Below are positions 1-64,000 of a DNA stretch of 64,000 nt, in pieces (position 1 is the first letter of the stretch; each line of letters begins with the position of its first letter). The stretch comes from Thermoplasmata archaeon (GTDB taxonomy: Archaea; Thermoplasmatota; Thermoplasmata; Methanomassiliicoccales; Methanomethylophilaceae): positions 1-64,000 of the forward strand of contig SUSZ01000008.1 in assembly GCA_015063165.1 (NCBI GenBank), in the 5' to 3' direction. The position numbers and the translations under genes were made by a program. The notes under the pieces were generated by a model. That model was given only the letters and a program-made list of their open reading frames with translations. It ran no database searches and was not told the origin of the DNA.

Positions 1-2
1 CG

Positions 3-86
3 TGCATCGGAGGGAGCTGGAGACTGAACGAGGTCACGAAAGCACAGAGGGAGATCTTCGAGACATTCGGCATCAGGTTCCAATGA
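3..86 (+). CDS. 3' end of an unidentified gene (partial)
   Basis: Frame 3 is open from the window edge to a TGA at 84-86 and encodes a C-terminal tail of 27 residues ending FETFGIRFQ. The composition (WRLNEVTKAQREIF) looks like real protein rather than noise, and the codon choice resembles that of its neighbours. Too little is visible to name a family. The upstream part lies outside the window. Confidence 0.35.
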   Translation, partial: CIGGSWRLNEVTKAQREIFETFGIRFQ

Positions 87-394
87 GCATGACCTCCTTG
101 TTATCAATTCAATGCATAAGTGAGGATCCAAGCCCTTCAAGAAATAATATGTATTACATGATACTAAAATCAGTAGACTCGACCTTCATCTGAAACGATG
201 TATTAATCCCACTCCGTCAATCCCTTCTCAGCACAAAACCTAGAACCACAATAATCTTCCTTTATTCTCCCGAAGTCTGGCTCCAGTGAAGTGTCAGGTC
301 GCCTCAGAAAAGCTAAACCGTCCCATCAATCAATACAACTATACTATACTGGCCTGAAGATCGACCCGCCCCCTCCCCACAAGACCATTCCGCA
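87..394. other. Intergenic gap, no gene seen
   Basis: About 300 bases between the partial gene and the convergent Sel1-repeat gene. Stops occur in all frames and no tRNA or convincing strong hairpin was found. The sequence is moderately AT-rich in its first half. Nothing functional can be supported. Confidence 0.4.
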
Positions 395-1735
395 TCAGAG
401 CCTTCTGCAAGCCCTAATCGCGTCCTTGTTGCCCTGCCTCGCGGCTTCCGTATACCACTCGAGCGCGATAGCCTTGGATTGATTGACTCCCTTTCCGGAC
501 TCGTACATCGTGCCCAGGATATACTGCGCCCTGCCGTGGCCGTTCTCGGCGGCCTTCATGAGCCACTTCAAGGCCTCCTCGTAGGACTGCGGGACCCCCG
601 AGCCCTCGTAGTACATGCATCCGAGATTGCACTGGGCGCCGTCGTGCCCTTGCTCGGCGGCCATCCTATACCATCTCGCGGCCTCCTTGAAGGAATGCTG
701 GACCCCTCTTCCGCATTCGTACATGAAACCCAGGCTGTTCTGCGCCTCCGCATCGCCCTGTTCGGCGGCGAGCCTGTACCATATGGCAGCCTTCTCGTAG
801 GAATGCTGCGCGGGCTGATCGTCATAATAGAAGTCGGCGAAGGTCCTCTGCGCCTCCGGACTCCCTTTCTCGGCTGCTAGATTGAACCACGTGGCCGCTT
901 CATCGTCGGACCGCCTGGTCCCGTGCCCTTTCATGTACATGATCCCGAGAGCGATCTGCGCCTCGGTCAGCCCTTTCTGAGCGGCGCTGCTGTACCATCT
1001 GAAGGCTTCCTCGTACGAAAAGGGCACCCCGTCGCCGCTGTAATATTTCGCAGCGAGGAACAACTGCGCCTCGGCCTCCCCCGCTCTGGCGGCCTTCTCG
1101 TACCATAACGCGGCCTTCTCAGGGGACTGCTCCACGCCTGCGCCTTGATTGTACATCATCCCGAGGTAGGTCTGCGCCTTGGTGTTCCCCTCCGCCGCAG
1201 CAGCGTTGTAGAGCGAGACCGCCCTCTCCTCCGACTGCGGGACGCCTATGCCGTTCAAGAGCATGAAGCCCAGTAGCGTGGTCGCATCGGAATCCCCGGA
1301 CCCTGAACGGTCTTCGAGCCATGAGAGCGCCTCGTCGTCGCTGGCGAAGAGGGGCATGCCTGCCTCTACCATCCTGGAGAACAGGTCCTCCATCACCCCG
1401 GTGTTCTTGTCATTCTTGAAAAAGGATACAACTGACGCCTCGGGACGTGATACACGGTCGCTTCCGGCGTCGAGGATGCTCCGGAGAAGGTCGCGGAGAC
1501 CCTTTTCATCCAGTCCTGTCGCTCCGGATATCGAACGGGACGCATCCTCCGGAGACAGCTCGCCTCCGAAGAGCCTGGACACGGTCTCCGAGGCTCCGGC
1601 GACCGCGACCCTCATCATCTCGATGCGATCCCTGTCGAATCCGGACTTCTCCATGGCATCGACCAGGGATCCCGGTTCCATCGAATATTCCTTCAGGGTA
1701 CTGTCCTCGAACAACTTGGTAAAATCTCCGCCCAT
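395..1735 (-). CDS. Sel1-repeat (TPR-like) protein
   Basis: A 446-residue protein. Residues ~1-149 form a charged helical N-terminal region without repeats. From ~150 to ~437 there are eight consecutive 36-residue Sel1 units with the consensus AQxxLGxMYxxGxGVxxSxEEAxxWYxxAAxxG. Sel1/TPR solenoids are protein-protein interaction scaffolds. No signal peptide or membrane segment is present, so it is probably cytoplasmic. Unit 5 is degenerate (DDQPAQHS replaces the glycine loop). The ATG at 1735 is preceded on the minus strand by GAGGTCGGGATGC. It stands alone with no operon partner, and its binding partner is unknown. Confidence 0.9.
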   Translation of the reverse strand: MGGDFTKLFEDSTLKEYSMEPGSLVDAMEKSGFDRDRIEMMRVAVAGASETVSRLFGGELSPEDASRSISGATGLDEKGLRDLLRSILDAGSDRVSRPEASVVSFFKNDKNTGVMEDLFSRMVEAGMPLFASDDEALSWLEDRSGSGDSDATTLLGFMLLNGIGVPQSEERAVSLYNAAAAEGNTKAQTYLGMMYNQGAGVEQSPEKAALWYEKAARAGEAEAQLFLAAKYYSGDGVPFSYEEAFRWYSSAAQKGLTEAQIALGIMYMKGHGTRRSDDEAATWFNLAAEKGSPEAQRTFADFYYDDQPAQHSYEKAAIWYRLAAEQGDAEAQNSLGFMYECGRGVQHSFKEAARWYRMAAEQGHDGAQCNLGCMYYEGSGVPQSYEEALKWLMKAAENGHGRAQYILGTMYESGKGVNQSKAIALEWYTEAARQGNKDAIRACRRL

Positions 1736-2123
1736 GCATCCCGACCTCTTTCAAACGGATGGAACGGTATCCTCTTCAATATACTAAAAAGAAAACATGC
1801 TTCCTTGCACACAGTCTGAGCGAATCCGCGGAATCGTGAGCGAATCCTGGCTTCCGATGGCTTTAAATCACTATAGTCCTACAAAGTCTGGCTCGAGACG
1901 GCCTGTCGAGATCGGCCCAGGGCCCTCGGTCATCAGAGCAACACGGCCTCGTGGACAGCGATTCCCGCCAAAAAATCCGACACCCATGTTCCAAGCCGCG
2001 TCCGTTCCGTGATGATGATCGTCCTCGGAAATCTGCTGCCGGATAATAGAAATCGCAGATGGCCTGCCGAGCGCCCTGTGTCAGATGGGACAATAGATAT
2101 ACCAGTAACTATTGAGCACCATC
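1736..2123. promoter_or_regulatory. Gap with the rpoK promoter
   Basis: About 390 bases between the divergent Sel1 and rpoK genes. Short ORFs here have no recognisable content. A TATA-like stretch (AATAGATATACC) lies roughly 25-30 bases before the rpoK ATG and is the probable promoter. AT-rich sequence near 1780-1795 could hold the promoter of the leftward gene. Confidence 0.4.
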
Positions 2124-2339
2124 ATGGTTGAGGATATGGAGCAGTGCAGCAAACTCGAGAACGGCACTGAACACTACACCAGATTCGAAAAAGCAAGAAT
2201 CATTGGCGCCAGGGCGCTGCAGATCTCCTGCGGAGCCCCCACCATGATCGAATATCCGAAAGGAATGCTCGACCCCATCGACATAGCCATGCTTGAATTC
2301 GATGCTGATGTTCTGCCGATATCCGTTATCAAAAAATAA
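2124..2339 (+). CDS. rpoK: DNA-directed RNA polymerase subunit K (Rpb6 family)
   Basis: A 71-residue protein carrying the RpoK/Rpb6/omega signature: [18 protein letters not shown], then a Gly-Ala-Pro loop and a C-terminal I-x-x-A-x-x-E-F segment ending ISVIKK. Rpb6/RpoK is a small RNA polymerase core subunit that stabilises assembly. I chose ATG 2124 over the in-frame TTG at 2112 because ATG is standard here and the TATA box is well placed for it. The length fits archaeal RpoK (55-90). It is not clustered with other polymerase genes in this window; rpoE' lies 42 kb away. Confidence 0.9.
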
Positions 2340-2474
2340 GGAAAACGGCAGAAACATATGCACGGCATCCGAGCGAGGACGGCCTGTACCGGCACGACCA
2401 AGGGATACTTGGTCGCGGCCTCTGCCTCGGCCGTGCTACCTTTGACCAGCCAGATGCCTTTCTTCGTGCATCCG

Positions 2475-3272
2475 TCAGACCCGTCGTCCGGAATACCCCG
2501 CCGGTCCGACTTCGAACACGACCTCCAGCGAGCCCCCGAACTCGTCCGAGCGCATGCAGATCGCTCTGAGGACGTACGTCCCCGGCGAATCGGCGGTCAT
2601 CCTGAACACATGAGAGCCCCCTACGCCGTCCAGCATCTCGGGGTTCGGGTCCGACACGTACCGGCTCTCGCATCTCAGCCCCCCGTCCTCCACGACATGC
2701 CATTCGAATCCGGTCGTGATGTTGGAGCTGACCGAATACTCCGCCGGCTCTCCGGCCTTCCCCGTCAGCCTGGCGCGGATGCTCACCGGCAAGACGCGGA
2801 TCTTCAGCATCCTCAGGCCTTCGGACGAGGAGAGGGCGAGCCTGCGGTCGCCGGGAGTCCCGCACCTGATCCGGAGCAGCGTCCCGGCCCCGTCATCGAC
2901 GATGCCGCATTCCGTCCCGCCGTCCTCGACGACCTCCCAGGGTCCTTCCCCTTCCTCGTCCAGCCGGATCTCCAGAGGGAACCCCTCCACGACGCTCGCG
3001 TAGATGCGGCGGTCCTTCCTGCAGACGAAGACTACGAGGTCCAGCACGCCGTCCGGGAGCTCCGGGGTGCTCTCGCTGCATCTCGCCCTCAGGACGTGCT
3101 TACCGATCGCCCTCGACAGGACCGAGAACCTCCTCCCGCCGCCGCTCTCGTCGTCCCAGCTGTCGAAGTCGACACCTCTGTCCGACTCGAGGCGCCACCT
3201 GCATCCTTTGGGCGATTCCAGGTTGAACGCATGGCGCTCGCCTGCTCCGAGGACTATGACGACCGATGTCAT
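2475..3272 (-). CDS. Tandem chagasin-like (I42 inhibitor-like) domain protein
   Basis: About 265 residues from the ATG at 3272; the frame stays open further upstream. The C-terminal half shows chagasin-family landmarks: an N-x-T-T-G-F-x-W loop (SNITTGFEWHV), a G-x-G-G turn followed by a beta strand (GVGGSHVFRMTA) and a final strand YVLRAICMR where I42 inhibitors carry RPW. The N-terminal half has a degenerate version (GCRWRLES, GGGRRFSVL, KHVLRARC). Chagasins block papain-type cysteine proteases. No signal peptide is visible. It is the last gene of the flavodoxin operon, 55 bp after the reductase. The inhibitor role is inferred; a generic beta-sandwich is the alternative. Confidence 0.5.
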   Translation of the reverse strand: MTSVVIVLGAGERHAFNLESPKGCRWRLESDRGVDFDSWDDESGGGRRFSVLSRAIGKHVLRARCSESTPELPDGVLDLVVFVCRKDRRIYASVVEGFPLEIRLDEEGEGPWEVVEDGGTECGIVDDGAGTLLRIRCGTPGDRRLALSSSEGLRMLKIRVLPVSIRARLTGKAGEPAEYSVSSNITTGFEWHVVEDGGLRCESRYVSDPNPEMLDGVGGSHVFRMTADSPGTYVLRAICMRSDEFGGSLEVVFEVGPAGYSGRRV

Positions 3273-3327
3273 GGGGCGAGAGACCACGGTAGAGGATGAT
3301 AACCGTTGGCCTCCTGCCGACGTCTGT

Positions 3328-4161
3328 TCACTGCTCGTACTGAGGCTGCCAGGCTGCGAACTGCACCAGCTGGTCATCGGTGCGGTGGTAATACCTCTCG
3401 CCGCGATCCAGCCTCTCGATGTCTCCCATCTCGGAATCGGTCAGGTTGAAATCCAGGATGTCGAAGTTGTCCTTTATGTGGTCAACGTTCCTGCTCCCGG
3501 GGATGACGGCGAATCCCATCTGCACATGCCACCTGAGGATCACCTGTGCGGGGGTCTTGCCATATTTCTCTCCCAGATCCTTGAACACAGGTTCGGACAT
3601 CAGCCTGCTGTCGCCGTGACCCAGAGGGTACCAGCTCATGATCCTGATCCCGTACCTGTCGAGCAGGACACGAAGGTCCTTCTGGGTGAAGTAGGGGTGC
3701 GCTTCCACCTGGATGAATTGGGGCACGATCTCCCACTTGTCCTTCAGAGATTCTATGTACTTTCCCTCGAAGTTGGAGATGCCGATCGCTTTCGCCTTGC
3801 CTTCCCTATACGCCTTCTCCAGCTGCCTGTATCCCGCCAACCAGTCCCCGGCGGGCTGGTGGATGTAAAGCAGGTCGACATAGTCCAGGCCGAGACGTTC
3901 GAGGGTCTCGTCCACGGCGTGGGGGTTGGTATACTCGCTGGGCCACAGCTTGGTGGATACGAAGATCTCCTTCCTGTCCACTCCGCTCGATCTGATCCCG
4001 CGTCCGCAGGCCCTCTCGTTGACATACGCGTTGGCCGTATCGACCATGCGATATCCTATCCTCAGCGCCTCCCTGACGCTGTTCTCAGCCTCTTCCGGGG
4101 AGAGCATGTACGTTCCGATCCCGATCTCGGGACATTCCATTCCGTTGTTCAGCTTTATCAT
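3328..4161 (-). CDS. Aldo/keto reductase
   Basis: A 277-residue NAD(P)H-dependent oxidoreductase of the AKR TIM-barrel family. The tetrad is visible: Asp in MVDTANAY followed by Tyr of that segment, Lys in STKLW and His in LLYIHQP. The cofactor-binding end has AVIPGSRNVDHIKDN. Length is typical for 2,5-diketogluconate-reductase-like AKRs. I chose the ATG at 4161 because an upstream TTG start would overlap the acetyltransferase, while this one begins 4 bp after its stop. Third gene of a four-gene leftward operon. The substrate is unknown; the homologous bacterial context suggests reduction of small carbonyl compounds. Confidence 0.9.
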   Translation of the reverse strand: MIKLNNGMECPEIGIGTYMLSPEEAENSVREALRIGYRMVDTANAYVNERACGRGIRSSGVDRKEIFVSTKLWPSEYTNPHAVDETLERLGLDYVDLLYIHQPAGDWLAGYRQLEKAYREGKAKAIGISNFEGKYIESLKDKWEIVPQFIQVEAHPYFTQKDLRVLLDRYGIRIMSWYPLGHGDSRLMSEPVFKDLGEKYGKTPAQVILRWHVQMGFAVIPGSRNVDHIKDNFDILDFNLTDSEMGDIERLDRGERYYHRTDDQLVQFAAWQPQYEQ

Positions 4162-4165
4162 GACA

Positions 4166-4717
4166 TCATTCTCCGAATCTTTCTTTATCAAGAGTTTTGA
4201 TAGGTCTCGCCGGGTTCCCGACTACGACCTGGTAATCCTCCACGTCCTTGGTCACGATGGCACCTGCGCCGACGACGGCGTATCTCCCTACCCTGACGCC
4301 TGGCATGATCATGGCGCCTGCGCCGATCCATGCCCCCTTGCATACCTTCACGGGCTTGCAGAGGAGCACGGCCCTGTCGTAGAGGTCATGGTTGTTGGAG
4401 ATCAGGGAGACGTTGGCGGCGAGCATCGCATCGTCTTCGATCTCGATGCCTCCTCTGCACATGCCCAGCAGGTTCCCGCCGATGTACACGTTCTTTCCGA
4501 TCCTCATGTGCTCCGAGGCCACGAGATTGAAGGGCGCGGTGATCCTCGTGCCCTCTCCGATCCTGTCTCCGAACAGCTCCTTCACCAGGGAATCGTACTC
4601 CTCGGTGAAGGGCATTGTGTGGTTGATCCTGAAGATGAGCTGCGAATTGCGCACGCCCAGCTCCATCTCCTCTCTGTCGAATCTCCTGGTGTCCACCCTG
4701 GTCTCTTCGCATTCCAT
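4166..4717 (-). CDS. Left-handed beta-helix (maltose/galactoside type) O-acetyltransferase
   Basis: A 183-residue acyltransferase of the hexapeptide-repeat family. It has an N-terminal helical cap and then hexapeptide coils ([59 protein letters not shown]) ending [10 protein letters not shown]. The catalytic His is in NNHDLYDR. Such enzymes transfer acetyl from acetyl-CoA to sugar or thiol-sugar hydroxyls. The frame extends upstream to 4870, but the ATG at 4717 follows the flavodoxin stop by 4 bp and fits the family start, so the longer form is rejected. The acceptor is unknown. Confidence 0.9.
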
Positions 4718-4721
4718 CCTA

Positions 4722-5240
4722 TCACTCAGTGCATCTCTTTGCCCAGTCGGATACCCTCTTCTTCGAAGACTGCGCTTGACTGCCGGATACGGCCAGGGAA
4801 TCGACGAGCTCTGCCCCTTTGCATGCCTTCTCGATGTCCCTCTCGGAGGAGCCCATGCCGCTTCCCTCATGGGTCATGACTGCGAAGATCCTCTTCCCGT
4901 TCCAATCCAGTCTGTCGGTGAAGGAGAACACGGCCATGGGAAAGGTCCCCCACCAGCAGGGTCCGCAGATGAATATGTTGTCGTAGTCTTCCACGGAGTC
5001 CAGATATCTCTTCAGTTTCGGCCTGGTCTTTTCCCTGAGCTCTATCTTGGCGACATCGGTGCAGGCCATGTAGTCCTTGGGGTATGCTTCGACGGTGTCG
5101 ATTTCGAAGAGGTCCCCGCCGACGGCCTCGGCGATGTATTCGGCGACGTACTCGGTGTTCCCTTTCGGAACCGAGCGGATGCTTCCGCCGAAGTAGTTCT
5201 CGCCCTTGCGCGAGTAATATGCTATCAGATTCTTTGCCAT
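4722..5240 (-). CDS. Flavodoxin
   Basis: A 172-residue FMN-binding flavodoxin. The N-terminal strand and phosphate loop are [16 protein letters not shown] with an insertion before GNTEYVA, typical of the longer flavodoxins often found with LysR regulators and aldo/keto reductases. The second FMN-contact loop is [10 protein letters not shown], and THEGSGMG supplies a third loop. It is a soluble electron carrier. First gene of the leftward operon flavodoxin - acetyltransferase - reductase - chagasin-like, divergent from lysR across a 101-bp AT-rich gap with a dyad at 5279-5299, so probably controlled by that LysR protein. Confidence 0.9.
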
Positions 5241-5278
5241 TGTATCGCCAGAATACGGATTCTCCGACTATTTATTAA

Positions 5279-5299
5279 AGATATTTATATAAAATATCT
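5279..5299. promoter_or_regulatory. Dyad in the lysR/flavodoxin intergenic promoter
   Basis: Perfect inverted repeat AGATATTT-ATATA-AAATATCT in the 101-bp gap between divergent lysR and flavodoxin. LysR regulators usually bind an interrupted AT-rich dyad (T-N11-A type) between themselves and a divergent target, so this is the best candidate operator. It also overlaps TATA-like sequence. Confidence 0.5.
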
Positions 5300-5341
5300 A
5301 TATTCAATAGAAAGAATAAATCAATTATTTCAAGTGATGTT

Positions 5342-6226
5342 ATGAATTTCAAACAGATCGATTATCTTCTGGAGATTCGCAAGACCATGAGTCTCAATCG
5401 GGCCGCCGATTCGCTGAACGTGTCCCAGCCCACCCTTTCCTACCAGATCAAGCAGATAGAATCCGAGGTCGGTTTCGAGATATTCCAAAGGGCAGGGAGG
5501 AACCTCGTCATCACCCCCGCAGGAGAACAGTTCTGTTCCCAGCTCTTCAATATCCGCGTCGAGATGAGAAAAGCAGTGGAACAATGCCAGAACATCGGCG
5601 GGAGGTACAGGGAGGACATAAGGATCGGACTGCCGGTCAGACCTGCCCTGAGATTGCTTCCCGAAGCGATCAGGGCCCTGTCGTCAGAGTATCCCGATGT
5701 CCACGTCACCCCCGTGTTCCATGAATATGGTGAATTCGACAGGTTCCTCTCGGGGGACATCGACCTCGAGTTCACGGAAACCGGCTATTTCTCCAAATCC
5801 CCCGGCATAAAGGAGGAGCACTTGTACGACAGCGGGATATATCTCATTGTGAGGGACGACGATTTCCTGGCATCGAGGGATATGGTATCCGAGAGCGACC
5901 TCCGCGGAAGAACTCTGATGGTGGGCGGAGGATCCCCGCCGCAATTACAGGCGGTACAGAACCGTGTCATAGACAACGAGAACGTCGGGTATTACAACAG
6001 CCACGACCACGATACCACGATGGTGAATGTGGCGGCGGGCAGCGGCGTATGCTTGTCTCCGGGATTCCTCATGGGCATGGATCCCGGCTACAGGTGGATC
6101 CCATTCGACTGCCCGGAGCATTTCGATTGCGCGGTCGCATTGAGGGATAACGAGGAACGCCCTTCCGTGAACCGTCTTGTGGGGATACTTAAGGAACTCT
6201 ACTCGTCGTACAAAGGGCTGCTGTGA
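5342..6226 (+). CDS. LysR-family transcriptional regulator
   Basis: A 294-residue LTTR. Residues ~1-60 form the winged helix-turn-helix (FKQIDYLLEIRKT, then LNRAADSLNVSQPTLSYQIKQIE), followed by a linker helix and a substrate-binding-protein-like effector domain with the strand RIGLPVRPALRLLPEAI. It is typical of bacteria and uncommon in methanogens, which suggests horizontal acquisition with the divergent redox operon. The effector is unknown. ATG 5342 lies shortly after an AT-rich promoter. It ends before a strong bidirectional terminator at 6384-6404. Confidence 0.93.
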   Translation: MNFKQIDYLLEIRKTMSLNRAADSLNVSQPTLSYQIKQIESEVGFEIFQRAGRNLVITPAGEQFCSQLFNIRVEMRKAVEQCQNIGGRYREDIRIGLPVRPALRLLPEAIRALSSEYPDVHVTPVFHEYGEFDRFLSGDIDLEFTETGYFSKSPGIKEEHLYDSGIYLIVRDDDFLASRDMVSESDLRGRTLMVGGGSPPQLQAVQNRVIDNENVGYYNSHDHDTTMVNVAAGSGVCLSPGFLMGMDPGYRWIPFDCPEHFDCAVALRDNEERPSVNRLVGILKELYSSYKGLL

Positions 6227-6383
6227 CTTATGAACTGTTTAAATCGGTTAACCTAAACCGTATGGTATTAAAGCCATCTTGATAAACTAAAACCCCGCAA
6301 GAACTGGAACACCGCCCAAACCATAGAAAACGGAGAAGGACCCAGCTGATGCATCTCCGAACAGCCATGTGTTAAGAAGATGT

Positions 6384-6404
6384 GCCCCTCCCGTTGGGAG
6401 GGGC
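6384..6404. terminator. Bidirectional hairpin between lysR and the surface-protein gene
   Basis: Perfect 9-bp stem GCCCCTCCC-GTT-GGGAGGGGC followed by TCATTTTATT on the plus strand. It sits between the convergent ends of lysR (6226) and the surface protein gene (6415), as expected for a shared terminator. Confidence 0.75.
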
Positions 6405-6414
6405 CTCATTTTAT

Positions 6415-9400
6415 TCACTGGTAGACAGGGTTGACGACGGTCCTGACGGTCAGGGAGACGTCGCTGTTGGCCTGGAACTGGTAGTCGGAGGCGAAGGTCA
6501 CGAGGGAGTCGCCATCGTACCATCCGGCCAAGGCGTACCCGGTCAGAGGCTTGGCTGAGACTGTCACAACGGTCTTGTCATCGACGACGACGGACAGCCT
6601 TGATCCCAAGTCCACGTTGTTGTATATGATGCTCCCGTGGTCAATGGTGACGGTCACGGTATGCGACTCGTTCTTAACCATGACAGCCTCGGCATTGACG
6701 TGCTCGGTCCCCATCGTGACGGTCACGATCTGGAATTCGCTCGTCTCACCGTCCAGCACCCAGTGGTCGAACCTGTATCCGGCGTTGGGGACTGCAGTGA
6801 GAGTGAACTTCTGGCCAGAGGACGCCTTGATGTCGTAGTAGTCTCCGACGTCTTTGTCGTCGACCTTAACGGTACCGTTGGTCGCGGTGATGTGCAGTGT
6901 TCCGTCCGCCATCGGGACGTTGTACGCGGTGGCGACGATGTCCTCGGAGCCCATCCTGATCTCGATGGCCTGGTATCCAGCTCCGTACTTCTTGCCGTTG
7001 ATGTCCCACTCGGAGAAGGTGTTGCCTGCGCTGGGGGCGGCGCTGACGACGAGCGACTCGCCGGTGTAGAGCTGGGCGGCGTACTCCGAGCCGACGATGG
7101 CGCTGTTGATGATGAGCCCGCCGTTGACCGCCTTCAAGGTGAGAGTGTGCAGGGTGCTCACCACGACGGCCTTGAAGGCCATGTCCCCGGAGACCCTAAA
7201 GGTGAAGGATGGATCTGTGGAGACGTACTTGTCCTCGTAGGTCCATCCCCTGAGCACGTACCCGTAGGGGACGTCGACGCTTATGGTGACCTCCTTCCCG
7301 TCGTATGCTTGGACGCTTCCCGCCTTGCCGCAGGAGACCCCGTCGATGAACACGGTCCCATAGTCGGCGGACGCGGTGACCGTGCGGACGGCCGCCTTGA
7401 CCATGGTTGCGACCGCGGTGATGTCCTCGGAAGCCCCCGTGACGGTGATCTTGTTGGCGTTGTAGACGTTGCCGTTCACGGTCCAGGTGCTGAATGCGAA
7501 ACCCTCGGCGGCAATGGCCTTGAATACTATAGTACCACCAACGTTAATGGTGCCTGAATAAGTGGTCCCTACATCAACATCGTTCACCTCTATGGTCCCG
7601 TTGGACGCCGACAAGCTGACATTGAATACCGTTCTCTGGGTCTTGGCCTCGAACGCCATGTCGGACTGGCCCATGGTCACGGCGTACTCCTCGGATATGG
7701 ATACGCAGCTGCCTCCATAGTACCATCCGACGAACCTGTATCCGTCGGCGGGAACGGCCTTGAGGACCACCTGGAAGCCTTCCTTCACGAGCTTGTAGGT
7801 CACGGCCTCGCCGTCGATCTGGACGGATCCATTGTCGATGGTCGCGGAAAGCTTATGGGAGGCTGCGGGGACGAATACGCCCTTGACCTCCAAATCGTCA
7901 GAGCCTACAGTAATGGCTATGGTTTTTCCGGCGTTCGACTTGCCGCCAATGACCCAATGGTCGAATGCGAACCCGGCCTCCGCGGCTGCGGAGAGCTGCA
8001 AAGAGGCGCCGGACACCTCGAGCGTGACGGTGTAATCGTTCCCCACGTTCTTCTCATAGGCGAGTATGCTCCCGTAGGAGCTCGCTGCCACCCCTTCGAG
8101 AGCGGTGGTCACGTGGACCTGGCTGGTCCCCTTGGACGCCGCCTGCGTCTGCACGGACATTGTCACCGCGGAGTCGAAGACGAATTCGCACACGGGGCCG
8201 CTGGTCGAGTGTGCCCCCGCCCATCCTGTGACGATGTATCCGTCGTCAGCTACCGCGTATGCGGTCACATGGGTGCCGGGCTGCATCGCCGCCACGTACG
8301 TCCTGCCGACGCTCTGCCCGTTGACGTAGACGGTGCTGTTCCCGCCGTTTATGACGAGCTTGTCGATCGTCTTCGTGGCTACAGCCTTGACGGAAATGTC
8401 GGAGGACCCGACAGTGAAGGTGTACACGGCGTCGCTGGACACCTTGGAGCCATTGACATAGTACCCGTCGAACCCGTACCCGCTGTTCGGGGTGGCCACC
8501 AGCGTGACCGATGATCCCTTGACCGTCTGGACGGAATACGAAGATACGGACGAGCCTCCGTTGACAGATACGGTGGCGTTCTGGCAGCTGACCGAGACGG
8601 TGACGGTTATTTCACCCTCTTCTGAACCGCCGCTCAACCGAAGGATGCCGGCACTCCCGACGAACACATGGCCGGCGAGGTTCTCCGCCTTGACAGCGAG
8701 AGCATTGCCGTTCCCGTCAAGGAACGTGATCCCGTCGAAAGCCCCGGCGTAGATCTTCTTAAACCCCTCGGGCATGGCGATCCTGTCGATGCTCGGGTCG
8801 CCCTCGAAGACCCCTGCGTGCAGTATGACCTTCTCTCCGCCCTCGAAGGATACCTCCCTCAACCCCGAGCATCCGGAGAGGGCGTCCTCCTTCAGCCTGA
8901 CGATGGTATCAGGGATCTCCAGCGACACGACAGCAGTACCGTCGAAGGCTTTCGAACCGATCAGACGAAGCGATTCGGCCAGGTCTATCGAAGACAGGGA
9001 CGAGCACCTCTGGAACGCGTACGTTCCAATCGACCTGACGGTGTCGGGAAGGACCAGAGACTCCAAAGACGTGCAGCCCCAGAACCCATACGCGCTGATG
9101 GCGGTCAGACTGTCGCCCAGATCTATCTCAGCAAGAGATGTGCAGCGGGCGAACGCCTTGACGCCGACAGATTTCAAGTCGGGGACGGCGACAGACGCCA
9201 GTTTGGAGCATCCGTAGAACGCCTGGGCGTCCAGCCTCTCGATTCCGGGCAATTCTGCCGAGATGAGCGTCCTGCATCCCTTGAAGGCGTCCTTCATGAC
9301 AGATGTTATGTCGTAGACTGTGCCTTCGAGCTCGACCGGCCCGGAGATGACGAGGGACGTCGGCTTCCCGGAGTACCCGGATATTCCGACCTCTGCGGGA

Positions 9401-10584
9401 AGGGAGGCGGTGACCGTGAGCGTGAGCCCGTTCCAGGAGAACTCCCTGCCGAGCTCGACGCCAGGCTGCCTGACCAGCGTGCCGTTAATGTTGACGTAGA
9501 CGTATCCTGCAAGGCTCTTCGCATCAGCCGAGAGCATGTTCCCGCGCTCGTCGGAAAAAGGCAGGGAGAACGCGCTGTCGCCGACAGTGGCCACGAATGA
9601 CGGGATCGCTAAACCGCCGAGCTTGGAGTCCTTATAGAACGCATAGCTGCCGATGACGCTCATCGTCTTCAGAGAGCCGTTCAGATCGAAATCCACAAGC
9701 CTGGCACAGTTGCAGAATGCATATGCGCTAATGATGGACAGCCCGTCTCCGGCATCAACCGTCTTCAGCTGCTTGCATTGGGCGAAGGCCTTGACACCGA
9801 CCTTCGAGACATTGCCCAGATCGGCGGAGACGAGTGTCGTGCATCCGTAGAATGCCTTAGGTCCGATCGACGTCACGTCGAATACCGAGCCCTCGAACAC
9901 CACCAGTTCAGGCACGACCAACGTGCTCAGGGGACCGTCGTATCCGACTACCGAAAGCTCGTAAGGAGCGACCGACGACACGGAATACCTCAGTCCGCCT
10001 GCAGCGATGACATCCCCCTCCTCGAGCTTCGCAAAAGCGTATAGCGTCGCGGCGTTGTCGGCGAAGTCCAGCTGCGAGAGGTCGGTGACCCAGGCCCCGG
10101 ACTTGTCCGCCTTCATGTTCCATGTGTACCCGTCGGGCAGGGAGTGGGAGGGCAGGCTGTCCGTGGAGATGTACGCGGTCTCCGACCTGAGCGAGGTGCC
10201 GTTGCCGTCGAACGTGATCTTGTACACGTCGAACTTGTAGTCGTCGGTGCTCAGGGTGTGGGTCATCTTGTAGGAGTCCTGGGCGAGGTACCCGTCGGTG
10301 GCCTTGGCGGCGTCGAGCCTGAACGCGTTGGTGCTCGACCCGTTCAGGCCGTGGAGCTGCGTGACGTTCCTGGAGTCGGCGATCCAGTAGTTGCACAGAA
10401 TTGTCCCGAGGTCGCGGTCGAAGGTGACCGTGACGTAGTTGTTCACGGTCGTGTCGTATTGTACGGAGACGACTTCGCGATGGCTGTCGGACCCGGCCCC
10501 GTCCGCGGGCTCGCCGCAAACCAGGGCGAGCGAGGACACGGAGAGCACGGCGACAAGCAGAGCCGCCATCATCCAATTCTTCAT
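6415..10584 (-). CDS. BspA-type leucine-rich repeat / InlB B-repeat surface protein
   Basis: About 1389 residues. A signal peptide (MKNWMMAALLVAVLSVSSLAL) is followed by a beta-rich region with a KITFDGNGTS Listeria-Bacteroides-type motif. Residues ~230-650 carry LRR_5/BspA repeats (VTSIGPKAFYGC, VGVKAFAQC, IGTYAFQRCSSL). From ~660 to the end there are about nine divergent InlB B-like repeats (VTLVATPNSGYGFDGYY, GYRFDHWVLDG). It is secreted; no C-terminal membrane anchor is seen, so attachment is unclear. Such proteins mediate adhesion or microbe-microbe contact. ATG 10584 is preferred to the GTG at 10593 because it starts directly at the signal peptide. It differs in repeat type from the three island paralogues. 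Confidence 0.9.
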   Translation of the reverse strand: MKNWMMAALLVAVLSVSSLALVCGEPADGAGSDSHREVVSVQYDTTVNNYVTVTFDRDLGTILCNYWIADSRNVTQLHGLNGSSTNAFRLDAAKATDGYLAQDSYKMTHTLSTDDYKFDVYKITFDGNGTSLRSETAYISTDSLPSHSLPDGYTWNMKADKSGAWVTDLSQLDFADNAATLYAFAKLEEGDVIAAGGLRYSVSSVAPYELSVVGYDGPLSTLVVPELVVFEGSVFDVTSIGPKAFYGCTTLVSADLGNVSKVGVKAFAQCKQLKTVDAGDGLSIISAYAFCNCARLVDFDLNGSLKTMSVIGSYAFYKDSKLGGLAIPSFVATVGDSAFSLPFSDERGNMLSADAKSLAGYVYVNINGTLVRQPGVELGREFSWNGLTLTVTASLPAEVGISGYSGKPTSLVISGPVELEGTVYDITSVMKDAFKGCRTLISAELPGIERLDAQAFYGCSKLASVAVPDLKSVGVKAFARCTSLAEIDLGDSLTAISAYGFWGCTSLESLVLPDTVRSIGTYAFQRCSSLSSIDLAESLRLIGSKAFDGTAVVSLEIPDTIVRLKEDALSGCSGLREVSFEGGEKVILHAGVFEGDPSIDRIAMPEGFKKIYAGAFDGITFLDGNGNALAVKAENLAGHVFVGSAGILRLSGGSEEGEITVTVSVSCQNATVSVNGGSSVSSYSVQTVKGSSVTLVATPNSGYGFDGYYVNGSKVSSDAVYTFTVGSSDISVKAVATKTIDKLVINGGNSTVYVNGQSVGRTYVAAMQPGTHVTAYAVADDGYIVTGWAGAHSTSGPVCEFVFDSAVTMSVQTQAASKGTSQVHVTTALEGVAASSYGSILAYEKNVGNDYTVTLEVSGASLQLSAAAEAGFAFDHWVIGGKSNAGKTIAITVGSDDLEVKGVFVPAASHKLSATIDNGSVQIDGEAVTYKLVKEGFQVVLKAVPADGYRFVGWYYGGSCVSISEEYAVTMGQSDMAFEAKTQRTVFNVSLSASNGTIEVNDVDVGTTYSGTINVGGTIVFKAIAAEGFAFSTWTVNGNVYNANKITVTGASEDITAVATMVKAAVRTVTASADYGTVFIDGVSCGKAGSVQAYDGKEVTISVDVPYGYVLRGWTYEDKYVSTDPSFTFRVSGDMAFKAVVVSTLHTLTLKAVNGGLIINSAIVGSEYAAQLYTGESLVVSAAPSAGNTFSEWDINGKKYGAGYQAIEIRMGSEDIVATAYNVPMADGTLHITATNGTVKVDDKDVGDYYDIKASSGQKFTLTAVPNAGYRFDHWVLDGETSEFQIVTVTMGTEHVNAEAVMVKNESHTVTVTIDHGSIIYNNVDLGSRLSVVVDDKTVVTVSAKPLTGYALAGWYDGDSLVTFASDYQFQANSDVSLTVRTVVNPVYQ

Positions 10585-10593
10585 GGAGGTCAC

Positions 10594-11060
10594 TACGTTA
10601 TGATGGATTTAACGCTGTCCCATGCCTTGTTCTTCGAATGCGAGCCGGATTCAATTTTCCAGGCGGGGCAGACACCTCCTCCGTCCTAGTCGTTTTCAAT
10701 CGTCAATTCATGGTCACCATGATCGTCCACAATTCTCCGGTCATTACCGTTTTAATATCGTTTGCACACCGATAACAATATGCTTCCATCAAGGTCGATG
10801 CGTCCGTTACACCCTGGTTCTTAAATTACCATATGTGTTCAACCGCCGATTGTTGATTGTCTGGTGTATTACATATGTCCTTTTTAGCTACGATTGACAT
10901 CAATCGATAATTGGATAATTACAACAATATCTTTTGAATTATTTGAATAATATATACTAATTATAATAATAAAAAATATAATATTAATTATTTTTCTCCG
11001 TTCATATTAATCATTATTTCTCAGTCAATCATCCAACGATACAAGATGTTAAATATTATC
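10594..11060. other. AT-rich intergenic region before the MarR gene
   Basis: About 470 bases without a gene. The right half (10900-11060) is almost pure A/T and ends with a TATA-like TTAAATATTATC directly before the operator of the MarR gene. Short ORFs in the left half show no protein-like content. It probably contains the promoter of the leftward surface-protein gene as well. Confidence 0.5.
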
Positions 11061-11072
11061 TTGACTTGTCAA
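11061..11072. promoter_or_regulatory. Operator-like dyad TTGAC-TT-GTCAA at the MarR promoter
   Basis: Inverted repeat TTGACTTGTCAA lies between the TATA-like TTAAATATTATC and the ATG at 11078, a position suited to autorepression by steric block. The same core TTGA-N4-TCAA appears before mttB and the permease gene. Confidence 0.6.
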
Positions 11073-11077
11073 TATTC

Positions 11078-11665
11078 ATGGTTATAGGAACATACGGTTC
11101 GTATTGGAATTCGTATCTTCCCATGTTCTTCGACAGAATGAGCGCTTTGATGAAGAAGAAAATGACGGAAGTCGTGCAGAGTGAGGGCATCACCAGCGCT
11201 CACGCCATTTACCTCATCGCTCTGAGGCTCCAGGACGGACAGACGATGGCAGAGATATCCCATTTCCTCGATTTGGATCAGGCCAACACCCATCGTGTCA
11301 TGAAAGTCCTTAGCGAGAAAAAGCTGGTATATGACGACCGCATGACCCCAACCAGCAAGAAGTTCAGCATCATGCTTACTCAGAAAGGTAAGGACCTAGC
11401 CGACCGCGTCATGCAATCGACTGAAGAATATCTTGACAATTGCTTCAAAGATGTGTCCGATGACGAGCTGTTCCAGGTCAGGAACACGCTCATCAAAGTC
11501 CTGATGAGGATGGATCCAGACCTCAATGCGTACATGAACTCGCCCAAATGGAAGAACCCCTTCTTTGTTTATCTAGCCTTCATGCCTCCCGAGGAGGAGG
11601 CTGACTACTACGGCATGGTGGAGTCGAGGCTACTACATGAGAGAAAGAAACACAAGACGGAATGA
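11078..11665 (+). CDS. MarR-family transcriptional regulator
   Basis: A 195-residue protein with a MarR-type winged helix: helices around SAHAIYLIALRLQDG, then TMAEISHFLDLDQANTHRVMKVLSEKKLVYDD as the recognition region and a wing (RMTPTSKKFSIMLTQKGKDLADRVM). A C-terminal extension of ~60 residues (YMNSPKWKNPFF...) is longer than usual. ATG 11078 is chosen over a TTG at 11066 because the TTG lies inside the operator dyad. It is convergent with mttC-mttB. The shared dyad suggests that it controls the trimethylamine genes and itself; this is inference. Ligand candidates would be methylamines. Confidence 0.87.
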   Translation: MVIGTYGSYWNSYLPMFFDRMSALMKKKMTEVVQSEGITSAHAIYLIALRLQDGQTMAEISHFLDLDQANTHRVMKVLSEKKLVYDDRMTPTSKKFSIMLTQKGKDLADRVMQSTEEYLDNCFKDVSDDELFQVRNTLIKVLMRMDPDLNAYMNSPKWKNPFFVYLAFMPPEEEADYYGMVESRLLHERKKHKTE

Positions 11666-11735
11666 ATCTGCCGTGGTTTCTTACAATACAATGATTTGAT
11701 GAAATCCATATTTTTCTGGTTTGGATAAGAATGGG

Positions 11736-11770
11736 CGGGTCGTCGGGGAGGAACTGAAGCCGACGACCCG
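11736..11770. terminator. Hairpin between the convergent MarR and mttC genes
   Basis: An 11-bp perfect stem CGGGTCGTCGG / CCGACGACCCG with a 13-nt loop, 10 bp past the mttC stop and 70 bp past the MarR stop. There is no strong U-tract, so it may act as a 3'-end stabiliser rather than a classical terminator. Confidence 0.55.
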
Positions 11771-11779
11771 GTAATATGT

Positions 11780-12430
11780 TTATTCCACTGCTGCCGAGAG
11801 CTTATCGGCACAGTCGTTGGCGTTCTCAGAGTATATGTCCGCTCCGATCTCGTCTGCCCACTGCTGGGTTACAGGGGCTCCGCCGACGTTCGTAAGGAGC
11901 TCGCCCCTGATTCCGGCTTCGACGAGCTTCTTCTCCAGAGTCTTCTGGTGGACCATGGTGGAGGTCATGAGAGCAGATGTTCCAACGACTTTCGGCTTAT
12001 ACTTTTTGCAAGCAGCCACTATATCAACTATGGGAACGTCTCTTCCGAGGTTGTTCACATCGAATCCTTTGACTTTCAGCATGATTGCGCATATGTCCTT
12101 CCCTATCGAATGGATGTCTCCCTCGATGGAGCAGATGAGCACCGTCCCTTTGGAATCGGCTCCTGTCATGCCTGCTTTCTCGATCTCCGGAGTAAGTACC
12201 TCAACCCCAGCGGTCATCGCCCCGGCCGCAGCCATGATATGGGGCAGGAATAGCTTCTTTTGGCTGAACAGGTCCCCAATCTCCTGGATGGCCTTGGTAA
12301 ATCCATTGTCGATCACGTACACCAGGTCATCGCCCTCGTCGATCGCCTTCTGCGCTGCGGCCTTGCTTCCTTTAACGTCATATTTCATCACAGCTTCATA
12401 TGCCATCTTAGCCGCTTCTTCGCTGGTCAT
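11780..12430 (-). CDS. mttC: Trimethylamine corrinoid protein
   Basis: A 216-residue methyltransferase corrinoid protein. Residues ~1-90 form the helical cap domain (EAVMKYD, DLFSQKKLFLPHIMAAAGAM) and ~92-216 the B12-binding Rossmann domain. The cobalt ligand motif D-x-H-x-x-G is present as GDIHSIGKDI (His ~107), with a further cobalamin loop TSALMTSTM and GGAPVT. It accepts the methyl group from trimethylamine via MttB, to be passed on to coenzyme M by an MtaA/MtbA-type enzyme. The ATG directly follows the mttB TGA with no gap, indicating translational coupling. It could serve a related methylamine, but pairing with mttB favours trimethylamine. Confidence 0.93.
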   Translation of the reverse strand: MTSEEAAKMAYEAVMKYDVKGSKAAAQKAIDEGDDLVYVIDNGFTKAIQEIGDLFSQKKLFLPHIMAAAGAMTAGVEVLTPEIEKAGMTGADSKGTVLICSIEGDIHSIGKDICAIMLKVKGFDVNNLGRDVPIVDIVAACKKYKPKVVGTSALMTSTMVHQKTLEKKLVEAGIRGELLTNVGGAPVTQQWADEIGADIYSENANDCADKLSAAVE

Positions 12431-13891
12431 TCACTGAACCCCCCCGAGCTTCTCCCTCTTCCTGTCGATCAGAGCATCGATCTTGGCGTTCCTGTCCGCA
12501 AGGATAATGTTGTCAGAGGGCTTACTAAGTATCTCCACGACCTTTTCGTGCGCCCGCTGTACCGTCTCCTTTGAACCGGCGGTGGCCCATGTGTCAAACA
12601 TGTCCCTGTTGATCAGCTCAGGCCTCGAAGGATAATCCACGTTAGCCATAGTGTCAGGCTGCGCGAAGAAGTTGCCCTCGCTTCCCACCTCGATGATGCT
12701 GTCAACGGCCAGCGTCTCATCGCTGACCTCGATTCCCTTGATAGCGTACTGGATCATCCCGATAATGTCATTGTCTATGACCATCTGCTCAAAGGAGACC
12801 GACATTCCAAGCTCGAGCATTCCCGCCCCATAGATGTTGGAGGACCTGGTAAGCATGGGAAGGATCCCGGTGATCGTCTTCTCATGTGCCGCCTGAGCAT
12901 CGGGAGTCTTGGAATCGGACTAGGTCCCAGCTACCACAGCGGGTATCTTGTAGTACTGCGCGAGCTCCCCCACTGCTGCGCTGATGAGCGCGAGCTCCGG
13001 CGACCCGACAGGGGTGGAGTTGTTGAAGAAATCGAAGGTGTTAGTGGAACTACCATAAACGACCTTGGTTCCAGGCTTAACAAGCTCGGCAAGGATTATC
13101 AGAGCGAGCACCTCGGCGTTGTGAGTCACCAGCGTGCCTGCGAGGAAGATGGGCGTGGTGGCTCCCCCCATCCCACAGGAGAGGCTCATGATCGGCATAT
13201 CGTACTTGGCGCCGACGATAGCCTGGCGACAAACGTTCGCATCAATGGTGAGAGGGCTGGTAGGGCAAGCTCCGGAGACTATATAGGGCTTCTCGATCAC
13301 GTCTTTTATGTCCTTCCCGCGTGCGATCGCCTGCATCTCATAAAGCTCATCGACAAAGTCAGGGATGGCTTCTACGAGCTGCGGCTTCTTGGTGTTCTTC
13401 ATGACCGCCTGTGTCTCCAGGAGGTGAACGCATGGGTCGGTAGTCTTGTCCATCGCTGCTATGGGAGCGGAGCATATCCAATTGATGTTGTCGCACTTGT
13501 CAACGACGGCGCACATATCCTCGATATCCCTGAGGGTGGAGTCCCTGATGCTGTATTTTCCTGGCGCCTCGTATTCGATTATCCTTGTGCCGGTGGCGAA
13601 CGTCAGGTTGCGAACAACAGAACCATCCGATGTGAGCTCGAAAGCCGGCTCACCGTCGCGGTCATAGAGCATGAAGCTCGGCGGCGCACAGGCCAGAGCC
13701 TTCTCGGCCACCTGGGCGGGTATCCTCACTATTCCGGTCTCATCGTCGACAGAGCATCCGTTCGCGCGGAAAATGTCCCTTGCCTCTTTCAATCTGACCT
13801 GAATTCCCGCTTCGCTCATGACCCTCAAGGTTGCCTTGTGGATCTTGTCGAGATCGGACTCCGACAGAATCTGCAGCTTGATGTTTTTCAT
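12431..13891 (-). CDS. mttB: Trimethylamine:corrinoid methyltransferase with in-frame UAG (pyrrolysine)
   Basis: A single 486-residue protein if the TAG at 12920-12922 (codon 324) is read as pyrrolysine; ordinary translation would cut it in two. The segment around the codon (VVAGT-O-SDSKTPDAQAA) is the conserved active-site neighbourhood of MttB, and the length is close to the usual ~490. It forms a TIM barrel and transfers a methyl group from trimethylamine to MttC. A Shine-Dalgarno-like AGGAGAT precedes ATG 13891, and a TATA box (TTTAAATATTTTG) and the dyad TCTTGA-TTCG-TCAAGA lie upstream. First gene of the mttB-mttC operon. No pyl genes are in this window, so they must be elsewhere. Confidence 0.96.
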
Positions 13892-13933
13892 TTCTATCTC
13901 CTACGCTGTTGCGTGTATGATGGATTGTCTTTC

Positions 13934-13963
13934 AAAATATTTAAAGGTCTTGATTCGTCAAGA
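13934..13963 (-). promoter_or_regulatory. mttBC promoter with upstream dyad
   Basis: On the minus strand, perfect dyad TCTTGA-TTCG-TCAAGA (13948-13963) is followed by TATA-like CCTTTAAATATTTTG, then mttB about 50 bp later. The dyad abuts the BRE/TATA on its upstream side, unlike at the MarR gene, so the protein bound here could activate or could block TFB. Confidence 0.65.
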
Positions 13964-14411
13964 TTTATTTTGATTTGATAAGATAATTTTCTGGCCTTCT
14001 AAATCTTGTCATTCCAACTTCGTCGCGGAACCAACAGATTCTCTTCATAATAATATATATTTTAACATTTATATTATATTTTATATTGATTATTAAAAAA
14101 TAATTAACTTCATTCGGAATTATAATCATATCATATAATGCTACAAATTTGTTCACCGTAACGAACTGATAACTCAATTCAACACGCCCATGGCCTATTT
14201 ACTCAGAAAGTCAAATCCGATCGTTCTAGAGTTATCTCATGTGCATTCTGGTGCATCAAATCAGTGTATGAATTAATTATATCAATTAAATATAAAATTT
14301 TAATAAAATTATTTTGATTATTAAATATATTTCAATACTATAATATTAATACAGTCCAATTTCTTCAAATCAATTATTTGAAAAATAATTTTAGTTATAT
14401 CATAATTTATT
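13964..14411. other. AT-rich divergent intergenic region
   Basis: About 450 bases between the mttB and permease promoters, very AT-rich (long runs of A/T around 14040-14110 and 14270-14410). No ORF with protein-like content or structured RNA was recognised. Its length and composition suggest curved or nucleoprotein-bound DNA separating two divergent promoters. Confidence 0.5.
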
Positions 14412-14436
14412 TTGATTCGTCAAGAATTTTAAATAT
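14412..14436 (+). promoter_or_regulatory. Permease-operon promoter with upstream dyad
   Basis: Dyad TTGA-TTCG-TCAA (14412-14423) is immediately followed by TATA-like GAATTTTAAATATC. The arrangement (dyad then TATA) mirrors that of mttB. The leader after it contains a 7-bp stem CCTCGGC/GCCGAGG (14460-14494) and a strong ribosome binding site AAAGGAGG. Confidence 0.65.
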
Positions 14437-14519
14437 CAATAACGTGATTTTTAACCGAACCTCGGCAGGACAGACAGAACTGGTCGAGCCGAGGCATTAG
14501 ATCGAAAGGAGGCAAAAGC

Positions 14520-15593
14520 ATGACGAGTTTAGAAGAGCTATCAGCTCTCACAAAGCAGAATCGTGTCAGATGGGGTTTCATCTGGGGGATTCTTTGTGCA
14601 CTTTTATGGGGATTTGGATACGTCCCCGTATCTGCTTTATGGAGCGTCGAGCCCATTCTGAGCTTTGACTATGGGGTCGACTCGTCCATCGCATATCTCG
14701 TGATATCTATCGTTATCACAGCCATACAGGCTCTGGTGTTCGCAGCATGTCTGTTTTTCCTATGGACTTTGGTTAGCGGCAAAGCCAAGGATTATGTCAG
14801 AACTTGGTCCAAGCCGCGCATCAGCAAATGGCTGATTCTAGCTGGATTGTTCGGAGGCCCGTTGGGAACTTTCGGATGCAATCTGGCTATCGGGTACATC
14901 GGAGCCGATTTCGCGGCTGCAATGGGTTTGATGACCGCGGTGACCGGGGCCATCATTGGCAGACTGTTCAACAAAGAGAAGCTCTCCAAGAGAGCCATCG
15001 TTGGTTTATGCGTAATTCTGGTCGGCGGATTGATTGTCCTCAATCCGTTGAATATGATTGACAACATCATGAATCCCGCCTCGCCGGATGGAATCGTTCT
15101 CGGATACATCGGTTCGGTCATGATCACCATCGGCATGGGCATCGAAGGGTTCGTCGTCTCCAGGGTCATGGACGTAACCGATTCTGATATAAGCGCTTCC
15201 ATCAGGTATGCCGGTGAGGCGGCCATATGGTTCATCATTTTACTGCCTATGACCGGCTGTTTCATTGGATTCGGCACTATGTTCGACATCCTAGCGGATT
15301 GTTTCACCAGCCCCGGATTCATGTATTTCGCTGTACTGTCAGGATGCACCCTCGGGCTGTGCTACGCTGGGCTTTACAAGGCTTATCCTCTTCTCGGCGT
15401 CGGTCGGACGCTGAGCATAACCACGCTTTATGTTCCGATTTCGATGGTCGCTCTTTTCATATTCATGGGTCAGGACATCATGTGGTGGGTGATAGTCGGT
15501 GCGATCATCGCCATCATCGGAACGTTCCTGATGTATTGGGAGAGCGATAATCTGGCCGATTCCGTGCGGGACGTCGGAGGCGAGAGCCGATGA
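14520..15593 (+). CDS. EamA/DMT-type multi-spanning permease, probable methylamine transporter
   Basis: A 357-residue membrane protein with about ten hydrophobic helices in two related halves, as in drug/metabolite transporters: the first half includes WGILCALLWGFGYVPVSALW and the second GYIGSVMITIGMGIEGFVVS. GLMTAVTGAIIGRLFNKEKLSKR is the typical end of the first EamA unit. The cytoplasmic tail is short. ATG 14520 is fixed by AAAGGAGG 7 bp upstream. It is divergent from mttB and shares its dyad, so uptake of trimethylamine or a related methyl compound is the best inference; the substrate is not visible in the sequence. Confidence 0.8.
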   Translation: MTSLEELSALTKQNRVRWGFIWGILCALLWGFGYVPVSALWSVEPILSFDYGVDSSIAYLVISIVITAIQALVFAACLFFLWTLVSGKAKDYVRTWSKPRISKWLILAGLFGGPLGTFGCNLAIGYIGADFAAAMGLMTAVTGAIIGRLFNKEKLSKRAIVGLCVILVGGLIVLNPLNMIDNIMNPASPDGIVLGYIGSVMITIGMGIEGFVVSRVMDVTDSDISASIRYAGEAAIWFIILLPMTGCFIGFGTMFDILADCFTSPGFMYFAVLSGCTLGLCYAGLYKAYPLLGVGRTLSITTLYVPISMVALFIFMGQDIMWWVIVGAIIAIIGTFLMYWESDNLADSVRDVGGESR

Positions 15594-15871
15594 ACTATCC
15601 TAGCAAGAGCAGGCTGCTGAAGTATTTCGAAGGGGGCCCACTCTGGGATTACGAAGCCGTCGACAGACTCGCATCTGAAGAGGGCAGGAATGACGCGTAC
15701 TTCAAATGGACTGCTCGTTTTTGGTTGATGGAAATGAGCGGAGGTGGCATAATGGAAATCGTGGAGGAAGGAATCGATGACGGTTCCCATTTCGCCGAGG
15801 GGAAACTCCTGTCAAAGTACAAGCTGACTGAATACGGAAAAAAGAGGATTCATGACCTACTGGGTGATTGA
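15590..15871 (+). CDS. Small protein with a winged-helix-like C-terminus
   Basis: A 93-residue soluble protein. The ATG overlaps the permease TGA (ATGA), indicating coupling. The C-terminal segment SKYKLTEYGKKRIHDLLG resembles the wing/helix end of PadR- or archaeal wHTH-type domains, while the N-terminal half (PLWDYEAVDRLASEEGR) is helical. I do not recognise the family. The operon position suggests a role linked to the permease, as a regulator or accessory subunit. Confidence 0.75.
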   Translation: MNYPSKSRLLKYFEGGPLWDYEAVDRLASEEGRNDAYFKWTARFWLMEMSGGGIMEIVEEGIDDGSHFAEGKLLSKYKLTEYGKKRIHDLLGD

Positions 15872-15872
15872 A

Positions 15873-15989
15873 ATGTTCGCAGACGAAATATTCGCTTTCC
15901 AGGATGCGGATCTGATTTTCGGAGGAGCTATCGTAGTACTGTATCTGGCGATCCTGTACGTGCAGCGCTCTTTCAATAAGAAGATCTAA
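15873..15989 (+). CDS. 38-residue single-pass membrane peptide
   Basis: ATG one base after the preceding stop; encodes MFADEIFAF, then a hydrophobic helix (LIFGGAIVVLYLAILYV) and a basic end QRSFNKKI. The positive charges at the C-terminus predict an N-out/C-in single-pass peptide. The tight spacing and the terminator 11 bp downstream support it as a real last gene of the permease operon. It could be a small subunit of the permease. No homologue is recognised. Confidence 0.65.
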   Translation: MFADEIFAFQDADLIFGGAIVVLYLAILYVQRSFNKKI

Positions 15990-15999
15990 GGAACAAAAA

Positions 16000-16023
16000 C
16001 ATGCTGCCGCTCTTGGCAGCATG
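16000..16023 (+). terminator. Hairpin terminator after the permease operon
   Basis: A 9-bp perfect stem CATGCTGCC-GCTCTT-GGCAGCATG followed by AACTTTTTTAT, directly after the small membrane peptide gene. Confidence 0.8.
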
Positions 16024-16046
16024 AACTTTTTTATCGAGTCGATACG

Positions 16047-16070
16047 TTCATTGGTCAAATAATTTATAAA
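16047..16070 (+). promoter_or_regulatory. Promoter of the flavoprotein gene with a degenerate dyad
   Basis: TTCA-TTGG-TCAA (one mismatch to the TTGA-N4-TCAA dyad) is followed by TATA-like AATTTATAAAAG. This repeats the dyad-then-TATA order of the mttB and permease promoters, so the flavoprotein may belong to the same regulon. Confidence 0.35.
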
Positions 16071-16187
16071 AGAATAACTATCTGACATCAGACGCATCCA
16101 ACTAAGAGAAATAGCGCTTCCTGTCAATGAAGGAAATGACGTCCCTTGGTTCGATACGATTGATAACGGACTGATGGCGGGAGCGAG

Positions 16188-16745
16188 ATGTCGAAAATAG
16201 TCGCAGTTTATGGCAGTCCTCGCGAACAAGGCAATTCCAGCATCTTGGGAAGAGCCGTAATCGATGGCGCCATGGGATTGTCGCTGAACACGATATATCT
16301 CCATAGGTTGAACAATCTGAATTTACAGGGATGCCAGTTCTGTAACAGATGCAAAGAATCTGGCGTTTGCTGTTTAAAAGACGATGTCTCACCTATTCTG
16401 GAAGACATCAGGATGTGCGATTCTCTTGTCCTCTGCTTCCCCCTTTTCTTCTGTGGGCCTTCGGCACAGATGAAGGTCCTGATAGACAGGATGTATTCCT
16501 TCATCGATGCTAACAGGAAACCCAAGTATCCTGGGAAGAAGCTTGTGCTAATCATAACCTATGACAAGAACGAAAGCGCCGATGTCGTAAGTGTCGTGGA
16601 GGCGCAGATGAGGGATTTGTTCTCCAACGTGCTCGGATTCGATTTGAAAGGGTTCCTGATTTACAAATGCGAGCATGACGTAATCGCAGCAGCCAATGAC
16701 GTCGCCATGATCAACCTATCCAAGAAAATCGGCGAGAACCTATGA
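16188..16745 (+). CDS. Iron-sulfur flavoprotein / NADPH-dependent FMN reductase-like
   Basis: A 185-residue flavodoxin-fold protein. The N-terminal FMN phosphate loop is VYGSPREQGNSSIL. A cysteine cluster follows the second strand (CQFCNRCKESGVC) in the arrangement of archaeal iron-sulfur flavoproteins that bind a 4Fe-4S cluster. An FPLFFCGPSAQMKVLIDRMYSF segment is the usual FMN-binding and dimer region. It probably moves electrons between ferredoxin and a methylotrophy component such as reductive activation of corrinoid protein; that role is inferred from the neighbourhood. ATG 16188 follows a weak AGCGAG. Confidence 0.85.
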   Translation: MSKIVAVYGSPREQGNSSILGRAVIDGAMGLSLNTIYLHRLNNLNLQGCQFCNRCKESGVCCLKDDVSPILEDIRMCDSLVLCFPLFFCGPSAQMKVLIDRMYSFIDANRKPKYPGKKLVLIITYDKNESADVVSVVEAQMRDLFSNVLGFDLKGFLIYKCEHDVIAAANDVAMINLSKKIGENL

Positions 16746-16848
16746 TTCTTAATGCCCAATCCCGTCTGCCCGATTTATCAAGCAATGATGGATGCTACCA
16801 ATCAGACGATTCCTTCGAGATTAAAAAGGCTCAACACGATCGTCAAAA

Positions 16849-16875
16849 AGAGGCCTCCTATCGAACGAGGCCTTT
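16849..16875 (+). terminator. Hairpin after the flavoprotein gene
   Basis: Inverted repeat AGAGGCCTC...GAGGCCTTT (about 8-9 bp stem, 9-nt loop), roughly 100 bp downstream of the flavoprotein stop. Modest terminator candidate. Confidence 0.5.
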
Positions 16876-17035
16876 CTCCCCCATTATTACAGACCTTTAT
16901 TCACACTTATGTCCTAATTCTTTCTTTTCCTATGAAAACCATAACGCGGTAGCTAACAGATACTGGTCCAATAGCATGGAAACGATCAAAATCAGGCTCT
17001 AATCCTGCATCAGAGGGTTAGGACACACGGCGGTC

Positions 17036-17434
17036 GGGGACGAGCCCGGCCAAGCGCTCATCCTCCACAAGGGAACGGCAACCTCTAGCCCTCTCGGCTC
17101 ACCCTCCAGAGCGACTCCCACGATGAGCGCGTCACCGAGGCCTTGCACAAGGTCGTCCCGGCAGACGCCGCCTCAGAGAGTCTGGACGCCGTGAACCGCT
17201 ACGCCTGCGAACTCGATGGGTTCGTCACCATCATCAACCCTTGGCACCTGGAGACCTTCTACGGCTCCGGCCCCGCCATGGTGAGCGAGTTCCCCGGCAG
17301 GGCCCTTGTGGGGCGGTGCTGACGACGGTACTGACGGACGTCGCCGAGCCGGTCGAGGTGAATTACAAAGGAAGCGCCATCCAAGTCCTCGGTGTAGGTC
17401 CCAAGGCCTTCCTATGGCTGTACTGCCTTGGCAG
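17036..17434 (+). pseudogene. Decayed coding remnant left of the direct repeat
   Basis: A protein-like stretch (DAVNRYACELDGFVTII, then NPWHLETFYGSG) runs to a TGA near 17331. A second protein-like stretch (VEVNYKGSAIQVLGVGPKAFLWLY) follows in another frame, which looks like one gene broken by a frameshift near 17325. It is GC-rich, unlike the flanking AT-rich DNA. The family is not recognised. No start or intact frame remains. Confidence 0.4.
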
Positions 17435-17509
17435 TATGGTGCGGAAAGGCCGAAAACCATTGAATTCGAAAAGAGGATATCTGGACAGTAAGTCGAGCGG
17501 ACCCGTCGG
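17435..17509. repeat. Left copy of the 75-bp direct repeat (att-like)
   Basis: Matches 42758-42832 at 74 of 75 positions (A at 17474 versus T at 42797), same orientation, 25,323 bp apart. The right copy includes the last 12 nt of the tRNA-Arg(CCG) gene; the left copy stops matching inside the would-be tRNA, so it is the incomplete side. Confidence 0.9.
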
Positions 17510-17652
17510 AACCCGCTTAAGGCAATAGCCAGACATCGGAAATCATGGTAACTCATGCCCCGTATGCCGGTATAAGCTCGGTAACATGTCTCCCGATTCA
17601 TCTTTTATCGCTGCCTTGAAGGAACGCTCCGAAGGAGGATGACGGATAACGT

Positions 17653-18873
17653 TCAGTAACTCTCTTTTTCCAGGAACTCCTTGAGCGAACAACAGATTAT
17701 CCCGGTTTCGGTGACCCCGCGGTAAGCTCCGGGCTCCATCATGACCACGAATTTCGGGAAGCTGTCCGGCATCTTGGCGAGATTTCCGAATTCCCTGTCG
17801 AAGGTCTCTTTACTGTCGATAAGCGAACAGGCCTGGATGTAAAGCCTCGAACCGTCCTTGATGGCCACGATGTCTATCTCCCTGCCGCTATAATCGCCGA
17901 CATACACCTCGTAGCCCCTGTACATGAGTTCGGTGAAGAGGATGTTTTCCATGTGTCCGGAGATGTCCTCTGGCCTGTATCCCAGCATCGAATGCTTCAG
18001 CCCCAGGTCCGTGGCATAATACTTGTGTTTATTCTCGAGGATCCTCCTTCCTTTGAGATCGAAAACGTTGGCACGTATTATCAGGTTCGCTGCTTCGAGA
18101 TGCCCGATATATTCGTTTACCGTATCCACAGTTGTCTTTGAACCCGTCGATCTTATGGTTGCGCAGATGTTGTTGGAAGAGACGTAATTGCCTATGGTGG
18201 ACAGGATCGTACGGTATATGTCCCTCAAGAGCACGTGATTGCGTATGTTGAACCTCTGTTCGATGTCTTTCGAAAGGATCACTTCCGTGATGTCCCTCAC
18301 GGTCTGCATGCAGGATCTCTCGGACATGTCCGAGATCCACAGAATGGGGAATCCGCCTATGCGCATGTATCTGTCCAGGACGTCCTTTTCCGGCAGAATG
18401 CGTTGCGCAAAAACCTTGCATTCCGCATACGACAGGGGAAGCATGCGTATGCGATTGTACCTGCCCCCGAGATGGGTAGAATACTCGGACGAGAGAAGAT
18501 TGGCATTGGATCCTGTAAGATAGATGTCGAACATCTTCCTGGCGATGAGATCGCGTATCGCCAGCTCCCATTTCTCTATGTTCTGGATCTCGTCCACGAT
18601 CAGGACATTGTCGGTTCCTTCACGACATTCCGATTCGATGTAGGAGAGGAGTTTCTCCCAATCGTTCAGATGGAAGAATTCGTGAAGCTCCGTATTTATG
18701 TAGACGACATTGGCATCGGTCAGATGCTGGCGGTATATCTCCAGCAGGGTCGATTTTCCGCAGCGGCGAACGCCTGTTATGACTTTAGCGTTACCATTGC
18801 CGACGAACGGTTCGATCTCAGCGAGATACCTGTCACGCGATACCAAAGATCCTTCCATAATGCTCCATGCCAT
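17653..18873 (-). CDS. ATP-binding protein, AAA_14/DUF4143 family
   Basis: A 406-residue protein. The N-terminal AAA domain has Walker A GVRRCGKST (~34-42) and Walker B VLIVDEIQ (~89-96), with a sensor-like YLTGSNANLLSSE. The C-terminal DUF4143 part contains YYATDLGLKHSMLGYR and a restriction-endonuclease-like core: GYEVYVGDYSGREIDIV then IQACSLI. Such proteins are common, often multicopy, in archaea and gut bacteria; their function is not established, though the nuclease-like fold suggests DNA or nucleotide targeting. First complete gene inside the left repeat. The start may be the ATG at 18873 or 18858. An upstream dyad may regulate it. Confidence 0.85.
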   Translation of the reverse strand: MAWSIMEGSLVSRDRYLAEIEPFVGNGNAKVITGVRRCGKSTLLEIYRQHLTDANVVYINTELHEFFHLNDWEKLLSYIESECREGTDNVLIVDEIQNIEKWELAIRDLIARKMFDIYLTGSNANLLSSEYSTHLGGRYNRIRMLPLSYAECKVFAQRILPEKDVLDRYMRIGGFPILWISDMSERSCMQTVRDITEVILSKDIEQRFNIRNHVLLRDIYRTILSTIGNYVSSNNICATIRSTGSKTTVDTVNEYIGHLEAANLIIRANVFDLKGRRILENKHKYYATDLGLKHSMLGYRPEDISGHMENILFTELMYRGYEVYVGDYSGREIDIVAIKDGSRLYIQACSLIDSKETFDREFGNLAKMPDSFPKFVVMMEPGAYRGVTETGIICCSLKEFLEKESY

Positions 18874-18938
18874 GCTTTGTATTAAAGTGTTATGATTTTA
18901 GCATTATATACAATGATAAATTATTCTATAACGTGATT

Positions 18939-18962
18939 TATATCATTACATAAAATGATATA
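18939..18962. promoter_or_regulatory. Dyad upstream of the DUF4143 ATPase gene
   Basis: Perfect inverted repeat TATATCATT-ACATAA-AATGATATA about 65 bp before the gene. A related half-site (ACAATGATAA) lies between it and the gene. Candidate operator within a very AT-rich promoter. Confidence 0.5.
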
Positions 18963-19039
18963 ATCTCTCATATCCATGACAAACTGGTAAAGCAAATCTG
19001 CCCCCGCCCGCGACCGCCCGGCGTTGACCGATCCTTCGG

Positions 19040-19600
19040 TCAGACCCTCTCCAGGCTTCCGGGGTCCTTCATGAAATCGATGACGTTCATTATCACGATC
19101 CCTTTCTCGTTCACATGGGGCGGAACGTCGTCCCCTACCAGCACCACCTTTTTGAACGCGTCGTTCATCTTCAAGAACGGCCTGAGCTCCTGCATTTGCT
19201 TATCCGGCTCGTCCATCCTGTATGCGGATTGCAGATAGATCCTGTAGCCGCCCTTGTTCGCGACGAAATCGATCTCCAGCTGCTTGTATTCCCTTTTCCC
19301 GTCCTTGTAGTCCCGGATGCCGATCACGCCCACGTCGACGGAGTATCCCCTGTATCTCAGCTCGTTGTAGATGGCATTCTCCATGAGGTGATTGTACTCG
19401 TTCTGTCTGAAGCCGAGCTTGGCGTTCCTCAGACCGAGGTCGACTGCGTAGTATTTGGAAGGGGTGTCGACGTACCAGTTGCCTTTGAGATCAAATCTTC
19501 TCGACCTCTCGAAGAGGAACTCATCCTCCAGGTGCGAGATGTAGTTGGATACGGTGGCCCCGTCGACTTTGATCCTGAGGCCCTGCATCGCATCGGCAGC
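19040..19600 (-). pseudogene. Truncated DUF4143 protein (C-terminal part only)
   Basis: Residues correspond to the DUF4143 half of the neighbouring ATPase: YYAVDLGLRNAKLGFR, ENAIYNELRYRGYSVDVG, the nuclease-like KQLEIDFVANKG with YLQSAYR, and a C-terminal strand ending FMKDPG. The whole P-loop domain is missing. The frame begins at an internal MQGLRIKV and, 15-20 bp upstream, runs into an unrelated repeat (19603-19873). This is a gene cut by recombination with the repeat, now lacking its own promoter. Confidence 0.8.
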
Positions 19601-19602
19601 CG

Positions 19603-19873
19603 ATCGTGGAGGACGTGAGCATCACGAGAACTTTTGATGGAGGTGGAAGGCCGACCGAGGAACATCTGCCCATGCCCCCAACAACCTAACACCTAACAGG
19701 AAACAAGGATTCGCAGGGAGGGACGTCGGAGTCGCCGCGTCCCGATGGAGGAGCGTCCAGGCGGGGCTTTTATACATAGGCCTACGCTCCGAGAAGACAG
19801 GGCCAATAACCTAACAGCCTAACAACCTAACAGCAAACAAGGCGCCGGAGGGCGGGACGGCCGGGCATGCCCC
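19603..19873 (+). repeat. Island repeat, copy A (IVEDV...PNNLT family)
   Basis: Similar to 35145-35320 (copy B) and 41941-42234 (copy C). The plus strand encodes the peptide IVEDVSITRTFDGGG and then RPTEEHLPMP. A second half begins with AACCTAACAGC and encodes NNLTANKAPEGGTAGHAP. Copy A lacks the start of the unit and abuts the truncated DUF4143 gene. Confidence 0.85.
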
Positions 19874-20500
19874 CTTTACTTCTGCCAGAGCCCCGACGGG
19901 CATGCCCGAGCGCCGAGGTACTCTTGCATGGGCAATGCCCTGTCGGTGCCGCTGGTCGAGAGGATGGGCCGCAGACTCATCGAAGCCGACGGCGAGCAAG
20001 CGTCAACGGACATGTAATTTCTCAGGTTCAGAACATAGCAGAAGGATGGAAAAAAGGCCGGAACCGCAGATTATCGATTGCCTTAAAGGTGCGCCTGTCA
20101 TCGCCTTCCGGGCCTCCCGAGCTCCGATACTATTTAACACTTAGTTAGTGGGCTCGCCCGGGTTTGACACCCGACGGGCCAGCGATCGGGATACAGGGGG
20201 CAACGTGGTCCGGAAAATGCCTGTTGGAGCTGTTGTGGGGAACTCTCAGAAGGCAGGATGCCGGCCCTGGTGGGACGGGGTCGGGATGAGATGCGACCAA
20301 ATAATCCTAACATGATCTTGAAATGAACGTAGATAACGAAATTCTGTTAACTCCTTTAACTCTTTAACAAACGGGAGCGGCAGGAACCGGCCAGGGGAGG
20401 CGCAAAATGGGCTGGAAGCGGCGAGCCAAGAATAAGAGCGGGACGGCGGAGGGCCCGCCGCCGTGGTTTGTCCGCCGGGGCCTCCGCCGGCGGGATGGTC
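19874..20500. other. Non-coding or decayed region
   Basis: About 630 bases between copy A of the repeat and the surface-protein gene. Short frames continue from the repeat (for example to 20144) but show no recognisable domain. The part from 20300 to 20370 is AT-rich with short CTTTAAC repeats. No RNA gene recognised. Confidence 0.4.
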
Positions 20501-23500
20501 TCAGGAGGTCTGGACGAGGACCTTTCCTGATCCCTCGAACGTCTTGCCCGCCAGGCCGGAGGCGGAGACCGGCAGCTTGGCCCCGTCGGCCCCGCAGAAG
20601 GAGTACCTGAAGAAGGCCTTGGGGTCGACGCTCTCCAGGCCGGGCGAGAAGGCCGCCTCGCGGAGGTCGTTCCCGGTGAAGGCGCCGTACCCTATAGTCT
20701 CGGCCGAGGACAGGTCCGCCCTCGTCAGGGCGCAATTATAGAACGCGTGCTTCCCGACCGTGACGACCCTGCTCAGGTCCGCGTCGGCCAGCGAACTGCA
20801 GCCGCTGAAGGCGCTCGTGCCCAGCGCGGCCTCGCCGCCGAAGGTCACCGATCCGAGGCTCCTGCAGCCGAAGAAGGCGTACGGCCCGACGGACACGGGG
20901 CCGCCGAAGGATACGGACCTCAGGCTCTGGAGGCCGCTGAAGGCCTTGGACGCCACGGAGGTCACCTCCCAGTCGAACCCGAGGTATCTGACGGTAGCGG
21001 GGATGGACAGCTCGGCCGCATCCTCCCCGGCGGAACGGACCGCCGAGAGCGCCTTGGACTCCCCGCTGCCGATGATCCTGTACTTCACGTCCCCGCTTAC
21101 GATGGTGCCCCCGGGCTTCGGTACGTACAGCCCTAGATGGGCGGCGTCCTCGCCGGTGAACTTGTGGCCCGCCAGGGCGTCGTCGAGGGCCATCTCCGTC
21201 TCGCCGTCGCGGAAGACGCATCCGTCGAATGCGCCATCGCCGACCTCCGCCAGGGTGTCGCAGAAGACCACGTAGGAGAGCGCCGAACAACCGGAGAAGG
21301 CCTCCGCGCCTATCTTCGTCGTGCCGTCCGCCAGCTTCAGGACCTCCAGGGTGCTGCCCCGGAAGGCGCCCTCGCCGATGGAGACGACGCTACCGGGCAC
21401 GCTGACGTAGCGGAAGTAGGAAACGTCCCCGCTGCCCTGCTCGGCCTTGAGGGCAGTTCCGGCGCTCTCGAACGCAGAGGCGGCGATGGCGGTCACGGTG
21501 TCGGGTATGACCAGCCTCTGCTTGGAGGCGGGGAACTTCAGGAGCGTCGCCGCCTCCTTGTCGTACAGGACCCCTGCGATCGAGGAGTACTCCACGTTTC
21601 CGGATGAGACCTCGATCGACCTGAGCATGGGCGCGTCCAGGGCCCCCTCCCCGATCGAGGCCACCGAGCTCCCGATGGATATCGTCCCGAGCGTGCCGCA
21701 TCCCGCGAAGGCTCCGTCCGCTATCGCTACGGGCACGTAGCCCTTTCCGTTATACTGAACCTCGTCGGGGATCCTGAGGCCGGAGGGCTCGCCGTACCAT
21801 CCCACGGCGACGGCCAGCCCCTCGCCGCATACCTGGTAGCTGACCCCGTCCTGGACGAACGGCAGGCGCTTCAGTGCCTTGTCGCCGCTGCCCTCGTAGG
21901 CGTACCCGCGGAGGCTCCCGGCGTCCTGAGCCAGGGTCCTCCCGCCCTCGTCCAGGAACGTAAGGCCGTAGAACGCCTGGTCCCCAAGCGACGCCAGCGT
22001 ACGCGGGAGGCAGACGCTCTCCAGGGACGAGCACCAACAGAACGCGCGCTCCCCTATCGATATGGCGCAGGGGATCGACACGGACTCCAGGAATGTGCAT
22101 TCGTAGAACGCGCCGTTCCCAATGGACTCGGCCGACGGCATCGACGCGGATTCGAGGCACGTGCATCTGCTGAACGCCTGCATCCCGATGGACGTCGCGG
22201 CCGGCATCGACACGGATTCGAGGTACGTGCATCTGCTGAACGCGGCGTCGCCGATCGATTCTACGCCCGGCAGGCTCGCGGTCACGAGGCTCTCGCATCC
22301 GCGGAAGGCCAGTATCCCCACGGACCTGACGCCCTCTCCGGCGACGACCTCCTTCACGTAAGTGCCCCACGGGCCGCGCCCGGCCTCGGCGTAGTCGTCC
22401 ATGTAGCCCTCGCCGTCGATCCTCAGCACGCGGTCGAAGCCGACCACCCAGCTGAGGCCCTCGCCGCAGGTACCCTCCCCGTCGGCGCGATACAGCCGCC
22501 CGTCGCCCTCGCCGAGGTAGAGGTGCCCGCGGAGGGCCTCGGCGTCCTGGTCCAGCTCTTCGCCGTCCTGGCCCAGGAACGATAAGTCGCCGAAGGCGTC
22601 CTCCCCTACGGACTCCACGGACGCGGGTATGAGGACCTCGCGAAGGGAGCCGCAGACCTCGAACGCACCATCCCCTATGGACGTCGCGGCCGGCATCGAC
22701 GCGGACTCCAGCGATTCGCAAGAAGAGAATGCGCCGATCCCAATCGACGCCGCAGCCGGCATCTCCACGGACACGAGGGACTTGCAATAATTGAACGCAC
22801 TGTCCCCTATGGACTCGGCGGCCGGCATCGACGCGGACGCGAGTGACGTGCACCCGTTGAACGCACTGTCCCCTATGGACCTGACTCCGCCGCCGGCCAC
22901 GACCTTCGTCACGCCGACGCCCCAGGGGCAGCGGCCACCATCATAGCTCTCCATGTACCCCTCGCCCGCTATGGTCAGGACACCGTCGGCGTCGAGCGAC
23001 CAGTAGAGGCCCTCGCCGCAGGTCCCGTCCCTTTCGGAGCGCCCGAGGGTCCCGTCACCGTCTCCCAGGTACAGGTGCCCGCGGAGGCTCACGGCGTCCT
23101 GGGGCAGCTCCTCCCCGCTCGGACCCTTGAAAACGAGGCCCTCGAACGCCCCGTCCCCTATGCTCTGAACGGACGAGGGGATGAGCACCTCGCGCAGGGA
23201 CGGGCATCCAGAGAACGCGTATTCCCCGATCTTCTCTATTTTAGAAGCGTTGACGATCTCCAGCGAGCCGCACGCAATAAAGGCATGCTCGTGCAGGGAG
23301 ACCACTGTCCAGTCATACCCCTTATGGGTCACCATGCCGGACACCTGGACGGGGGCGCCGCTGAATCCGACGACCTCGACCTCGCGTACGACGGAGTTCT
23401 TTATTATCTTGCAAAGGATGTCGCCTCCCCCGTCCTGGCTGGGGGCCCAGAACCCCTCGTACAGCCCTCCGTCACCGTCGCCCGTGAACGCCCTGCCTTT

Positions 23501-24106
23501 GAGCGAGTCGGCGTCCTTTGTCAGCTTGGTGCCCACGCTGAAGAAGGACACCGTGAAAGCCTCGAACCCGACCGACTCCAGGGCGTCGGAGAACCTTGTG
23601 TACTCCAAGGCGTCGCAGTGGTGGAAGGCTTCATCCCCCACGGAGGTCGCCGAGCCCAGGTCCACGGTCTGAAGGGAACTGCAGCCGTAGAAGGCATGAT
23701 CCCCCACGGAGGTCGCCGAGCCCAGGTCCACGGTCTGAAGGGAATAGCAGTTGTTGAAGGCGTAGTCCTCCACAGTGGTCGCCGAGCCCAGGTCCACGGT
23801 CTGAAGGGAGACGCAGTTGTTGAAGGCGTTTTCCTCCACGGACACGACCGTCCATTCGGCCTCGCCGAAGCTCACCGTGCCGTACACATGCTCGGGGCTG
23901 CCACTGTAGCTGGTTATTTTCACCTGGTGTGAGCCCTCGTCCGTCACCTCGTAGTCGATGCCGTCTACAGTGAACGCTTCGGCGTCCTCTGCGACGGATA
24001 TGGCCGCTAGGGCGGCGACCAGGGCCAGGGCCAGCGCGACCCTCGCGGCGAGCCCTCCCAGGCGGGGCATCGCCATGCTCTCCACAGATTCTCCGTCTGC
24101 TTTCAT
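20501..24106 (-). CDS. BspA-like leucine-rich repeat surface protein (paralogue A)
   Basis: About 1201 residues from ATG 24106. A signal peptide (VALALALVAALAAISVAE) is followed by LRR_5/BspA repeats of the form x-V-G-D-x-A-F-x-x-C-x-S-L-x-x-V-D-L. Several blocks (ATTVEDYAFNNCYSLQTVDL and near-identical copies) are tandem duplications at DNA level. The middle carries runs of SASMPAAxSIGDGAF repeats. The C-terminal part, ending FEGSGKVLVQTS, aligns with the other two paralogues. Unlike them it lacks the InlB-type GWSPEPG segment. It is secreted; no anchor is visible. Its role is probably adhesion. Confidence 0.88.
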   Translation of the reverse strand: MKADGESVESMAMPRLGGLAARVALALALVAALAAISVAEDAEAFTVDGIDYEVTDEGSHQVKITSYSGSPEHVYGTVSFGEAEWTVVSVEENAFNNCVSLQTVDLGSATTVEDYAFNNCYSLQTVDLGSATSVGDHAFYGCSSLQTVDLGSATSVGDEAFHHCDALEYTRFSDALESVGFEAFTVSFFSVGTKLTKDADSLKGRAFTGDGDGGLYEGFWAPSQDGGGDILCKIIKNSVVREVEVVGFSGAPVQVSGMVTHKGYDWTVVSLHEHAFIACGSLEIVNASKIEKIGEYAFSGCPSLREVLIPSSVQSIGDGAFEGLVFKGPSGEELPQDAVSLRGHLYLGDGDGTLGRSERDGTCGEGLYWSLDADGVLTIAGEGYMESYDGGRCPWGVGVTKVVAGGGVRSIGDSAFNGCTSLASASMPAAESIGDSAFNYCKSLVSVEMPAAASIGIGAFSSCESLESASMPAATSIGDGAFEVCGSLREVLIPASVESVGEDAFGDLSFLGQDGEELDQDAEALRGHLYLGEGDGRLYRADGEGTCGEGLSWVVGFDRVLRIDGEGYMDDYAEAGRGPWGTYVKEVVAGEGVRSVGILAFRGCESLVTASLPGVESIGDAAFSRCTYLESVSMPAATSIGMQAFSRCTCLESASMPSAESIGNGAFYECTFLESVSIPCAISIGERAFCWCSSLESVCLPRTLASLGDQAFYGLTFLDEGGRTLAQDAGSLRGYAYEGSGDKALKRLPFVQDGVSYQVCGEGLAVAVGWYGEPSGLRIPDEVQYNGKGYVPVAIADGAFAGCGTLGTISIGSSVASIGEGALDAPMLRSIEVSSGNVEYSSIAGVLYDKEAATLLKFPASKQRLVIPDTVTAIAASAFESAGTALKAEQGSGDVSYFRYVSVPGSVVSIGEGAFRGSTLEVLKLADGTTKIGAEAFSGCSALSYVVFCDTLAEVGDGAFDGCVFRDGETEMALDDALAGHKFTGEDAAHLGLYVPKPGGTIVSGDVKYRIIGSGESKALSAVRSAGEDAAELSIPATVRYLGFDWEVTSVASKAFSGLQSLRSVSFGGPVSVGPYAFFGCRSLGSVTFGGEAALGTSAFSGCSSLADADLSRVVTVGKHAFYNCALTRADLSSAETIGYGAFTGNDLREAAFSPGLESVDPKAFFRYSFCGADGAKLPVSASGLAGKTFEGSGKVLVQTS

Positions 24107-24120
24107 GATATCTGAAATTG

Positions 24121-24480
24121 TCACGCGTCGTCAGGATAAAACAGGTTCGCCCTCCCGGGACCGCCGCCTCGCCCCCTCCTCGAAGGCGCCCTCCTGTCCC
24201 ACACGTACCCGCCGAAGCATCCCCCGCACCGGTCCCTCCCCCAGCAGGGGTTGGACTCCCTCCAGTTGAAGCAGCCCCTCCGCAGGCATGATTTGCAGGC
24301 CCTCTCGTTCGGGTGCATCGACAGGTTCGCTAGTGCTGGTACGTCGTGGCTCAGCCTCAGCCGTATCCCCGGCCCCTCGGCGCACCCACATAGCTGGGAG
24401 AACAACCCGCCAGAGCGAGGCGGCGAGCGATGGGGGAGCTCGGCCCTCGCCGGCGCCCCGCTCCGCCCGCCCTTCAGCAT
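24121..24480 (-). pseudogene. Partial copy of the Cys-rich ORF
   Basis: Residues LFSQLCGCAE, DVPALANLSMHPNERACKSC and NWRESNPCWGRDRCGGCFGG match the ORF at 28805-29368 over about 80 residues, with a few conservative changes (Cys to Ser in LSHDV). The N-terminal half is missing. The frame ends at 24121, next to the surface-protein gene start, the same order as at the other copy, so ORF and surface gene were duplicated together. Confidence 0.7.
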
Positions 24481-24570
24481 CCTTGCATCGATGCATGGCG
24501 GCTCGGCCGGTTCGCACAGGAATGGCCGCGGGAAGTGGTTTGCCGCCGGGAGGGCCCCGGCATGATGGTT

Positions 24571-27500
24571 TCAAACAGTCTGGACGAGGACCTTCCCGGA
24601 GCCCTCGAACGCCTTGCCTGCCAGGGAAGAGGCGGACACGGCGAGCCTACCGCCGTAGGAGTCCTTGAAGGCGTACCCGTAGAAGGCCTTGGAGTCGACG
24701 TCGGAGAGGCCGTCGGAGAACGCCACCCTCTGGAGGTCGTTCCCGGTGAAGGCCCCGTACCCTATGCTGGCCGCGGAGGACAGGTCGACGTCCGTCAGGG
24801 AACAGCCGTAGAACGCGTGCTCCCCGATGCTCCGGGCACCATCTATGAAGGCGTGAGCCAGGCCGGAGCATCCGCTGAAGGCGCTCTCGCCGATGTCGAA
24901 CTTCCCGTCGCCGTAGACGGTTTCGAGGGCCCTGCATCCAGCGAACGCGTAGCCCCCTATGGCAGTCCCCTCGCCCACCGTGACATATTCGAGGCTAGGG
25001 CACTTGGCGAACGCCTTGAAGCCGACGTCCACCATGCTGTCGACGGACGTGATCGCGGCGTCGCCCATGAACGCCTTGGCGCCCACGGAGGTCACCTTCC
25101 AGAGGAACCCCAGGTAGCGGACCTCGCCGAGGACGGTGACGTCCTTCCTCGAGGCGCCGTCGGCGAACCCTATGAGGACGGCCTCCTTCGCATCGGCGCT
25201 GGCGGTTATCCTGTAAGAGTAGTCCCCCGCGCGGAAGGTCCCGCCGGCTGCGGGCACGTACACCTCCAGGCTGGAGCTGTCCCTGCCGGTGAACTTGTGG
25301 CTCCTCATGTCGACGGTGTAGCCTTCCGAGATGCTGCCGTCCTCCCAATGGAAGGCGCACCCGGAGAACGAGTCCGGCTCGGCGGACAGCCAGAAGCCGG
25401 GGAACACCACGTAGCTCAGGGAGGAGCATCCGGAGAACGCGCCGCCGCCGACTTGGGTCGGCTCCACGCCGTCCCGGTCCTCGAACTTCAGCACCTCCAG
25501 GGTGCTGCCGGAGAAGGCGTCCTCGCCTATCCTGGTGACCGAGGCGGGTATGCTGACGTAGCGGAAGTAGGATATCGGCCCGCTGTCGTGGTCCGCCTTG
25601 AGGGCCGCGCCAGCATTCTGGAACGCCCCCGCGGCGATCTCCGTGACGGTGGAGGGTATCACCAGCCTCTGCTTCGAGGCCGGGAACTTGAGGAGGACGC
25701 CGGCATCCTTGTCGTAAAGCACTCCGGCGATCGAGGAGTAGGCGGCGTTGCCGGAGGAGACCTCCAGAGACCTGAGGTGCGGGCTGTCGAGGGCCCCGTC
25801 GCCGATGGTCGCGATCAAGTCGCCGATGGATAGCGACGTCACGGTCCTGCATTCGGCGAAGGCCGAGTCGGCGATCGAGGTCGGCGCGTAGGACTCGCCG
25901 CCGTTCTCCACGGAGGAGGGGACGGACAGCGACACGGGGGACCCCTCGAAGCCCACGGCGGACACCTCCCCGTCGGACACTATGCGGTAGACTACGGAGT
26001 CCACGACGAAGGTCAGGGGGCGCTCCCCGAAGACCGCGGTGGCGGTCATGGGCCCGGTTACCTGGACGGAGGGGACCTCCCAGCGGAGGAACACGGGCAT
26101 GGAGTCCTCTCCTGGCGCCGCGGGAGTGGCCTCGACGGCCTCGTCCCCCACATGGAGGACTCTGCCCTCGGCGTACACCGGCGCCCTGTAGGGGGCGACG
26201 ACCGAGCCCTTCGAGACCGCGCCGCTCCCCTCTACGCTTATGGCGACCTCGTAGGACCTCTCGGTCGCCACGATGCTCGATGCGATCAAGCAGCCGCCGA
26301 AGATCGAGGAATCCCCGTCGGGGAGAGGGACTCCGTCCATCGTCCATCCGGAGAACGAGTACGCGTAGCGCCCGTCGTCCTGCGGGACGAGGTTGGTCAG
26401 CCTGATCCCTCCTAACGCCAGGCTCGTGCCGTCCACAACTGCGACGGTGCCGGGAGCGACCCTGAACGACATGCTCGTCGAGCTCCCGCTCGCCTTGGCC
26501 ACGACGACCTCGACACTGATCTTCTCGTCCGAGGCGGGCGTCCTGTCGAACACCGCCGTGAGGGCCGTGTCCGTCCCTGTGGCCCCGTCCACGAGGCCGG
26601 AGGCCTCCCAGCGGACGAAGCTGTAGACGTACGCGTCCGCCTCGGCGGGCTCGGCGGCGACCTCCGTGCCTCCCAGGATTATCGTAGCTGAGGACATGTC
26701 CTCCGGCAGGGCGGTTCCGTAGGGGACGTCCGCGACCTCGGATAAAGAGACCGTCCCGTAGCCTTCGGGCGAGACTCCCACCGTCACGGGATACGCCCTG
26801 GCGGCGGCGTCGAACACGGCGGTGTATGAAGTCTTCTTGACGGCGGGCCCGGGCTCCGGACTCCATCCCGCGAACTCGTACGTGAACCGGTCGGTGGGCT
26901 CCTTTGTCAGGCCGTCGTGCGACGGCGTCTCGCCCTTCCTGGCGAATGTCGTGTCGGCGAGAGCCCCGGCATCGTCCAGCCAGGAGATCTCGAACGACTC
27001 GTACAGATCCCCGATTCCGAAACCGGTGAACGTCCTGCCCTTGAGCGAGCCGGCGTCGGCGTACAGCCGCTCGTTCCCGCTGTAAAAGTGCACCGAGAAC
27101 GCGTGGTCCCCGACCGACTCCAGCTCGTCGGAGAACCTGGCGAACGTCAGCGCGCCGCAGGCATTGAAGGCCCAGTCCCCCACGGAGGCCGCCGAGCGCA
27201 GGTCCGCGGTCGTCAGGGATACGCAGCCGTAGAAGGCGCGGTCCCCCACGGTGGCCGCCGAGCGCAGGTCCGCGGTAGTCAGGGATACGCAGCCGTAGAA
27301 GGCGTAGTCCCCCACGGAGGCCGCCGAGCGCAGGTCCGCGGTAGTCAGGGAGTCGCAGCCTTCGAAGGCGCGGTCCCCCACGGTGGCCGCCGAGCGCAGG
27401 TCCGCGGTCGTCAAGGATCTGCAGCCGCCGAGGGCGTTGTCCCCCACGGTTACGACCGTCCAGTCGGCTCCGCCGTAGCTGACGGTGCCGCTCAGATGCT

Positions 27501-28656
27501 CGGGGCTGCCCTCGTACCCGTATATCTCGACCTCGTGCGAGGCGCCGTCCGTCACCCTGCACAAAAAGGTGCCTCCCACGTCCGGGCTGGGCGCGCCGAA
27601 CGGCTCGTACAGCTTCCCGTCGCCGGAGCCTGTGAACGTCCTCCCTCTGAGCGAGCCGGCGTCGGCAGACAGCTCTTCGGAGCCGCTGTAGAAGGACACC
27701 GTGAAGGCGTAGCTCCCGACATACTCTAGCTCGTCGGAGAACCTGGCGAACGTCAGCGCGTCGCAGCCACTGAAGGCGCCGCCCCCCACGGAGACCGCCG
27801 AGCGCAGGTCCACTGTCTGCAGGGAGCCGCAGTCTTGGAAGGCGTAGTTCCCCACGGACACGACCGTCCAGTCGGCCCCGCCGTAGCTCACGGACCCGGA
27901 CACCATGGCCGGGCGGCCCAAGAAGCCGACGACCTCGACCTCATTGGAGGCGGCGTCCTTTACTATGCACAGGATCTCGCCTCCCCCGTCCGGGCTGGCG
28001 ACGGCGAAACCCTCGTGGAGAACGCCGTAGCCGCTCCCCACGAACGTCCTCCCCCTGAGCGAGGCGGCGTCGACGGCCAGCTCTTCGGAGCCGCTGTAGA
28101 AGAACACCGAAAACGAATCGTACCCGACCGACTCCAGCTCGTCGGAGAACCTGGCGAACCTCAGCGCATCGCAGCCACTGAAGGCGCCGCCCCCCACGGT
28201 GGCCGCCGAGGGCAGGTCCGCGGTCGTGAGGGATCCGCAACTGTCGAAGGCGCCGAGCCCCACGGATGTCGCCGAGGGCAGGTACACGGTCGTGAGGGAT
28301 CCGCAGCCGTAGAAGGCCCATTCATCCACGGAGGTGACCTCGGGCAGGTCCGCGGTCGTGAGGGATCCGCAGCCGTAGCAGGCGCTGTCCCCCACGGATA
28401 CGACCGTCCAGTCGGCCCCGCCGTAGCCAACGGTGCCGCTCAGATGCTCGGGGCTGCCCTGGTACCCAATAATCGCGACCTGGTGCGAGCCCTCGTCCGC
28501 AACCTCGTACTGGATGCCGCCTACAGTGAACCACTCGCCCACGAAGGCGTCGGCGCCCTCCGCGACGGACACTGCAGCCAGGGTCGCGACCAGGGCCAGC
28601 GCGAGCGCGACGAGCGCCCGGGCGCCGCCCGGATGATTGAATGAATCGTCTTTCAT
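24571..28656 (-). CDS. BspA-like leucine-rich repeat surface protein (paralogue B)
   Basis: A 1361-residue secreted protein. Signal peptide LVALALALVATLAAVSVAEGADA. Residues ~45-550 hold three LRR_5 blocks, each opening with SGTVSYGGADWTVVSVG and containing up to five DLRSAATVGDRAF-type repeats. Residues ~550-700 contain an InlB B-type repeat (YEFAGWSPEPG...YTAVFD) and further beta repeats; ~880-1361 are again LRR_5. Residues ~550-1361 are almost identical to paralogue C at 35417, including DNA, which implies recent duplication or gene conversion. No C-terminal anchor. It follows the Cys-rich ORF in the same direction. Confidence 0.9.
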   Translation of the reverse strand: MKDDSFNHPGGARALVALALALVATLAAVSVAEGADAFVGEWFTVGGIQYEVADEGSHQVAIIGYQGSPEHLSGTVGYGGADWTVVSVGDSACYGCGSLTTADLPEVTSVDEWAFYGCGSLTTVYLPSATSVGLGAFDSCGSLTTADLPSAATVGGGAFSGCDALRFARFSDELESVGYDSFSVFFYSGSEELAVDAASLRGRTFVGSGYGVLHEGFAVASPDGGGEILCIVKDAASNEVEVVGFLGRPAMVSGSVSYGGADWTVVSVGNYAFQDCGSLQTVDLRSAVSVGGGAFSGCDALTFARFSDELEYVGSYAFTVSFYSGSEELSADAGSLRGRTFTGSGDGKLYEPFGAPSPDVGGTFLCRVTDGASHEVEIYGYEGSPEHLSGTVSYGGADWTVVTVGDNALGGCRSLTTADLRSAATVGDRAFEGCDSLTTADLRSAASVGDYAFYGCVSLTTADLRSAATVGDRAFYGCVSLTTADLRSAASVGDWAFNACGALTFARFSDELESVGDHAFSVHFYSGNERLYADAGSLKGRTFTGFGIGDLYESFEISWLDDAGALADTTFARKGETPSHDGLTKEPTDRFTYEFAGWSPEPGPAVKKTSYTAVFDAAARAYPVTVGVSPEGYGTVSLSEVADVPYGTALPEDMSSATIILGGTEVAAEPAEADAYVYSFVRWEASGLVDGATGTDTALTAVFDRTPASDEKISVEVVVAKASGSSTSMSFRVAPGTVAVVDGTSLALGGIRLTNLVPQDDGRYAYSFSGWTMDGVPLPDGDSSIFGGCLIASSIVATERSYEVAISVEGSGAVSKGSVVAPYRAPVYAEGRVLHVGDEAVEATPAAPGEDSMPVFLRWEVPSVQVTGPMTATAVFGERPLTFVVDSVVYRIVSDGEVSAVGFEGSPVSLSVPSSVENGGESYAPTSIADSAFAECRTVTSLSIGDLIATIGDGALDSPHLRSLEVSSGNAAYSSIAGVLYDKDAGVLLKFPASKQRLVIPSTVTEIAAGAFQNAGAALKADHDSGPISYFRYVSIPASVTRIGEDAFSGSTLEVLKFEDRDGVEPTQVGGGAFSGCSSLSYVVFPGFWLSAEPDSFSGCAFHWEDGSISEGYTVDMRSHKFTGRDSSSLEVYVPAAGGTFRAGDYSYRITASADAKEAVLIGFADGASRKDVTVLGEVRYLGFLWKVTSVGAKAFMGDAAITSVDSMVDVGFKAFAKCPSLEYVTVGEGTAIGGYAFAGCRALETVYGDGKFDIGESAFSGCSGLAHAFIDGARSIGEHAFYGCSLTDVDLSSAASIGYGAFTGNDLQRVAFSDGLSDVDSKAFYGYAFKDSYGGRLAVSASSLAGKAFEGSGKVLVQTV

Positions 28657-28804
28657 GGTGATGCCTCTACCTGCGAGCAGATAATACGCTCGCAGAGACG
28701 CGCCCGCTCCTCGCGGCTCCTGGGCCGTCCTGGCCCGGATGCGGCCGCCCTAGGCCTCCGGGGAGCCCCCTCCGCTACCCGGAAGAGCCTCGGAAGGGGT
28801 TGTT

Positions 28805-29368
28805 TTAACTCCTAAGAACTCCATGCGCTACCTCTTCCGTCCCCGGCAGGCGTACGGCCATGTGCATCGGGGAGCGCGGGTCCGTGGCCTCGAGCCCCCC
28901 CCCCTGCCCATGGCATCCGGGGATGCCGCCTCGCCCCCTCCTCGAAGGCGCCCTCCTGTCCCACACGTACCCGCCGAAGCATCCTCCGCACCGGTCCCTC
29001 CCCCAGCAGGGGTTGGACTCCCTCCAGTTGGAGCAGCCCCTCCGCAGGCATGACTTGCAGGTCCTCTCGTTCGGGTGCATCGACAGATTAGCTAGCGCGG
29101 GGACATCGCATCTAAGCTTCAGCCGTATCCCCAGCCTCTCGGCGCACTCGCATACCTGGGTGAACATCCCGTTCGGCGCGAGGATGCCGGGAATCCTCCC
29201 CATGGGGTCGATCCTCTTCGCCTCCTCCTCCGTCATCGTCCTGGAGAACGGCCTCAGCGCCTGCGTCCCGTACACGTTGTGCCCCCTCCGTGCGAACATC
29301 TCCTCGGGGAGCCTCCGCCGCACCCCGATCGCGGTCGGGAATCGGACGGTTCCCGACCGGTGCTCTCT
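28805..29368 (-). pseudogene. Cys-rich protein gene, 5' end cut by the IS element
   Basis: The frame is open right up to the IS630 boundary, so the original start has probably been removed; the first possible internal start is a GTG at 29323. It encodes VRRRLPEEMFARRGHNVYG, then TEEEAKRIDPMGRIPGI and NGMFTQVCECAERLG. A cysteine cluster follows (CKSCLRRGC..SNPCWGRDRCGGC) that could bind zinc or an iron-sulfur cluster. The C-terminal ~50 residues are low-complexity. Family not recognised. A partial copy lies at 24121-24480, also just upstream of a BspA-like gene. It may still be expressed from the IS. Confidence 0.6.
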
Positions 29369-29400
29369 TTACAGTTTATTACCTAATAATTTACAATAAC
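29368..29400. repeat. IS630 terminal inverted repeat, left
   Basis: Matches the reverse complement of 30451-30483 at 26 of 33 positions, with shared core TTACCTAA and end CAATAAC. The outer edge begins at a TA dinucleotide, the expected IS630 target duplication. Confidence 0.75.
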
Positions 29401-29897
29401 GCTTGATAAAAAATCGATCTCCAATGATCAGAGTACGTGAGCTTCGATGCCTCCTGGTTGAACCTCGATTCCAATTCGGAAATCAGGAATTCGCGGCTGA
29501 TGAAGAAGAGTTTCGACACTACGCGTTTGAGGCTCTTCCATATAAATTCGATTGGATTGAGGTCCGGGCTGTACGGCGGCAGGTACACCAGCCTTATATC
29601 GAGCTCGTCCGCGACATCCTTCACCATCCTCGCATGATGGGTCGGATTGTTGTCCAGGATCATGACGATCGGCCTGTCGCCGTTCGCAACGCGAACGGAC
29701 GACAGGAAAGCGGCCATGTCCTCCTTTTTAGAGCTCATGGGGGCCTCGATCACTGGATTCCCGTTCAGAGGATAGAACCCGAAGAGATTCGCGCGCAGCT
29801 TGTTCGTGTTCTTAACAGCCACAGGCTTCTTCGGGGACCAGAGGCGGACGGTGTTGGCGGCGGTCTGAGGGGAACTCTCGTCCTGGAACCCGATCAC
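29391..29897 (-). CDS. IS630 transposase, catalytic part (OrfB)
   Basis: A 168-residue frame with the DDE catalytic core: first Asp in IGFQDESS, second in MILDNNPTHHA, Glu in YSPDLNPIEFIWKSLK. The independent GTG at 29897 overlaps the OrfA stop, but the frame is open further upstream and continues from OrfA after a -1 shift: K-K then RLQDALDGLSGRDFVIGF. The fused protein is then a normal ~340-residue IS630 transposase. The first Asp is close to the junction, so fusion is probably needed for activity. Confidence 0.88.
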   Translation of the reverse strand: MIGFQDESSPQTAANTVRLWSPKKPVAVKNTNKLRANLFGFYPLNGNPVIEAPMSSKKEDMAAFLSSVRVANGDRPIVMILDNNPTHHARMVKDVADELDIRLVYLPPYSPDLNPIEFIWKSLKRVVSKLFFISREFLISELESRFNQEASKLTYSDHWRSIFYQALL

Positions 29898-30433
29898 GAA
29901 GTCCCTTCCGGAGAGTCCGTCCAGAGCATCCTGGAGTCTTTTTTTAAAACCGCCTCGGCGTCCTCCGGGCGGCGGTAGTCCTTGGGGTAGGGCTTCGCAT
30001 GCCGCAGGCCCATGCCCTTCAGTATGACATGGACCTGCTTCTCGCTATAGTCCACGCCGAACTGGTCTTTGATGTACAGCCTCACTGTCCTGGTGTCGCA
30101 CGGACATGCGGAGAGCATGTCCTTCAGCTGGGCCTTCTGGTCCTCCGTGAGCCTGGATCTCGGCCCGCCCTTGAAGTCGGGGACCATCCCTTCCATCCCC
30201 TTCTCGTTCCAAAGCTCCTGGACGTTGTATCCCGTCTTGGTCGTGAACCTGACGGCCGCGGACGCCTCCTCCACGGAATATCCGCCGTATCTCATGCGGA
30301 CGAAGGTCACCCTCTGGAGCAGTCTCTCCGACTTCTTCAGGCTCCTGATGCTCTCGGACAGGCGGCGTTCCTCTTTCTGAAGGGACTCCAGAGGGACGTG
30401 CCTCTCGATCTGCAGCTCAACCGGTCTTGCCAT
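29894..30433 (-). CDS. IS630 transposase, DNA-binding part (OrfA)
   Basis: A 179-residue N-terminal half containing two helix-turn-helix motifs (YSVEEASAAVRFTTKTGYNVQELW and RTVRLYIKDQFGVDYSEKQVHVIL) that bind the IS ends. Near the C-terminus the codons TTA-AAA-AAA-GAC form a seven-A slippery run (29939-29945 on the plus strand), where -1 frameshifting gives the OrfAB transposase; unshifted ribosomes stop at the TGA 29894-29896. This is the known expression mode of many IS630 members. Confidence 0.85.
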   Translation of the reverse strand: MARPVELQIERHVPLESLQKEERRLSESIRSLKKSERLLQRVTFVRMRYGGYSVEEASAAVRFTTKTGYNVQELWNEKGMEGMVPDFKGGPRSRLTEDQKAQLKDMLSACPCDTRTVRLYIKDQFGVDYSEKQVHVILKGMGLRHAKPYPKDYRRPEDAEAVLKKDSRMLWTDSPEGTS

Positions 30434-30450
30434 GAATGAGCATGACAGTA

Positions 30451-30483
30451 GTTATTGAAATATGTTAGGTAACTAACTATAAA
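30451..30483. repeat. IS630 terminal inverted repeat, right
   Basis: Partner of 29368-29400 (26 of 33 identical in inverted alignment); lies 18 bp upstream of the OrfA start. Confidence 0.75.
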
Positions 30484-30533
30484 ACTTGCAGCCGGTCGCC
30501 AGCAGGGGAAAGGTGGCCCGGAGGGCCGTTTGA

Positions 30534-32462
30534 TCAGGCGCTCACAGTGAACGCCTTGAGGTTGAAGTTGTCTGCCACGATCCCGTCCTCGCTCGGCATC
30601 TTCTTGGACGCTTCGGACCAGTCAGACCATGACCCGCCCTGGAAGATGTAGCTCTCGCCCTTGTTCAAGACCGAGACGCAGTAGTGGGTGTTCTCGTTCT
30701 CGATCGCCGCCTTCTTCGTGAGCCCGAAGTTCGGCCCGGTTATGTAGACCGTCTTGCCGCCCTCCAGCAGCGAGTTCTTCTCTTCCATGACGATGGAGAA
30801 CTTCTGCCCTGCCTTCAGCGCCACGGGGCTGTCGAGGATGATCGTGTGGTATCCTGCCGATTCCATCGTCTTGGACACGGTCGCGACCTTGGTGCCGTCC
30901 TCAGGGCTCTTGAACCCGTCGTCGAGCAGGTATACGGAGACGGACGCTTCGGAACCCGCAAAGCACGTCTTCACGGACAGCGCAGTGATCTTCTCGGAGC
31001 CTTCCGCCGAGAACACGTTGGCGACCTTGGACTCCTTTCCTGATGTGTAGCACAGCATCAGCATGCCCGGCATGTAGTCGTACATGTACGTCTCGAAGCC
31101 GTCCTCTGCGGAGATCTTGTCCGTGAACTCCAGGCTCTCGAACGCGCCGAGGCTCCTGTCGTAGTAGGACAGCCAGAAGTATCCGGTGTGCTTGCCGCTG
31201 TCGTCCACGATTCCGAATCCGGAGTAGTAGGTCTTCCCGTCGACCACGTATCCGTCGGTCTCGGAGCCCCAGCTGTTCTTCACGAGCCAGGCCCCGTCCC
31301 CCTCGGGCTTCGACAGGAAGTTGTCCTTGGAGTAGCCGTCGTCCCATCCGACGATCTGGATGATGTGGTTGGTGTTCTTGAGCTCGGGGTTGTATGCCGA
31401 AGCGGTCTCGGCGTTGTATATGTCGGAGCTGTGGTTGTATCCGGCGGCCACGCCCTTGCCCTCGTAGATTTCCTTCTTGACCATTTTGAGGGCGTACTCG
31501 CTGATCCCCTTGTACGCCTTGCCGTCCTTCACTATCATGGAAGGGAGCTCGTTTCCGTTCAGCAGGGTGTATCCCATGGTCAGGTCGCGGTTGTTGGAGC
31601 CGTCCTTCGAGGAGAGGGGGATGCTCCAGTCGTCCTGGCTGGAGTATTCGTTCTCCTTCTCGTAGACGGATGCGAAGTACGCGAGCTGCCCCTGGAAGAA
31701 GGCGTCGGCGGTGAGGTTGTCGGCGGTCGTTCCGTCGGGGAACGCGTATCCCATCTCGACCCACTTGTCGAACTGCGCGGCGTGGGTCCCTGCCGCTTTT
31801 ATGATGCCGTAATAGGAGTCAAACCCCATCCCGAGGGATTCCTCCTTGAACTTCTCGTTCAGGTATTCGAGGGCCTTGTCCTTGTATTCGGCCAGGGTGA
31901 AGAAGCCCAAGGCTGTGAGCCCGTTCTTTCCCATGTACGGGAAGTCGGACTCGCTCACGGGCCCTATGCCGCACGAGTAGAGGTACGAGAACATCATCGG
32001 CCCTCCGGGGGTGTTGTAGCATATGTTGACTTCCTCCCCGGTGTCTTCTGTGATGAAGATGCCCTCTCCCTTCTGGGACAGCTCATCCTCTGCCGTGACG
32101 GGGTGCTTGGCGAACCATGCCAAGTGCTTCTCGGAGAGGTCTATCCGATCGACGGGCTCGTATCCCATCTTCACCAGGCTGGTCTCTGCGGCCGAAGTCC
32201 CCGAGAAGGCCCAGCAGGTACCCCAAGGGGCCTGGTTCTTCACCGACGTCACGATCCCCTGGGAGCGCTGGTCGAAGGACGCCGGGAGGTCGGTCGAGAT
32301 GGCGCTCGCGGGGAGGTTGACGTTCTTGTCCGAGAGGACGACCAGCTCGTAATCCATCTTGTCGGAGCTTTTGTCGCCGTTGTTGCTGAGCACAAAGGCG
32401 GCGGCTACGGCGGCCACCAGCAGAATGGCGACCGCGATGACAGCAGCTATCTTGGCGTTCAT
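30534..32462 (-). CDS. Membrane-anchored papain-like (C1A) cysteine protease
   Basis: A 642-residue extracytoplasmic protease. An N-terminal signal-anchor (IAAVIAVAILLVAAVAAAFVL) is followed by the mature enzyme, which opens with PASFDQRSQGIVTSVKNQ, the usual C1A start. Catalytic groups: Gln/Cys in NQAPWGTCWAFS (Cys ~83), His in NTNHIIQIVGWDD (~365) and Asn in LVKNSWG (~395). A long insertion separates Cys and His. The C-terminal ~220 residues form a beta-rich lectin-like domain seen in archaeal and clostridial C1 proteases. It is probably anchored outside the cell and degrades peptides or host/microbial surface proteins. It stands alone, downstream of the IS. Confidence 0.92.
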   Translation of the reverse strand: MNAKIAAVIAVAILLVAAVAAAFVLSNNGDKSSDKMDYELVVLSDKNVNLPASAISTDLPASFDQRSQGIVTSVKNQAPWGTCWAFSGTSAAETSLVKMGYEPVDRIDLSEKHLAWFAKHPVTAEDELSQKGEGIFITEDTGEEVNICYNTPGGPMMFSYLYSCGIGPVSESDFPYMGKNGLTALGFFTLAEYKDKALEYLNEKFKEESLGMGFDSYYGIIKAAGTHAAQFDKWVEMGYAFPDGTTADNLTADAFFQGQLAYFASVYEKENEYSSQDDWSIPLSSKDGSNNRDLTMGYTLLNGNELPSMIVKDGKAYKGISEYALKMVKKEIYEGKGVAAGYNHSSDIYNAETASAYNPELKNTNHIIQIVGWDDGYSKDNFLSKPEGDGAWLVKNSWGSETDGYVVDGKTYYSGFGIVDDSGKHTGYFWLSYYDRSLGAFESLEFTDKISAEDGFETYMYDYMPGMLMLCYTSGKESKVANVFSAEGSEKITALSVKTCFAGSEASVSVYLLDDGFKSPEDGTKVATVSKTMESAGYHTIILDSPVALKAGQKFSIVMEEKNSLLEGGKTVYITGPNFGLTKKAAIENENTHYCVSVLNKGESYIFQGGSWSDWSEASKKMPSEDGIVADNFNLKAFTVSA

Positions 32463-32541
32463 GAAAATGAAGCGCCATGCAGGATATTTAATATCATATT
32501 ATGGATATTTAATGAATGTGGATGTATGGCCAGAATCATCT

Positions 32542-33330
32542 CTAACGCTCTGGCCAGCCTTTCGCCAGGGATCGCCCGGAGCGCCTCTCGGACGCGGCCA
32601 GGGCCTTCTCCCACTTCTCCATGGTCAAAAAGGACGAGCCGGCGTTGGACTCCATGCGCCTCCACATCACGTAGGGGGCCGCGAAAGACATCTCCCAGGG
32701 CTCGACGAACCTCCTGGCGTACAGGTCGGTCATCCCGAGTACGGCGTGAGGCTCGTCGGACTCCCCCTCCCCCTTGGGTATGACGTATATCTCCTGGCAG
32801 GCGTGGGCGTGCAGAATCTTGACGGCCGATCCCGGCGTCCTCTTGTCGTATCCCGCCAGGACGATCAGCGCCGAGATGCGGGTGGAGTCCGCGAGAAGCG
32901 CGACAACCTCGATCGGGGCGCCCTTGGACTCGGCGACCGACAGCGGCTCGAACACGATGGCGTCCCCCAGGTCGGGGAAGTCCCTGATCTCTGACATCTG
33001 GGCGAGGGCGGCCTCGCTGTCGGCGTACTCCCTCTGCCCGCCGCTTCCTGCGTGGCGCATGTCCTTGCGGACCTCCTCCGGGACGACCGAGCAGGACCAC
33101 ACCGTGCGCTGCCTGCTGGGAATGGGCCCGAAGCCGAGGCCGCTGACGCCTCCGTGGCAGAAGACGTGCTCCCTGTCGGCGGCGCAGGTCTCGCCCTTCC
33201 TGAAGGCCATCAGGAACAGCGGGGGTATGCTGCAGTGGCCGCTGGGCACGCGCGCCCCCTCGGGCATGCTCTTCGTTCTGTATATAGCTACAGGCTCGTG
33301 CTCCATCCTCAGAAGGTCCGCTATCGTCAT
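32542..33330 (-). CDS. DUF169 family protein
   Basis: A 262-residue protein of the DUF169 type, common in methanogens and anaerobes. Landmarks: an N-terminal L-x-x-E-x-x-P-V-A-I-Y segment (LLRMEHEPVAIYRTKSMPEG), a G-H-C-S motif, DREHVFCHGG-x-x-x-L-G-FG and a late region beginning AVLGMTDLYARRF. Conserved Cys/His residues suggest metal or cofactor binding; the function of the family is not established. It ends with TAG followed one codon later by TGA, the only amber stop I found in the window; readthrough would add only two residues. Confidence 0.75.
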   Translation of the reverse strand: MTIADLLRMEHEPVAIYRTKSMPEGARVPSGHCSIPPLFLMAFRKGETCAADREHVFCHGGVSGLGFGPIPSRQRTVWSCSVVPEEVRKDMRHAGSGGQREYADSEAALAQMSEIRDFPDLGDAIVFEPLSVAESKGAPIEVVALLADSTRISALIVLAGYDKRTPGSAVKILHAHACQEIYVIPKGEGESDEPHAVLGMTDLYARRFVEPWEMSFAAPYVMWRRMESNAGSSFLTMEKWEKALAASERRSGRSLAKGWPER

Positions 33331-33839
33331 GTCTCTCGCCTCTGTAGGAACTCGTTTATGACCTGGATATGGCTTCCAGCATGTCCTTGAAGGTGGTCTT
33401 CTCCGGCACCATAGGTTGTTAAGTTGTTAGGCAACCGGTTCGCCCGGCTATTAGGTTGTTAGGTTGTTCAGCCAGAGCATCGCTTCTATGCCTTACTTCC
33501 TCTCAGGAACCGACATCGACCCCATAACAAGTCGACACCCGCCGGATAGCTGGCACGAACGACATCCGACTCATCTGGATCATGACATCGACCGTCGAGG
33601 ACACATCGTATACATCTATGACGCTGGGGCAATCAGCGGCCAGATGGGACGTGGAATGCCGCACGGTTCTCCCGAGAGACCGGAGGCCGGACTGCCAGGC
33701 GGAGGTGAAGGGCACACCCCTCTCCGGGAGCAGCCTCGTAGCGTCCGCATACGGCTGTGCGAGGGCCTCGAGCCGAGAGACCACGTCGCATGGGCACGAC
33801 CCCTGTCCGAGGGAGCCCAGCGATGTGTGGCCGCAGCGT
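33331..33839. other. Gap with a PNNLT-type repeat fragment
   Basis: At 33411-33475 the minus strand carries AACAACCTAACAACCTAA, the hallmark of the island repeat family, in opposite orientation to the other copies. The remaining ~350 bases contain short frames without recognisable content. Confidence 0.4.
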
Positions 33840-34736
33840 TCATCCTGTCGCGCCCCTGTCGGCCTTCAGGCGGGCCACCCAGTTCTTCGACGTGCGGTCG
33901 GTGACCCCGAACGCCGCCCCGATCTGCTTGTGGGTGAAGCCCGACGAGTACATCCTCCATACGACCTCGTCGCGGTACGCCAGCACCGTCGCCTCCGTGT
34001 CGGAGCCTTCGACGGCTCTTCCCTTCCCCCCGACCGTGCTGGCTGTAGCCTGGACGGCGTCCGGCCCAGTCTCTTCGTGGCGAAGCTGCCCGCTGGGCGG
34101 ACCGGAGAGGAGCGGATCCATCGACCATTCCCCCGGGGCGAGGGCCCCCGGAGGCTTCGCCCAGGACGCGTCGGGGATCGCGAGCAGGCGTTCGCGTCCG
34201 CTGGACTCCTCGCGGAGACGCGCCGTCGGGCCAGGGCCCACGGCCTCATGGTCCTTTCCCGTCCTTCCCCTGTCCAGACGCATGGTGTGGGTGAAGGCCC
34301 CCTCGAAACCCTCGGGAACCACGAGCCAGAGCGTGGCGCCAAACCTGCGCAAGAACTCGACGATCTCCTCGGTTATCTCCAGCCCCCGGACACTCTCCGG
34401 CGCGTCCAGGAGGATGACGATAAGGCTGTCGACTACATCGCGGTCCGCCAGTATCTCGGCGGCGTCATGGAAGGCATCGACGACGGTCGGCGCCACTATG
34501 ACGCCTGGCAGGGCCCAATCATCCCTCCTGCCGCCCTTCCCCATGCGGACGAACCTGACGTTCGTCACGACCTTGGCGCCAACCATGGGCCCCCCGATGC
34601 GCCCCTCCACCATGGCCTGGCAGAACGACACGGCACAGAGTAGCGCGTCCTCGCGCCGGCCGACCGACGCCACCACCGCCCCTGGCTCCATGATGTCCTC
34701 TATGCGTATACTGGTTGGATCCTCTTCCGCAGCCAT
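33840..34736 (-). CDS. Unknown protein with a C-terminal helix-turn-helix
   Basis: About 298 residues from the ATG at 34736, which follows GAGGATAAT. The N-terminal ~150 residues look like an alpha/beta domain (AVVASVGRREDALLCAVSF; DSLIVILLDAPESVRG; FGATLWLVVPEGFEGAF). A low-complexity linker follows, then a homeodomain-like HTH: EVVWRMYSSGFTHKQIGAAF followed by GVTDRTSKNWVARL. The HTH resembles that of transposases or recombinases, so it could be a regulator or a relic of a mobile element. The promoter region carries GTTATTA/TAATAGT half-sites. No family recognised. Confidence 0.6.
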   Translation of the reverse strand: MAAEEDPTSIRIEDIMEPGAVVASVGRREDALLCAVSFCQAMVEGRIGGPMVGAKVVTNVRFVRMGKGGRRDDWALPGVIVAPTVVDAFHDAAEILADRDVVDSLIVILLDAPESVRGLEITEEIVEFLRRFGATLWLVVPEGFEGAFTHTMRLDRGRTGKDHEAVGPGPTARLREESSGRERLLAIPDASWAKPPGALAPGEWSMDPLLSGPPSGQLRHEETGPDAVQATASTVGGKGRAVEGSDTEATVLAYRDEVVWRMYSSGFTHKQIGAAFGVTDRTSKNWVARLKADRGATG

Positions 34737-34836
34737 ATTATCCTCTAAAGGTAATGTTATTACAATTAGATAATAGTTGGGAGTGGCTTCCCCTGCCCTG
34801 AAGACGCTCCCCGATGCTGGATTACACGAAAACACC

Positions 34837-35144
34837 CCCGCTGGGATGAAATCGGTGTCACGGATGCGGGCGCTTCACCATCTTCTCGAGTCTGGGTTGC
34901 CAGAGTTAGTGAAGGAAATTGTAGATCATGATCCCGAATAGGGCGCGCGCATGGCGATGCCTTCCCCCTCGACCTGATGATGGCGGGCTCCGGGCCGTGT
35001 GATAATTTCCGCACAGCCAGCATCGTTCACACACCCACACCCATGCACCTCGCGCAGCGCGTATATATCTATCTTAGTTGGCCTAGAATCGGGATTCTCC
35101 CCGGCTAGGCGTGTGAGGTGAACCGGGCGACCGAGCTCGTCCCA
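34837..35144. other. Intergenic gap, nothing recognised
   Basis: About 310 bases between the HTH gene and repeat copy B. One TATA-like stretch (GCGTATATATCTATC near 35060) is present without a convincing gene on either side. No RNA gene recognised. Confidence 0.35.
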
Positions 35145-35320
35145 GACCCTTGGATCGCCTCGGCAGGATCGTAGAGGACGTGAGCATCACGAGAACTTTT
35201 GACGGGGGTGGAAGGCCGACCGAGGAACATCTGCCCATGCCCCAACAGCCTAACAACCTAACAGGAAACAAGGATTCGCAGGGAGGGACGTCGGAGTCGC
35301 CGCATCCCGATGGAGGAGCG
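35145..35320 (+). repeat. Island repeat, copy B
   Basis: Nearly the same sequence as the first ~175 bp of copy C (41941 onward), starting at GACCCTTGGATCGCCTCGGC and ending at GATGGAGGAGCG. The plus-strand frame reads PLDRLGRIVEDVSITRTF, then MPQQPNNLTGNKDSQGG. It is located just past the 3' end of surface-protein gene C. Confidence 0.88.
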
Positions 35321-35416
35321 AAATAGGCCGGAAGCGACGCGCCACAAAGAAGGGCGGGACGGCGGAGGGCCCGCCGTCGTGGTTTGCCCGCCGGGGCCTC
35401 CCCCGGCGGGATGGTC

Positions 35417-38400
35417 TCAGGAGGTCTGGGAGAGGACCTTGCCAGAGCCTTCGAAGGTCTTGCCTGCCAGAGTGGAGGCGGACACGGCGACACTGCCGCC
35501 GTCCGGGTCCTTGAAGGAGTACCCGAAGAAGGCCTTGGGGTCCACGTCGGAGAGGCCGTCGGAGAACGCCACCCTCTGGAGGTCGTTGCCGGTGAAGGCC
35601 CCGTACCCTATGCTGGCCGCGGAGGACAGGTCGACGTCCTTCAGGGCGCACCCGTAGAACGCGTGCTTCCCGATGCTCCGGGCGTCCCCTATGAAGGCGT
35701 GAGCCAGGCCGGAGCATCCGCTGAAGGCGCTCTCGCCGATGTCGAACTGCCCGTCGCCGTAGACGATTTTAAGGGCCCTGCATCCCGCGAACGCGTAGCT
35801 CCCTATGGCGGTCCCCTCGTCCACCATGACGTATTCGAGGCCGGGGCACTTGGCGAACGCCTTGAAGCCGACGTCCACCATGCTATTGACGGAGGTGATC
35901 GTGGCATCGCCCATGAACGCCTTGGCGCCCACGGAGGTCACCTTCCAGACGAACCCCAGGTAGCGGACCTCGTCAAAGACGGTGACGTCCTTCCTCGAGG
36001 CGCTGTCGGCGAACCCTATCAGGATGACCTCCTTCGCGCCGGCGCTCTCGGTTATCCTGTAGGAGTAGTCTCCCGTGCGGAAGGTCCCGCCGGCAGCGGG
36101 CACGTACACCTCCAGGCTGGAGCTGTCCCTGCCGGTGAACTTGTGGCTCCTCATGTCAATGTTGTAGCCGTCCGAAGTGCTGCCGTCCTCCCAATGGAAG
36201 ACGCATCCGGAGAACGAGTCCGGCTCGGCTGACAGCATGAAGCCGGGGAACACCACATAGTCGAGCGAGGAGCATCCGGAGAACGCTCCGCTGCCGACTT
36301 GGGTCGGCTCCACGCCGTCCCGGTCCTCGAACTTCAGCACCTCCAGGGTGCTTCCCGCGAAGGCGCCCTCGCCTATCCTGGTGACCGAGGCGGGTATGTT
36401 GACGTAGCGGAAGTAGGATATCGGCCCGCTGTCGTGGTCGGCCTTGAGGGCCGCGCCAGCATTCTGGAACGCCCCCGCGGCGATCTCCGTGACGGTCGAG
36501 GGTATGACCAGCCTCTGCTTCGAGGCCGGGAACTTGAGGAGGACGCCGGCATCCTTGTCGTACAGCACGCCGGCGATCGAGGAGTAGGCGGCGTTGCCGG
36601 AGGAGACATCCACGGACCTGAGGTGCGGGCTGTCGAGGGCCCCGTCGCCGATGGACGCGACCGAGCCGCCGATGGACACAGAAGTGACGGTGGCGCATCC
36701 CGCGAAGGCCGAGTCGGCGATCGAGGTCGGCGCGTAGGACTCGCCGCCATCCTCCACGGAGGAGGGGACGGACAGCGACACGGGAGACCCCTCGAATCCC
36801 ACGGCGGTGACCTCGCCTTCGGACACTATGCGGTAGACTACGGAGTCCACGACGAAGGTCAGGGGGCGCTCCCCGAAGACCGCGGTGGCGGTCATGGGCC
36901 CGGTTACCTGAACGGAGGGGACCTCCCAGCGGAGGAACACGGGCATGGACTCCTCCCCGGGCGCCGCGGGCGTCGCCTCGACGGCCACGTCCCCGACGTG
37001 GAGGACTCTGCCCTCGGCGTACACCGGCGCCCTGTAGGGGGCGACGACCGAGCCCTTCGAGACCGCGCCGCTGCCCTCGACGGCGATCGTCACCTCGTAG
37101 GACCTCTCGGTCGCCACGATGCTCGATGCGATCAAGCAGCCGCCGGCGATCGCGGTCTCCCCGTCGGGGAGGGGGGCGCCGTCCATCGTCCATCCGGAGA
37201 ACGAGTACGCGTAGCGATCGTCGTCCTGCGGGACGGAGTTGGTCAGCCTGATCCCCCCGAGCGCCAGGCTCGTGCCGTCCACTACTGCGACGGTCCCGGA
37301 CGGGACCCTGAACGACATGCTCGTCGAGCTCCCGCTCGCCTTGGCCACGACGACCTCGACACTGATCTTCTCGTCCGAGGCGGGCGTCCTGTCGAACACC
37401 GCCGTGAGGGCCGTGTCCGTCCCTGTGGCCCCGTCCACGAGGCCGGAGGCCTCCCAGCGGACGAAGCTGTAGACGTATGCGTCCGCCTCGGCGGGCATGG
37501 CGGCGACCTCCGTGCCTCCCACGACTATCGTAACGGAGGACATGTCCTCCGGCAGGGCGGTTCCGTAGGGGACGTTCGGTATCTCGGAGGCCGAGACCTT
37601 GCCGTAGCCGGATGGCGATGCGACCACCGGCACAGGATAGGCCCTCACTGCGGCGTCGAACACGGCGGTGTAGGACGCCTCCTTCACGGCGGGCCCGGGC
37701 TCCGGGCTCCATCCCGCGAACTCGTAGGAGTACCGGTCGGTGGGCTCCTTTGTCAGGCCGTCGTGCGACGGCGTCTCGCCCTTCCTGGCGAGGGTCGTGT
37801 CGGCGAGCGCCCCGGAGTCGTCCAGCCAGGAGATTTCGAACGACTCGTACAGCTTACCGTCGCCGTCGCCCGTGAACGTCTTCCCCTTCAGCGAGGCGGC
37901 GTCGGCGGCCAGCTTCTCGGAGCCGCTGTAAAAGGATACGGTGAAGGCTTCGTCCCCGACCGACTCCAGCGCGTCGGAGAACCCGACGTACGCCAGCGCG
38001 CCACAGCCGTAGAAGGCGCCCTCCCCCACAGACGTCGCCGAGGGCAGGTCCACGGTCGTCAGGGAGCGGCAGTCTTGGAAGGCGTGGTCCCCCACGGACG
38101 TCGCCGAGGGCAGGTCCGCAGTCTTCAGGGAGCGGCAGTCGAAGAAGGCGCTGGCCCCTACTGTGGTCGCCGAGGGCAGGTCCGCAGTCTTCAGGGAGCG
38201 GCATCCTTCGAAGGCGTTGTCCCCCACGGAGGCCGCCGAGGGCAAGTCCACGGTCGCGAGGGAGCCGCAGCCGTCGAAGGCGTTGTCCCCCACGTAGACG
38301 ACCTTCCATTCGCTGTCACCATGGCTCACGGTCCCGGATATCTGGGCGGGGCCCCCTTCAAAGCCGACGATCCCGACGGAATGGGAGGCGTAGTCCATCA

Positions 38401-39973
38401 CCCCGTACAGTATCTTGCCTCCGCCGTCCGGGCTGTCGGCGGCGAAACCCTCATGGAGGTCGCCGTTGCCCGATCCCACGAACTCCTTGCCGAGGAGGGA
38501 ACCGGCGTCGGCGGCCAGCAGCTCGCCCTCGCTGTAGAAGTCCACGCTGAATACGTCCATCCCGACATTATCCAGTTTGTCGGAGAACCTGATGTGGGAC
38601 AGAGCGAGGCAGTCATAGAAGGCGTTTTCATTCAAATCCACTACTGATTGGAGATCCATGTACCTCAGCGAGGTGCAGCCGTTGAAAGTGTCGTCGCTTA
38701 TGTATGTCGTATGGGGTATGTTTATCTCTTTCAACGAGGTGCAGCCGTTGAAAGCATTGATCCCCAGTTCCGTCGCATTCGGCAGGTCTGCTGTCTCCAA
38801 GGATTGGCAGCCGTAGAAGGCATCGTTACTCACGAACATTATCGTCCAGCTGGACCCCCCATAGCTCACGGTCCCGGATACCTGGGACGGGTTCCCTTCG
38901 AAGCCGACGATGTCAACATACTTCGATTTCGCGGCGCTGATTCTGAGCAGGATATCGCCTTCCCCGTCCGGGCTTGCGACGATGAATCCTTCGTGCAGGA
39001 AGCTTCCGTAGCCCACGAACTCCTTGCCGCGGAGATGGTCGGCGTCGGAGGCTATCGCATCCCCTTCGCTGAGGAACTTCATCTGGAATGCATCCGTCCC
39101 GACGATTGCCAGACTGCTGGAAAACCTGACGTTTCTCAGCGAGGGGCAGCCGCTGAAGGCCCCGTTCCCTATCGACACCGCTTCCGGCAGGTCCACGAAC
39201 TTCATGCAAGTGCAGCCCTTCAAAGCATTGTCCCCCACGGAGACCACGGTCCAGTCGAACCCCCCATAGCTCACGGTCCCGGATATCTGGGCGGGGCCCC
39301 CTTCGAAGCCGACGATCCCGACGGAATGGGAGGCGTAGTCCGTCACCCCGTACAGTATCTTGCCTCCGCCGTCCGGGCTGTCGGCGGCGAAACCCTCATG
39401 GAGGTCGCCGTCGCCGGAGCCCACGAACTCCTTGCCGAGGAGGGAACCGGCGTCGGCGGCCAGAGATTTACCCTCGCTGTAGAAGGATACGCTGAATGCC
39501 TCATCCCCGACATTCAGCAGGGATTCGGAGAACTTGATGTGGGTCAGCGCGTTGCAGCCCTGGAAGGCGTAGTCCCCTATATAGCCCGCCTTAGGCAGGT
39601 TCACTTCCTTCAGGTTGCTGCAGCCACGGAAGGCACTGTAAGTCACGTTCGACGCTCCTGACAGATCTACAGAAATCAGAGACTTGCAATTCATAAAGGC
39701 GTTGCTGATCATGGAATCGACAGTCCATATGGACCCGTCGTAGGACACCGTCCCGAAAATGTGCGTGGGGTTGCCTTGGTAATGGTCGATGTATACGTGT
39801 TTCATATCCACGTTTTCTACTTCGTATGTTATGCCGTCCACGGAGAACACATCGTATTCTGACAGCGCTTCGGTACCCTCCGCGATGGAGACGGTCGCCA
39901 GGGCCGCTGCCAGAGCCAGCGCCAAGACGACGAGGGTCCTGGCCCCTTTGAAGTTTTCATAGCACTCTTTCAT
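35417..39973 (-). CDS. BspA-like leucine-rich repeat surface protein (paralogue C)
   Basis: About 1518 residues from ATG 39973 (the frame is open to 40006). Signal peptide LVVLALALAAALATVSIAEG. Residues ~45-720 hold four LRR_5 blocks, each beginning with a W-x-x-x-SVGDNAF-like unit; the first and third blocks share long identical stretches (GFAADSPDGGGKILYGV). Then come the InlB-type segment (YEFAGWSPEPGPAVKE) and beta repeats, and a C-terminal LRR_5 region ending FEGSGKVLSQTS. The last ~800 residues match paralogue B almost completely. Secreted, no anchor seen. The largest of the three island paralogues. Confidence 0.9.
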   Translation of the reverse strand: MKECYENFKGARTLVVLALALAAALATVSIAEGTEALSEYDVFSVDGITYEVENVDMKHVYIDHYQGNPTHIFGTVSYDGSIWTVDSMISNAFMNCKSLISVDLSGASNVTYSAFRGCSNLKEVNLPKAGYIGDYAFQGCNALTHIKFSESLLNVGDEAFSVSFYSEGKSLAADAGSLLGKEFVGSGDGDLHEGFAADSPDGGGKILYGVTDYASHSVGIVGFEGGPAQISGTVSYGGFDWTVVSVGDNALKGCTCMKFVDLPEAVSIGNGAFSGCPSLRNVRFSSSLAIVGTDAFQMKFLSEGDAIASDADHLRGKEFVGYGSFLHEGFIVASPDGEGDILLRISAAKSKYVDIVGFEGNPSQVSGTVSYGGSSWTIMFVSNDAFYGCQSLETADLPNATELGINAFNGCTSLKEINIPHTTYISDDTFNGCTSLRYMDLQSVVDLNENAFYDCLALSHIRFSDKLDNVGMDVFSVDFYSEGELLAADAGSLLGKEFVGSGNGDLHEGFAADSPDGGGKILYGVMDYASHSVGIVGFEGGPAQISGTVSHGDSEWKVVYVGDNAFDGCGSLATVDLPSAASVGDNAFEGCRSLKTADLPSATTVGASAFFDCRSLKTADLPSATSVGDHAFQDCRSLTTVDLPSATSVGEGAFYGCGALAYVGFSDALESVGDEAFTVSFYSGSEKLAADAASLKGKTFTGDGDGKLYESFEISWLDDSGALADTTLARKGETPSHDGLTKEPTDRYSYEFAGWSPEPGPAVKEASYTAVFDAAVRAYPVPVVASPSGYGKVSASEIPNVPYGTALPEDMSSVTIVVGGTEVAAMPAEADAYVYSFVRWEASGLVDGATGTDTALTAVFDRTPASDEKISVEVVVAKASGSSTSMSFRVPSGTVAVVDGTSLALGGIRLTNSVPQDDDRYAYSFSGWTMDGAPLPDGETAIAGGCLIASSIVATERSYEVTIAVEGSGAVSKGSVVAPYRAPVYAEGRVLHVGDVAVEATPAAPGEESMPVFLRWEVPSVQVTGPMTATAVFGERPLTFVVDSVVYRIVSEGEVTAVGFEGSPVSLSVPSSVEDGGESYAPTSIADSAFAGCATVTSVSIGGSVASIGDGALDSPHLRSVDVSSGNAAYSSIAGVLYDKDAGVLLKFPASKQRLVIPSTVTEIAAGAFQNAGAALKADHDSGPISYFRYVNIPASVTRIGEGAFAGSTLEVLKFEDRDGVEPTQVGSGAFSGCSSLDYVVFPGFMLSAEPDSFSGCVFHWEDGSTSDGYNIDMRSHKFTGRDSSSLEVYVPAAGGTFRTGDYSYRITESAGAKEVILIGFADSASRKDVTVFDEVRYLGFVWKVTSVGAKAFMGDATITSVNSMVDVGFKAFAKCPGLEYVMVDEGTAIGSYAFAGCRALKIVYGDGQFDIGESAFSGCSGLAHAFIGDARSIGKHAFYGCALKDVDLSSAASIGYGAFTGNDLQRVAFSDGLSDVDPKAFFGYSFKDPDGGSVAVSASTLAGKTFEGSGKVLSQTS

Positions 39974-40122
39974 AAGGTCCCCTCGCGTTGCGGGATGATA
40001 ATACATGCGAAGGAGTGTGCGGCTCCAGGGAGGCCGTCCCGCCCTTCCCAGTCTGCGTCCGCCCCTTCGGGCCCGTCGGTCCGACTCACTGCTCTTCCAG
40101 GGAGGCCCGGCAGGGGTTAGTT

Positions 40123-40543
40123 TTAACCCTTCATAACTCTATACGTATTTTTATCTGGGAAGCTATCCCGTTGGTCCGGCTGTCGAGCGCGGCTACAGGC
40201 CCCGATTGAAGCCCGCGCCGGGATGCGGCCATCCGCCGGGCGGCCCCTGCCTTTCAGGATGGCGGTCGGCGGGGCGCCAAGCCTCTTCATGCGAATGACC
40301 CCGAGGCTGTTCATCGACCTGTCGTCCTCGGCGTCGGCTGCCGCCTTCAGGAAGCGGCGCGCCCACCCGTAGCAGGGCTCCGCGTTCCTGCCGTGCATGA
40401 GCTCGTCGCCGGCGGAGTGGCATCTTAGAACGGTCCCGATGTTCCCGAGGCCAGGTCCATGACCACAGGGCTGTCGCGAGAGCGATGACGAGGGTCTGAG
40501 ATGGCAACAGATATGACGCACCAACGCGCTTCCGTCGACGACG
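40123..40543 (-). pseudogene. Possible Sel1-repeat gene remnant
   Basis: A minus-strand frame contains WARRFLKAAADAEDDRSMNSLG, which matches the WFxKAAxxGDxxAxxNLG core of one Sel1 unit, in an otherwise unconvincing frame. It lies upstream of surface gene C, where the other paralogues have the Cys-rich ORF. The sequence 40100-40145 resembles that upstream of paralogue B (GGGGTTxxTTTTAAC). Real coding status is doubtful. Confidence 0.3.
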
Positions 40544-41998
40544 ATGAGAAGCCTCAACAAGTGGATCCTGAACTCAGCGATGGTCGTCGCCGCGATAGCC
40601 CTGATCCCGGAGCTGTGGCTGATCTACGAGTGGCTGTTCGACAACATAGGGCTGCTGAGGGAGCTGTCATCATATCTGGGCATGGGCTACGACACGCTGT
40701 CGATAGGCGGCGTCCTTTTCATAGTCCTGGGCGTGATGAGCATGATATTCGTCAAGATAGACGACGAGATGCCGGAACCCGGAAGCCCTGTCCCGTTCAT
40801 AGGTTTCAGCGGACAGCTCAGCCCGGTCCTGAAGAGCTGTCTGAAGCTGCTGCTGCGCATGCTCCTGGCGTTCTTCCTAGTGTTCCCTCTTCTGCTGGCC
40901 GTAGGCATGGCCCTGGCGCTCGCCACGATGATGCTGTCCATATGGGCCGCCACGGCCATCTACTACGTCACGATGCGCAGGCACAGGGATTCCGACGAGC
41001 GGCAGTACCGCGAGAACACCTCCAGGTTCGTCTGTCCGGAATGCGGGAAGGTTTTCGACAGACCCGACTACCGCCTCGAATCGACGGTCGTCCCGGGCCT
41101 GAAGCCGAGCATATTCGGAATAAAACGGATCGAGACGGAGACGAAGACGTTCGACTGCTATGGGTCGGCCAGCGGAAGGAAGCTCATAGAGCAGTCCTGT
41201 CCCGGCTGCCGTGCGACGGTCGGGACGAAGGAGGGCAAGCCCTGGGTGCTCACCATCGCCGGAGGGCCGGGCTCGGGGAAGACCAGCTTCGCGTTCTCCG
41301 CGATAGGGGGCATGATGGGTTCCATGGGCAACGACAACGCGTCCTCGGCGAGCCTCTACCGCAGCGAAGACGTCTCCGCGCTCTCGATGTATCGCGGCGG
41401 GCGCTGCCAGCCGACCGCGCAGAGCCTCCGCGCATCCCACATCCTGTGCTTCGAGTCAAGCCGCTTCGTCACACAGAGGATGGCGTATCTCTGCGACATA
41501 GGAGGCGGCTACTTCCTCTCGGGCGGGTCGGAATCCGACCTTCAGCCACAGTACGCCTACAACGACGCCATAGCGTTCGTCGTCGATCCCTGCGCAGAGG
41601 ACCCGGCGAGGAAGGCCTCCGAAGCCTATTACGGATTCATGGAAAGGTACCGCCGCCTCAACAGGATGGACGCTTCCAGGACCATCCGCACGCCGATCGC
41701 CGTCGTCGTCACGCATGCCGACCGGCAGGGGGCGTTCCAAGGAGTGCCGGACGAAGGGGTCAGGGAGGCGATGGTCGGAAGCGGATTTTTCAATCTGGTC
41801 AACATGATCGAGAAGGACTTCTCGTCAGTGTCGTTCTTCGCCTGCGACGCCACGAAGGAGGGCGGGGCCTCCGCCGCCGTGAGGCATCTCTGCAGGATCA
41901 CGGGATCGGGGATGGAGGACTTCTTCCGAGGCCCGTCCCGGACCCTTGGATCGCCTCGGCAGGATCGTAGAGGACGTGAGCATCACGAGAACTTTTGA
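40544..41998 (+). CDS. Membrane-anchored P-loop GTPase-like protein with zinc ribbon
   Basis: A 484-residue protein with three to four hydrophobic helices at ~9-30, 52-70 and 103-143. A Cys4 zinc ribbon follows (CPEC ~164, CPGC ~219), then a P-loop domain: Walker A AGGPGSGKTSF (~239-249), a switch-like LCDIGGGYFLSGG and VVVTHADR in place of the NKxD base motif. This arrangement resembles the TRAFAC/double-GTPase proteins predicted in bacterial conflict and membrane systems. The C-terminus looks frameshifted: the annotated end GSPRQDRRGREHHENF runs out of frame through repeat copy C, which in another frame encodes PLDRLGRIVEDVSITRTF. Function unknown. Confidence 0.75.
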   Translation: MRSLNKWILNSAMVVAAIALIPELWLIYEWLFDNIGLLRELSSYLGMGYDTLSIGGVLFIVLGVMSMIFVKIDDEMPEPGSPVPFIGFSGQLSPVLKSCLKLLLRMLLAFFLVFPLLLAVGMALALATMMLSIWAATAIYYVTMRRHRDSDERQYRENTSRFVCPECGKVFDRPDYRLESTVVPGLKPSIFGIKRIETETKTFDCYGSASGRKLIEQSCPGCRATVGTKEGKPWVLTIAGGPGSGKTSFAFSAIGGMMGSMGNDNASSASLYRSEDVSALSMYRGGRCQPTAQSLRASHILCFESSRFVTQRMAYLCDIGGGYFLSGGSESDLQPQYAYNDAIAFVVDPCAEDPARKASEAYYGFMERYRRLNRMDASRTIRTPIAVVVTHADRQGAFQGVPDEGVREAMVGSGFFNLVNMIEKDFSSVSFFACDATKEGGASAAVRHLCRITGSGMEDFFRGPSRTLGSPRQDRRGREHHENF

Positions 41999-42234
41999 CG
42001 GGGGTGGAAGGCCGACCGAGGAACATCTGCCCATGCCCCAACAGCCTAACAACCTAACAGGAAACAAGGATTCGCAGGGAGGGACGCGGGAGTCGCCGCA
42101 TCCCGATGGGGAGCGTCCAGGCTGGCGCCCGTATACATCAACCTACTCTCCGAGAGGTCGGGAGCAGTAGCCCAACAGCCTACAACCTAACAGCAAACAA
42201 GGCGCCGGAGGGCGGGACGGCCGGGCATGCCCCA
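41941..42234 (+). repeat. Island repeat, copy C
   Basis: Full-length form of the unit, overlapping the last ~58 bp of the GTPase-like gene. It contains the IVEDV half shared with copies A and B and the NNLTANKAPEGG half shared with copy A and with the tandem units that follow. Confidence 0.88.
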
Positions 42235-42410
42235 TGTGATCCTGCTTGAGCCCCAGAGGGTCGCGTGTCATGCCCCAACAGCCTAACAACCTAACAGCAA
42301 ACAAGGCGCCGGAGGGCGGGACGGCCGGGCATGCCCCATGTGCTTCCGCCCGAGCTCCGTAGGGTCGCGGGCCATGCCCCAACAGCCTAACAACCTAACA
42401 GCGAACAGCA
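42173..42410 (+). repeat. Tandem ~104-bp repeats
   Basis: Two units (42173-42275 and 42276-42379) plus a partial third (to ~42410), each starting CAACAGCCTAACAACCTAACAGC and encoding in one frame MPQQPNNLTANKAPEGG followed by TAGHAPC. Spacers within the units differ, so the conserved ~65 bp is the repeated core. Confidence 0.85.
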
Positions 42411-42454
42411 GCCGCACCGTCCCCGTACGACACTTCGTCCCGTTCCGAGCGGAT

Positions 42455-42474
42455 GTTATTAGGTATGTAATAAC
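42455..42474. promoter_or_regulatory. Dyad GTTATTA-N6-TAATAAC (first copy)
   Basis: Perfect 7-bp inverted repeat with a 6-bp spacer in the AT-rich DNA between the tandem repeats and the tRNA-Arg gene. An identical dyad with another spacer lies 202 bp to the right. Confidence 0.5.
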
Positions 42475-42656
42475 TTCTGGGGATATGGACGAAAATATCT
42501 ATTATATTCGATTGATAAGATATAATATATCATATACACAGCCGTAATCGTTTAGAAAGCACCCCAAAAATCCCGCGGTGGGATCGGGCGAAACTTTGGA
42601 TGATTCATCCAACCGAGCCGGGAAGGCCCCGGAAGGCGAATGGACGGCGAAAAACG

Positions 42657-42676
42657 GTTATTATTAATGTAATAAC
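42657..42676. promoter_or_regulatory. Dyad GTTATTA-N6-TAATAAC (second copy)
   Basis: Same 7-bp arms and same spacer length as 42455-42474. The region 42411-42757 between the tandem repeats and the right 75-bp repeat has no gene; these two dyads are its only visible structure. Confidence 0.5.
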
Positions 42677-42757
42677 TTGAGGGATTTTATCGAGATAATT
42701 GATAATATCTAATCTAATTGGATACATTATATACTTATTATTTGTCTAAACCGCAGA

Positions 42758-42832
42758 TATGGTGCGGAAAGGCCGAAAACCATTGAATTCGAAAAGTGGA
42801 TATCTGGACAGTAAGTCGAGCGGACCCGTCGG
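42758..42832. repeat. Right copy of the 75-bp direct repeat (att-like)
   Basis: Overlaps the last 12 nt (acceptor 3' strand and discriminator side) of the tRNA-Arg gene and extends 63 bp beyond it. Pairs with 17435-17509. Sequence right of 42832 is intact tRNA; sequence left of it is island DNA. Confidence 0.9.
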
Positions 42833-42894
42833 GATTCGAACCCGAGTCCGAGGCTCCGGAGGCCCCCATTCTATCCAGACTATACTACGGGTCC
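42821..42894 (-). tRNA. tRNA-Arg (anticodon CCG)
   Basis: Acceptor stem GGACCCG/CGGGTCC with discriminator G. The T-arm is TCGGG-TTCGAAT-CCCGA. The anticodon stem GGGGC/GCCTC encloses loop CTCCGGA, giving anticodon CCG. About 74 nt, CCA not encoded. It lies 52 bp downstream of rps27ae in the same direction and may be processed from that transcript. Its 3' end is duplicated at 17.4 kb. Confidence 0.93.
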
Positions 42895-42946
42895 ATGAGA
42901 ATAATTAAGATGTTTGGCCGGGAGACCCGGCAGGTTCACAGAAACA

Positions 42947-43129
42947 TCAGTTCTGGTTGAACTCGGTGTATCCGCAGCGTCCGCAGGCCTTCCTGTCCTT
43001 GTGGGTGGCCATGAAGACTCCGGGTCCGCACTTAGGGCAGACGGGCTTGGTCCTGACGAGCTTGCCGCCTTCGACCTTGTAAGCGTCCCTCTTGGTGTAG
43101 GCCTTCTTCGCTGCTGCTTTTCCTGCCAT
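42947..43129 (-). CDS. rps27ae: 30S ribosomal protein S27ae
   Basis: A 60-residue zinc-ribbon ribosomal protein: basic N-terminus [20 protein letters not shown], then [27 protein letters not shown] with four cysteines for zinc. ATG 43129 follows GGAGG on the minus strand; the GTG nine bases upstream overlaps the S24e stop and is less likely. Last gene of the rpoE'-spt4-DPCK-rps24e-rps27ae operon, an order typical for archaea. Confidence 0.96.
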
Positions 43130-43134
43130 CGGAA

Positions 43135-43449
43135 TCACTCCTCCGCTGCGGGAGCCTCGGCCTTGGGGGCCTCGATTCCGTTCCTCTTGAGGAGGTGCTC
43201 GCGGTCGTACTCGAGAGCTGCTTCCATGCTCTCGTAAACTTTGGCGTATCCCTTGGACATGCCCCTTCCGTAGACGGACTCGATGTGGTCGATGACAACG
43301 CAGTTCCTCTTGGACTTGAACTTCTTCGCGACTTCCTCTGCGACTGCGTTCCTTCCGGGAGTGGTCTCGCCGGCGTGGTCGATCGTGAAATAGACCTCGA
43401 TCCTTTTCTGAAGAGGGTTCTCCCTCTGCTGGGTTATCTCCATTTTCAT
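43135..43449 (-). CDS. rps24e: 30S ribosomal protein S24e
   Basis: A 104-residue protein of the S24e family: [19 protein letters not shown] at the N-terminus, [20 protein letters not shown] in the middle and [16 protein letters not shown] near the end, followed by an acidic Ala/Glu tail. The length is normal. Its ATG overlaps the upstream kinase stop and its own stop is a few bases from S27ae. Confidence 0.96.
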
Positions 43450-43952
43450 ATGGTTTCCTCCATTCTAGCGGCCAATGTGGCGGCCTTCATTTGGATGGTC
43501 TCGTCCGTGGTGACGAGCATCATGCACCGTCCGGGCCATCCGTAGACGATCCTCGTCCCCAGAGGAGCGTAGAGGATGCAAGGCAGCAATGCCAGGTCCT
43601 CCTCCCCCTCGACGAGAATCAGTCCGCTTCCGGACCCCTCGATGCTCCTGCGGATGGCATCGGCGAGCTCCGCCGATATCGTCCCCGCAGGGCTGACGAC
43701 CCTCTCCTTGGGCTCGTCCTCGACGAGTTCCGCGAATCCGGTCATCTCACGGCGCTCGGTGAACCCGTCGTATATCGACAGGTCCGGCCTTATGCCGTGC
43801 TCTCTGAACGTCAGGGATACCACGTCCCCGACGGTCACCAAAAGGTTTCCTCTGCTGAACGACTCCAGGTCGGAATCGTACAGCTCATTCCCGATCGGTT
43901 CCTTGAACGCCTGCCTCTCGGAGGCGGGCAGCACCAGGTCCCTCTCGAACAT
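43446..43952 (-). CDS. GTP-dependent dephospho-CoA kinase (DUF359)
   Basis: A 168-residue protein with the DUF359 signature: [22 protein letters not shown] followed by TERRE, then [14 protein letters not shown], a [13 protein letters not shown] segment and a [12 protein letters not shown] end. The family is the archaeal GTP-dependent dephospho-CoA kinase, the last step of CoA biosynthesis, and is usually placed next to rps24e and spt4, as here. I chose ATG 43952 over the TTG at 43961. It overlaps rps24e by 4 bp. Confidence 0.9.
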
Positions 43953-43957
43953 GAGCG

Positions 43958-44176
43958 TCAACGGACCTTCAGGGCATACATCCCGTTCTTGGATATGCCC
44001 ATGGTCTTCGCGATCTCGGACTTCTCGAAGTCGACGATCGCGAGATATCCCTGCCAGTCCTTGGTGAGCGGGCTGTTGCAGTATTTGCAGGTGGTCTGCC
44101 CGGAAGCCTTCAGCTCGACGCTGTCGAAGAGGGACTTGCAGTTCTTGCAGGCGACCAGGTTCTTCACATCACTCAT
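43958..44176 (-). CDS. spt4: Transcription elongation factor Spt4 (RpoE'')
   Basis: A 72-residue zinc-binding factor: CKNCKSLF and CKYCNSPLTKDWQGYLAIVD provide the four-cysteine site, and EIAKTMGISKNGMYALKVR is the conserved C-terminal signature. It pairs with Spt5/NusG to keep RNA polymerase processive. The ATG overlaps the end of the rpoE' frame by 8 bp. Confidence 0.95.
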   Translation of the reverse strand: MSDVKNLVACKNCKSLFDSVELKASGQTTCKYCNSPLTKDWQGYLAIVDFEKSEIAKTMGISKNGMYALKVR

Positions 44177-44747
44177 CGGCTTCAGCTCCTTTGCTCTTCT
44201 TCTTGTTGTCCTCGTCCAGCCACTGGAGCTTTCCGAGTCCGGTCTGGCGCATCGTGAGACCGATCTTGCTGTCCTGGGGGTCCTTCTCGTTCAGATCTAC
44301 GCTGACGATCCTAGCCCTTACGACGTCTCCGACGGCGAGATGCCTTCCGCTCTCCTTTCCGACGAGCCTCTGGTTGGACTCGTCGATGTCGACGCGGTCG
44401 TCCATGACCTGGCTGACGTGGAGCAGACCGTCCAGAGGTCCGAACCTTACGAACGCTCCGAACTTCACTATCTCCACCACGTTGCCTTCGACGATCTCGT
44501 CGTTCTCGGGCTTGAACACTATCTGGTCGAACATGACGGCCTGATGCACCCCTCCGTTTCCGTGGACGATGCGACCAGGACCCACGGGCCTGACGTTCTG
44601 GATGAGGACGGTGAACGATTTGTCCTCTCCCAGCCTGCCCCCGTATGTCTCCCAGGTTAGCTTGTCGACGATGCTGTCGATATCCTCGCCCAGCTCCGCA
44701 GGCGGGATGCAGACGAGCCTCTCGACGTCCTTGATCATGGTGTACAT
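44169..44747 (-). CDS. rpoE1: DNA-directed RNA polymerase subunit E' (Rpb7 family)
   Basis: A 192-residue Rpb7-like stalk subunit. The N-terminal RNP-like domain (IKDVERLVCIPPAELGEDI) is followed by the S1 domain with GNVVEIVKFGAFVRFGPLDG, LLHVSQVMDDRVDID and the strand IGLTMRQTGLGKL. The acidic/basic tail KKKSKGAEADE is typical. It binds nascent RNA with RpoF and helps promoter opening. First gene of the five-gene operon. ATG 44747 is used; a second ATG lies three codons later. Confidence 0.95.
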   Translation of the reverse strand: MYTMIKDVERLVCIPPAELGEDIDSIVDKLTWETYGGRLGEDKSFTVLIQNVRPVGPGRIVHGNGGVHQAVMFDQIVFKPENDEIVEGNVVEIVKFGAFVRFGPLDGLLHVSQVMDDRVDIDESNQRLVGKESGRHLAVGDVVRARIVSVDLNEKDPQDSKIGLTMRQTGLGKLQWLDEDNKKKSKGAEADE

Positions 44748-44822
44748 TATCGGTCCTCCTCTTGAGCAATAAGGATTTGGTATTTAATGATAGAGCAAAG
44801 GGGAAGGGTCCCCTCCGCTAGA

Positions 44823-45347
44823 TCACATGTCGGGGAACTTCTCGTCGTACCTCTTCTTGCAGATGGCCACCATCTCCTTGGCGGCGTCGGCGTCGAGCAT
44901 CTCCTTGGCCTCGGTGACCTTTCCCTCGAGAGCCTTGTAGACGGAGAAGAAGTGCCTGATCTCGTCGGTGAGGTGCTGGGGGAGCTGGGTGATGCTGTCG
45001 AAGTCCCTGAAGTGGCGGTCCTTGGTGGGGACTGCGATGACCTTGTCGTCCTGGTCTCCGCCGTCGACCATCTTCAGGAGTCCGATGGGCTTGCACTCGA
45101 CGAGGACGTTGGGGAAGAGGGTCTCGGAGCAGAGGAGGAGGACGTCCAGGGGGTCTCCGTCGAAGGCGTAGGTCCTGGGGATGAATCCGTAGTTCCAGGG
45201 GTACTCGGTGGAGGTGGAGAGGACCCTGTCGAGGGCCAGCAGGCCGGTCTCCTCGTCGATCTCGTACTTGACCTTGCTCCCTTTCGGAATCTCGATTATC
45301 GCGGTGAACTTCTCGGGGGTGACCCTGTCTTTGGAAAGCTCGTGCAT
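44823..45347 (-). CDS. ppa: Inorganic pyrophosphatase
   Basis: A 174-residue family I soluble pyrophosphatase. Conserved active-site groups: KYEIDEETG, YPWNYGFIPRTYAFDGDPLD (acidic metal ligands), KDRHFRDFDSI and HFFSVYKALEGK. It hydrolyses PPi and drives biosynthetic reactions. A TATA element (GATATATAC, ~45389-45397) lies ~45 bp upstream. ATG 45347 matches the usual MHEL start, though an ATG two codons earlier (45353) is possible. Confidence 0.95.
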   Translation of the reverse strand: MHELSKDRVTPEKFTAIIEIPKGSKVKYEIDEETGLLALDRVLSTSTEYPWNYGFIPRTYAFDGDPLDVLLLCSETLFPNVLVECKPIGLLKMVDGGDQDDKVIAVPTKDRHFRDFDSITQLPQHLTDEIRHFFSVYKALEGKVTEAKEMLDADAAKEMVAICKKRYDEKFPDM

Positions 45348-45410
45348 GATCATTGTTACCACTGAGGCTCGTAAAAGATAGGGTATATATCAGATATGCG
45401 ACCGGACCGG

Positions 45411-45779
45411 TCAGGACAGCCTGGGCACGCCGTCCTCGTCCAGGTATCCGACGCCCAGCGTCCTCACCGGGTTCACGACCCTCGCGCCGGTGGCCTTCCT
45501 GGCGCAGTCGGCGCCTATGTCGCAGCATAGCGCGAGGACGACGTCGCGCTCCGGACTCTCCTCGGACAGCTTCCTGGCTTTGGACATGAAGCATGCCGCG
45601 GACGTGGACGCCGTCCCGACGACGTCGTATCCCCTCTCCCTCAGCTCGGAGGAGACCTGCTCCGCCCTGTCCTTGCCCCCTACGCCGCAGAACCTCGCGC
45701 AGGTGTTGCAGGTCCAGACCAGCACCCTCTTGCCTTCCAGGCCGTCCTAGCACCCCTCGCCGGGGACCATCACCATCAT
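45411..45779 (-). CDS. MetV-like (MTHFR C-terminal-like) small Rossmann protein with in-frame UAG
   Basis: The conserved part is KRVLVWTCNTCARFCGVGG...VSSELRERG and VVLALCCDIGAD...RVVNPVRTLGVGYL, which follows the N-terminal domain of MetV-like methylene-H4F reductase partner proteins (KILVLGCGTCVTVCFAGG...LPALNTSF). The C-terminal CxxC/ferredoxin-like part is absent. The conventional frame starts only at a GTG (45725) in the middle of the first beta strand. Upstream in frame is TAG (45747-45749) preceded by ATG codons at 45770, 45776 and 45779. A TATA element is centred 24.5 bp from ATG 45779, indicating a leaderless start there; the protein is then 122 residues with pyrrolysine at position 11. 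Confidence 0.6.
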
Positions 45780-45799
45780 GCTGGGGGAATCGGCAGTTC

Positions 45800-45807
45800 A
45801 TATATAT
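45800..45807. promoter_or_regulatory. Shared symmetrical TATA element of two divergent genes
   Basis: ATATATAT centred at 45803.5 is exactly 24.5 bp from the first base of ATG 45828 (plus strand, kinase) and from ATG 45779 (minus strand, MetV-like gene). Both transcripts would be leaderless. Confidence 0.6.
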
Positions 45808-45827
45808 CCGGCCCCCGATGGACGAGC

Positions 45828-46394
45828 ATGTTCCTGAGCATAGACGGCCTCGACGGAAGCGGCAAGAGCACCGTCTCCCAAGAGCTGGCCGGCATGATGC
45901 TCAGGGAATCCAGGGAAGTCGTGGTAATCGAGCATCCTGGCGAGGGGATCCTCGGAAGGACCTGCAAGCGGCTCCTCCTGAAGGAAGGCCTTCCCGCAGC
46001 GCTTTTCGCGGCAGGATTCCTCTCCACGGAGATGTTCCTGAGCTCGTTCCGCATCAGGAGGACGAGGAGCGACGTCGTCGCCGTGAGGTACACCCTGTCC
46101 GCGTTCTACCTTCCGAAGCCAGTCTGCAGGATCGTCTACAAGGCTTTCTCTGCCGTCATGCCCCGTCCCGACGCCATGATCTTCGTCGATGTGGACTCCG
46201 AGACGGCCATGGAGCGCGTCTCCTCCAGGGGAGAGGACCTGGAGATGTTCGAGAACAGGGAATCCATGGAGGAGATCAGAAGCAGGATCCTTTCCGAACC
46301 CGGCGTCATCGTCGTGGACGGCTCCGGAACGCCCAGGGAGACGGCATCTCTGATACTGCTGGAATTGGAAGGTTCCCGTAGCAACATATTTTAA
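45828..46394 (+). CDS. tmk: Thymidylate kinase-like P-loop kinase
   Basis: A 188-residue nucleoside-monophosphate kinase fold. P-loop SIDGLDGSGKST (~4-15) and an Asp-rich strand AMIFVDVDSETAMERVSSRGE, followed by EMFENRESMEEIR as in TMP kinases. Expected role: dTMP to dTDP. The usual DRY/F motif is replaced by VRYTLSAFY. Leaderless from the ATATATAT element. It could be a related deoxynucleoside kinase. Confidence 0.82.
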   Translation: MFLSIDGLDGSGKSTVSQELAGMMLRESREVVVIEHPGEGILGRTCKRLLLKEGLPAALFAAGFLSTEMFLSSFRIRRTRSDVVAVRYTLSAFYLPKPVCRIVYKAFSAVMPRPDAMIFVDVDSETAMERVSSRGEDLEMFENRESMEEIRSRILSEPGVIVVDGSGTPRETASLILLELEGSRSNIF

Positions 46395-46429
46395 CGGCAT
46401 GGCTCTAAGCGGGCTCAGAGCTGAAAATC

Positions 46430-47377
46430 ATGTCAGAAGAACTCGAACTCATCGCAGTAGAGGACATCAAGGTCACCAAAGGAATGACCGTCGACCAGAT
46501 GATCAGAGCAATGGGCCGCGCGGGCGGATTCACCGCTCAGAAGCTGTCCGACGCCACCGACATCGCCGAGAGGATGATCAAGGACAAGGACTGCCTCAGG
46601 ATCCTCTCCTTCCCCGCGTGCATCAACGCCACCGGAACCCACGGAGTCATCGTCGACATGGTCAGGAACCACATGGTCGACCTCATCATAACCACCTGCG
46701 GAACCCTGGACCACGACATCTCCAGGACCTACGAGGACTACTTCAAGGGCGACTTCATGATGGACGACGCCAAGCTCAGGGACGAGTACTCCATCTCCAG
46801 GCTCGGAAACATCCTGGTCCCCGACTCATGCTACGGAGAGGTCCTCGAGGGAGAGATCCTCCCCATGTTCGACGAGATCTTCGAGGGCAAGGACTCCATG
46901 ACCACCCATGAGATCATCTGGGAGGTCGGAAAGAGGATGAACAACGAGGACTCGCTCATGTACCAGTGCTACAAGAACAACGTCCCCATCGTCGTCCCCG
47001 GGATCACCGACGGATCCTTCGGATGCCAGCTCTGGATGTACTACCAGACCCACAGGAAGTTCAGGATCGACCTCTTCGGAGACGAGCAGATGCTCTCCGA
47101 GATGACCAACCACGCCGTCAGGACCGGAGCCCTCATGATCGGAGGAGGGATCTCCAAGCACCACGTCATCTGGTGGAACCAGTTCCGCGGCGGGCTCGAC
47201 TACGCGGTCTACCTGACCACCGCCGAGGAGTACGACGGATCCCTTTCCGGAGCCAGGCTCAGAGAGGCCGTCTCCTGGGGAAAGGTCAAGGCCGACGCCA
47301 AGAAGATGACCGTCGAGGGAGACGCCACCATCACCCTCCCTCTCATCTACGCCGCCCTCGTGGACAGGGTACTCTGA
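46430..47377 (+). CDS. dys: Deoxyhypusine synthase
   Basis: A 315-residue NAD-dependent enzyme that makes deoxyhypusine on translation factor aIF5A. Visible landmarks: GMTVDQMIRAMGRAGGFTA, TTCGTLDHDISR, the NVPIVVPGITDGSFG loop, GGGISKHH and the C-terminal SGARLREAVSWGKVKADAK, which carries the catalytic lysine. Length is normal. It is followed by an isocitrate/isopropylmalate dehydrogenase-like gene in the same direction but 150 bp away. Confidence 0.96.
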   Translation: MSEELELIAVEDIKVTKGMTVDQMIRAMGRAGGFTAQKLSDATDIAERMIKDKDCLRILSFPACINATGTHGVIVDMVRNHMVDLIITTCGTLDHDISRTYEDYFKGDFMMDDAKLRDEYSISRLGNILVPDSCYGEVLEGEILPMFDEIFEGKDSMTTHEIIWEVGKRMNNEDSLMYQCYKNNVPIVVPGITDGSFGCQLWMYYQTHRKFRIDLFGDEQMLSEMTNHAVRTGALMIGGGISKHHVIWWNQFRGGLDYAVYLTTAEEYDGSLSGARLREAVSWGKVKADAKKMTVEGDATITLPLIYAALVDRVL

Positions 47378-47530
47378 AACTCTCCAGGGGCGCATCGAAC
47401 GAGTGCGTCCCTCCTTTTCGCTCCATCTTCTGTATGAAAGCATCCATTTCGGGCGGATTCTTCGCATAAGTTATTTCAATCGATGTGCGTTAGAGCCGAA
47501 CCCTGAACACAGCATCGAGGACGCACCCAT

Positions 47531-48511
47531 ATGGACAAGATTCTTCTACTGCCCGGGGACGGCATCGGACCGTCCATCACGGCTTCCGCCCGCGAGATCC
47601 TATCCGCAGCAGCCGACGGCCTGGAATTCGTCGAAGGCGACATAGGAGCGGCCGCATACGAGAAGCTGGACAGCCTCCTTCCTCGCGAGACCCTGGAGCT
47701 GGCCAACGAATGCGGGAACGCCATTTGCGGGCCTCTGGACCTGTCTTCTGTCGACTGGAACCCCCGCAAGGACCCGCTGAACATCCTCAGGGTCCAGCTC
47801 GACCTGTACGCCGTGTGCAAGAGGTTCGTCACCCTGTCCGACGACCTGGGGATGCCGGACATAGACACCACTCTGTGGTTCTGCAGCCCCGTCCCGGGGA
47901 AGGACATCGTGGAGACCGAGGACTTGAGCGGGATAACCCTCACGAAGTATGTCAGGAAGGCCTCGTACAGCAGGATGATGGCCAAGGCCATGTCCATGTC
48001 CGAGATATCCCATGGGAGGAAGGTCGCATGCCTCACCAGCGACACCTTCCCGGAGTCCAGCTCGCTGTTCAAGGAATGCTTCATGGACATATTCGGCACC
48101 GGGGAGTTCGAGCTTTCCACCGAATCCGTGCAGAGATGGGCCGCGTTCGCCACCAGGAAGCCCTCGGAGTACGAGACGGTGGTCTGCGTGGACCTCTTCG
48201 GCAGGATGGCCGGAGGATTGCTGGCCGGACTCACGGGAGGGAACCACATCTCTCCGAACAACTACATCGGGGACGAGTACTTCCTGTCCGAATCCAGCGC
48301 TCCCCAGGAGAACGTGGAGCCCGAATACGTGAACCCTACCTCCATGATCATCGGCGGATACATGGCCCTCTTCAACATGGGAAGGGCCAAGGAGGCCGAT
48401 GCCGTGATGGGGGCCCTGTGCGAGACCTATCGCGCAGGGGAGAGGACCCCGGACGTCGGAGGGACCCTCACGACCGAGGAGTTCACCGATCGCATCATCC
48501 GCCGCATCTGA
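47531..48511 (+). CDS. Isopropylmalate/isocitrate dehydrogenase family protein
   Basis: A 326-residue beta-decarboxylating dehydrogenase fold. N-terminal LLPGDGIGPSITASA; substrate region LNILRVQLDLYAVCKR; YVRKASYSRMMAKAM replaces the usual YRITRxGxERVARxAF; late NPTSMIIGGYMALFNMG. NAD(P)-dependent oxidation of a malate-type acid is expected, but several catalytic positions diverge (the metal-binding DxxxD segment reads DLFGRMAGGLLAG), so the substrate is uncertain. Homoisocitrate or 3-isopropylmalate roles are possible. Followed 33 bp later by the MtaA-like gene. Confidence 0.82.
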   Translation: MDKILLLPGDGIGPSITASAREILSAAADGLEFVEGDIGAAAYEKLDSLLPRETLELANECGNAICGPLDLSSVDWNPRKDPLNILRVQLDLYAVCKRFVTLSDDLGMPDIDTTLWFCSPVPGKDIVETEDLSGITLTKYVRKASYSRMMAKAMSMSEISHGRKVACLTSDTFPESSSLFKECFMDIFGTGEFELSTESVQRWAAFATRKPSEYETVVCVDLFGRMAGGLLAGLTGGNHISPNNYIGDEYFLSESSAPQENVEPEYVNPTSMIIGGYMALFNMGRAKEADAVMGALCETYRAGERTPDVGGTLTTEEFTDRIIRRI

Positions 48512-48544
48512 AAAGCATATGAATCCAATCGCGGATTATCCCGT

Positions 48545-49612
48545 ATGAAAGATGCAGGGCACAGGGCGTGCGTAGAGGCTGCCCTGAGATTCGAGGAAGG
48601 GGAGAGGGTTCCCGTCAACAACTTCGCGCTCGCCACGGCGGCGTACAGCGCGGGCGAGACCGTGCAGGCCGCCAGATGGGACCCGAAGCTGTCAGCCAAG
48701 GTCTCCGTCGATTATTCCATGAAGACGCTTTCCGACTTCGTGAAGCCCATCCTGGACTCCCAGGTGCCGTTCCTGGACCTCGGGATGAAGGTCACCTTCC
48801 CGGAGAACGACTACGGCCGCGTCCCCGGACACATCGTCGACACCCAGGAGGACATCGACAATCTGGAGCTGTTCGACCCGTACGACCCTCGGACGTGCCC
48901 CAACTTCACCAAGGTCTTCACCGAGAGCATCCAGGAGACCGCCAGGATCCTTCCCGAGGACCTGCACATATGCGGCCTGTCCTGGGGGCCCATCACCACT
49001 GCCGGGTACGTCATGGGCGTAGAGAACATGATCATGAACACGTTCATGGATCCCGACCTGGTGAAGTCACTCATAACAAAAGTCACCGTGCTAGTCTCCG
49101 ACATGCAGAAACGCATGATCGATGCTGGATCCACCGTCATGTGGATGGCCGACCCCACCTCATCCCAGGACCTCATCCCTCCGGACATGTTCGCGGAATA
49201 CTCCAAGGAGCACATAGCGAAGGTCGTCGCGGACGTGAAGGCCATGGACAACACAGTCCCAACCTTCGTCCATATCTGCGGCAACACCCTGGAGACCATG
49301 AAGCAGCTTCCCGAGACCAAGGCGGACTGCCTCAGCTTCGACCACGCCGTCGACCCTGGAAAAGCGAAGAGGAACGCGGACGGGAAGTTCGCGATCATGG
49401 GCAACATAAACCCCGTGTCGCAGATGATGTCCGGAACGCCCGAGTCCATCACCGCGGAATGCTACAGGATAATGGACGCGGCGGCGGAAAGAGGCGGGTT
49501 CATCCTCGCTCCCGGATGCGAGACGCCCATCACCAGCCCCGACGAGAACGTGATCGCCCTCGGCATGGCCGCGCGCACCTGGAAGCACCGATCATGGAGC
49601 TCGTCCCTCTGA
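48545..49612 (+). CDS. MtaA/MtbA-like zinc-dependent methylcobamide:CoM methyltransferase (UroD family)
   Basis: A 355-residue protein of the uroporphyrinogen-decarboxylase superfamily, closest in pattern to methanogen MtaA/MtbA/MtsA. Zinc ligands are visible in VPTFVHICGNT (His, Cys nearby) and FILAPGCETPITSP (Cys). SFDHAVDPGKAK and IMGNINPVSQMM are typical. Such enzymes move the methyl group from a methylated corrinoid protein to coenzyme M. It could act with MttC, but it is 35 kb from mttBC and its specificity is not evident. The GNAT gene overlaps its 3' end by 19 bp. Confidence 0.85.
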   Translation: MKDAGHRACVEAALRFEEGERVPVNNFALATAAYSAGETVQAARWDPKLSAKVSVDYSMKTLSDFVKPILDSQVPFLDLGMKVTFPENDYGRVPGHIVDTQEDIDNLELFDPYDPRTCPNFTKVFTESIQETARILPEDLHICGLSWGPITTAGYVMGVENMIMNTFMDPDLVKSLITKVTVLVSDMQKRMIDAGSTVMWMADPTSSQDLIPPDMFAEYSKEHIAKVVADVKAMDNTVPTFVHICGNTLETMKQLPETKADCLSFDHAVDPGKAKRNADGKFAIMGNINPVSQMMSGTPESITAECYRIMDAAAERGGFILAPGCETPITSPDENVIALGMAARTWKHRSWSSSL

Positions 49613-50103
49613 GGGAGGGCTCCCCTCTCCTCGAAGAGGTCTCCAGGATCAACGACGAGGCTTTCCCTCCCTTCGAGCGCGTTTCGATAGAGGAGATGCT
49701 GTCGGTTCCCAGGAGGCAGGGCGACGGCTTCTACGCCATTGTGGAAGGCGGAAAGGCGGCTGGCTTCCTCCTGTACCTTCTCCGCTCCGACGTCTGCTTC
49801 CTAGGCTTCCTGGCCGTCTCCGAGGAGATGCGCTCCGCCGGGATCGGAGGAAGGGCCTTGGAGCTTCTCAAATCGAAGATGGCAGGCAAGCGCATATTCC
49901 TCAACGCCGAGTCCCCCGGACCGGAAGCGGACATCCGCACCAGACGCATAGGATTCTACGCGCGCCACGGCCTTGTGCCCTGCGGATTGAGGACGGAGTT
50001 CGCCGGAACCGAATGGACGGTTCTGTGCTCGGGGCCTCTGTCCGGAGAGGAATACACCGCTCTCATGAACGATGCTGGCACCCCTTTCAGGTTCCTGGCT
50101 TGA
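49594..50103 (+). CDS. GNAT-family N-acetyltransferase
   Basis: A 169-residue GNAT protein: ELVPLREGSPLLEEVSRIN at the start, GFYAIVEGGKAAGFLLYLL as strands 2-4, then the acetyl-CoA loop EEMRSAGIGGRALELLKSK (variant Q/R-x-x-G-x-G/A) and GFYARHGLVPCG as the C-terminal signature. The ATG overlaps the upstream gene, so translation is coupled. Acceptor unknown. A second GNAT of similar style lies at 59.3 kb. Confidence 0.88.
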   Translation: MELVPLREGSPLLEEVSRINDEAFPPFERVSIEEMLSVPRRQGDGFYAIVEGGKAAGFLLYLLRSDVCFLGFLAVSEEMRSAGIGGRALELLKSKMAGKRIFLNAESPGPEADIRTRRIGFYARHGLVPCGLRTEFAGTEWTVLCSGPLSGEEYTALMNDAGTPFRFLA

Positions 50104-50120
50104 ATCGCTTAAGATAGAAA

Positions 50121-50130
50121 GGTATATATC
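50121..50130 (+). promoter_or_regulatory. TATA box of the tRNA-Leu gene
   Basis: GGTATATATCC about 30-38 bp upstream of the first tRNA base, a standard archaeal promoter position. Confidence 0.6.
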
Positions 50131-50158
50131 CAGGTCACCTATACGAGAGTTCACCAGT

Positions 50159-50245
50159 GCAAGGGTAGTCAAGCATGGCCAACGACGCAAGGTTGAGGGC
50201 CTTGTCCTTAGTGGTCCGTGGGTTCAAATCCCATCCCTTGCACCA
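50159..50245 (+). tRNA. tRNA-Leu (anticodon GAG)
   Basis: Acceptor GCAAGGG/CCCTTGC with discriminator A and an encoded CCA. The anticodon stem CAAGG/CCTTG with loop TTGAGGG gives anticodon GAG. A long variable arm (GTCCTTAGTGGTC) is typical of class II leucine tRNA. 87 nt including CCA. Confidence 0.95.
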
Positions 50246-50407
50246 ATCACTTCTTTTCGATTGATGCTCTGTGGAATCGTCCGTTCATTGCTGAGCAGGA
50301 CCTATGTAAGAGAGAAAGGCTGCAGACGCCCTTCAGGCATGTTGTATCGTGCGTGCACAGTGCCCCCATCATAATCTATCCGGGACATCGATAATCGGTG
50401 TCACACG

Positions 50408-50692
50408 ATGGAAGACCGGAACGAATCGAAAGGCATAGACAAAGAGGAGTTCAGTGCACTGCTCCGCAACAAGATGATCCTCTCCGCTGCTATCAGATCA
50501 TGCATCAGAGAAGCCGCGAGCATGGATCCTCGCGCGATATGCGACTGTCTCGAGCTGGAAGAGGATGGGATGACCGTCAAGAACGTGGAGCTGGACGACC
50601 CCAGCGGGCAATATGAAGGGATGCTGGATAACGTCTACAGGCTGAGGATCCCAGGAAAGAGCGATATCCTCTTGGTCTTCAACAAGGGGTGA
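50408..50692 (+). CDS. Small hypothetical protein
   Basis: A 94-residue protein, N-terminal half helical (EEFSALLRNKMILSAAIRSCIREA), second half with CDCLELEEDGMTVKNVELDD and YRLRIPGKSDILLVFNKG. No family recognised. Codon use resembles chromosomal genes, and the frame begins with ATG shortly after an AT-containing gap. The strand-rich end could be part of a nuclease-like fold, but no catalytic motif can be assigned. Confidence 0.55.
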   Translation: MEDRNESKGIDKEEFSALLRNKMILSAAIRSCIREAASMDPRAICDCLELEEDGMTVKNVELDDPSGQYEGMLDNVYRLRIPGKSDILLVFNKG

Positions 50693-50733
50693 CCCGGGGG
50701 GTCGCGGTGCAGGGAACCCCACACCGCGGCCGC

Positions 50734-51693
50734 TCAAAGGGTCAGAGAAGGTATCGCGAACATGATCGCCACATAAACGATGTAGATCGCGACGAAACAG
50801 GCAGCCATGGGCCTGGAGATGTTGTTTTTGTACTTCGCAGCGCAGATCATTCCCGCGGTCAGCAGGAGCATGATCGGCATGTGGAAGTAGATGGTGGACT
50901 CGGGTATCGGGACGTCCACGAGGCAGGCCCCGATTCCTAGGACGAACAGCACGTTGAAGATGTTGCTTCCGACGATGTTCGCGACAGCCATGTCGTTCTC
51001 GCCGCGACGGGCGGCTATGACGCTGATGCAGATCTCGGGCAGGGAGGTTCCGACAGCGACGACGATGAGACCGATGAGAAGCTCGGATAATCCGAAGATG
51101 TGGGCTAGCTCGACGGCTCCATCGACGAAGAACCTGGCTCCGAAGTACAGCATGACGAGCCCAGCGATGACGAGAGCTACGAGTATGGGATAGCTCTGGG
51201 GTTTCTCGTCCTCCTCGACCTCTGCAACATAAGCCTCCTGGCCTTCCTTGTCGTCCTTCTTCATGCGGTACACGGCATAGACGAACAGGAACAGCGAGAC
51301 GACGAAGATGATTCCCACGATGACTCCGGCATAGCCGATGAACGCCAGAACGAAAAGGGCGAGGGCGGTGATCATCATGACGGCGAGCTCGAACCTCATG
51401 GTCGAGTACTTCGCCGCCATAGGAGAGATGATTCCCGCGATTCCGATCGCAAGACCGATGTTGGCGATGTTGCTTCCGATGACGTTACCGATGATGATCC
51501 CGGGGTTGTGAGTGCTCACTATGGATGTTATGCACTCGGGAGCCGAAGAACCGAACGCGAGGATGGTGAGTCCAATGACGAACGGAGGGATCCCTAAACG
51601 CAAGGCAAGGCCCTTGCCGCCCTTTACAAGCCAATCCGACCCGAAGTACAGCAAGACGATGCCTACGGGAATACCTAGAAGGACCCAATCCAT
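50734..51693 (-). CDS. Sodium/calcium exchanger-type antiporter (CaCA family)
   Basis: A 319-residue membrane protein with about ten helices. Both alpha-repeats are clear: first FVIGLTILAFGSSAPECITS with GNVIGSNIAN, second LLIGLIVVAVGTSLPEICIS with ANIVGSNIFNV. The central loop is acidic (VEEDEKPQ). It probably exchanges Ca2+ for Na+ or H+. The start is placed at MDWVLLG (51693); an upstream extension overlaps the S66 gene end. It is downstream of the S66 peptidase gene in the same direction. Confidence 0.92.
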   Translation of the reverse strand: MDWVLLGIPVGIVLLYFGSDWLVKGGKGLALRLGIPPFVIGLTILAFGSSAPECITSIVSTHNPGIIIGNVIGSNIANIGLAIGIAGIISPMAAKYSTMRFELAVMMITALALFVLAFIGYAGVIVGIIFVVSLFLFVYAVYRMKKDDKEGQEAYVAEVEEDEKPQSYPILVALVIAGLVMLYFGARFFVDGAVELAHIFGLSELLIGLIVVAVGTSLPEICISVIAARRGENDMAVANIVGSNIFNVLFVLGIGACLVDVPIPESTIYFHMPIMLLLTAGMICAAKYKNNISRPMAACFVAIYIVYVAIMFAIPSLTL

Positions 51694-51746
51694 GTCGAGG
51701 CATGATTTATTCTGGTTTTTATAGGTTACCCGAATTGATGCAATTT

Positions 51747-52751
51747 TCAAGCATCATATCTGTAAGAGAGCGTACATCTGCCCATAGAGACATCGAATCT
51801 CGCCATAGCGCCGTTTATAAAGGTCATCCTAGGGGCCTTGTGTCCTACATCGGCGCCGAACACCTTCGGCACGTCGAATCCGGAAAGGGCGTCGCATACC
51901 GTCGAAACGTAATCGTCGCCCTTGAAGAACAGAGGCCTCCCGAACACGAATCCTGCAGCACCCTCGAACCATCCGTCATCAGCCATGCCATTCAGCATGC
52001 GGGAGACGCGGGCGTAATCCATGTCGTAGGTCTCCATGTACCAGACGATTCCCTCTCCCTTGTATTTGGAAACGAACTCCGAAGGATCTCCGGTCCTCCT
52101 GCGGTAGAACCAGTCCAGGACGTCCATGCATCCTCCGATGAGCCTTCCCTGGAAGGAGACGTCTCCGCTGGGAGACGACCATTCTGTCTTGGCCTCCTCC
52201 CTCATCCCTTCAAGACCGATGACCCTGTCGACGAAGCCTTCCTCGTGGAACGGGAACGATTCCTGCTCCTTCCTCTTCCCTTCGACGAATTCCAGGTTCT
52301 CGATGATGCTCCTGTGCCACGGCTCCATGCCGTAGTCGCCGAAGTTGCCGCCGTAGATCGTGGCGATGTCGTGCTCCACGGTCGCCTTGAACAGGAGGAC
52401 GGTGTTGTCAGAGTATCCCTGCATCCACTTGGGATTCCTCTCGAGCACGTCCCATTCCATGAAGCGGAGCATCTCGATCTGATAGTCGCCGCCCTTGGCC
52501 GAGACGATGTACTGCACTTCCGGATCCCTCAGAAGAGAGAGCAGCTCGTCCACGCGCTGCCAGGAGGGCGCGCTCCTGCCCTTCTCGTCCGCCTTGTATA
52601 CGTCAGGGGTCTCCACAACCTCGTGGCCCCTCTCCGCCAGCCTCTTCTTCGCATTGACGAAGCGGGCAATATCGGTGGGATCAGTCACGCCGAAGGAGGG
52701 CGCCGTGACGCCTATCTTGCCTGAGGACGAAAGGAAGGGAGGGAATCTCAT
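51747..52751 (-). CDS. S66-family peptidase (LD-carboxypeptidase / MccF-like)
   Basis: A 334-residue serine peptidase. IGVTAPSFGV opens the N-terminal domain; VSAKGGDYQIEMLRF then MQGYSDNT holds the nucleophile Ser, and GIVWYMETYDM the catalytic Glu. VFGADVGHKAPRMTFINGA supplies the His. The family cleaves LD bonds in murein peptides or microcin C-like peptidyl nucleotides. Archaea of this group lack murein, so salvage of bacterial muropeptides or self-defence against peptide-nucleotides is inferred. Confidence 0.88.
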   Translation of the reverse strand: MRFPPFLSSSGKIGVTAPSFGVTDPTDIARFVNAKKRLAERGHEVVETPDVYKADEKGRSAPSWQRVDELLSLLRDPEVQYIVSAKGGDYQIEMLRFMEWDVLERNPKWMQGYSDNTVLLFKATVEHDIATIYGGNFGDYGMEPWHRSIIENLEFVEGKRKEQESFPFHEEGFVDRVIGLEGMREEAKTEWSSPSGDVSFQGRLIGGCMDVLDWFYRRRTGDPSEFVSKYKGEGIVWYMETYDMDYARVSRMLNGMADDGWFEGAAGFVFGRPLFFKGDDYVSTVCDALSGFDVPKVFGADVGHKAPRMTFINGAMARFDVSMGRCTLSYRYDA

Positions 52752-52809
52752 GCTTGGTAATCCACCAGCTCTTACTAAACGTTATTATCGCGCTATGCAT
52801 CGTCCACCC

Positions 52810-53298
52810 ATGGGAATTCTCTCGGACAAGGACATATTGGACGGCCTGAAAGCGGGCTACCTCGGAATCAGCGATTACAACGACAGGAGCCTCACCCCAA
52901 ACGGATACGACCTGCGCATCGCAGAGATCTCCGTCAGAGGAGACCCCGAGGTCAAGAAGGAGGGGACCGTCACAATCCCTCCGAGGACGATGTTCTACGT
53001 CTCCACCATCGAGCGCGTGAAGATGCCCTCCGACGTCTGCGCGCAGCTCTGGCTCAGGACTACCTGGATCAGAAGGGGGGTCATCGGAGCCTTCGGCAAG
53101 ATAGACGCGGGATTCGAAGGCACCCTCACCCTCGGTGCTTACAACGCCACCGACGACCCGGTGGAACTTCCGATCGGGGAGAGGTTCTGCCAGATGGTGT
53201 TCGAGACGCTCAGCTCCGGAACCCTCAAGGACTACGCCCAGAGGTCCGGGAACTACCAGGGCCAGACCGGCGTCACGCTGGAACCGGTGAAGAAATGA
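52810..53298 (+). CDS. dcd: dCTP deaminase (dUTPase-fold)
   Basis: A 162-residue trimeric dUTPase-fold enzyme. MGILSDKDILDGLKAG start, LTPNGYDLRIAEI, the W-x-R-T/S-x-x-x-R-x-G active-site loop as LRTTWIRRGVIGAFGKIDAGFEG, and ERFCQMVFETLSS near the end. It converts dCTP to dUTP, a route to dTMP. ATG 52810 matches the family start; an ATG five codons earlier is possible and may be the leaderless one. It is divergent from the S66 gene. Confidence 0.93.
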   Translation: MGILSDKDILDGLKAGYLGISDYNDRSLTPNGYDLRIAEISVRGDPEVKKEGTVTIPPRTMFYVSTIERVKMPSDVCAQLWLRTTWIRRGVIGAFGKIDAGFEGTLTLGAYNATDDPVELPIGERFCQMVFETLSSGTLKDYAQRSGNYQGQTGVTLEPVKK

Positions 53299-53493
53299 AC
53301 GTACGGGGACCGGACCTGAAATGATAGGAGGGTCCGGGTGCCCCCGGCCCAAGGGAGGAAAACAAAGGAGTTTATTGAACTGCTCATCTATTTTGATGAG
53401 TTATCAATAAAGTGTATTGATATATCCACTATTTAAATTGTTCTGTCCAACACCATTCGCAGACCGATTCGGACTGGCAATCTTATACGGACG

Positions 53494-53847
53494 ATGCGCA
53501 TCACAGGGCTCATGCCTTCAACGATCGAATCCGATATGACCATCTGCGACAAGAAGATCAGAGTCACCGTCTCCGACAACGGCGACGGGACCATGGCCGT
53601 CGACATAGAATCGGACTGCCAGGCCATCGAAGGGTTCTCGCAGAACCTCAAGACCATCACGATGGACGACATAGTGAACTTCGAGACCAGCACCATTAAC
53701 AAGGAGGAGGTCCGCGGGAACATGTCGATGATCTGCGTGGCGCCCATTATGGTGTATCAGGCTGCATGGATGGAATGCGGCATGCTGTCGAAGAGAATCT
53801 TCCCCAAGCAGGGACCTATAACGATAGACATGAAGAAAGAAGAATGA
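53494..53847 (+). CDS. DUF6951-like small protein
   Basis: A 117-residue soluble protein. KIRVTVSDNGDGTMAVDIESDC is the alternating-strand start, followed by a single Cys in MICVAPIMVYQAAWMECGMLSK, where conserved family members carry C-P and H/A segments. I recognise it as resembling a small family from methanogens and anaerobes (DUF6951). Function unknown. Monocistronic, followed by a hairpin at 53859-53880. Confidence 0.65.
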   Translation: MRITGLMPSTIESDMTICDKKIRVTVSDNGDGTMAVDIESDCQAIEGFSQNLKTITMDDIVNFETSTINKEEVRGNMSMICVAPIMVYQAAWMECGMLSKRIFPKQGPITIDMKKEE

Positions 53848-53858
53848 AAAAATTGGAG

Positions 53859-53880
53859 GCCGGAGGTGATTGCTCCTCCG
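53859..53880. terminator. Hairpin between two convergent small genes
   Basis: CCGGAGG...CTCCTCCGG inverted repeat (about 7-8 bp) followed by TTGTTTACT. Shared by the DUF6951-like gene (plus) and the 49-residue membrane peptide gene (minus). Confidence 0.65.
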
Positions 53881-53901
53881 GTTGTTTACTGTAATTTGAA
53901 C

Positions 53902-54051
53902 TCACTCGGACGAAACGCCGTTCTGACCGAGGTAGTAGTGCTCTACGGCCTCTCCCTTTGCGTTGTCAGCCCTGAACGCTGCGTAGGTGACTGCGACGAC
54001 TGCTGCGAGGGTGAGTCCTGCGACGATGGCTGCGGTGATGATGGTGACCAT
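53902..54051 (-). CDS. 49-residue single-pass membrane peptide
   Basis: ATG at 54051 preceded by GAGGTCGATATAA. Encodes a hydrophobic helix (MVTIITAAIVAGLTLAAVVAV) then a polar tail TYAAFRADNAKGEAVEHYYLG and NGVSSE. The tail charge suggests N-out or cleaved topology; no family recognised. It has a full promoter of its own (TATA CTTTAAATACTA at ~54131-54142, palindrome at 54108-54129) although that region overlaps the end of trm5. The high G+C third-position use supports real coding. Confidence 0.7.
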   Translation of the reverse strand: MVTIITAAIVAGLTLAAVVAVTYAAFRADNAKGEAVEHYYLGQNGVSSE

Positions 54052-54105
54052 TTATATCGACCTCTCTGTGTTTTTGTTGTTGTCCGTCATATTTTCTGTG
54101 ACGAC

Positions 54106-55215
54106 TCAACATGTGATATTTGACATGTTAGTATTTAAAGATAACTGTTCTCCGTTGTATTTCCGGAGTGTTGATTGTATATAAACATTCACTATTGGAA
54201 ACTGTGGCCGACGTCGGGACTCCCGGACAATATCCAGAGAGTAGACGCTCATGGTCGGGGAATAGGTCTTGAGCTCGGAGCTCTCGATGCGGATCCCGAA
54301 ACCCAGGCCGGCCATCTCCTTCACAAGGCTCTCGCAGAACTCCGGGAAGGCCTCGCGCTCGATGATCTTGTACATGTGAGCGACGCCGCCGACCTTCAGC
54401 CTGTCCATGGCGTAGCGGAGGAACCTGTCCGCGATCTGCGGGAGGTTCATGATCACACGGTCCGCCATCGGGAGCGTGTAGATGAGCTCGGAAGAATCCC
54501 CGGTCATGGGCACCAGCCTGTCCGCATGGTTCTTCTCGGCGTTGATGCGGGCGAAGCGCTCGGCCTCGGGATTGAGGTCGATGGAGTACACCTTCTCGGG
54601 CTTGGCCATCCTGCAGATGACCGTGCCGAACGGAGCCACACCGGCGAACATGTCGATGACGATCTCCCCGTCCTTGACCTGTGAGGCTATCCTGGACCTC
54701 TCGGACGAGAGCCTGGGGTTGAAGTACACCTTGGCGGGATCGGTCCACAGACGGACCCCGAACTCCTTATGGACGGTCTCGGAAGGCCCTGTGCCCGCTA
54801 TCCTCTCAAGGTCGCGGACCCTGAACTCCCCTTTGACACCGGAATCGAGGAACACGGTGCGGATGCTCCTGTTCACCGAGATCAACGCCTTCCCGATGCT
54901 CTCCTTGTAGGGAAGCAGCTCCTCGGGAAGCTTTATCATGGCCACGTCGCCGACGACGTCGAAAGACGAGGGGAGGACGTCCTTCAAATCGTCAGGAACC
55001 TCCGCGATCTCCCTGTAGTCGGTGGGATGCCGCTCCTGCGACTCGACCTCCGCCTCCACGGTCTCGAAGTCTTCGTAGGAGCCCCCGACTATAGGTATCA
55101 GCAGGAAATCCCCGTCGGAGCGGATCCTCGAGCCGAGGTCGAGCTTCCCTTCGGAGATGAGCTTCGACCTGACTGCCTCTCCCTGAGGCTTGGGGACGCG
55201 GATGCATACGGCCAT
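54106..55215 (-). CDS. trm5: tRNA (guanine-37-N1)-methyltransferase Trm5
   Basis: A 369-residue SAM-dependent enzyme. N-terminal D1 domain (AVCIRVPKPQGEAVRSKL), then the RNA-binding D2 part; GVKGEFRVRDLERIAG-x-G and the catalytic Rossmann domain with VIDMFAGVAPFGTVI (SAM loop), YSIDLNPEA, and NLPQIADRFL in place of the NPPY-like motif. It makes m1G37 on tRNA with SAM. The last ~35 residues (YIQSTLRKYNGEQLSLNT) run through the promoter of the next gene and are atypical. ATG 55215 is preferred to 55221. Confidence 0.92.
   Translation of the reverse strand: MAVCIRVPKPQGEAVRSKLISEGKLDLGSRIRSDGDFLLIPIVGGSYEDFETVEAEVESQERHPTDYREIAEVPDDLKDVLPSSFDVVGDVAMIKLPEELLPYKESIGKALISVNRSIRTVFLDSGVKGEFRVRDLERIAGTGPSETVHKEFGVRLWTDPAKVYFNPRLSSERSRIASQVKDGEIVIDMFAGVAPFGTVICRMAKPEKVYSIDLNPEAERFARINAEKNHADRLVPMTGDSSELIYTLPMADRVIMNLPQIADRFLRYAMDRLKVGGVAHMYKIIEREAFPEFCESLVKEMAGLGFGIRIESSELKTYSPTMSVYSLDIVRESRRRPQFPIVNVYIQSTLRKYNGEQLSLNTNMSNITC
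54108..54129 (-). promoter_or_regulatory. Palindrome AACATGT-N8-ACATGTT in the peptide promoter
   Basis: Perfect 7-bp arms, located just downstream of the TATA box of the 49-residue peptide gene, a repressor-type position. It also overlaps the last codons of trm5. Confidence 0.55.
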
Positions 55216-55292
55216 GCTCACCTGGATAGGGTGCGTTTAGATAAATGAAAGGGTAGGAGAAGGTAAGGTGCGGGGAGTCCCCCGCGTTTTTA

Positions 55293-56249
55293 TCACACGT
55301 TGACCGTGAAGGGTCCGCCGACGATGCTCGCATCGTTGACGTAGGGGTTCACATCGTAGGTGACGACGCCGGTCTCAGCGTTGTAGGTGTATCCTCCGAA
55401 GGAGATGTACACGATGTTGCTGACGACATCGGCGAGTCCGGGACCGTTGAAGTATCCGAACTTCCATGCGTTGCCGACGCTGTTGGAAGCGTAGAGGTAG
55501 ACTGCGAAGCCCTCGGTAGCGCTTCCGGTCCTCTCCTCGGTGCCGAGGTAGTTGATCCATCCCGCATCGCTGAGGGAATAGGCGATTCCGGCCACATCCA
55601 TCGCGTCCTTGAAGGAGTCGATCGTGCTTGCACCGGCGCCGTGGTACCATCCGTTGATCTCTCCCATTCCGTCGAGGTAGAACCAGGTGGTTCCGCTGTA
55701 GGGCAGAGGAGCGTAGCTGGCTCCCTCTGCGAAGGGACCGGTGGTCATGAGGGTCTTGTTGACGGTGGGGTTCACAGCATAGACGGCGTTCATGTTCTCG
55801 TCGAGCGTGTAGCTTCCGAAGGAGACATAGATTATGTTTCCGGGGACGTCGTCGACCGCGGCGAAGGATGCGAAGTAGTCGGCGGTCTTGTACTCCAAGC
55901 TCTTGGAGGTGTAGAAGAACACGCCGAATCCGGTCTTTGCGGTTCTGTCTCCGGTGTTTCCAGCGATCTCCTTTATGTAACCGTCTTTGATGACGTATCC
56001 GACTCCGCCCTCGTCGAGAGCGTTGGTGAATCCTTCGACAGGATTGGTGGCTTTGGAGGTGTACCATCCGTTGATGTCCCCCATGCCGTCGAGGTAGACG
56101 TAGTAGTCGTACTTCGGCACGACAGGGGTGTCGTCGCCCTGATCGTCCTTGTCCTTGGAGCCATTGTTCCCGTAGAGAAAAAGGGCTGCAAGGATAACGA
56201 TTATCGCAACGGCTACGACAGTCAGAATTGCGAGATTTTTCTTATCCAT
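55293..56249 (-). CDS. Membrane-anchored extracellular protein with two internal repeats
   Basis: A 318-residue protein. A signal-anchor (LAILTVVAVAIIVILAALFLYG) is followed by an acidic linker (SKDKDDQGDD) and two ~125-residue beta-rich repeats, each starting YLDGMGDINGWY and containing GYV...KDGYIKEI-type and GFGVFFYTSKSLEYK / GFAVYLYASNSVGNA segments, ending near VNPTVNK / VNPYVND. No enzyme motif. Probably an anchored surface protein of this lineage. The lysine-poor start MDKKNL fits a positive N-in side. Confidence 0.75.
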   Translation of the reverse strand: MDKKNLAILTVVAVAIIVILAALFLYGNNGSKDKDDQGDDTPVVPKYDYYVYLDGMGDINGWYTSKATNPVEGFTNALDEGGVGYVIKDGYIKEIAGNTGDRTAKTGFGVFFYTSKSLEYKTADYFASFAAVDDVPGNIIYVSFGSYTLDENMNAVYAVNPTVNKTLMTTGPFAEGASYAPLPYSGTTWFYLDGMGEINGWYHGAGASTIDSFKDAMDVAGIAYSLSDAGWINYLGTEERTGSATEGFAVYLYASNSVGNAWKFGYFNGPGLADVVSNIVYISFGGYTYNAETGVVTYDVNPYVNDASIVGGPFTVNV

Positions 56250-56334
56250 AGGAATCACTATCCAGTGGTATTGGATGGAAAGTGAAACCTATAATTAGGA
56301 ATTTTGTTACCAGTATCATCCAACTTACATTCGG

Positions 56335-57132
56335 TTATTCATCCTCGATTATCTCCTCGGGAGCGTTGGCGAATCTGACCAATGCGAATGCTTCCATGAA
56401 ATGCAGGTTTCCAGGGAGGACGAGCGTCTGCAGAGGCTCTCCTAGGTCCATCTTCATGAGGTCCTGAGGGTATCCGGCGAAGATCCTCTCTTCGGGAGAG
56501 CCCACCTTGGATGCTACGCAGAGAAGGGTCTTGTCGGTGACGAGCCCCTCTCCCCACTTCCTCTCGCCCTCGAGGAGCCACTCGATGGCCTGATGGGCGG
56601 TCATGTACCTGAGCTCGTCGGCGCGGATGTCGAGGAGGATCATAGTGTGGAGGCCGCGGGACTTGTTCTCCATGATGTGGTCGTAAGGAGACTTAGGATG
56701 ATAGTTGGGCTCGAGGAAGGGCAGGGTGACCGTCCTTCCGAACTTATACGGCTGAAGGCCGAGAGAAGTGGGGCATCCGGAGAAGATGGAGACGCCGTGG
56801 TAGACCCTCACCGGGATCCCGGCTTCGGCGGCCTGGATCCTGAGATCGACATGGGTGGTCGCGAGCATCGTGTCGCCTGCGGTGATGAAGGCGACCCTGT
56901 GCTCCATGGCATCCTTGATGATGTCGTCGCACTCCTCGACCTGGGCCCTGTAAAGGACCTTGATCTTCTTCCCGATGACTTTCTCCAGGTCTTCGGGAGA
57001 GGTGCCTATGAGGGTGGAGGTGTAGAATTCGGCATAGATGATTTCGCATTCCTTCAGGGCGTTGAGCGCCTTGACGGTCATTCCGTCGGTCCCGCTGAGG
57101 CCCAGCCCGACGAATACGAGTTCGGATGTCAT
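56335..57132 (-). CDS. dphB: Diphthine synthase
   Basis: A 265-residue SAM-dependent methyltransferase of the tetrapyrrole-methylase fold. GLGLSGTDGMTVKALNAL, GDTMLATTHVDLRIQAAEAG, VYHGVSIFSGCPTSLGLQPYKFG and TLPFLEPNYHPKSPYDHI are family blocks. It methylates the modified His of elongation factor 2 in diphthamide synthesis. Standard length. It stands alone, divergent from the nucleoside hydrolase gene. Confidence 0.95.
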   Translation of the reverse strand: MTSELVFVGLGLSGTDGMTVKALNALKECEIIYAEFYTSTLIGTSPEDLEKVIGKKIKVLYRAQVEECDDIIKDAMEHRVAFITAGDTMLATTHVDLRIQAAEAGIPVRVYHGVSIFSGCPTSLGLQPYKFGRTVTLPFLEPNYHPKSPYDHIMENKSRGLHTMILLDIRADELRYMTAHQAIEWLLEGERKWGEGLVTDKTLLCVASKVGSPEERIFAGYPQDLMKMDLGEPLQTLVLPGNLHFMEAFALVRFANAPEEIIEDE

Positions 57133-57382
57133 GAGACCCGATTGGAGCCACTGTCTTAAACCTATTTCGGACGAATGTGATCGTCAGTCATCCTTGGAGG
57201 AAGGCTTCCCTGCTATCCGACTCCGAACCTTGTCCGAATCTCTTCCTGAACAGAAAGTTCTGAGAACGATGTCTGACCCATTGACCTGCACAACAGAATC
57301 GGCGAGCGCACGCAACACCTTAGAATCAAGATTGATAATTATAAGACATACAAAGCAGATTCCAACCGCAAGGTGCACAGCC

Positions 57383-59227
57383 ATGACGGAAAAGCACAGA
57401 ATCATCATCGACAGCGACACCGCAGGCGACGACGCAGCCGCTCTCATCCTAGCAGCCAAAAGCGACACCGTGGAGATCCTCGGAGTGACGGTGGCCGCGG
57501 GCAATGTGAGCCTCGAACAGGCAGCCAAGAACAGCCTGGCCGCCCTGGAGCTTGCCGGTTCCGACGCTAAGGTCTACCTCGGAGCCACCACCCCACTCTC
57601 CGGAAAGGAGAAGGAGTGCTTCAGCGTCTACGGGAAGGACGGAATGGGCGAGGCGGACATCATCCACCCCAAGGGGAAGCCCCAGGAGAAGAACGCCGTG
57701 GACTTCATCCTGGACACCATCAAGGCCAACCCCGGAGAGATCGAGATAATGGCCCTCGGACCTGTTACGAACATCGCTCTGGCCATCCAGAAGGACCGCG
57801 AGACCATGCTCAAGGTCAAGCGCATCTGGTCCATGGGAACCGCTGGGTTCGGACCTGGAAACGCCACCCCTGTGGCTGAGTTCAACGCCTACAAGGACGC
57901 CCCCGCCTACAAGGTCATGCTTGAGCTCGGTGTCCCCGTGACGGTCATCGGCCTCGACATGGACGACGAGCCCACCTGGACCGACGAGGCGAAGCTGGCC
58001 GAGATGAAAGAGGGGAGCGAGATACAGCGCTTCATAGCCACAGCCACCAGGAAGCTCCTGGAGTTCAAGAAGGGCAACGGGATTCCCGCTGTGGACCTTC
58101 CTGACGCCGTAGCTATGGGATGCCTCGTCTGGCCCGACTTCGTCGAAGAGTACACCCAGTGCTACGGGAGCTGCATAACGGAGCCCGGAGAGACGTACGG
58201 GATGGTCATCTTCTACAAGGAAGGGTTCACCTACGACTCCATGCCCAAGATCGGGAAGTGCAACGTGTCCGTCGTCTCCAAGGCGAAGAAGACGGAGTTC
58301 GTCGACAGGCTCAACAAGGTGTTCAGGTCTCGAAAGACCCCCCTGATAATAGACACGGATCCGGGCGTGGACGACACCCTGGCGTTGAAGATAGCGTTCG
58401 AGAGTTCAGAGTTCGACCTGCGTCTCGTCTGCACCGTCGCAGGCAACGTGAGCATCGAGAAGACCACAGCCAACGCCCTCTATCTGACCAAGAAGTACTA
58501 CGGGGACATCCCCGTGGCGAAAGGAAGCGGAAGCCCCCTGTCCAGAACGGCCACGGACGCGTCCCACGTGCACGGAGCCAGCGGCATAGGGAAGTACGTA
58601 CTCCCCGAGCACGGATACAGGCTGGACTCGGAAGACGCCGTGGAATCCACGTATTCGGTGCTAAGGACGGTCGAGGACCCTGCCATCATCATGACGCTGG
58701 GCCCTCTGACGAACATCGCCACGCTGTTCTCCAAGCATCCCGACGCGAAAGAGAGGATCTCTCGCATCTATGCGATGATAGCCTCCGTCGACGGAACCGG
58801 GAACATCACCGAATACGCGGAGTTCAACGCCTACTGCGACCCCGAAGCCCTGGATGCGGTCATCCGCTCCGGAGTGGAGGTGGTCTTCGTCCCGATGCAT
58901 CTCGGAAGGGATGCCAGGCTCTCCCAGAAGGACATCCTCGACCGCAGCCGCGGGACCGAGTTCGGAGAGATGCTGGACAAGGTCTTCGACGGATACAGGG
59001 ACGACGCCGCTGGCGAAGGCTACGTCGCCATGTACGACGCCAACGCGATAGAGGCGATAATCCATCCCGAGCAGTACGACTTCATCCGCTGCACAGCCGA
59101 GGTCGACACGGGAGAGTTCCGCGGGAGGACCTTCCTCCGCCCGAACGAGAACGGCCGCTTCTACTACATCGACATAAAGGACACCGACGAGCTGGCCCGC
59201 GTCATGCTCGACGACATGTTCCCTTGA
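57383..59227 (+). CDS. Tandem nucleoside hydrolase (two IUNH domains fused)
   Basis: A 614-residue protein of two complete inosine-uridine nucleoside N-ribohydrolase domains. First domain: IIIDSDTAGDDAAALILA (calcium-binding Asp cluster, with Thr-Ala in place of the usual Pro-Gly), ALGPVTNIALAI, EFNAYKDAPAYKVML. Second (from ~318): LIIDTDPGVDDTLALKIA, TLGPLTNIATLF, AEFNAYCDPEALD. It hydrolyses the N-glycosidic bond of nucleosides for salvage. ATG 57383 is supported by an upstream TATA-like TTGATAATTATAAG. The fusion is uncommon; the two sites may differ in substrate. Confidence 0.9.
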   Translation: MTEKHRIIIDSDTAGDDAAALILAAKSDTVEILGVTVAAGNVSLEQAAKNSLAALELAGSDAKVYLGATTPLSGKEKECFSVYGKDGMGEADIIHPKGKPQEKNAVDFILDTIKANPGEIEIMALGPVTNIALAIQKDRETMLKVKRIWSMGTAGFGPGNATPVAEFNAYKDAPAYKVMLELGVPVTVIGLDMDDEPTWTDEAKLAEMKEGSEIQRFIATATRKLLEFKKGNGIPAVDLPDAVAMGCLVWPDFVEEYTQCYGSCITEPGETYGMVIFYKEGFTYDSMPKIGKCNVSVVSKAKKTEFVDRLNKVFRSRKTPLIIDTDPGVDDTLALKIAFESSEFDLRLVCTVAGNVSIEKTTANALYLTKKYYGDIPVAKGSGSPLSRTATDASHVHGASGIGKYVLPEHGYRLDSEDAVESTYSVLRTVEDPAIIMTLGPLTNIATLFSKHPDAKERISRIYAMIASVDGTGNITEYAEFNAYCDPEALDAVIRSGVEVVFVPMHLGRDARLSQKDILDRSRGTEFGEMLDKVFDGYRDDAAGEGYVAMYDANAIEAIIHPEQYDFIRCTAEVDTGEFRGRTFLRPNENGRFYYIDIKDTDELARVMLDDMFP

Positions 59228-59234
59228 AACCGGA

Positions 59235-59260
59235 GGGGGCCTCGGCCCCCTTCTTCTTTT
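59235..59260 (+). terminator. Hairpin terminator after the nucleoside hydrolase gene
   Basis: GGGGGC-CTCG-GCCCCC stem-loop followed by TTCTTCTTTT, 8 bp past the stop. Confidence 0.75.
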
Positions 59261-59278
59261 GATAGACTATAGTGATAT

Positions 59279-59791
59279 TCAGATTCTTCCGTTGTGGATG
59301 TCCTCGTAGAGCCCCACCAGGGACTCCATCTCATCGTTGGACAGGTATCCCTGGACGAGCATGGTGTCGAAGATCTCGTCGTCAGAGACTATAGTCTTAC
59401 CAGTGTCCTTGCATCCGTTCCTTCTGTAGAACCCCTGGCGCCTGACCCTCATGTCGTAGTCCGGCGCCTTCTCGTCGCATGGTTCGGTGACCAGGAAGAT
59501 CCTCTTACCGTGATTCATCGAACGGAACAGCTCCAGGATGCTGGCGCCGTAGCCTCTGCCGCGCAGATTCGACGCTGTGGCGAAATAGACCAGGAAGGAC
59601 ATGTCGCGGTCCGAGAAGCAGAACGTGAAACCCACGAACCTGCCGTTGTCGCGGTACTCCACGAGCGAAGCCCCTCTCCCCATAGCGCGCTGGAGATTCT
59701 CCCTGGGGATCCTCTCGACGTCGCTGAAGGAGGCCTGGTACAGGTCCCAGACTTCGTCGCGGATGTCCTCGGCTTCGGTCGCAGTCAGCAT
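59279..59791 (-). CDS. GNAT-family N-acetyltransferase
   Basis: A 170-residue GNAT fold: strand VEYRDNGRFVGFTFCFSD, VYFATASNLRGRGYGASILELF (acetyl-CoA loop R-G-x-G-Y-G) and RRQGFYRRNGCKDTG as the C-terminal signature. It resembles GNATs common in gut bacteria that act on small molecules. Acceptor unknown. Divergence from housekeeping neighbours is not obvious from base use. Confidence 0.9.
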   Translation of the reverse strand: MLTATEAEDIRDEVWDLYQASFSDVERIPRENLQRAMGRGASLVEYRDNGRFVGFTFCFSDRDMSFLVYFATASNLRGRGYGASILELFRSMNHGKRIFLVTEPCDEKAPDYDMRVRRQGFYRRNGCKDTGKTIVSDDEIFDTMLVQGYLSNDEMESLVGLYEDIHNGRI

Positions 59792-59864
59792 GGGCGCGGA
59801 GTCGCCGTCAATGTATTTAGAACAGATGGCGGAAGAGCGGGGCCGGAGCCCCTGAAGTTTGGAT

Positions 59865-61961
59865 TCACTCCTTGAGGAGGGTGACGAGAGCGTCGACCGC
59901 CCAGCATCCCTTGCCCTTGAGGCCGACGATGACAGGGTTGATCTCGAGCTCGTGGATCTCGGGATTCTCGATGGCGATGAGGACGATCCTCTTGATGGTG
60001 TCCTTCATGGCCTCGATATCCGCCTCGGGAAGCCCCCTGGCGCCGGACATGAGCTTGTAGGCCTTGGTGGTCTTGATCATCTCGTCCAGCTGCTGCTCGG
60101 TCATGGGGACGTGGGCCTGGGAGATCTCCCTCAGGATCTCGACGTAGATCCCTCCGAGACCGAAGGAGATGACGGGCCCGAACTGGGCGTCGCGTATCAT
60201 GGACAGGATGACCTCCTGTCCGGAGACCATCTGCTGCACGGAGACCCCGTCGATCCTGGCTCCGGGCACGTTCTTGGTGCAGGACTCCATGATCTTGGTG
60301 TACGCGGCCTTGGCCTCCTCGGTGTTCTTGACTCCGACGACGACTCCGCCCACATCGGTCTTGTGCTTGATGTCGGGGGACAGGACCTTCATGACGACGG
60401 GATATCCGATCTGGTCGCACTGTGAGGCTGCCTCCTCGACGCTCCTGACGGTTCCCTCCCCGGGAGTGGGGATGCCGTAGGCGGCGAAGATCTGCTTTCC
60501 TTCGGACTCGGACAGGGAGTCCCTTCCCTCCGCCCTGGCCTTGTTGATGATGATCTCGGCCTGCTTCCTGCCGGAGATGGCGGGAACCTGGAGGGGATCG
60601 TGCTTCATCGCGGAGCGGACGGTGTACTTCCTGAGGTAGGAGAGGGCCTTGACAGCCCTGTCGGGGGTGTCGAAGCAGGGGAATCCTCCTGCCCTGAGGA
60701 TGTCGCTGGCGCGTCCGCACTTGTATCCGCCCGCGAAACAGGCGACTGCGGGGACGGGGATCTCGTCCTTCATCTCGACGAGAATCTTGGCGACCGATTC
60801 CAGGTCGGCGGTGTCCAGAGGGGAGCCCATGATGACGAGTCCGCCAACCTGGGGGTCCTTGTACAGGATCCTGATGACCTCTCTGAAGTACTCAGGCTTG
60901 GCGTCTCCGCGGACGTCGATGGGGTTGGTGACTCCTGCGACGCTGGGGACCCTCTCCCTGATCTCCTTGATGGTCTCGTCGGAGAACTTGACGGCGTGGA
61001 TGAAGGGCGCCTCGAAGGTGGCGTCGGCGGACATGACTCCGAGTCCTCCTGCGTTGGTGATGATCCCGATTCCGTCCTTGTCCATCGAGCTGTAGCTGCT
61101 GAAGACCTTGAGAGCGTCGAACATCTCGTCCAGGTCGAACGCCCTGTGGATGTTGAGCTTGTTGAATATGACGTTGTTGACAGCATCGGATCCTGCGAGG
61201 GAACCGGTGTGCGAGGAAGCCGCGGCGGATCCTGCCTGGGTCCTTCCGGACTTGAAGATCACGATGGGCTTCTTGACGGGCATGTTCTCGATGGCCTTGA
61301 CGAACTTCTCTCCGTTGGAGATCCCTTCGCAGTACATTCCGATGACCTTGGTGTTGGGGTCGTTGGAGACCTCGTCGATAAGGTCGGCCTCGTCGATGTC
61401 CGCCTTGTTTCCGAATGTGATGAAGTTGGCGAATCCGATATCGTTGCGGTAGGCCCAGTCGATGATAGAGGAACCGACAGCTCCGGACTGGGAGAAGATG
61501 GTGATGTTTCCGGGCTTGGGCAGAAGGTGAGCGAAGGTCGCGTTGACGCCTGCGCCGGGGTTCATGTTCCCGAAGCAGTTGGGTCCGAAGAACCTGACGC
61601 CATATTTCTTGGCCTCCTCCTTGAGCTTCTTCTCGAGCTCGGCTCCTGCGGGGCTGTCCTCCTTGAATCCTGCGGTCAGGATGGTGGCATACTTGATTCC
61701 GGCCTTGCCTAGGTTGGCCATCTCGCCGGGGACGTATGCGGCCTTGACCGCGATGACTGCGAGGTCGACGGGCTCGCCGATCTCAGTAACGTTCGTGTAC
61801 GCCTTGTAGCCCTGGATCATCCCGCCCTTGGGGTTGACAGGGTAAAGCTTTCCCTTGAAACCGGCGTTAATCATATTCTTTACGAGCATTCCACCGAGCT
61901 TGGTCTCATCGTTAGAAGCTCCTATGATTGCGACAGAAGATGGGGTCAGCAATGACTTCAT
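59865..61961 (-). CDS. Acetate-CoA ligase (ADP-forming), alpha-beta fusion
   Basis: A 698-residue enzyme that converts acyl-CoA + ADP + Pi to acid + ATP + CoA. Residues ~1-460 are the alpha part: CoA-binding Rossmann (SVAIIGASNDETKLGGML), FGPNCFGNMNPG, and the phospho-His loop AAASSHTGSLAG (His ~251). Residues ~470-698 form the ATP-grasp beta part (GYPVVMKVLSPDIKHKTDVGG, FGLGGIYVEIL, EINPVIVGLKGKG). Methanogens lacking acetoclastic growth use it for ATP from acetyl-CoA or aryl-acetyl-CoA. Substrate range cannot be read here. Confidence 0.94.
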   Translation of the reverse strand: MKSLLTPSSVAIIGASNDETKLGGMLVKNMINAGFKGKLYPVNPKGGMIQGYKAYTNVTEIGEPVDLAVIAVKAAYVPGEMANLGKAGIKYATILTAGFKEDSPAGAELEKKLKEEAKKYGVRFFGPNCFGNMNPGAGVNATFAHLLPKPGNITIFSQSGAVGSSIIDWAYRNDIGFANFITFGNKADIDEADLIDEVSNDPNTKVIGMYCEGISNGEKFVKAIENMPVKKPIVIFKSGRTQAGSAAASSHTGSLAGSDAVNNVIFNKLNIHRAFDLDEMFDALKVFSSYSSMDKDGIGIITNAGGLGVMSADATFEAPFIHAVKFSDETIKEIRERVPSVAGVTNPIDVRGDAKPEYFREVIRILYKDPQVGGLVIMGSPLDTADLESVAKILVEMKDEIPVPAVACFAGGYKCGRASDILRAGGFPCFDTPDRAVKALSYLRKYTVRSAMKHDPLQVPAISGRKQAEIIINKARAEGRDSLSESEGKQIFAAYGIPTPGEGTVRSVEEAASQCDQIGYPVVMKVLSPDIKHKTDVGGVVVGVKNTEEAKAAYTKIMESCTKNVPGARIDGVSVQQMVSGQEVILSMIRDAQFGPVISFGLGGIYVEILREISQAHVPMTEQQLDEMIKTTKAYKLMSGARGLPEADIEAMKDTIKRIVLIAIENPEIHELEINPVIVGLKGKGCWAVDALVTLLKE

Positions 61962-62425
61962 GAATGACCGTATCCGAAATCATATGATAAACCTTTGTGA
62001 ACTAAGGGCAGTAAATTGTCGTAATTCGTATTCATCGATACGAAAATCGTTTGAAATCGAAATCAAATTTACTGAATCAGTAAAAGTACGACAATAGACT
62101 AAGTTTGTGTCGTACACGGACAGTTTGCTCCTTTTTTCAACGTCGAATGACGGATTGCCGAACTGGTTATCTACTGGGACGCCCTCCACCGCCACGCCGG
62201 TCCGGCGAAGGGGCGCGATTCGTGAACGCCATGTGCATGGGGCGGCGCATAGCGGCCCTTTTCCCATTCATTGGGGCTCCTGCGGGAGCTGGCGACGCGT
62301 CGTCGCAGCCATGACCGGAGGCCAACGTAGGGTCCGACAATCACCCCCGGCGTAAGTCAGTGCCCGGAGGCCGGCGTCATCGTCGGACCATGAACAGGTG
62401 TGTTAGCGCCCGGGGGACACAGTTC
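61962..62425. other. Intergenic region with AT-rich promoter, no gene
   Basis: About 460 bases. The part 61965-62100 is AT-rich and holds the promoter of the ligase gene. Right of it lie GC-rich sequences with frames lacking protein-like content. No RNA gene or strong repeat recognised. Confidence 0.45.
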
Positions 62426-63115
62426 TCACAGGCTGACCCCTATCTGAGCCAGCTCCTCGGTCAGCCTGTCCGCGTCCGGATACATATCGACGAGCTCCGC
62501 ATACTCCTTCTCCGTCTTCTTCCTGCATGGAGCGAATCCCAGGTCCAGGTTCAGAGCCAACGAGTAGAGGGCGTAATCGAACGCCTCGTCGGAGATCTCG
62601 TCGCTGTCCAGCTTGGAGGTGACGGATACGACCTTCAGAAGGACGCTGAAACGCCCAGCGCCAGGTCCGAAGAAGCCTGTGTCCCACCCGAAGAAGATGA
62701 GCGGATCATCCTTCAGCATGCCAGCGGAAACGAGCCTGCGGAAGGAAGCCTTCGGGTCCTTGTGTATGCCTTCCTCGGCAGGGACGGTATCGCCTTTCCT
62801 CTCGATGTAGAGCGCCTGGTTCCTCTCGACAAAGCCGTCGCTGGTAAGCCATTCGCACACAGGCTCGCTGTACGATGCGTCGTCCACGCAGCATATCTTC
62901 TTCATCAGGGTGTCCGCGATGGACGACATGACCTCCTTGGGAGCATCCCTGAGGTAGTCGCTGACGAAGAACCTCGCCCAGCTCCCGTGCCTTATCCATT
63001 TCAGCCTGAGCTCGTCGAACTCCGCGATCTCCGCCGTGACGTCGTCGTATCCGTACTCCGCGGCCGCCTTCGAGAAGACCTCCGACAAGTCGTAATCCAT
63101 TCCGTTGTCTGCCAT
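62426..63115 (-). CDS. Hypothetical soluble protein
   Basis: A 229-residue acidic cytoplasmic protein, start MADNGMDYDLSEVF (63115). Helical segments such as DELRLKWIRHGSWARFFVSDYL and VMSSIADTLMKKI, a CC pair (KKICCVDD) and GWDTGFFGPGAGRFSVLLKV. No family recognised; probably lineage-specific. It is divergent from the AhpD-like gene with a short shared promoter around 63116-63228. Confidence 0.65.
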   Translation of the reverse strand: MADNGMDYDLSEVFSKAAAEYGYDDVTAEIAEFDELRLKWIRHGSWARFFVSDYLRDAPKEVMSSIADTLMKKICCVDDASYSEPVCEWLTSDGFVERNQALYIERKGDTVPAEEGIHKDPKASFRRLVSAGMLKDDPLIFFGWDTGFFGPGAGRFSVLLKVVSVTSKLDSDEISDEAFDYALYSLALNLDLGFAPCRKKTEKEYAELVDMYPDADRLTEELAQIGVSL

Positions 63116-63228
63116 GATTCTTTCCTGCGGCATGGCCGCATACGCACGACGTCGGAGACGATGTTAAACGGTGGAGTGTGCACGCACGCGACATCAACGA
63201 TTATGAACATGCAAGACGTCCTTTACTC

Positions 63229-63636
63229 ATGGAAGAAGATCCCAAGGAGAGAGAAGTAGCAGACAAGATCCTGGAGGCGATCGAGAAGGAATACGGATTC
63301 GTCCCGGTCGTGAACCAGATCATGAGCACCCGTCCCGACCTGTTCATCCCTCAGACCAGGCTCAGCAAAGCCGTTTTCGAGGGAAAAGGAGACCTGGAAC
63401 CCAAGACCAGATACCTGTGCGCGGTGTCCGCAGCAGCCGCCACGGGCGCGGAATACTGCATCAGCGTACAGATGAAGCATGCCGTCGAAGCCGGAGCGAC
63501 TCAGGACGAAGTCCTCGAATCGATAATCATCGGATGTCAGATCGCTATGACCCGTGCACAATCCTATGCACTCAGGAAGTATGCAAAGCAGTTTGACCTT
63601 GAGATAGATGAGAGTTACCTAAACAACGTTAAATAA
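63229..63636 (+). CDS. Carboxymuconolactone decarboxylase / AhpD-like protein
   Basis: A 135-residue all-helical CMD-family protein: GFVPVVNQIMSTRPDL, LSKAVFEGKGDLEPKTRYL, then the AhpD-type site GAEYCISVQMKHAVEAGAT, VLESIIIGCQIAMTRAQSY. The second cysteine of the usual E-x-x-x-C-x-x-C-x-x-x-H motif is Val, so disulfide-based peroxidase activity is unlikely; a decarboxylase-like or redox-sensor role is possible. The upstream frame begins with GTG at 63178, but ATG 63229 is a better start. Confidence 0.82.
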   Translation: MEEDPKEREVADKILEAIEKEYGFVPVVNQIMSTRPDLFIPQTRLSKAVFEGKGDLEPKTRYLCAVSAAAATGAEYCISVQMKHAVEAGATQDEVLESIIIGCQIAMTRAQSYALRKYAKQFDLEIDESYLNNVK

Positions 63637-63664
63637 TACCTCAATACATCAACCACCGATAACA

Positions 63665-63991
63665 ATGGTCCAGATTTCGTCTGACGCGGAGAAGTTCATC
63701 AACGATCTTCTCGAAAAGAACAACAAGGTCGGCTACGGTATCAAGATCTACCTGTCTGGATTCGCATGCTCCGGACCCCAGTTCGGAATGTCTTTCCAGG
63801 AGAAGGCCAACGAGGGAGAGGTAGTCGACAAGAGCGCTCAGGGTTTCGAGATGTATTACGACAGCGAAACCGAGGAGGCCCTCGCCAAGTGTGTCATCGA
63901 GTTCATCGACGACCCCAACTTCGGAACCGGCCTCACCATCCGCGACCCCACGTTCGAGGGATGCGCCTCGTGCGGCGGAGGATGCCACTGA
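63665..63991 (+). CDS. HesB/IscA-like iron-sulfur protein
   Basis: A 108-residue protein of the HesB/IscA type. ISSDAEKFINDLLEKNN, GIKIYLSGFACSGPQFGMSF (first conserved Cys), GFEMYYDSETEEAL and the terminal GCASCGGGCH with the two closely spaced cysteines. Probably a carrier or sensor of Fe-S clusters. It follows the AhpD-like gene by 29 bp, in the same direction. The terminal His is unusual. Confidence 0.88.
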   Translation: MVQISSDAEKFINDLLEKNNKVGYGIKIYLSGFACSGPQFGMSFQEKANEGEVVDKSAQGFEMYYDSETEEALAKCVIEFIDDPNFGTGLTIRDPTFEGCASCGGGCH

Positions 63992-64000
63992 ACTTAAAGG

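Follow-up and report, generated by a model that had tools for sequence, protein, structure and literature searches.

The mttBC Locus

The window analyzed here is a stretch of 64 kb from an archaeal genome of 2.28 Mb, which is of the Methanomethylophilaceae type and carries an mttB gene with an in-frame TAG codon. Rumen and gut Methanomethylophilaceae and Methanomassiliicoccaceae were the named relatives with the closest regulator genes. The locus begins with a gene on the plus strand for a MarR-type winged-helix regulator of 195 amino acids (11078–11665), assigned by a Pfam MarR_2 match below cutoff, its predicted fold and Foldseek. It is followed on the minus strand by mttC, encoding a corrinoid protein (11780–12430; Pfam B12-binding, 1.2e-20, and B12-binding_2), and mttB, encoding trimethylamine methyltransferase (12431–13891; Pfam MTTB, 6.7e-86 with the TAG read through), whose in-frame TAG (pyrrolysine) codon is at 12920–12922. 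The plus strand then carries genes for an EamA/DMT-family permease (14520–15593; Pfam EamA, 6.5e-8), a 93-amino-acid protein (15590–15871), which is a conserved neighbor of the permease across relatives and for which the Pfam search returned no matches, and a flavoprotein of the NADPH-dependent FMN reductase type (16188–16745; Pfam FMN_red, 3.4e-15).

The permease and the 93-amino-acid protein (14520–15871) form a two-gene cassette that recurs next to mttBC or mtbCB (loci L079, L098, L101, L102, L103, L105, L113, L117, L137–L139, L146 and L160). This cassette is a candidate methylamine uptake module distinct from the APC permeases. A second copy in the same genome, near mttB34 (L046, contig C34, approximately 2909–4122), was called as two neighboring ORF fragments, possibly due to decay or to an assembly or start-call artefact.

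The MarR-Type Regulator

The sole Pfam match of the regulator was to MarR_2 with 24.2 bits (E 3.7e-5), which is under the curated cutoff of 27; a TrmB DNA-binding or sugar-binding domain was absent by Pfam. The paralogue MarR34 matched MarR and Staph_reg_Sar_Rot, also below cutoff. An AlphaFold model (pLDDT 81) displayed the MarR topology of N-terminal helix, HTH, beta wing and long C-terminal dimer helices (H5-36/H40-52/H57-64/H68-80/E84-86/E98-100/H102-122/H128-145). The top Foldseek matches were ST1710, MepR, MarR and 3s2w of Methanosarcina mazei, mostly with TM values (target length) of 0.7–0.84. As judged from the predicted model, the regulator has a MarR-type winged-helix fold.

In an alignment of 33 members the HTH positions were invariant and an N-terminal YWNSFLP motif was conserved. 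Members of the regulator clade occur repeatedly next to mttB, mtbB, mtmB, pyl-type and permease genes throughout the genus and the family. A tree separated the pair formed by the window and the related genome G006, an APC-permease clade, a clade with tandem dyads and a clade without TTGA dyads, whose promoters contain other palindromes such as ATTGTATATTACAAT. Co-occurrence of MarR and MttB across the genomes, which are incomplete, gave an odds ratio of 9 (p 0.045) and is weak evidence.

Dyads and TATA Boxes in the Window

The original prediction described a dyad TTGA-N4-TCAA at three promoters of the locus, located downstream of the TATA box at the MarR gene and immediately upstream of it at mttB and the permease gene, with a degenerate copy at 16047. 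All of these sites and their arrangement were confirmed. At the MarR gene the exact candidate operator TTGACTTGTCAA (11061–11072) lies between the candidate TATA box GTTAAATA (11048–11055, plus strand; its GTTAAAT is kept in G006) and the ATG start codon at 11078. The mttB promoter contains the exact candidate operator TCTTGATTCGTCAAGA (13948–13963, core 13950–13961) and, 4 bp downstream of it on the minus strand, the TATA box TTTAAATA (13938–13945); both are conserved in G006. An identical gap of 4 bp separates the exact candidate operator TTGATTCGTCAA (14412–14423), 97 bp before the permease gene, from a further TTTAAATA box (14428–14435, plus strand). The degenerate dyad TTCATTGGTCAA (16047–16058) matches 7 of the 8 half-site letters and is found 141 bp before the flavoprotein gene, with the TATA box TTTATAAA (16063–16070) at +4. 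This fourth site is plausible because of its +4 spacing and because G006 has a 7/8 dyad at a similar distance.

The 64-kb window contains no other exact TTGA-N4-TCAA. Shuffled sequences contained 0.46 sites on average and 3 of 100 shuffles reached three, so that the excess within the window is modest.

Conservation and Enrichment across Relatives

The orthologous locus of G006, the closest relative, whose MarR protein is 85% identical, retains all three exact dyads with invariant half-sites and changed spacers. At the mttB promoter the TATA box and the dyad are preserved (window ATTTAAAGGTCTTGATTCGTCAAGATTTAT, G006 ATTTAAATGTCTTGACTAATCAAGATTTAT), while the spacer changed from TTCG to CTAA, giving TCTTGA-CTAA-TCAAGA in G006. 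The MarR-gene dyad of G006 (L079) is TTGATTGGTCAA, directly before the start codon. The permease counterpart, read in permease orientation, is TTGATAAGTCAA and lies 92 bp upstream versus 97 bp in the window. Before the flavoprotein gene G006 carries ATGATAAGTCAA (7/8), which adjoins the TATA-like TTTTAATA and is located at 135 bp versus 141 bp in the window.

The non-coding DNA of 40 relative loci, 67.6 kb in total, contained 21 TTGA-N4-TCAA sites versus 1.68 expected. When the half-site letters were arranged in the 11 remaining orders, 0–2 sites were obtained for each, and among palindromes only G-runs scored higher. The named genome collection provided 15 held-out loci, in which we observed 8 sites versus 0.61 expected and the dyad ranked first of 3,328 combinations of half-site and spacer.

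We also compared genes of a methylamine set (methyltransferases, permeases, MarR and flavoprotein) with all other genes of the loci. An exact dyad was found upstream of 29 of 177 genes of the set versus 3 of 268 others (Fisher 8e-10), a p value that assumes independent regions although the loci are related by ancestry, so that the counts, which rest on mechanical gene calls, overstate independence. The density was 45 sites in 37 kb versus 4 in 49 kb. In these loci the motif is thus not equally frequent in other intergenic DNA. Exact dyads preceded 13 of 67 methyltransferase genes, and most MttB34-type promoters next to MarR34-type regulators lacked one. Among MarR genes only 2 of 46 upstream regions contained an exact dyad, both in the clade of the window and G006; for this reason autoregulation is most likely limited to this clade. 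Since conservation, enrichment and the held-out loci settle what the modest excess in the window leaves unclear, the dyad is judged from these sequence comparisons to be more than chance and looks functional.

Promoter Geometry

Strict TATA boxes starting +1 to +4 bp after the dyad occurred 11 times across the loci, versus 0.18 expected. In four further cases the strict TATA box was situated about 15 bp before the dyad (−27). The window combines both layouts, the dyad being upstream of the TATA box at mttB and the permease gene (+4 each) and downstream of it at the MarR gene. In L102, L103, L104 and L146 dyads are present on either side of one TATA box, and the starts of these tandem dyads are 29–30 bp apart, which is near three helical turns. 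Divergent mttB-like pairs that share an intergenic region with several dyads were observed at L104:98-3324, with four dyads, and at L106:1026-3670.

Sites Elsewhere in the Genome

On the basis of pattern counts and fetched loci, TTGA-N4-TCAA occurs 15 times genome-wide versus 4 times for the reversed pattern. Genomes without this MarR also show such an excess; therefore the evidence is limited to position and gene context. Six of the 15 dyads belong to methylamine genes. Besides the three of the window, they comprise a dyad before mtmC-mtmB (C34:21492) and a single dyad before each of the two APC permeases (C66:7537 and C66:10770) that flank a MarR paralogue. A 7/8 dyad precedes mtbC of mtbCB, and another genome, G001, has the full version in the same place. 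Thus, the scan did reveal the motif at other methylamine operons, exact at mtmCB and the APC permeases and as 7/8 at mtbCB. No exact dyad was detected within 1.5 kb of the second mtmB copy (C17).

The genome encodes at least three paralogues of the regulator clade and, in addition, MarRb (C34:25753), whose promoter contains two exact dyads 23 bp apart (G000:C34:25674 and 25697; L047:5675-5709). The assumption that one MarR protein serves all sites was consequently too simple, and cross-talk between the paralogues is possible because of their number and the two dyads at the MarRb promoter. The MarRb gene is followed by ABC exporter genes, an identical motif with a different regulon. A further dyad, TTGACACATCAA, precedes a topoisomerase-I-like gene by 58 bp (L013:1501; G000:C58:71354) and has no methylamine context.

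Proposed Mode of Regulation

TTGA-N4-TCAA is probably the operator of a methylamine-associated clade of MarR-type proteins in the Methanomethylophilaceae, which would act mainly as repressors and be released by a ligand. At mttB, the permease gene and probably the flavoprotein gene, a MarR dimer would bind the dyad just before the TATA box and adjacent to the BRE; at its own gene the binding site would follow the TATA box and precede the transcription start. From either position the bound dimer could block TBP/TFB or RNA polymerase. We infer that methyltransferase and transport genes would be repressed without methylamine, that MarR would control its own synthesis, and that a signal such as methylamine, corrinoid or redox state would release the protein. 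Direct computation established the dyad and its conservation, its specificity for methylamine genes, the fixed places that it takes relative to the TATA box and the association of the MarR gene with methylamine genes, and the MarR fold comes from the predicted model. The promoters of mttB, the permease gene and the MarR gene thus appear to share a regulatory dyad, as had been proposed, and its link to the MarR protein is supported by the neighborhood and co-conservation of gene and sites. Binding by the local protein in particular is deduced from these two features, because several MarR proteins, among them distant ones in L042 and L044, have the same dyad near their own promoters.

These additional MarR proteins make it conceivable, although rather improbable, that another paralogue or transcription factor, for example MarRb or MarRc66, is the principal binder of the dyad and that the local MarR gene is only a target. 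The multiplicity of clade members and the paired dyads of MarRb would fit such a situation. On the other hand, the local MarR gene adjoins mttC in the window as well as in G006 and has kept its own dyad. Moreover, the mttB dyads of these two genomes are flanked as CTTGA..TCAAG, versus ATTGA..TCAAT in other clades, a difference that points to an adaptation to the local protein. That the sites are chance palindromes of an AT-rich region, or an RNA stem-loop instead of an operator, seems very improbable. The small number of sites in the window, the shuffles that matched it and the genome-wide excess in genomes without this MarR would agree with chance. However, the enrichment over composition-matched controls, the held-out loci, the conservation across species and the fixed TATA spacing refute this, unless the comparative results are artefacts of shared ancestry. 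For a stable hairpin the 4-bp half-sites are too short, and they are located at or before the promoter.

The sign of the regulation was considered separately, since the original prediction assumed that the regulator acts differently on its targets. MarR might repress its own gene from the dyad that follows the TATA box and activate mttB and the permease gene from upstream of the BRE by recruitment of TBP/TFB, like TrmBL1/Tgr; we regard this as possible but doubtful. The position upstream of the TATA box is indeed also where archaeal activators bind, and the two positions match the rule described for TrmBL1/Tgr, according to which sites downstream of BRE/TATA confer repression and sites upstream confer activation (PMC4158304). 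Furthermore, the dyads of mttB and the permease gene both end exactly 4 bp before the TATA box, and at the permease gene an AA is present at the expected BRE position between the dyad and the TATA box. However, the edge of the dyad adjoins the BRE, so that TFB and a bound dimer would probably clash. Opposite signs are also hard to reconcile with the related clades that carry both positions around a single TATA box, and a single sign, repression, would therefore fit better.

Comparison with Known Regulators

Archaeal MarR regulators such as ST1710 of Sulfolobus tokodaii and 3s2w of M. mazei share with the protein described here the fold (from the predicted model), a short palindromic operator (predicted in our case) and a gene that adjoins its targets. 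The regulator differs from both by an identity of only 17–20%, approximately 50 extra C-terminal residues, the conserved YWNSFLP motif and the methylamine gene context. TrmBL1/Tgr of the Thermococcales, members of the TrmB family, resemble it in having a palindrome upstream or downstream of BRE/TATA and a catabolic regulon (PMC4158304). They differ in family and motif (TATCAC-N5-GTGATA), and the regulator found here is without the sugar-binding domain. Both dyad positions of the TrmBL1-like layout occur in our loci, yet also together on one promoter.

One methanogen methylamine regulator was found in the literature searched, namely MM2441 of M. mazei. This ArsR-type protein is a proposed regulator of methanol and methylamine genes and is itself under the control of sRNA162 (PMC3510493). 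It resembles the regulator described here in its suggested role in the transcription of methylamine methyltransferase genes of a methanogen, but belongs to another family and another order, and no comparable dyad was seen in the part of the source considered here (PMC3510493). In the literature searched, no MarR regulon was described that comprises the pyrrolysine-dependent methylamine genes of the Methanomassiliicoccales, and nothing relevant appeared on a link between MarR and methylamine; the comparative genomics literature examined on this order mentioned neither MarR nor a regulator. MarR-type operators as such are already known.

These gut and rumen archaea convert trimethylamine and other methylamines to methane. 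The operator and its candidate regulator make substrate sensing in the Methanomassiliicoccales testable, and the layout of dyads flanking the TATA box is usable for regulon annotation in uncultured genomes.

Variant Palindromes

The dyad is often extended to (A/C)TTGA-N4-TCAA(T/G). Of the dyads with N5 spacing a few look real (L083 and L085). Most ATTG-N7-CAAT matches were rejected as spacing variants, as they belong to another, looser palindrome.

Tentatively, a set of paralogous MarR proteins, one per methylamine cassette, might read different methylamines and act through diverging operators with a position-dependent sign, although we rate this as unlikely. The cassettes would be mttBC-permease, mtbCB-permease, the APC permeases and the flavoprotein. 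The operators would be CTTGA-N4-TCAAG and ATTGA-N4-TCAAT, to which the clade of L097, L098 and L101 perhaps adds ATTGT-N5-ACAAT. The ATTGTATATTACAAT-like palindrome, which is possibly a diverged operator, was found mostly in the MarR clade without TTGA dyads. It precedes mtbB, permease and mttC genes at L101:13361, L101:7078 and L138:3905.
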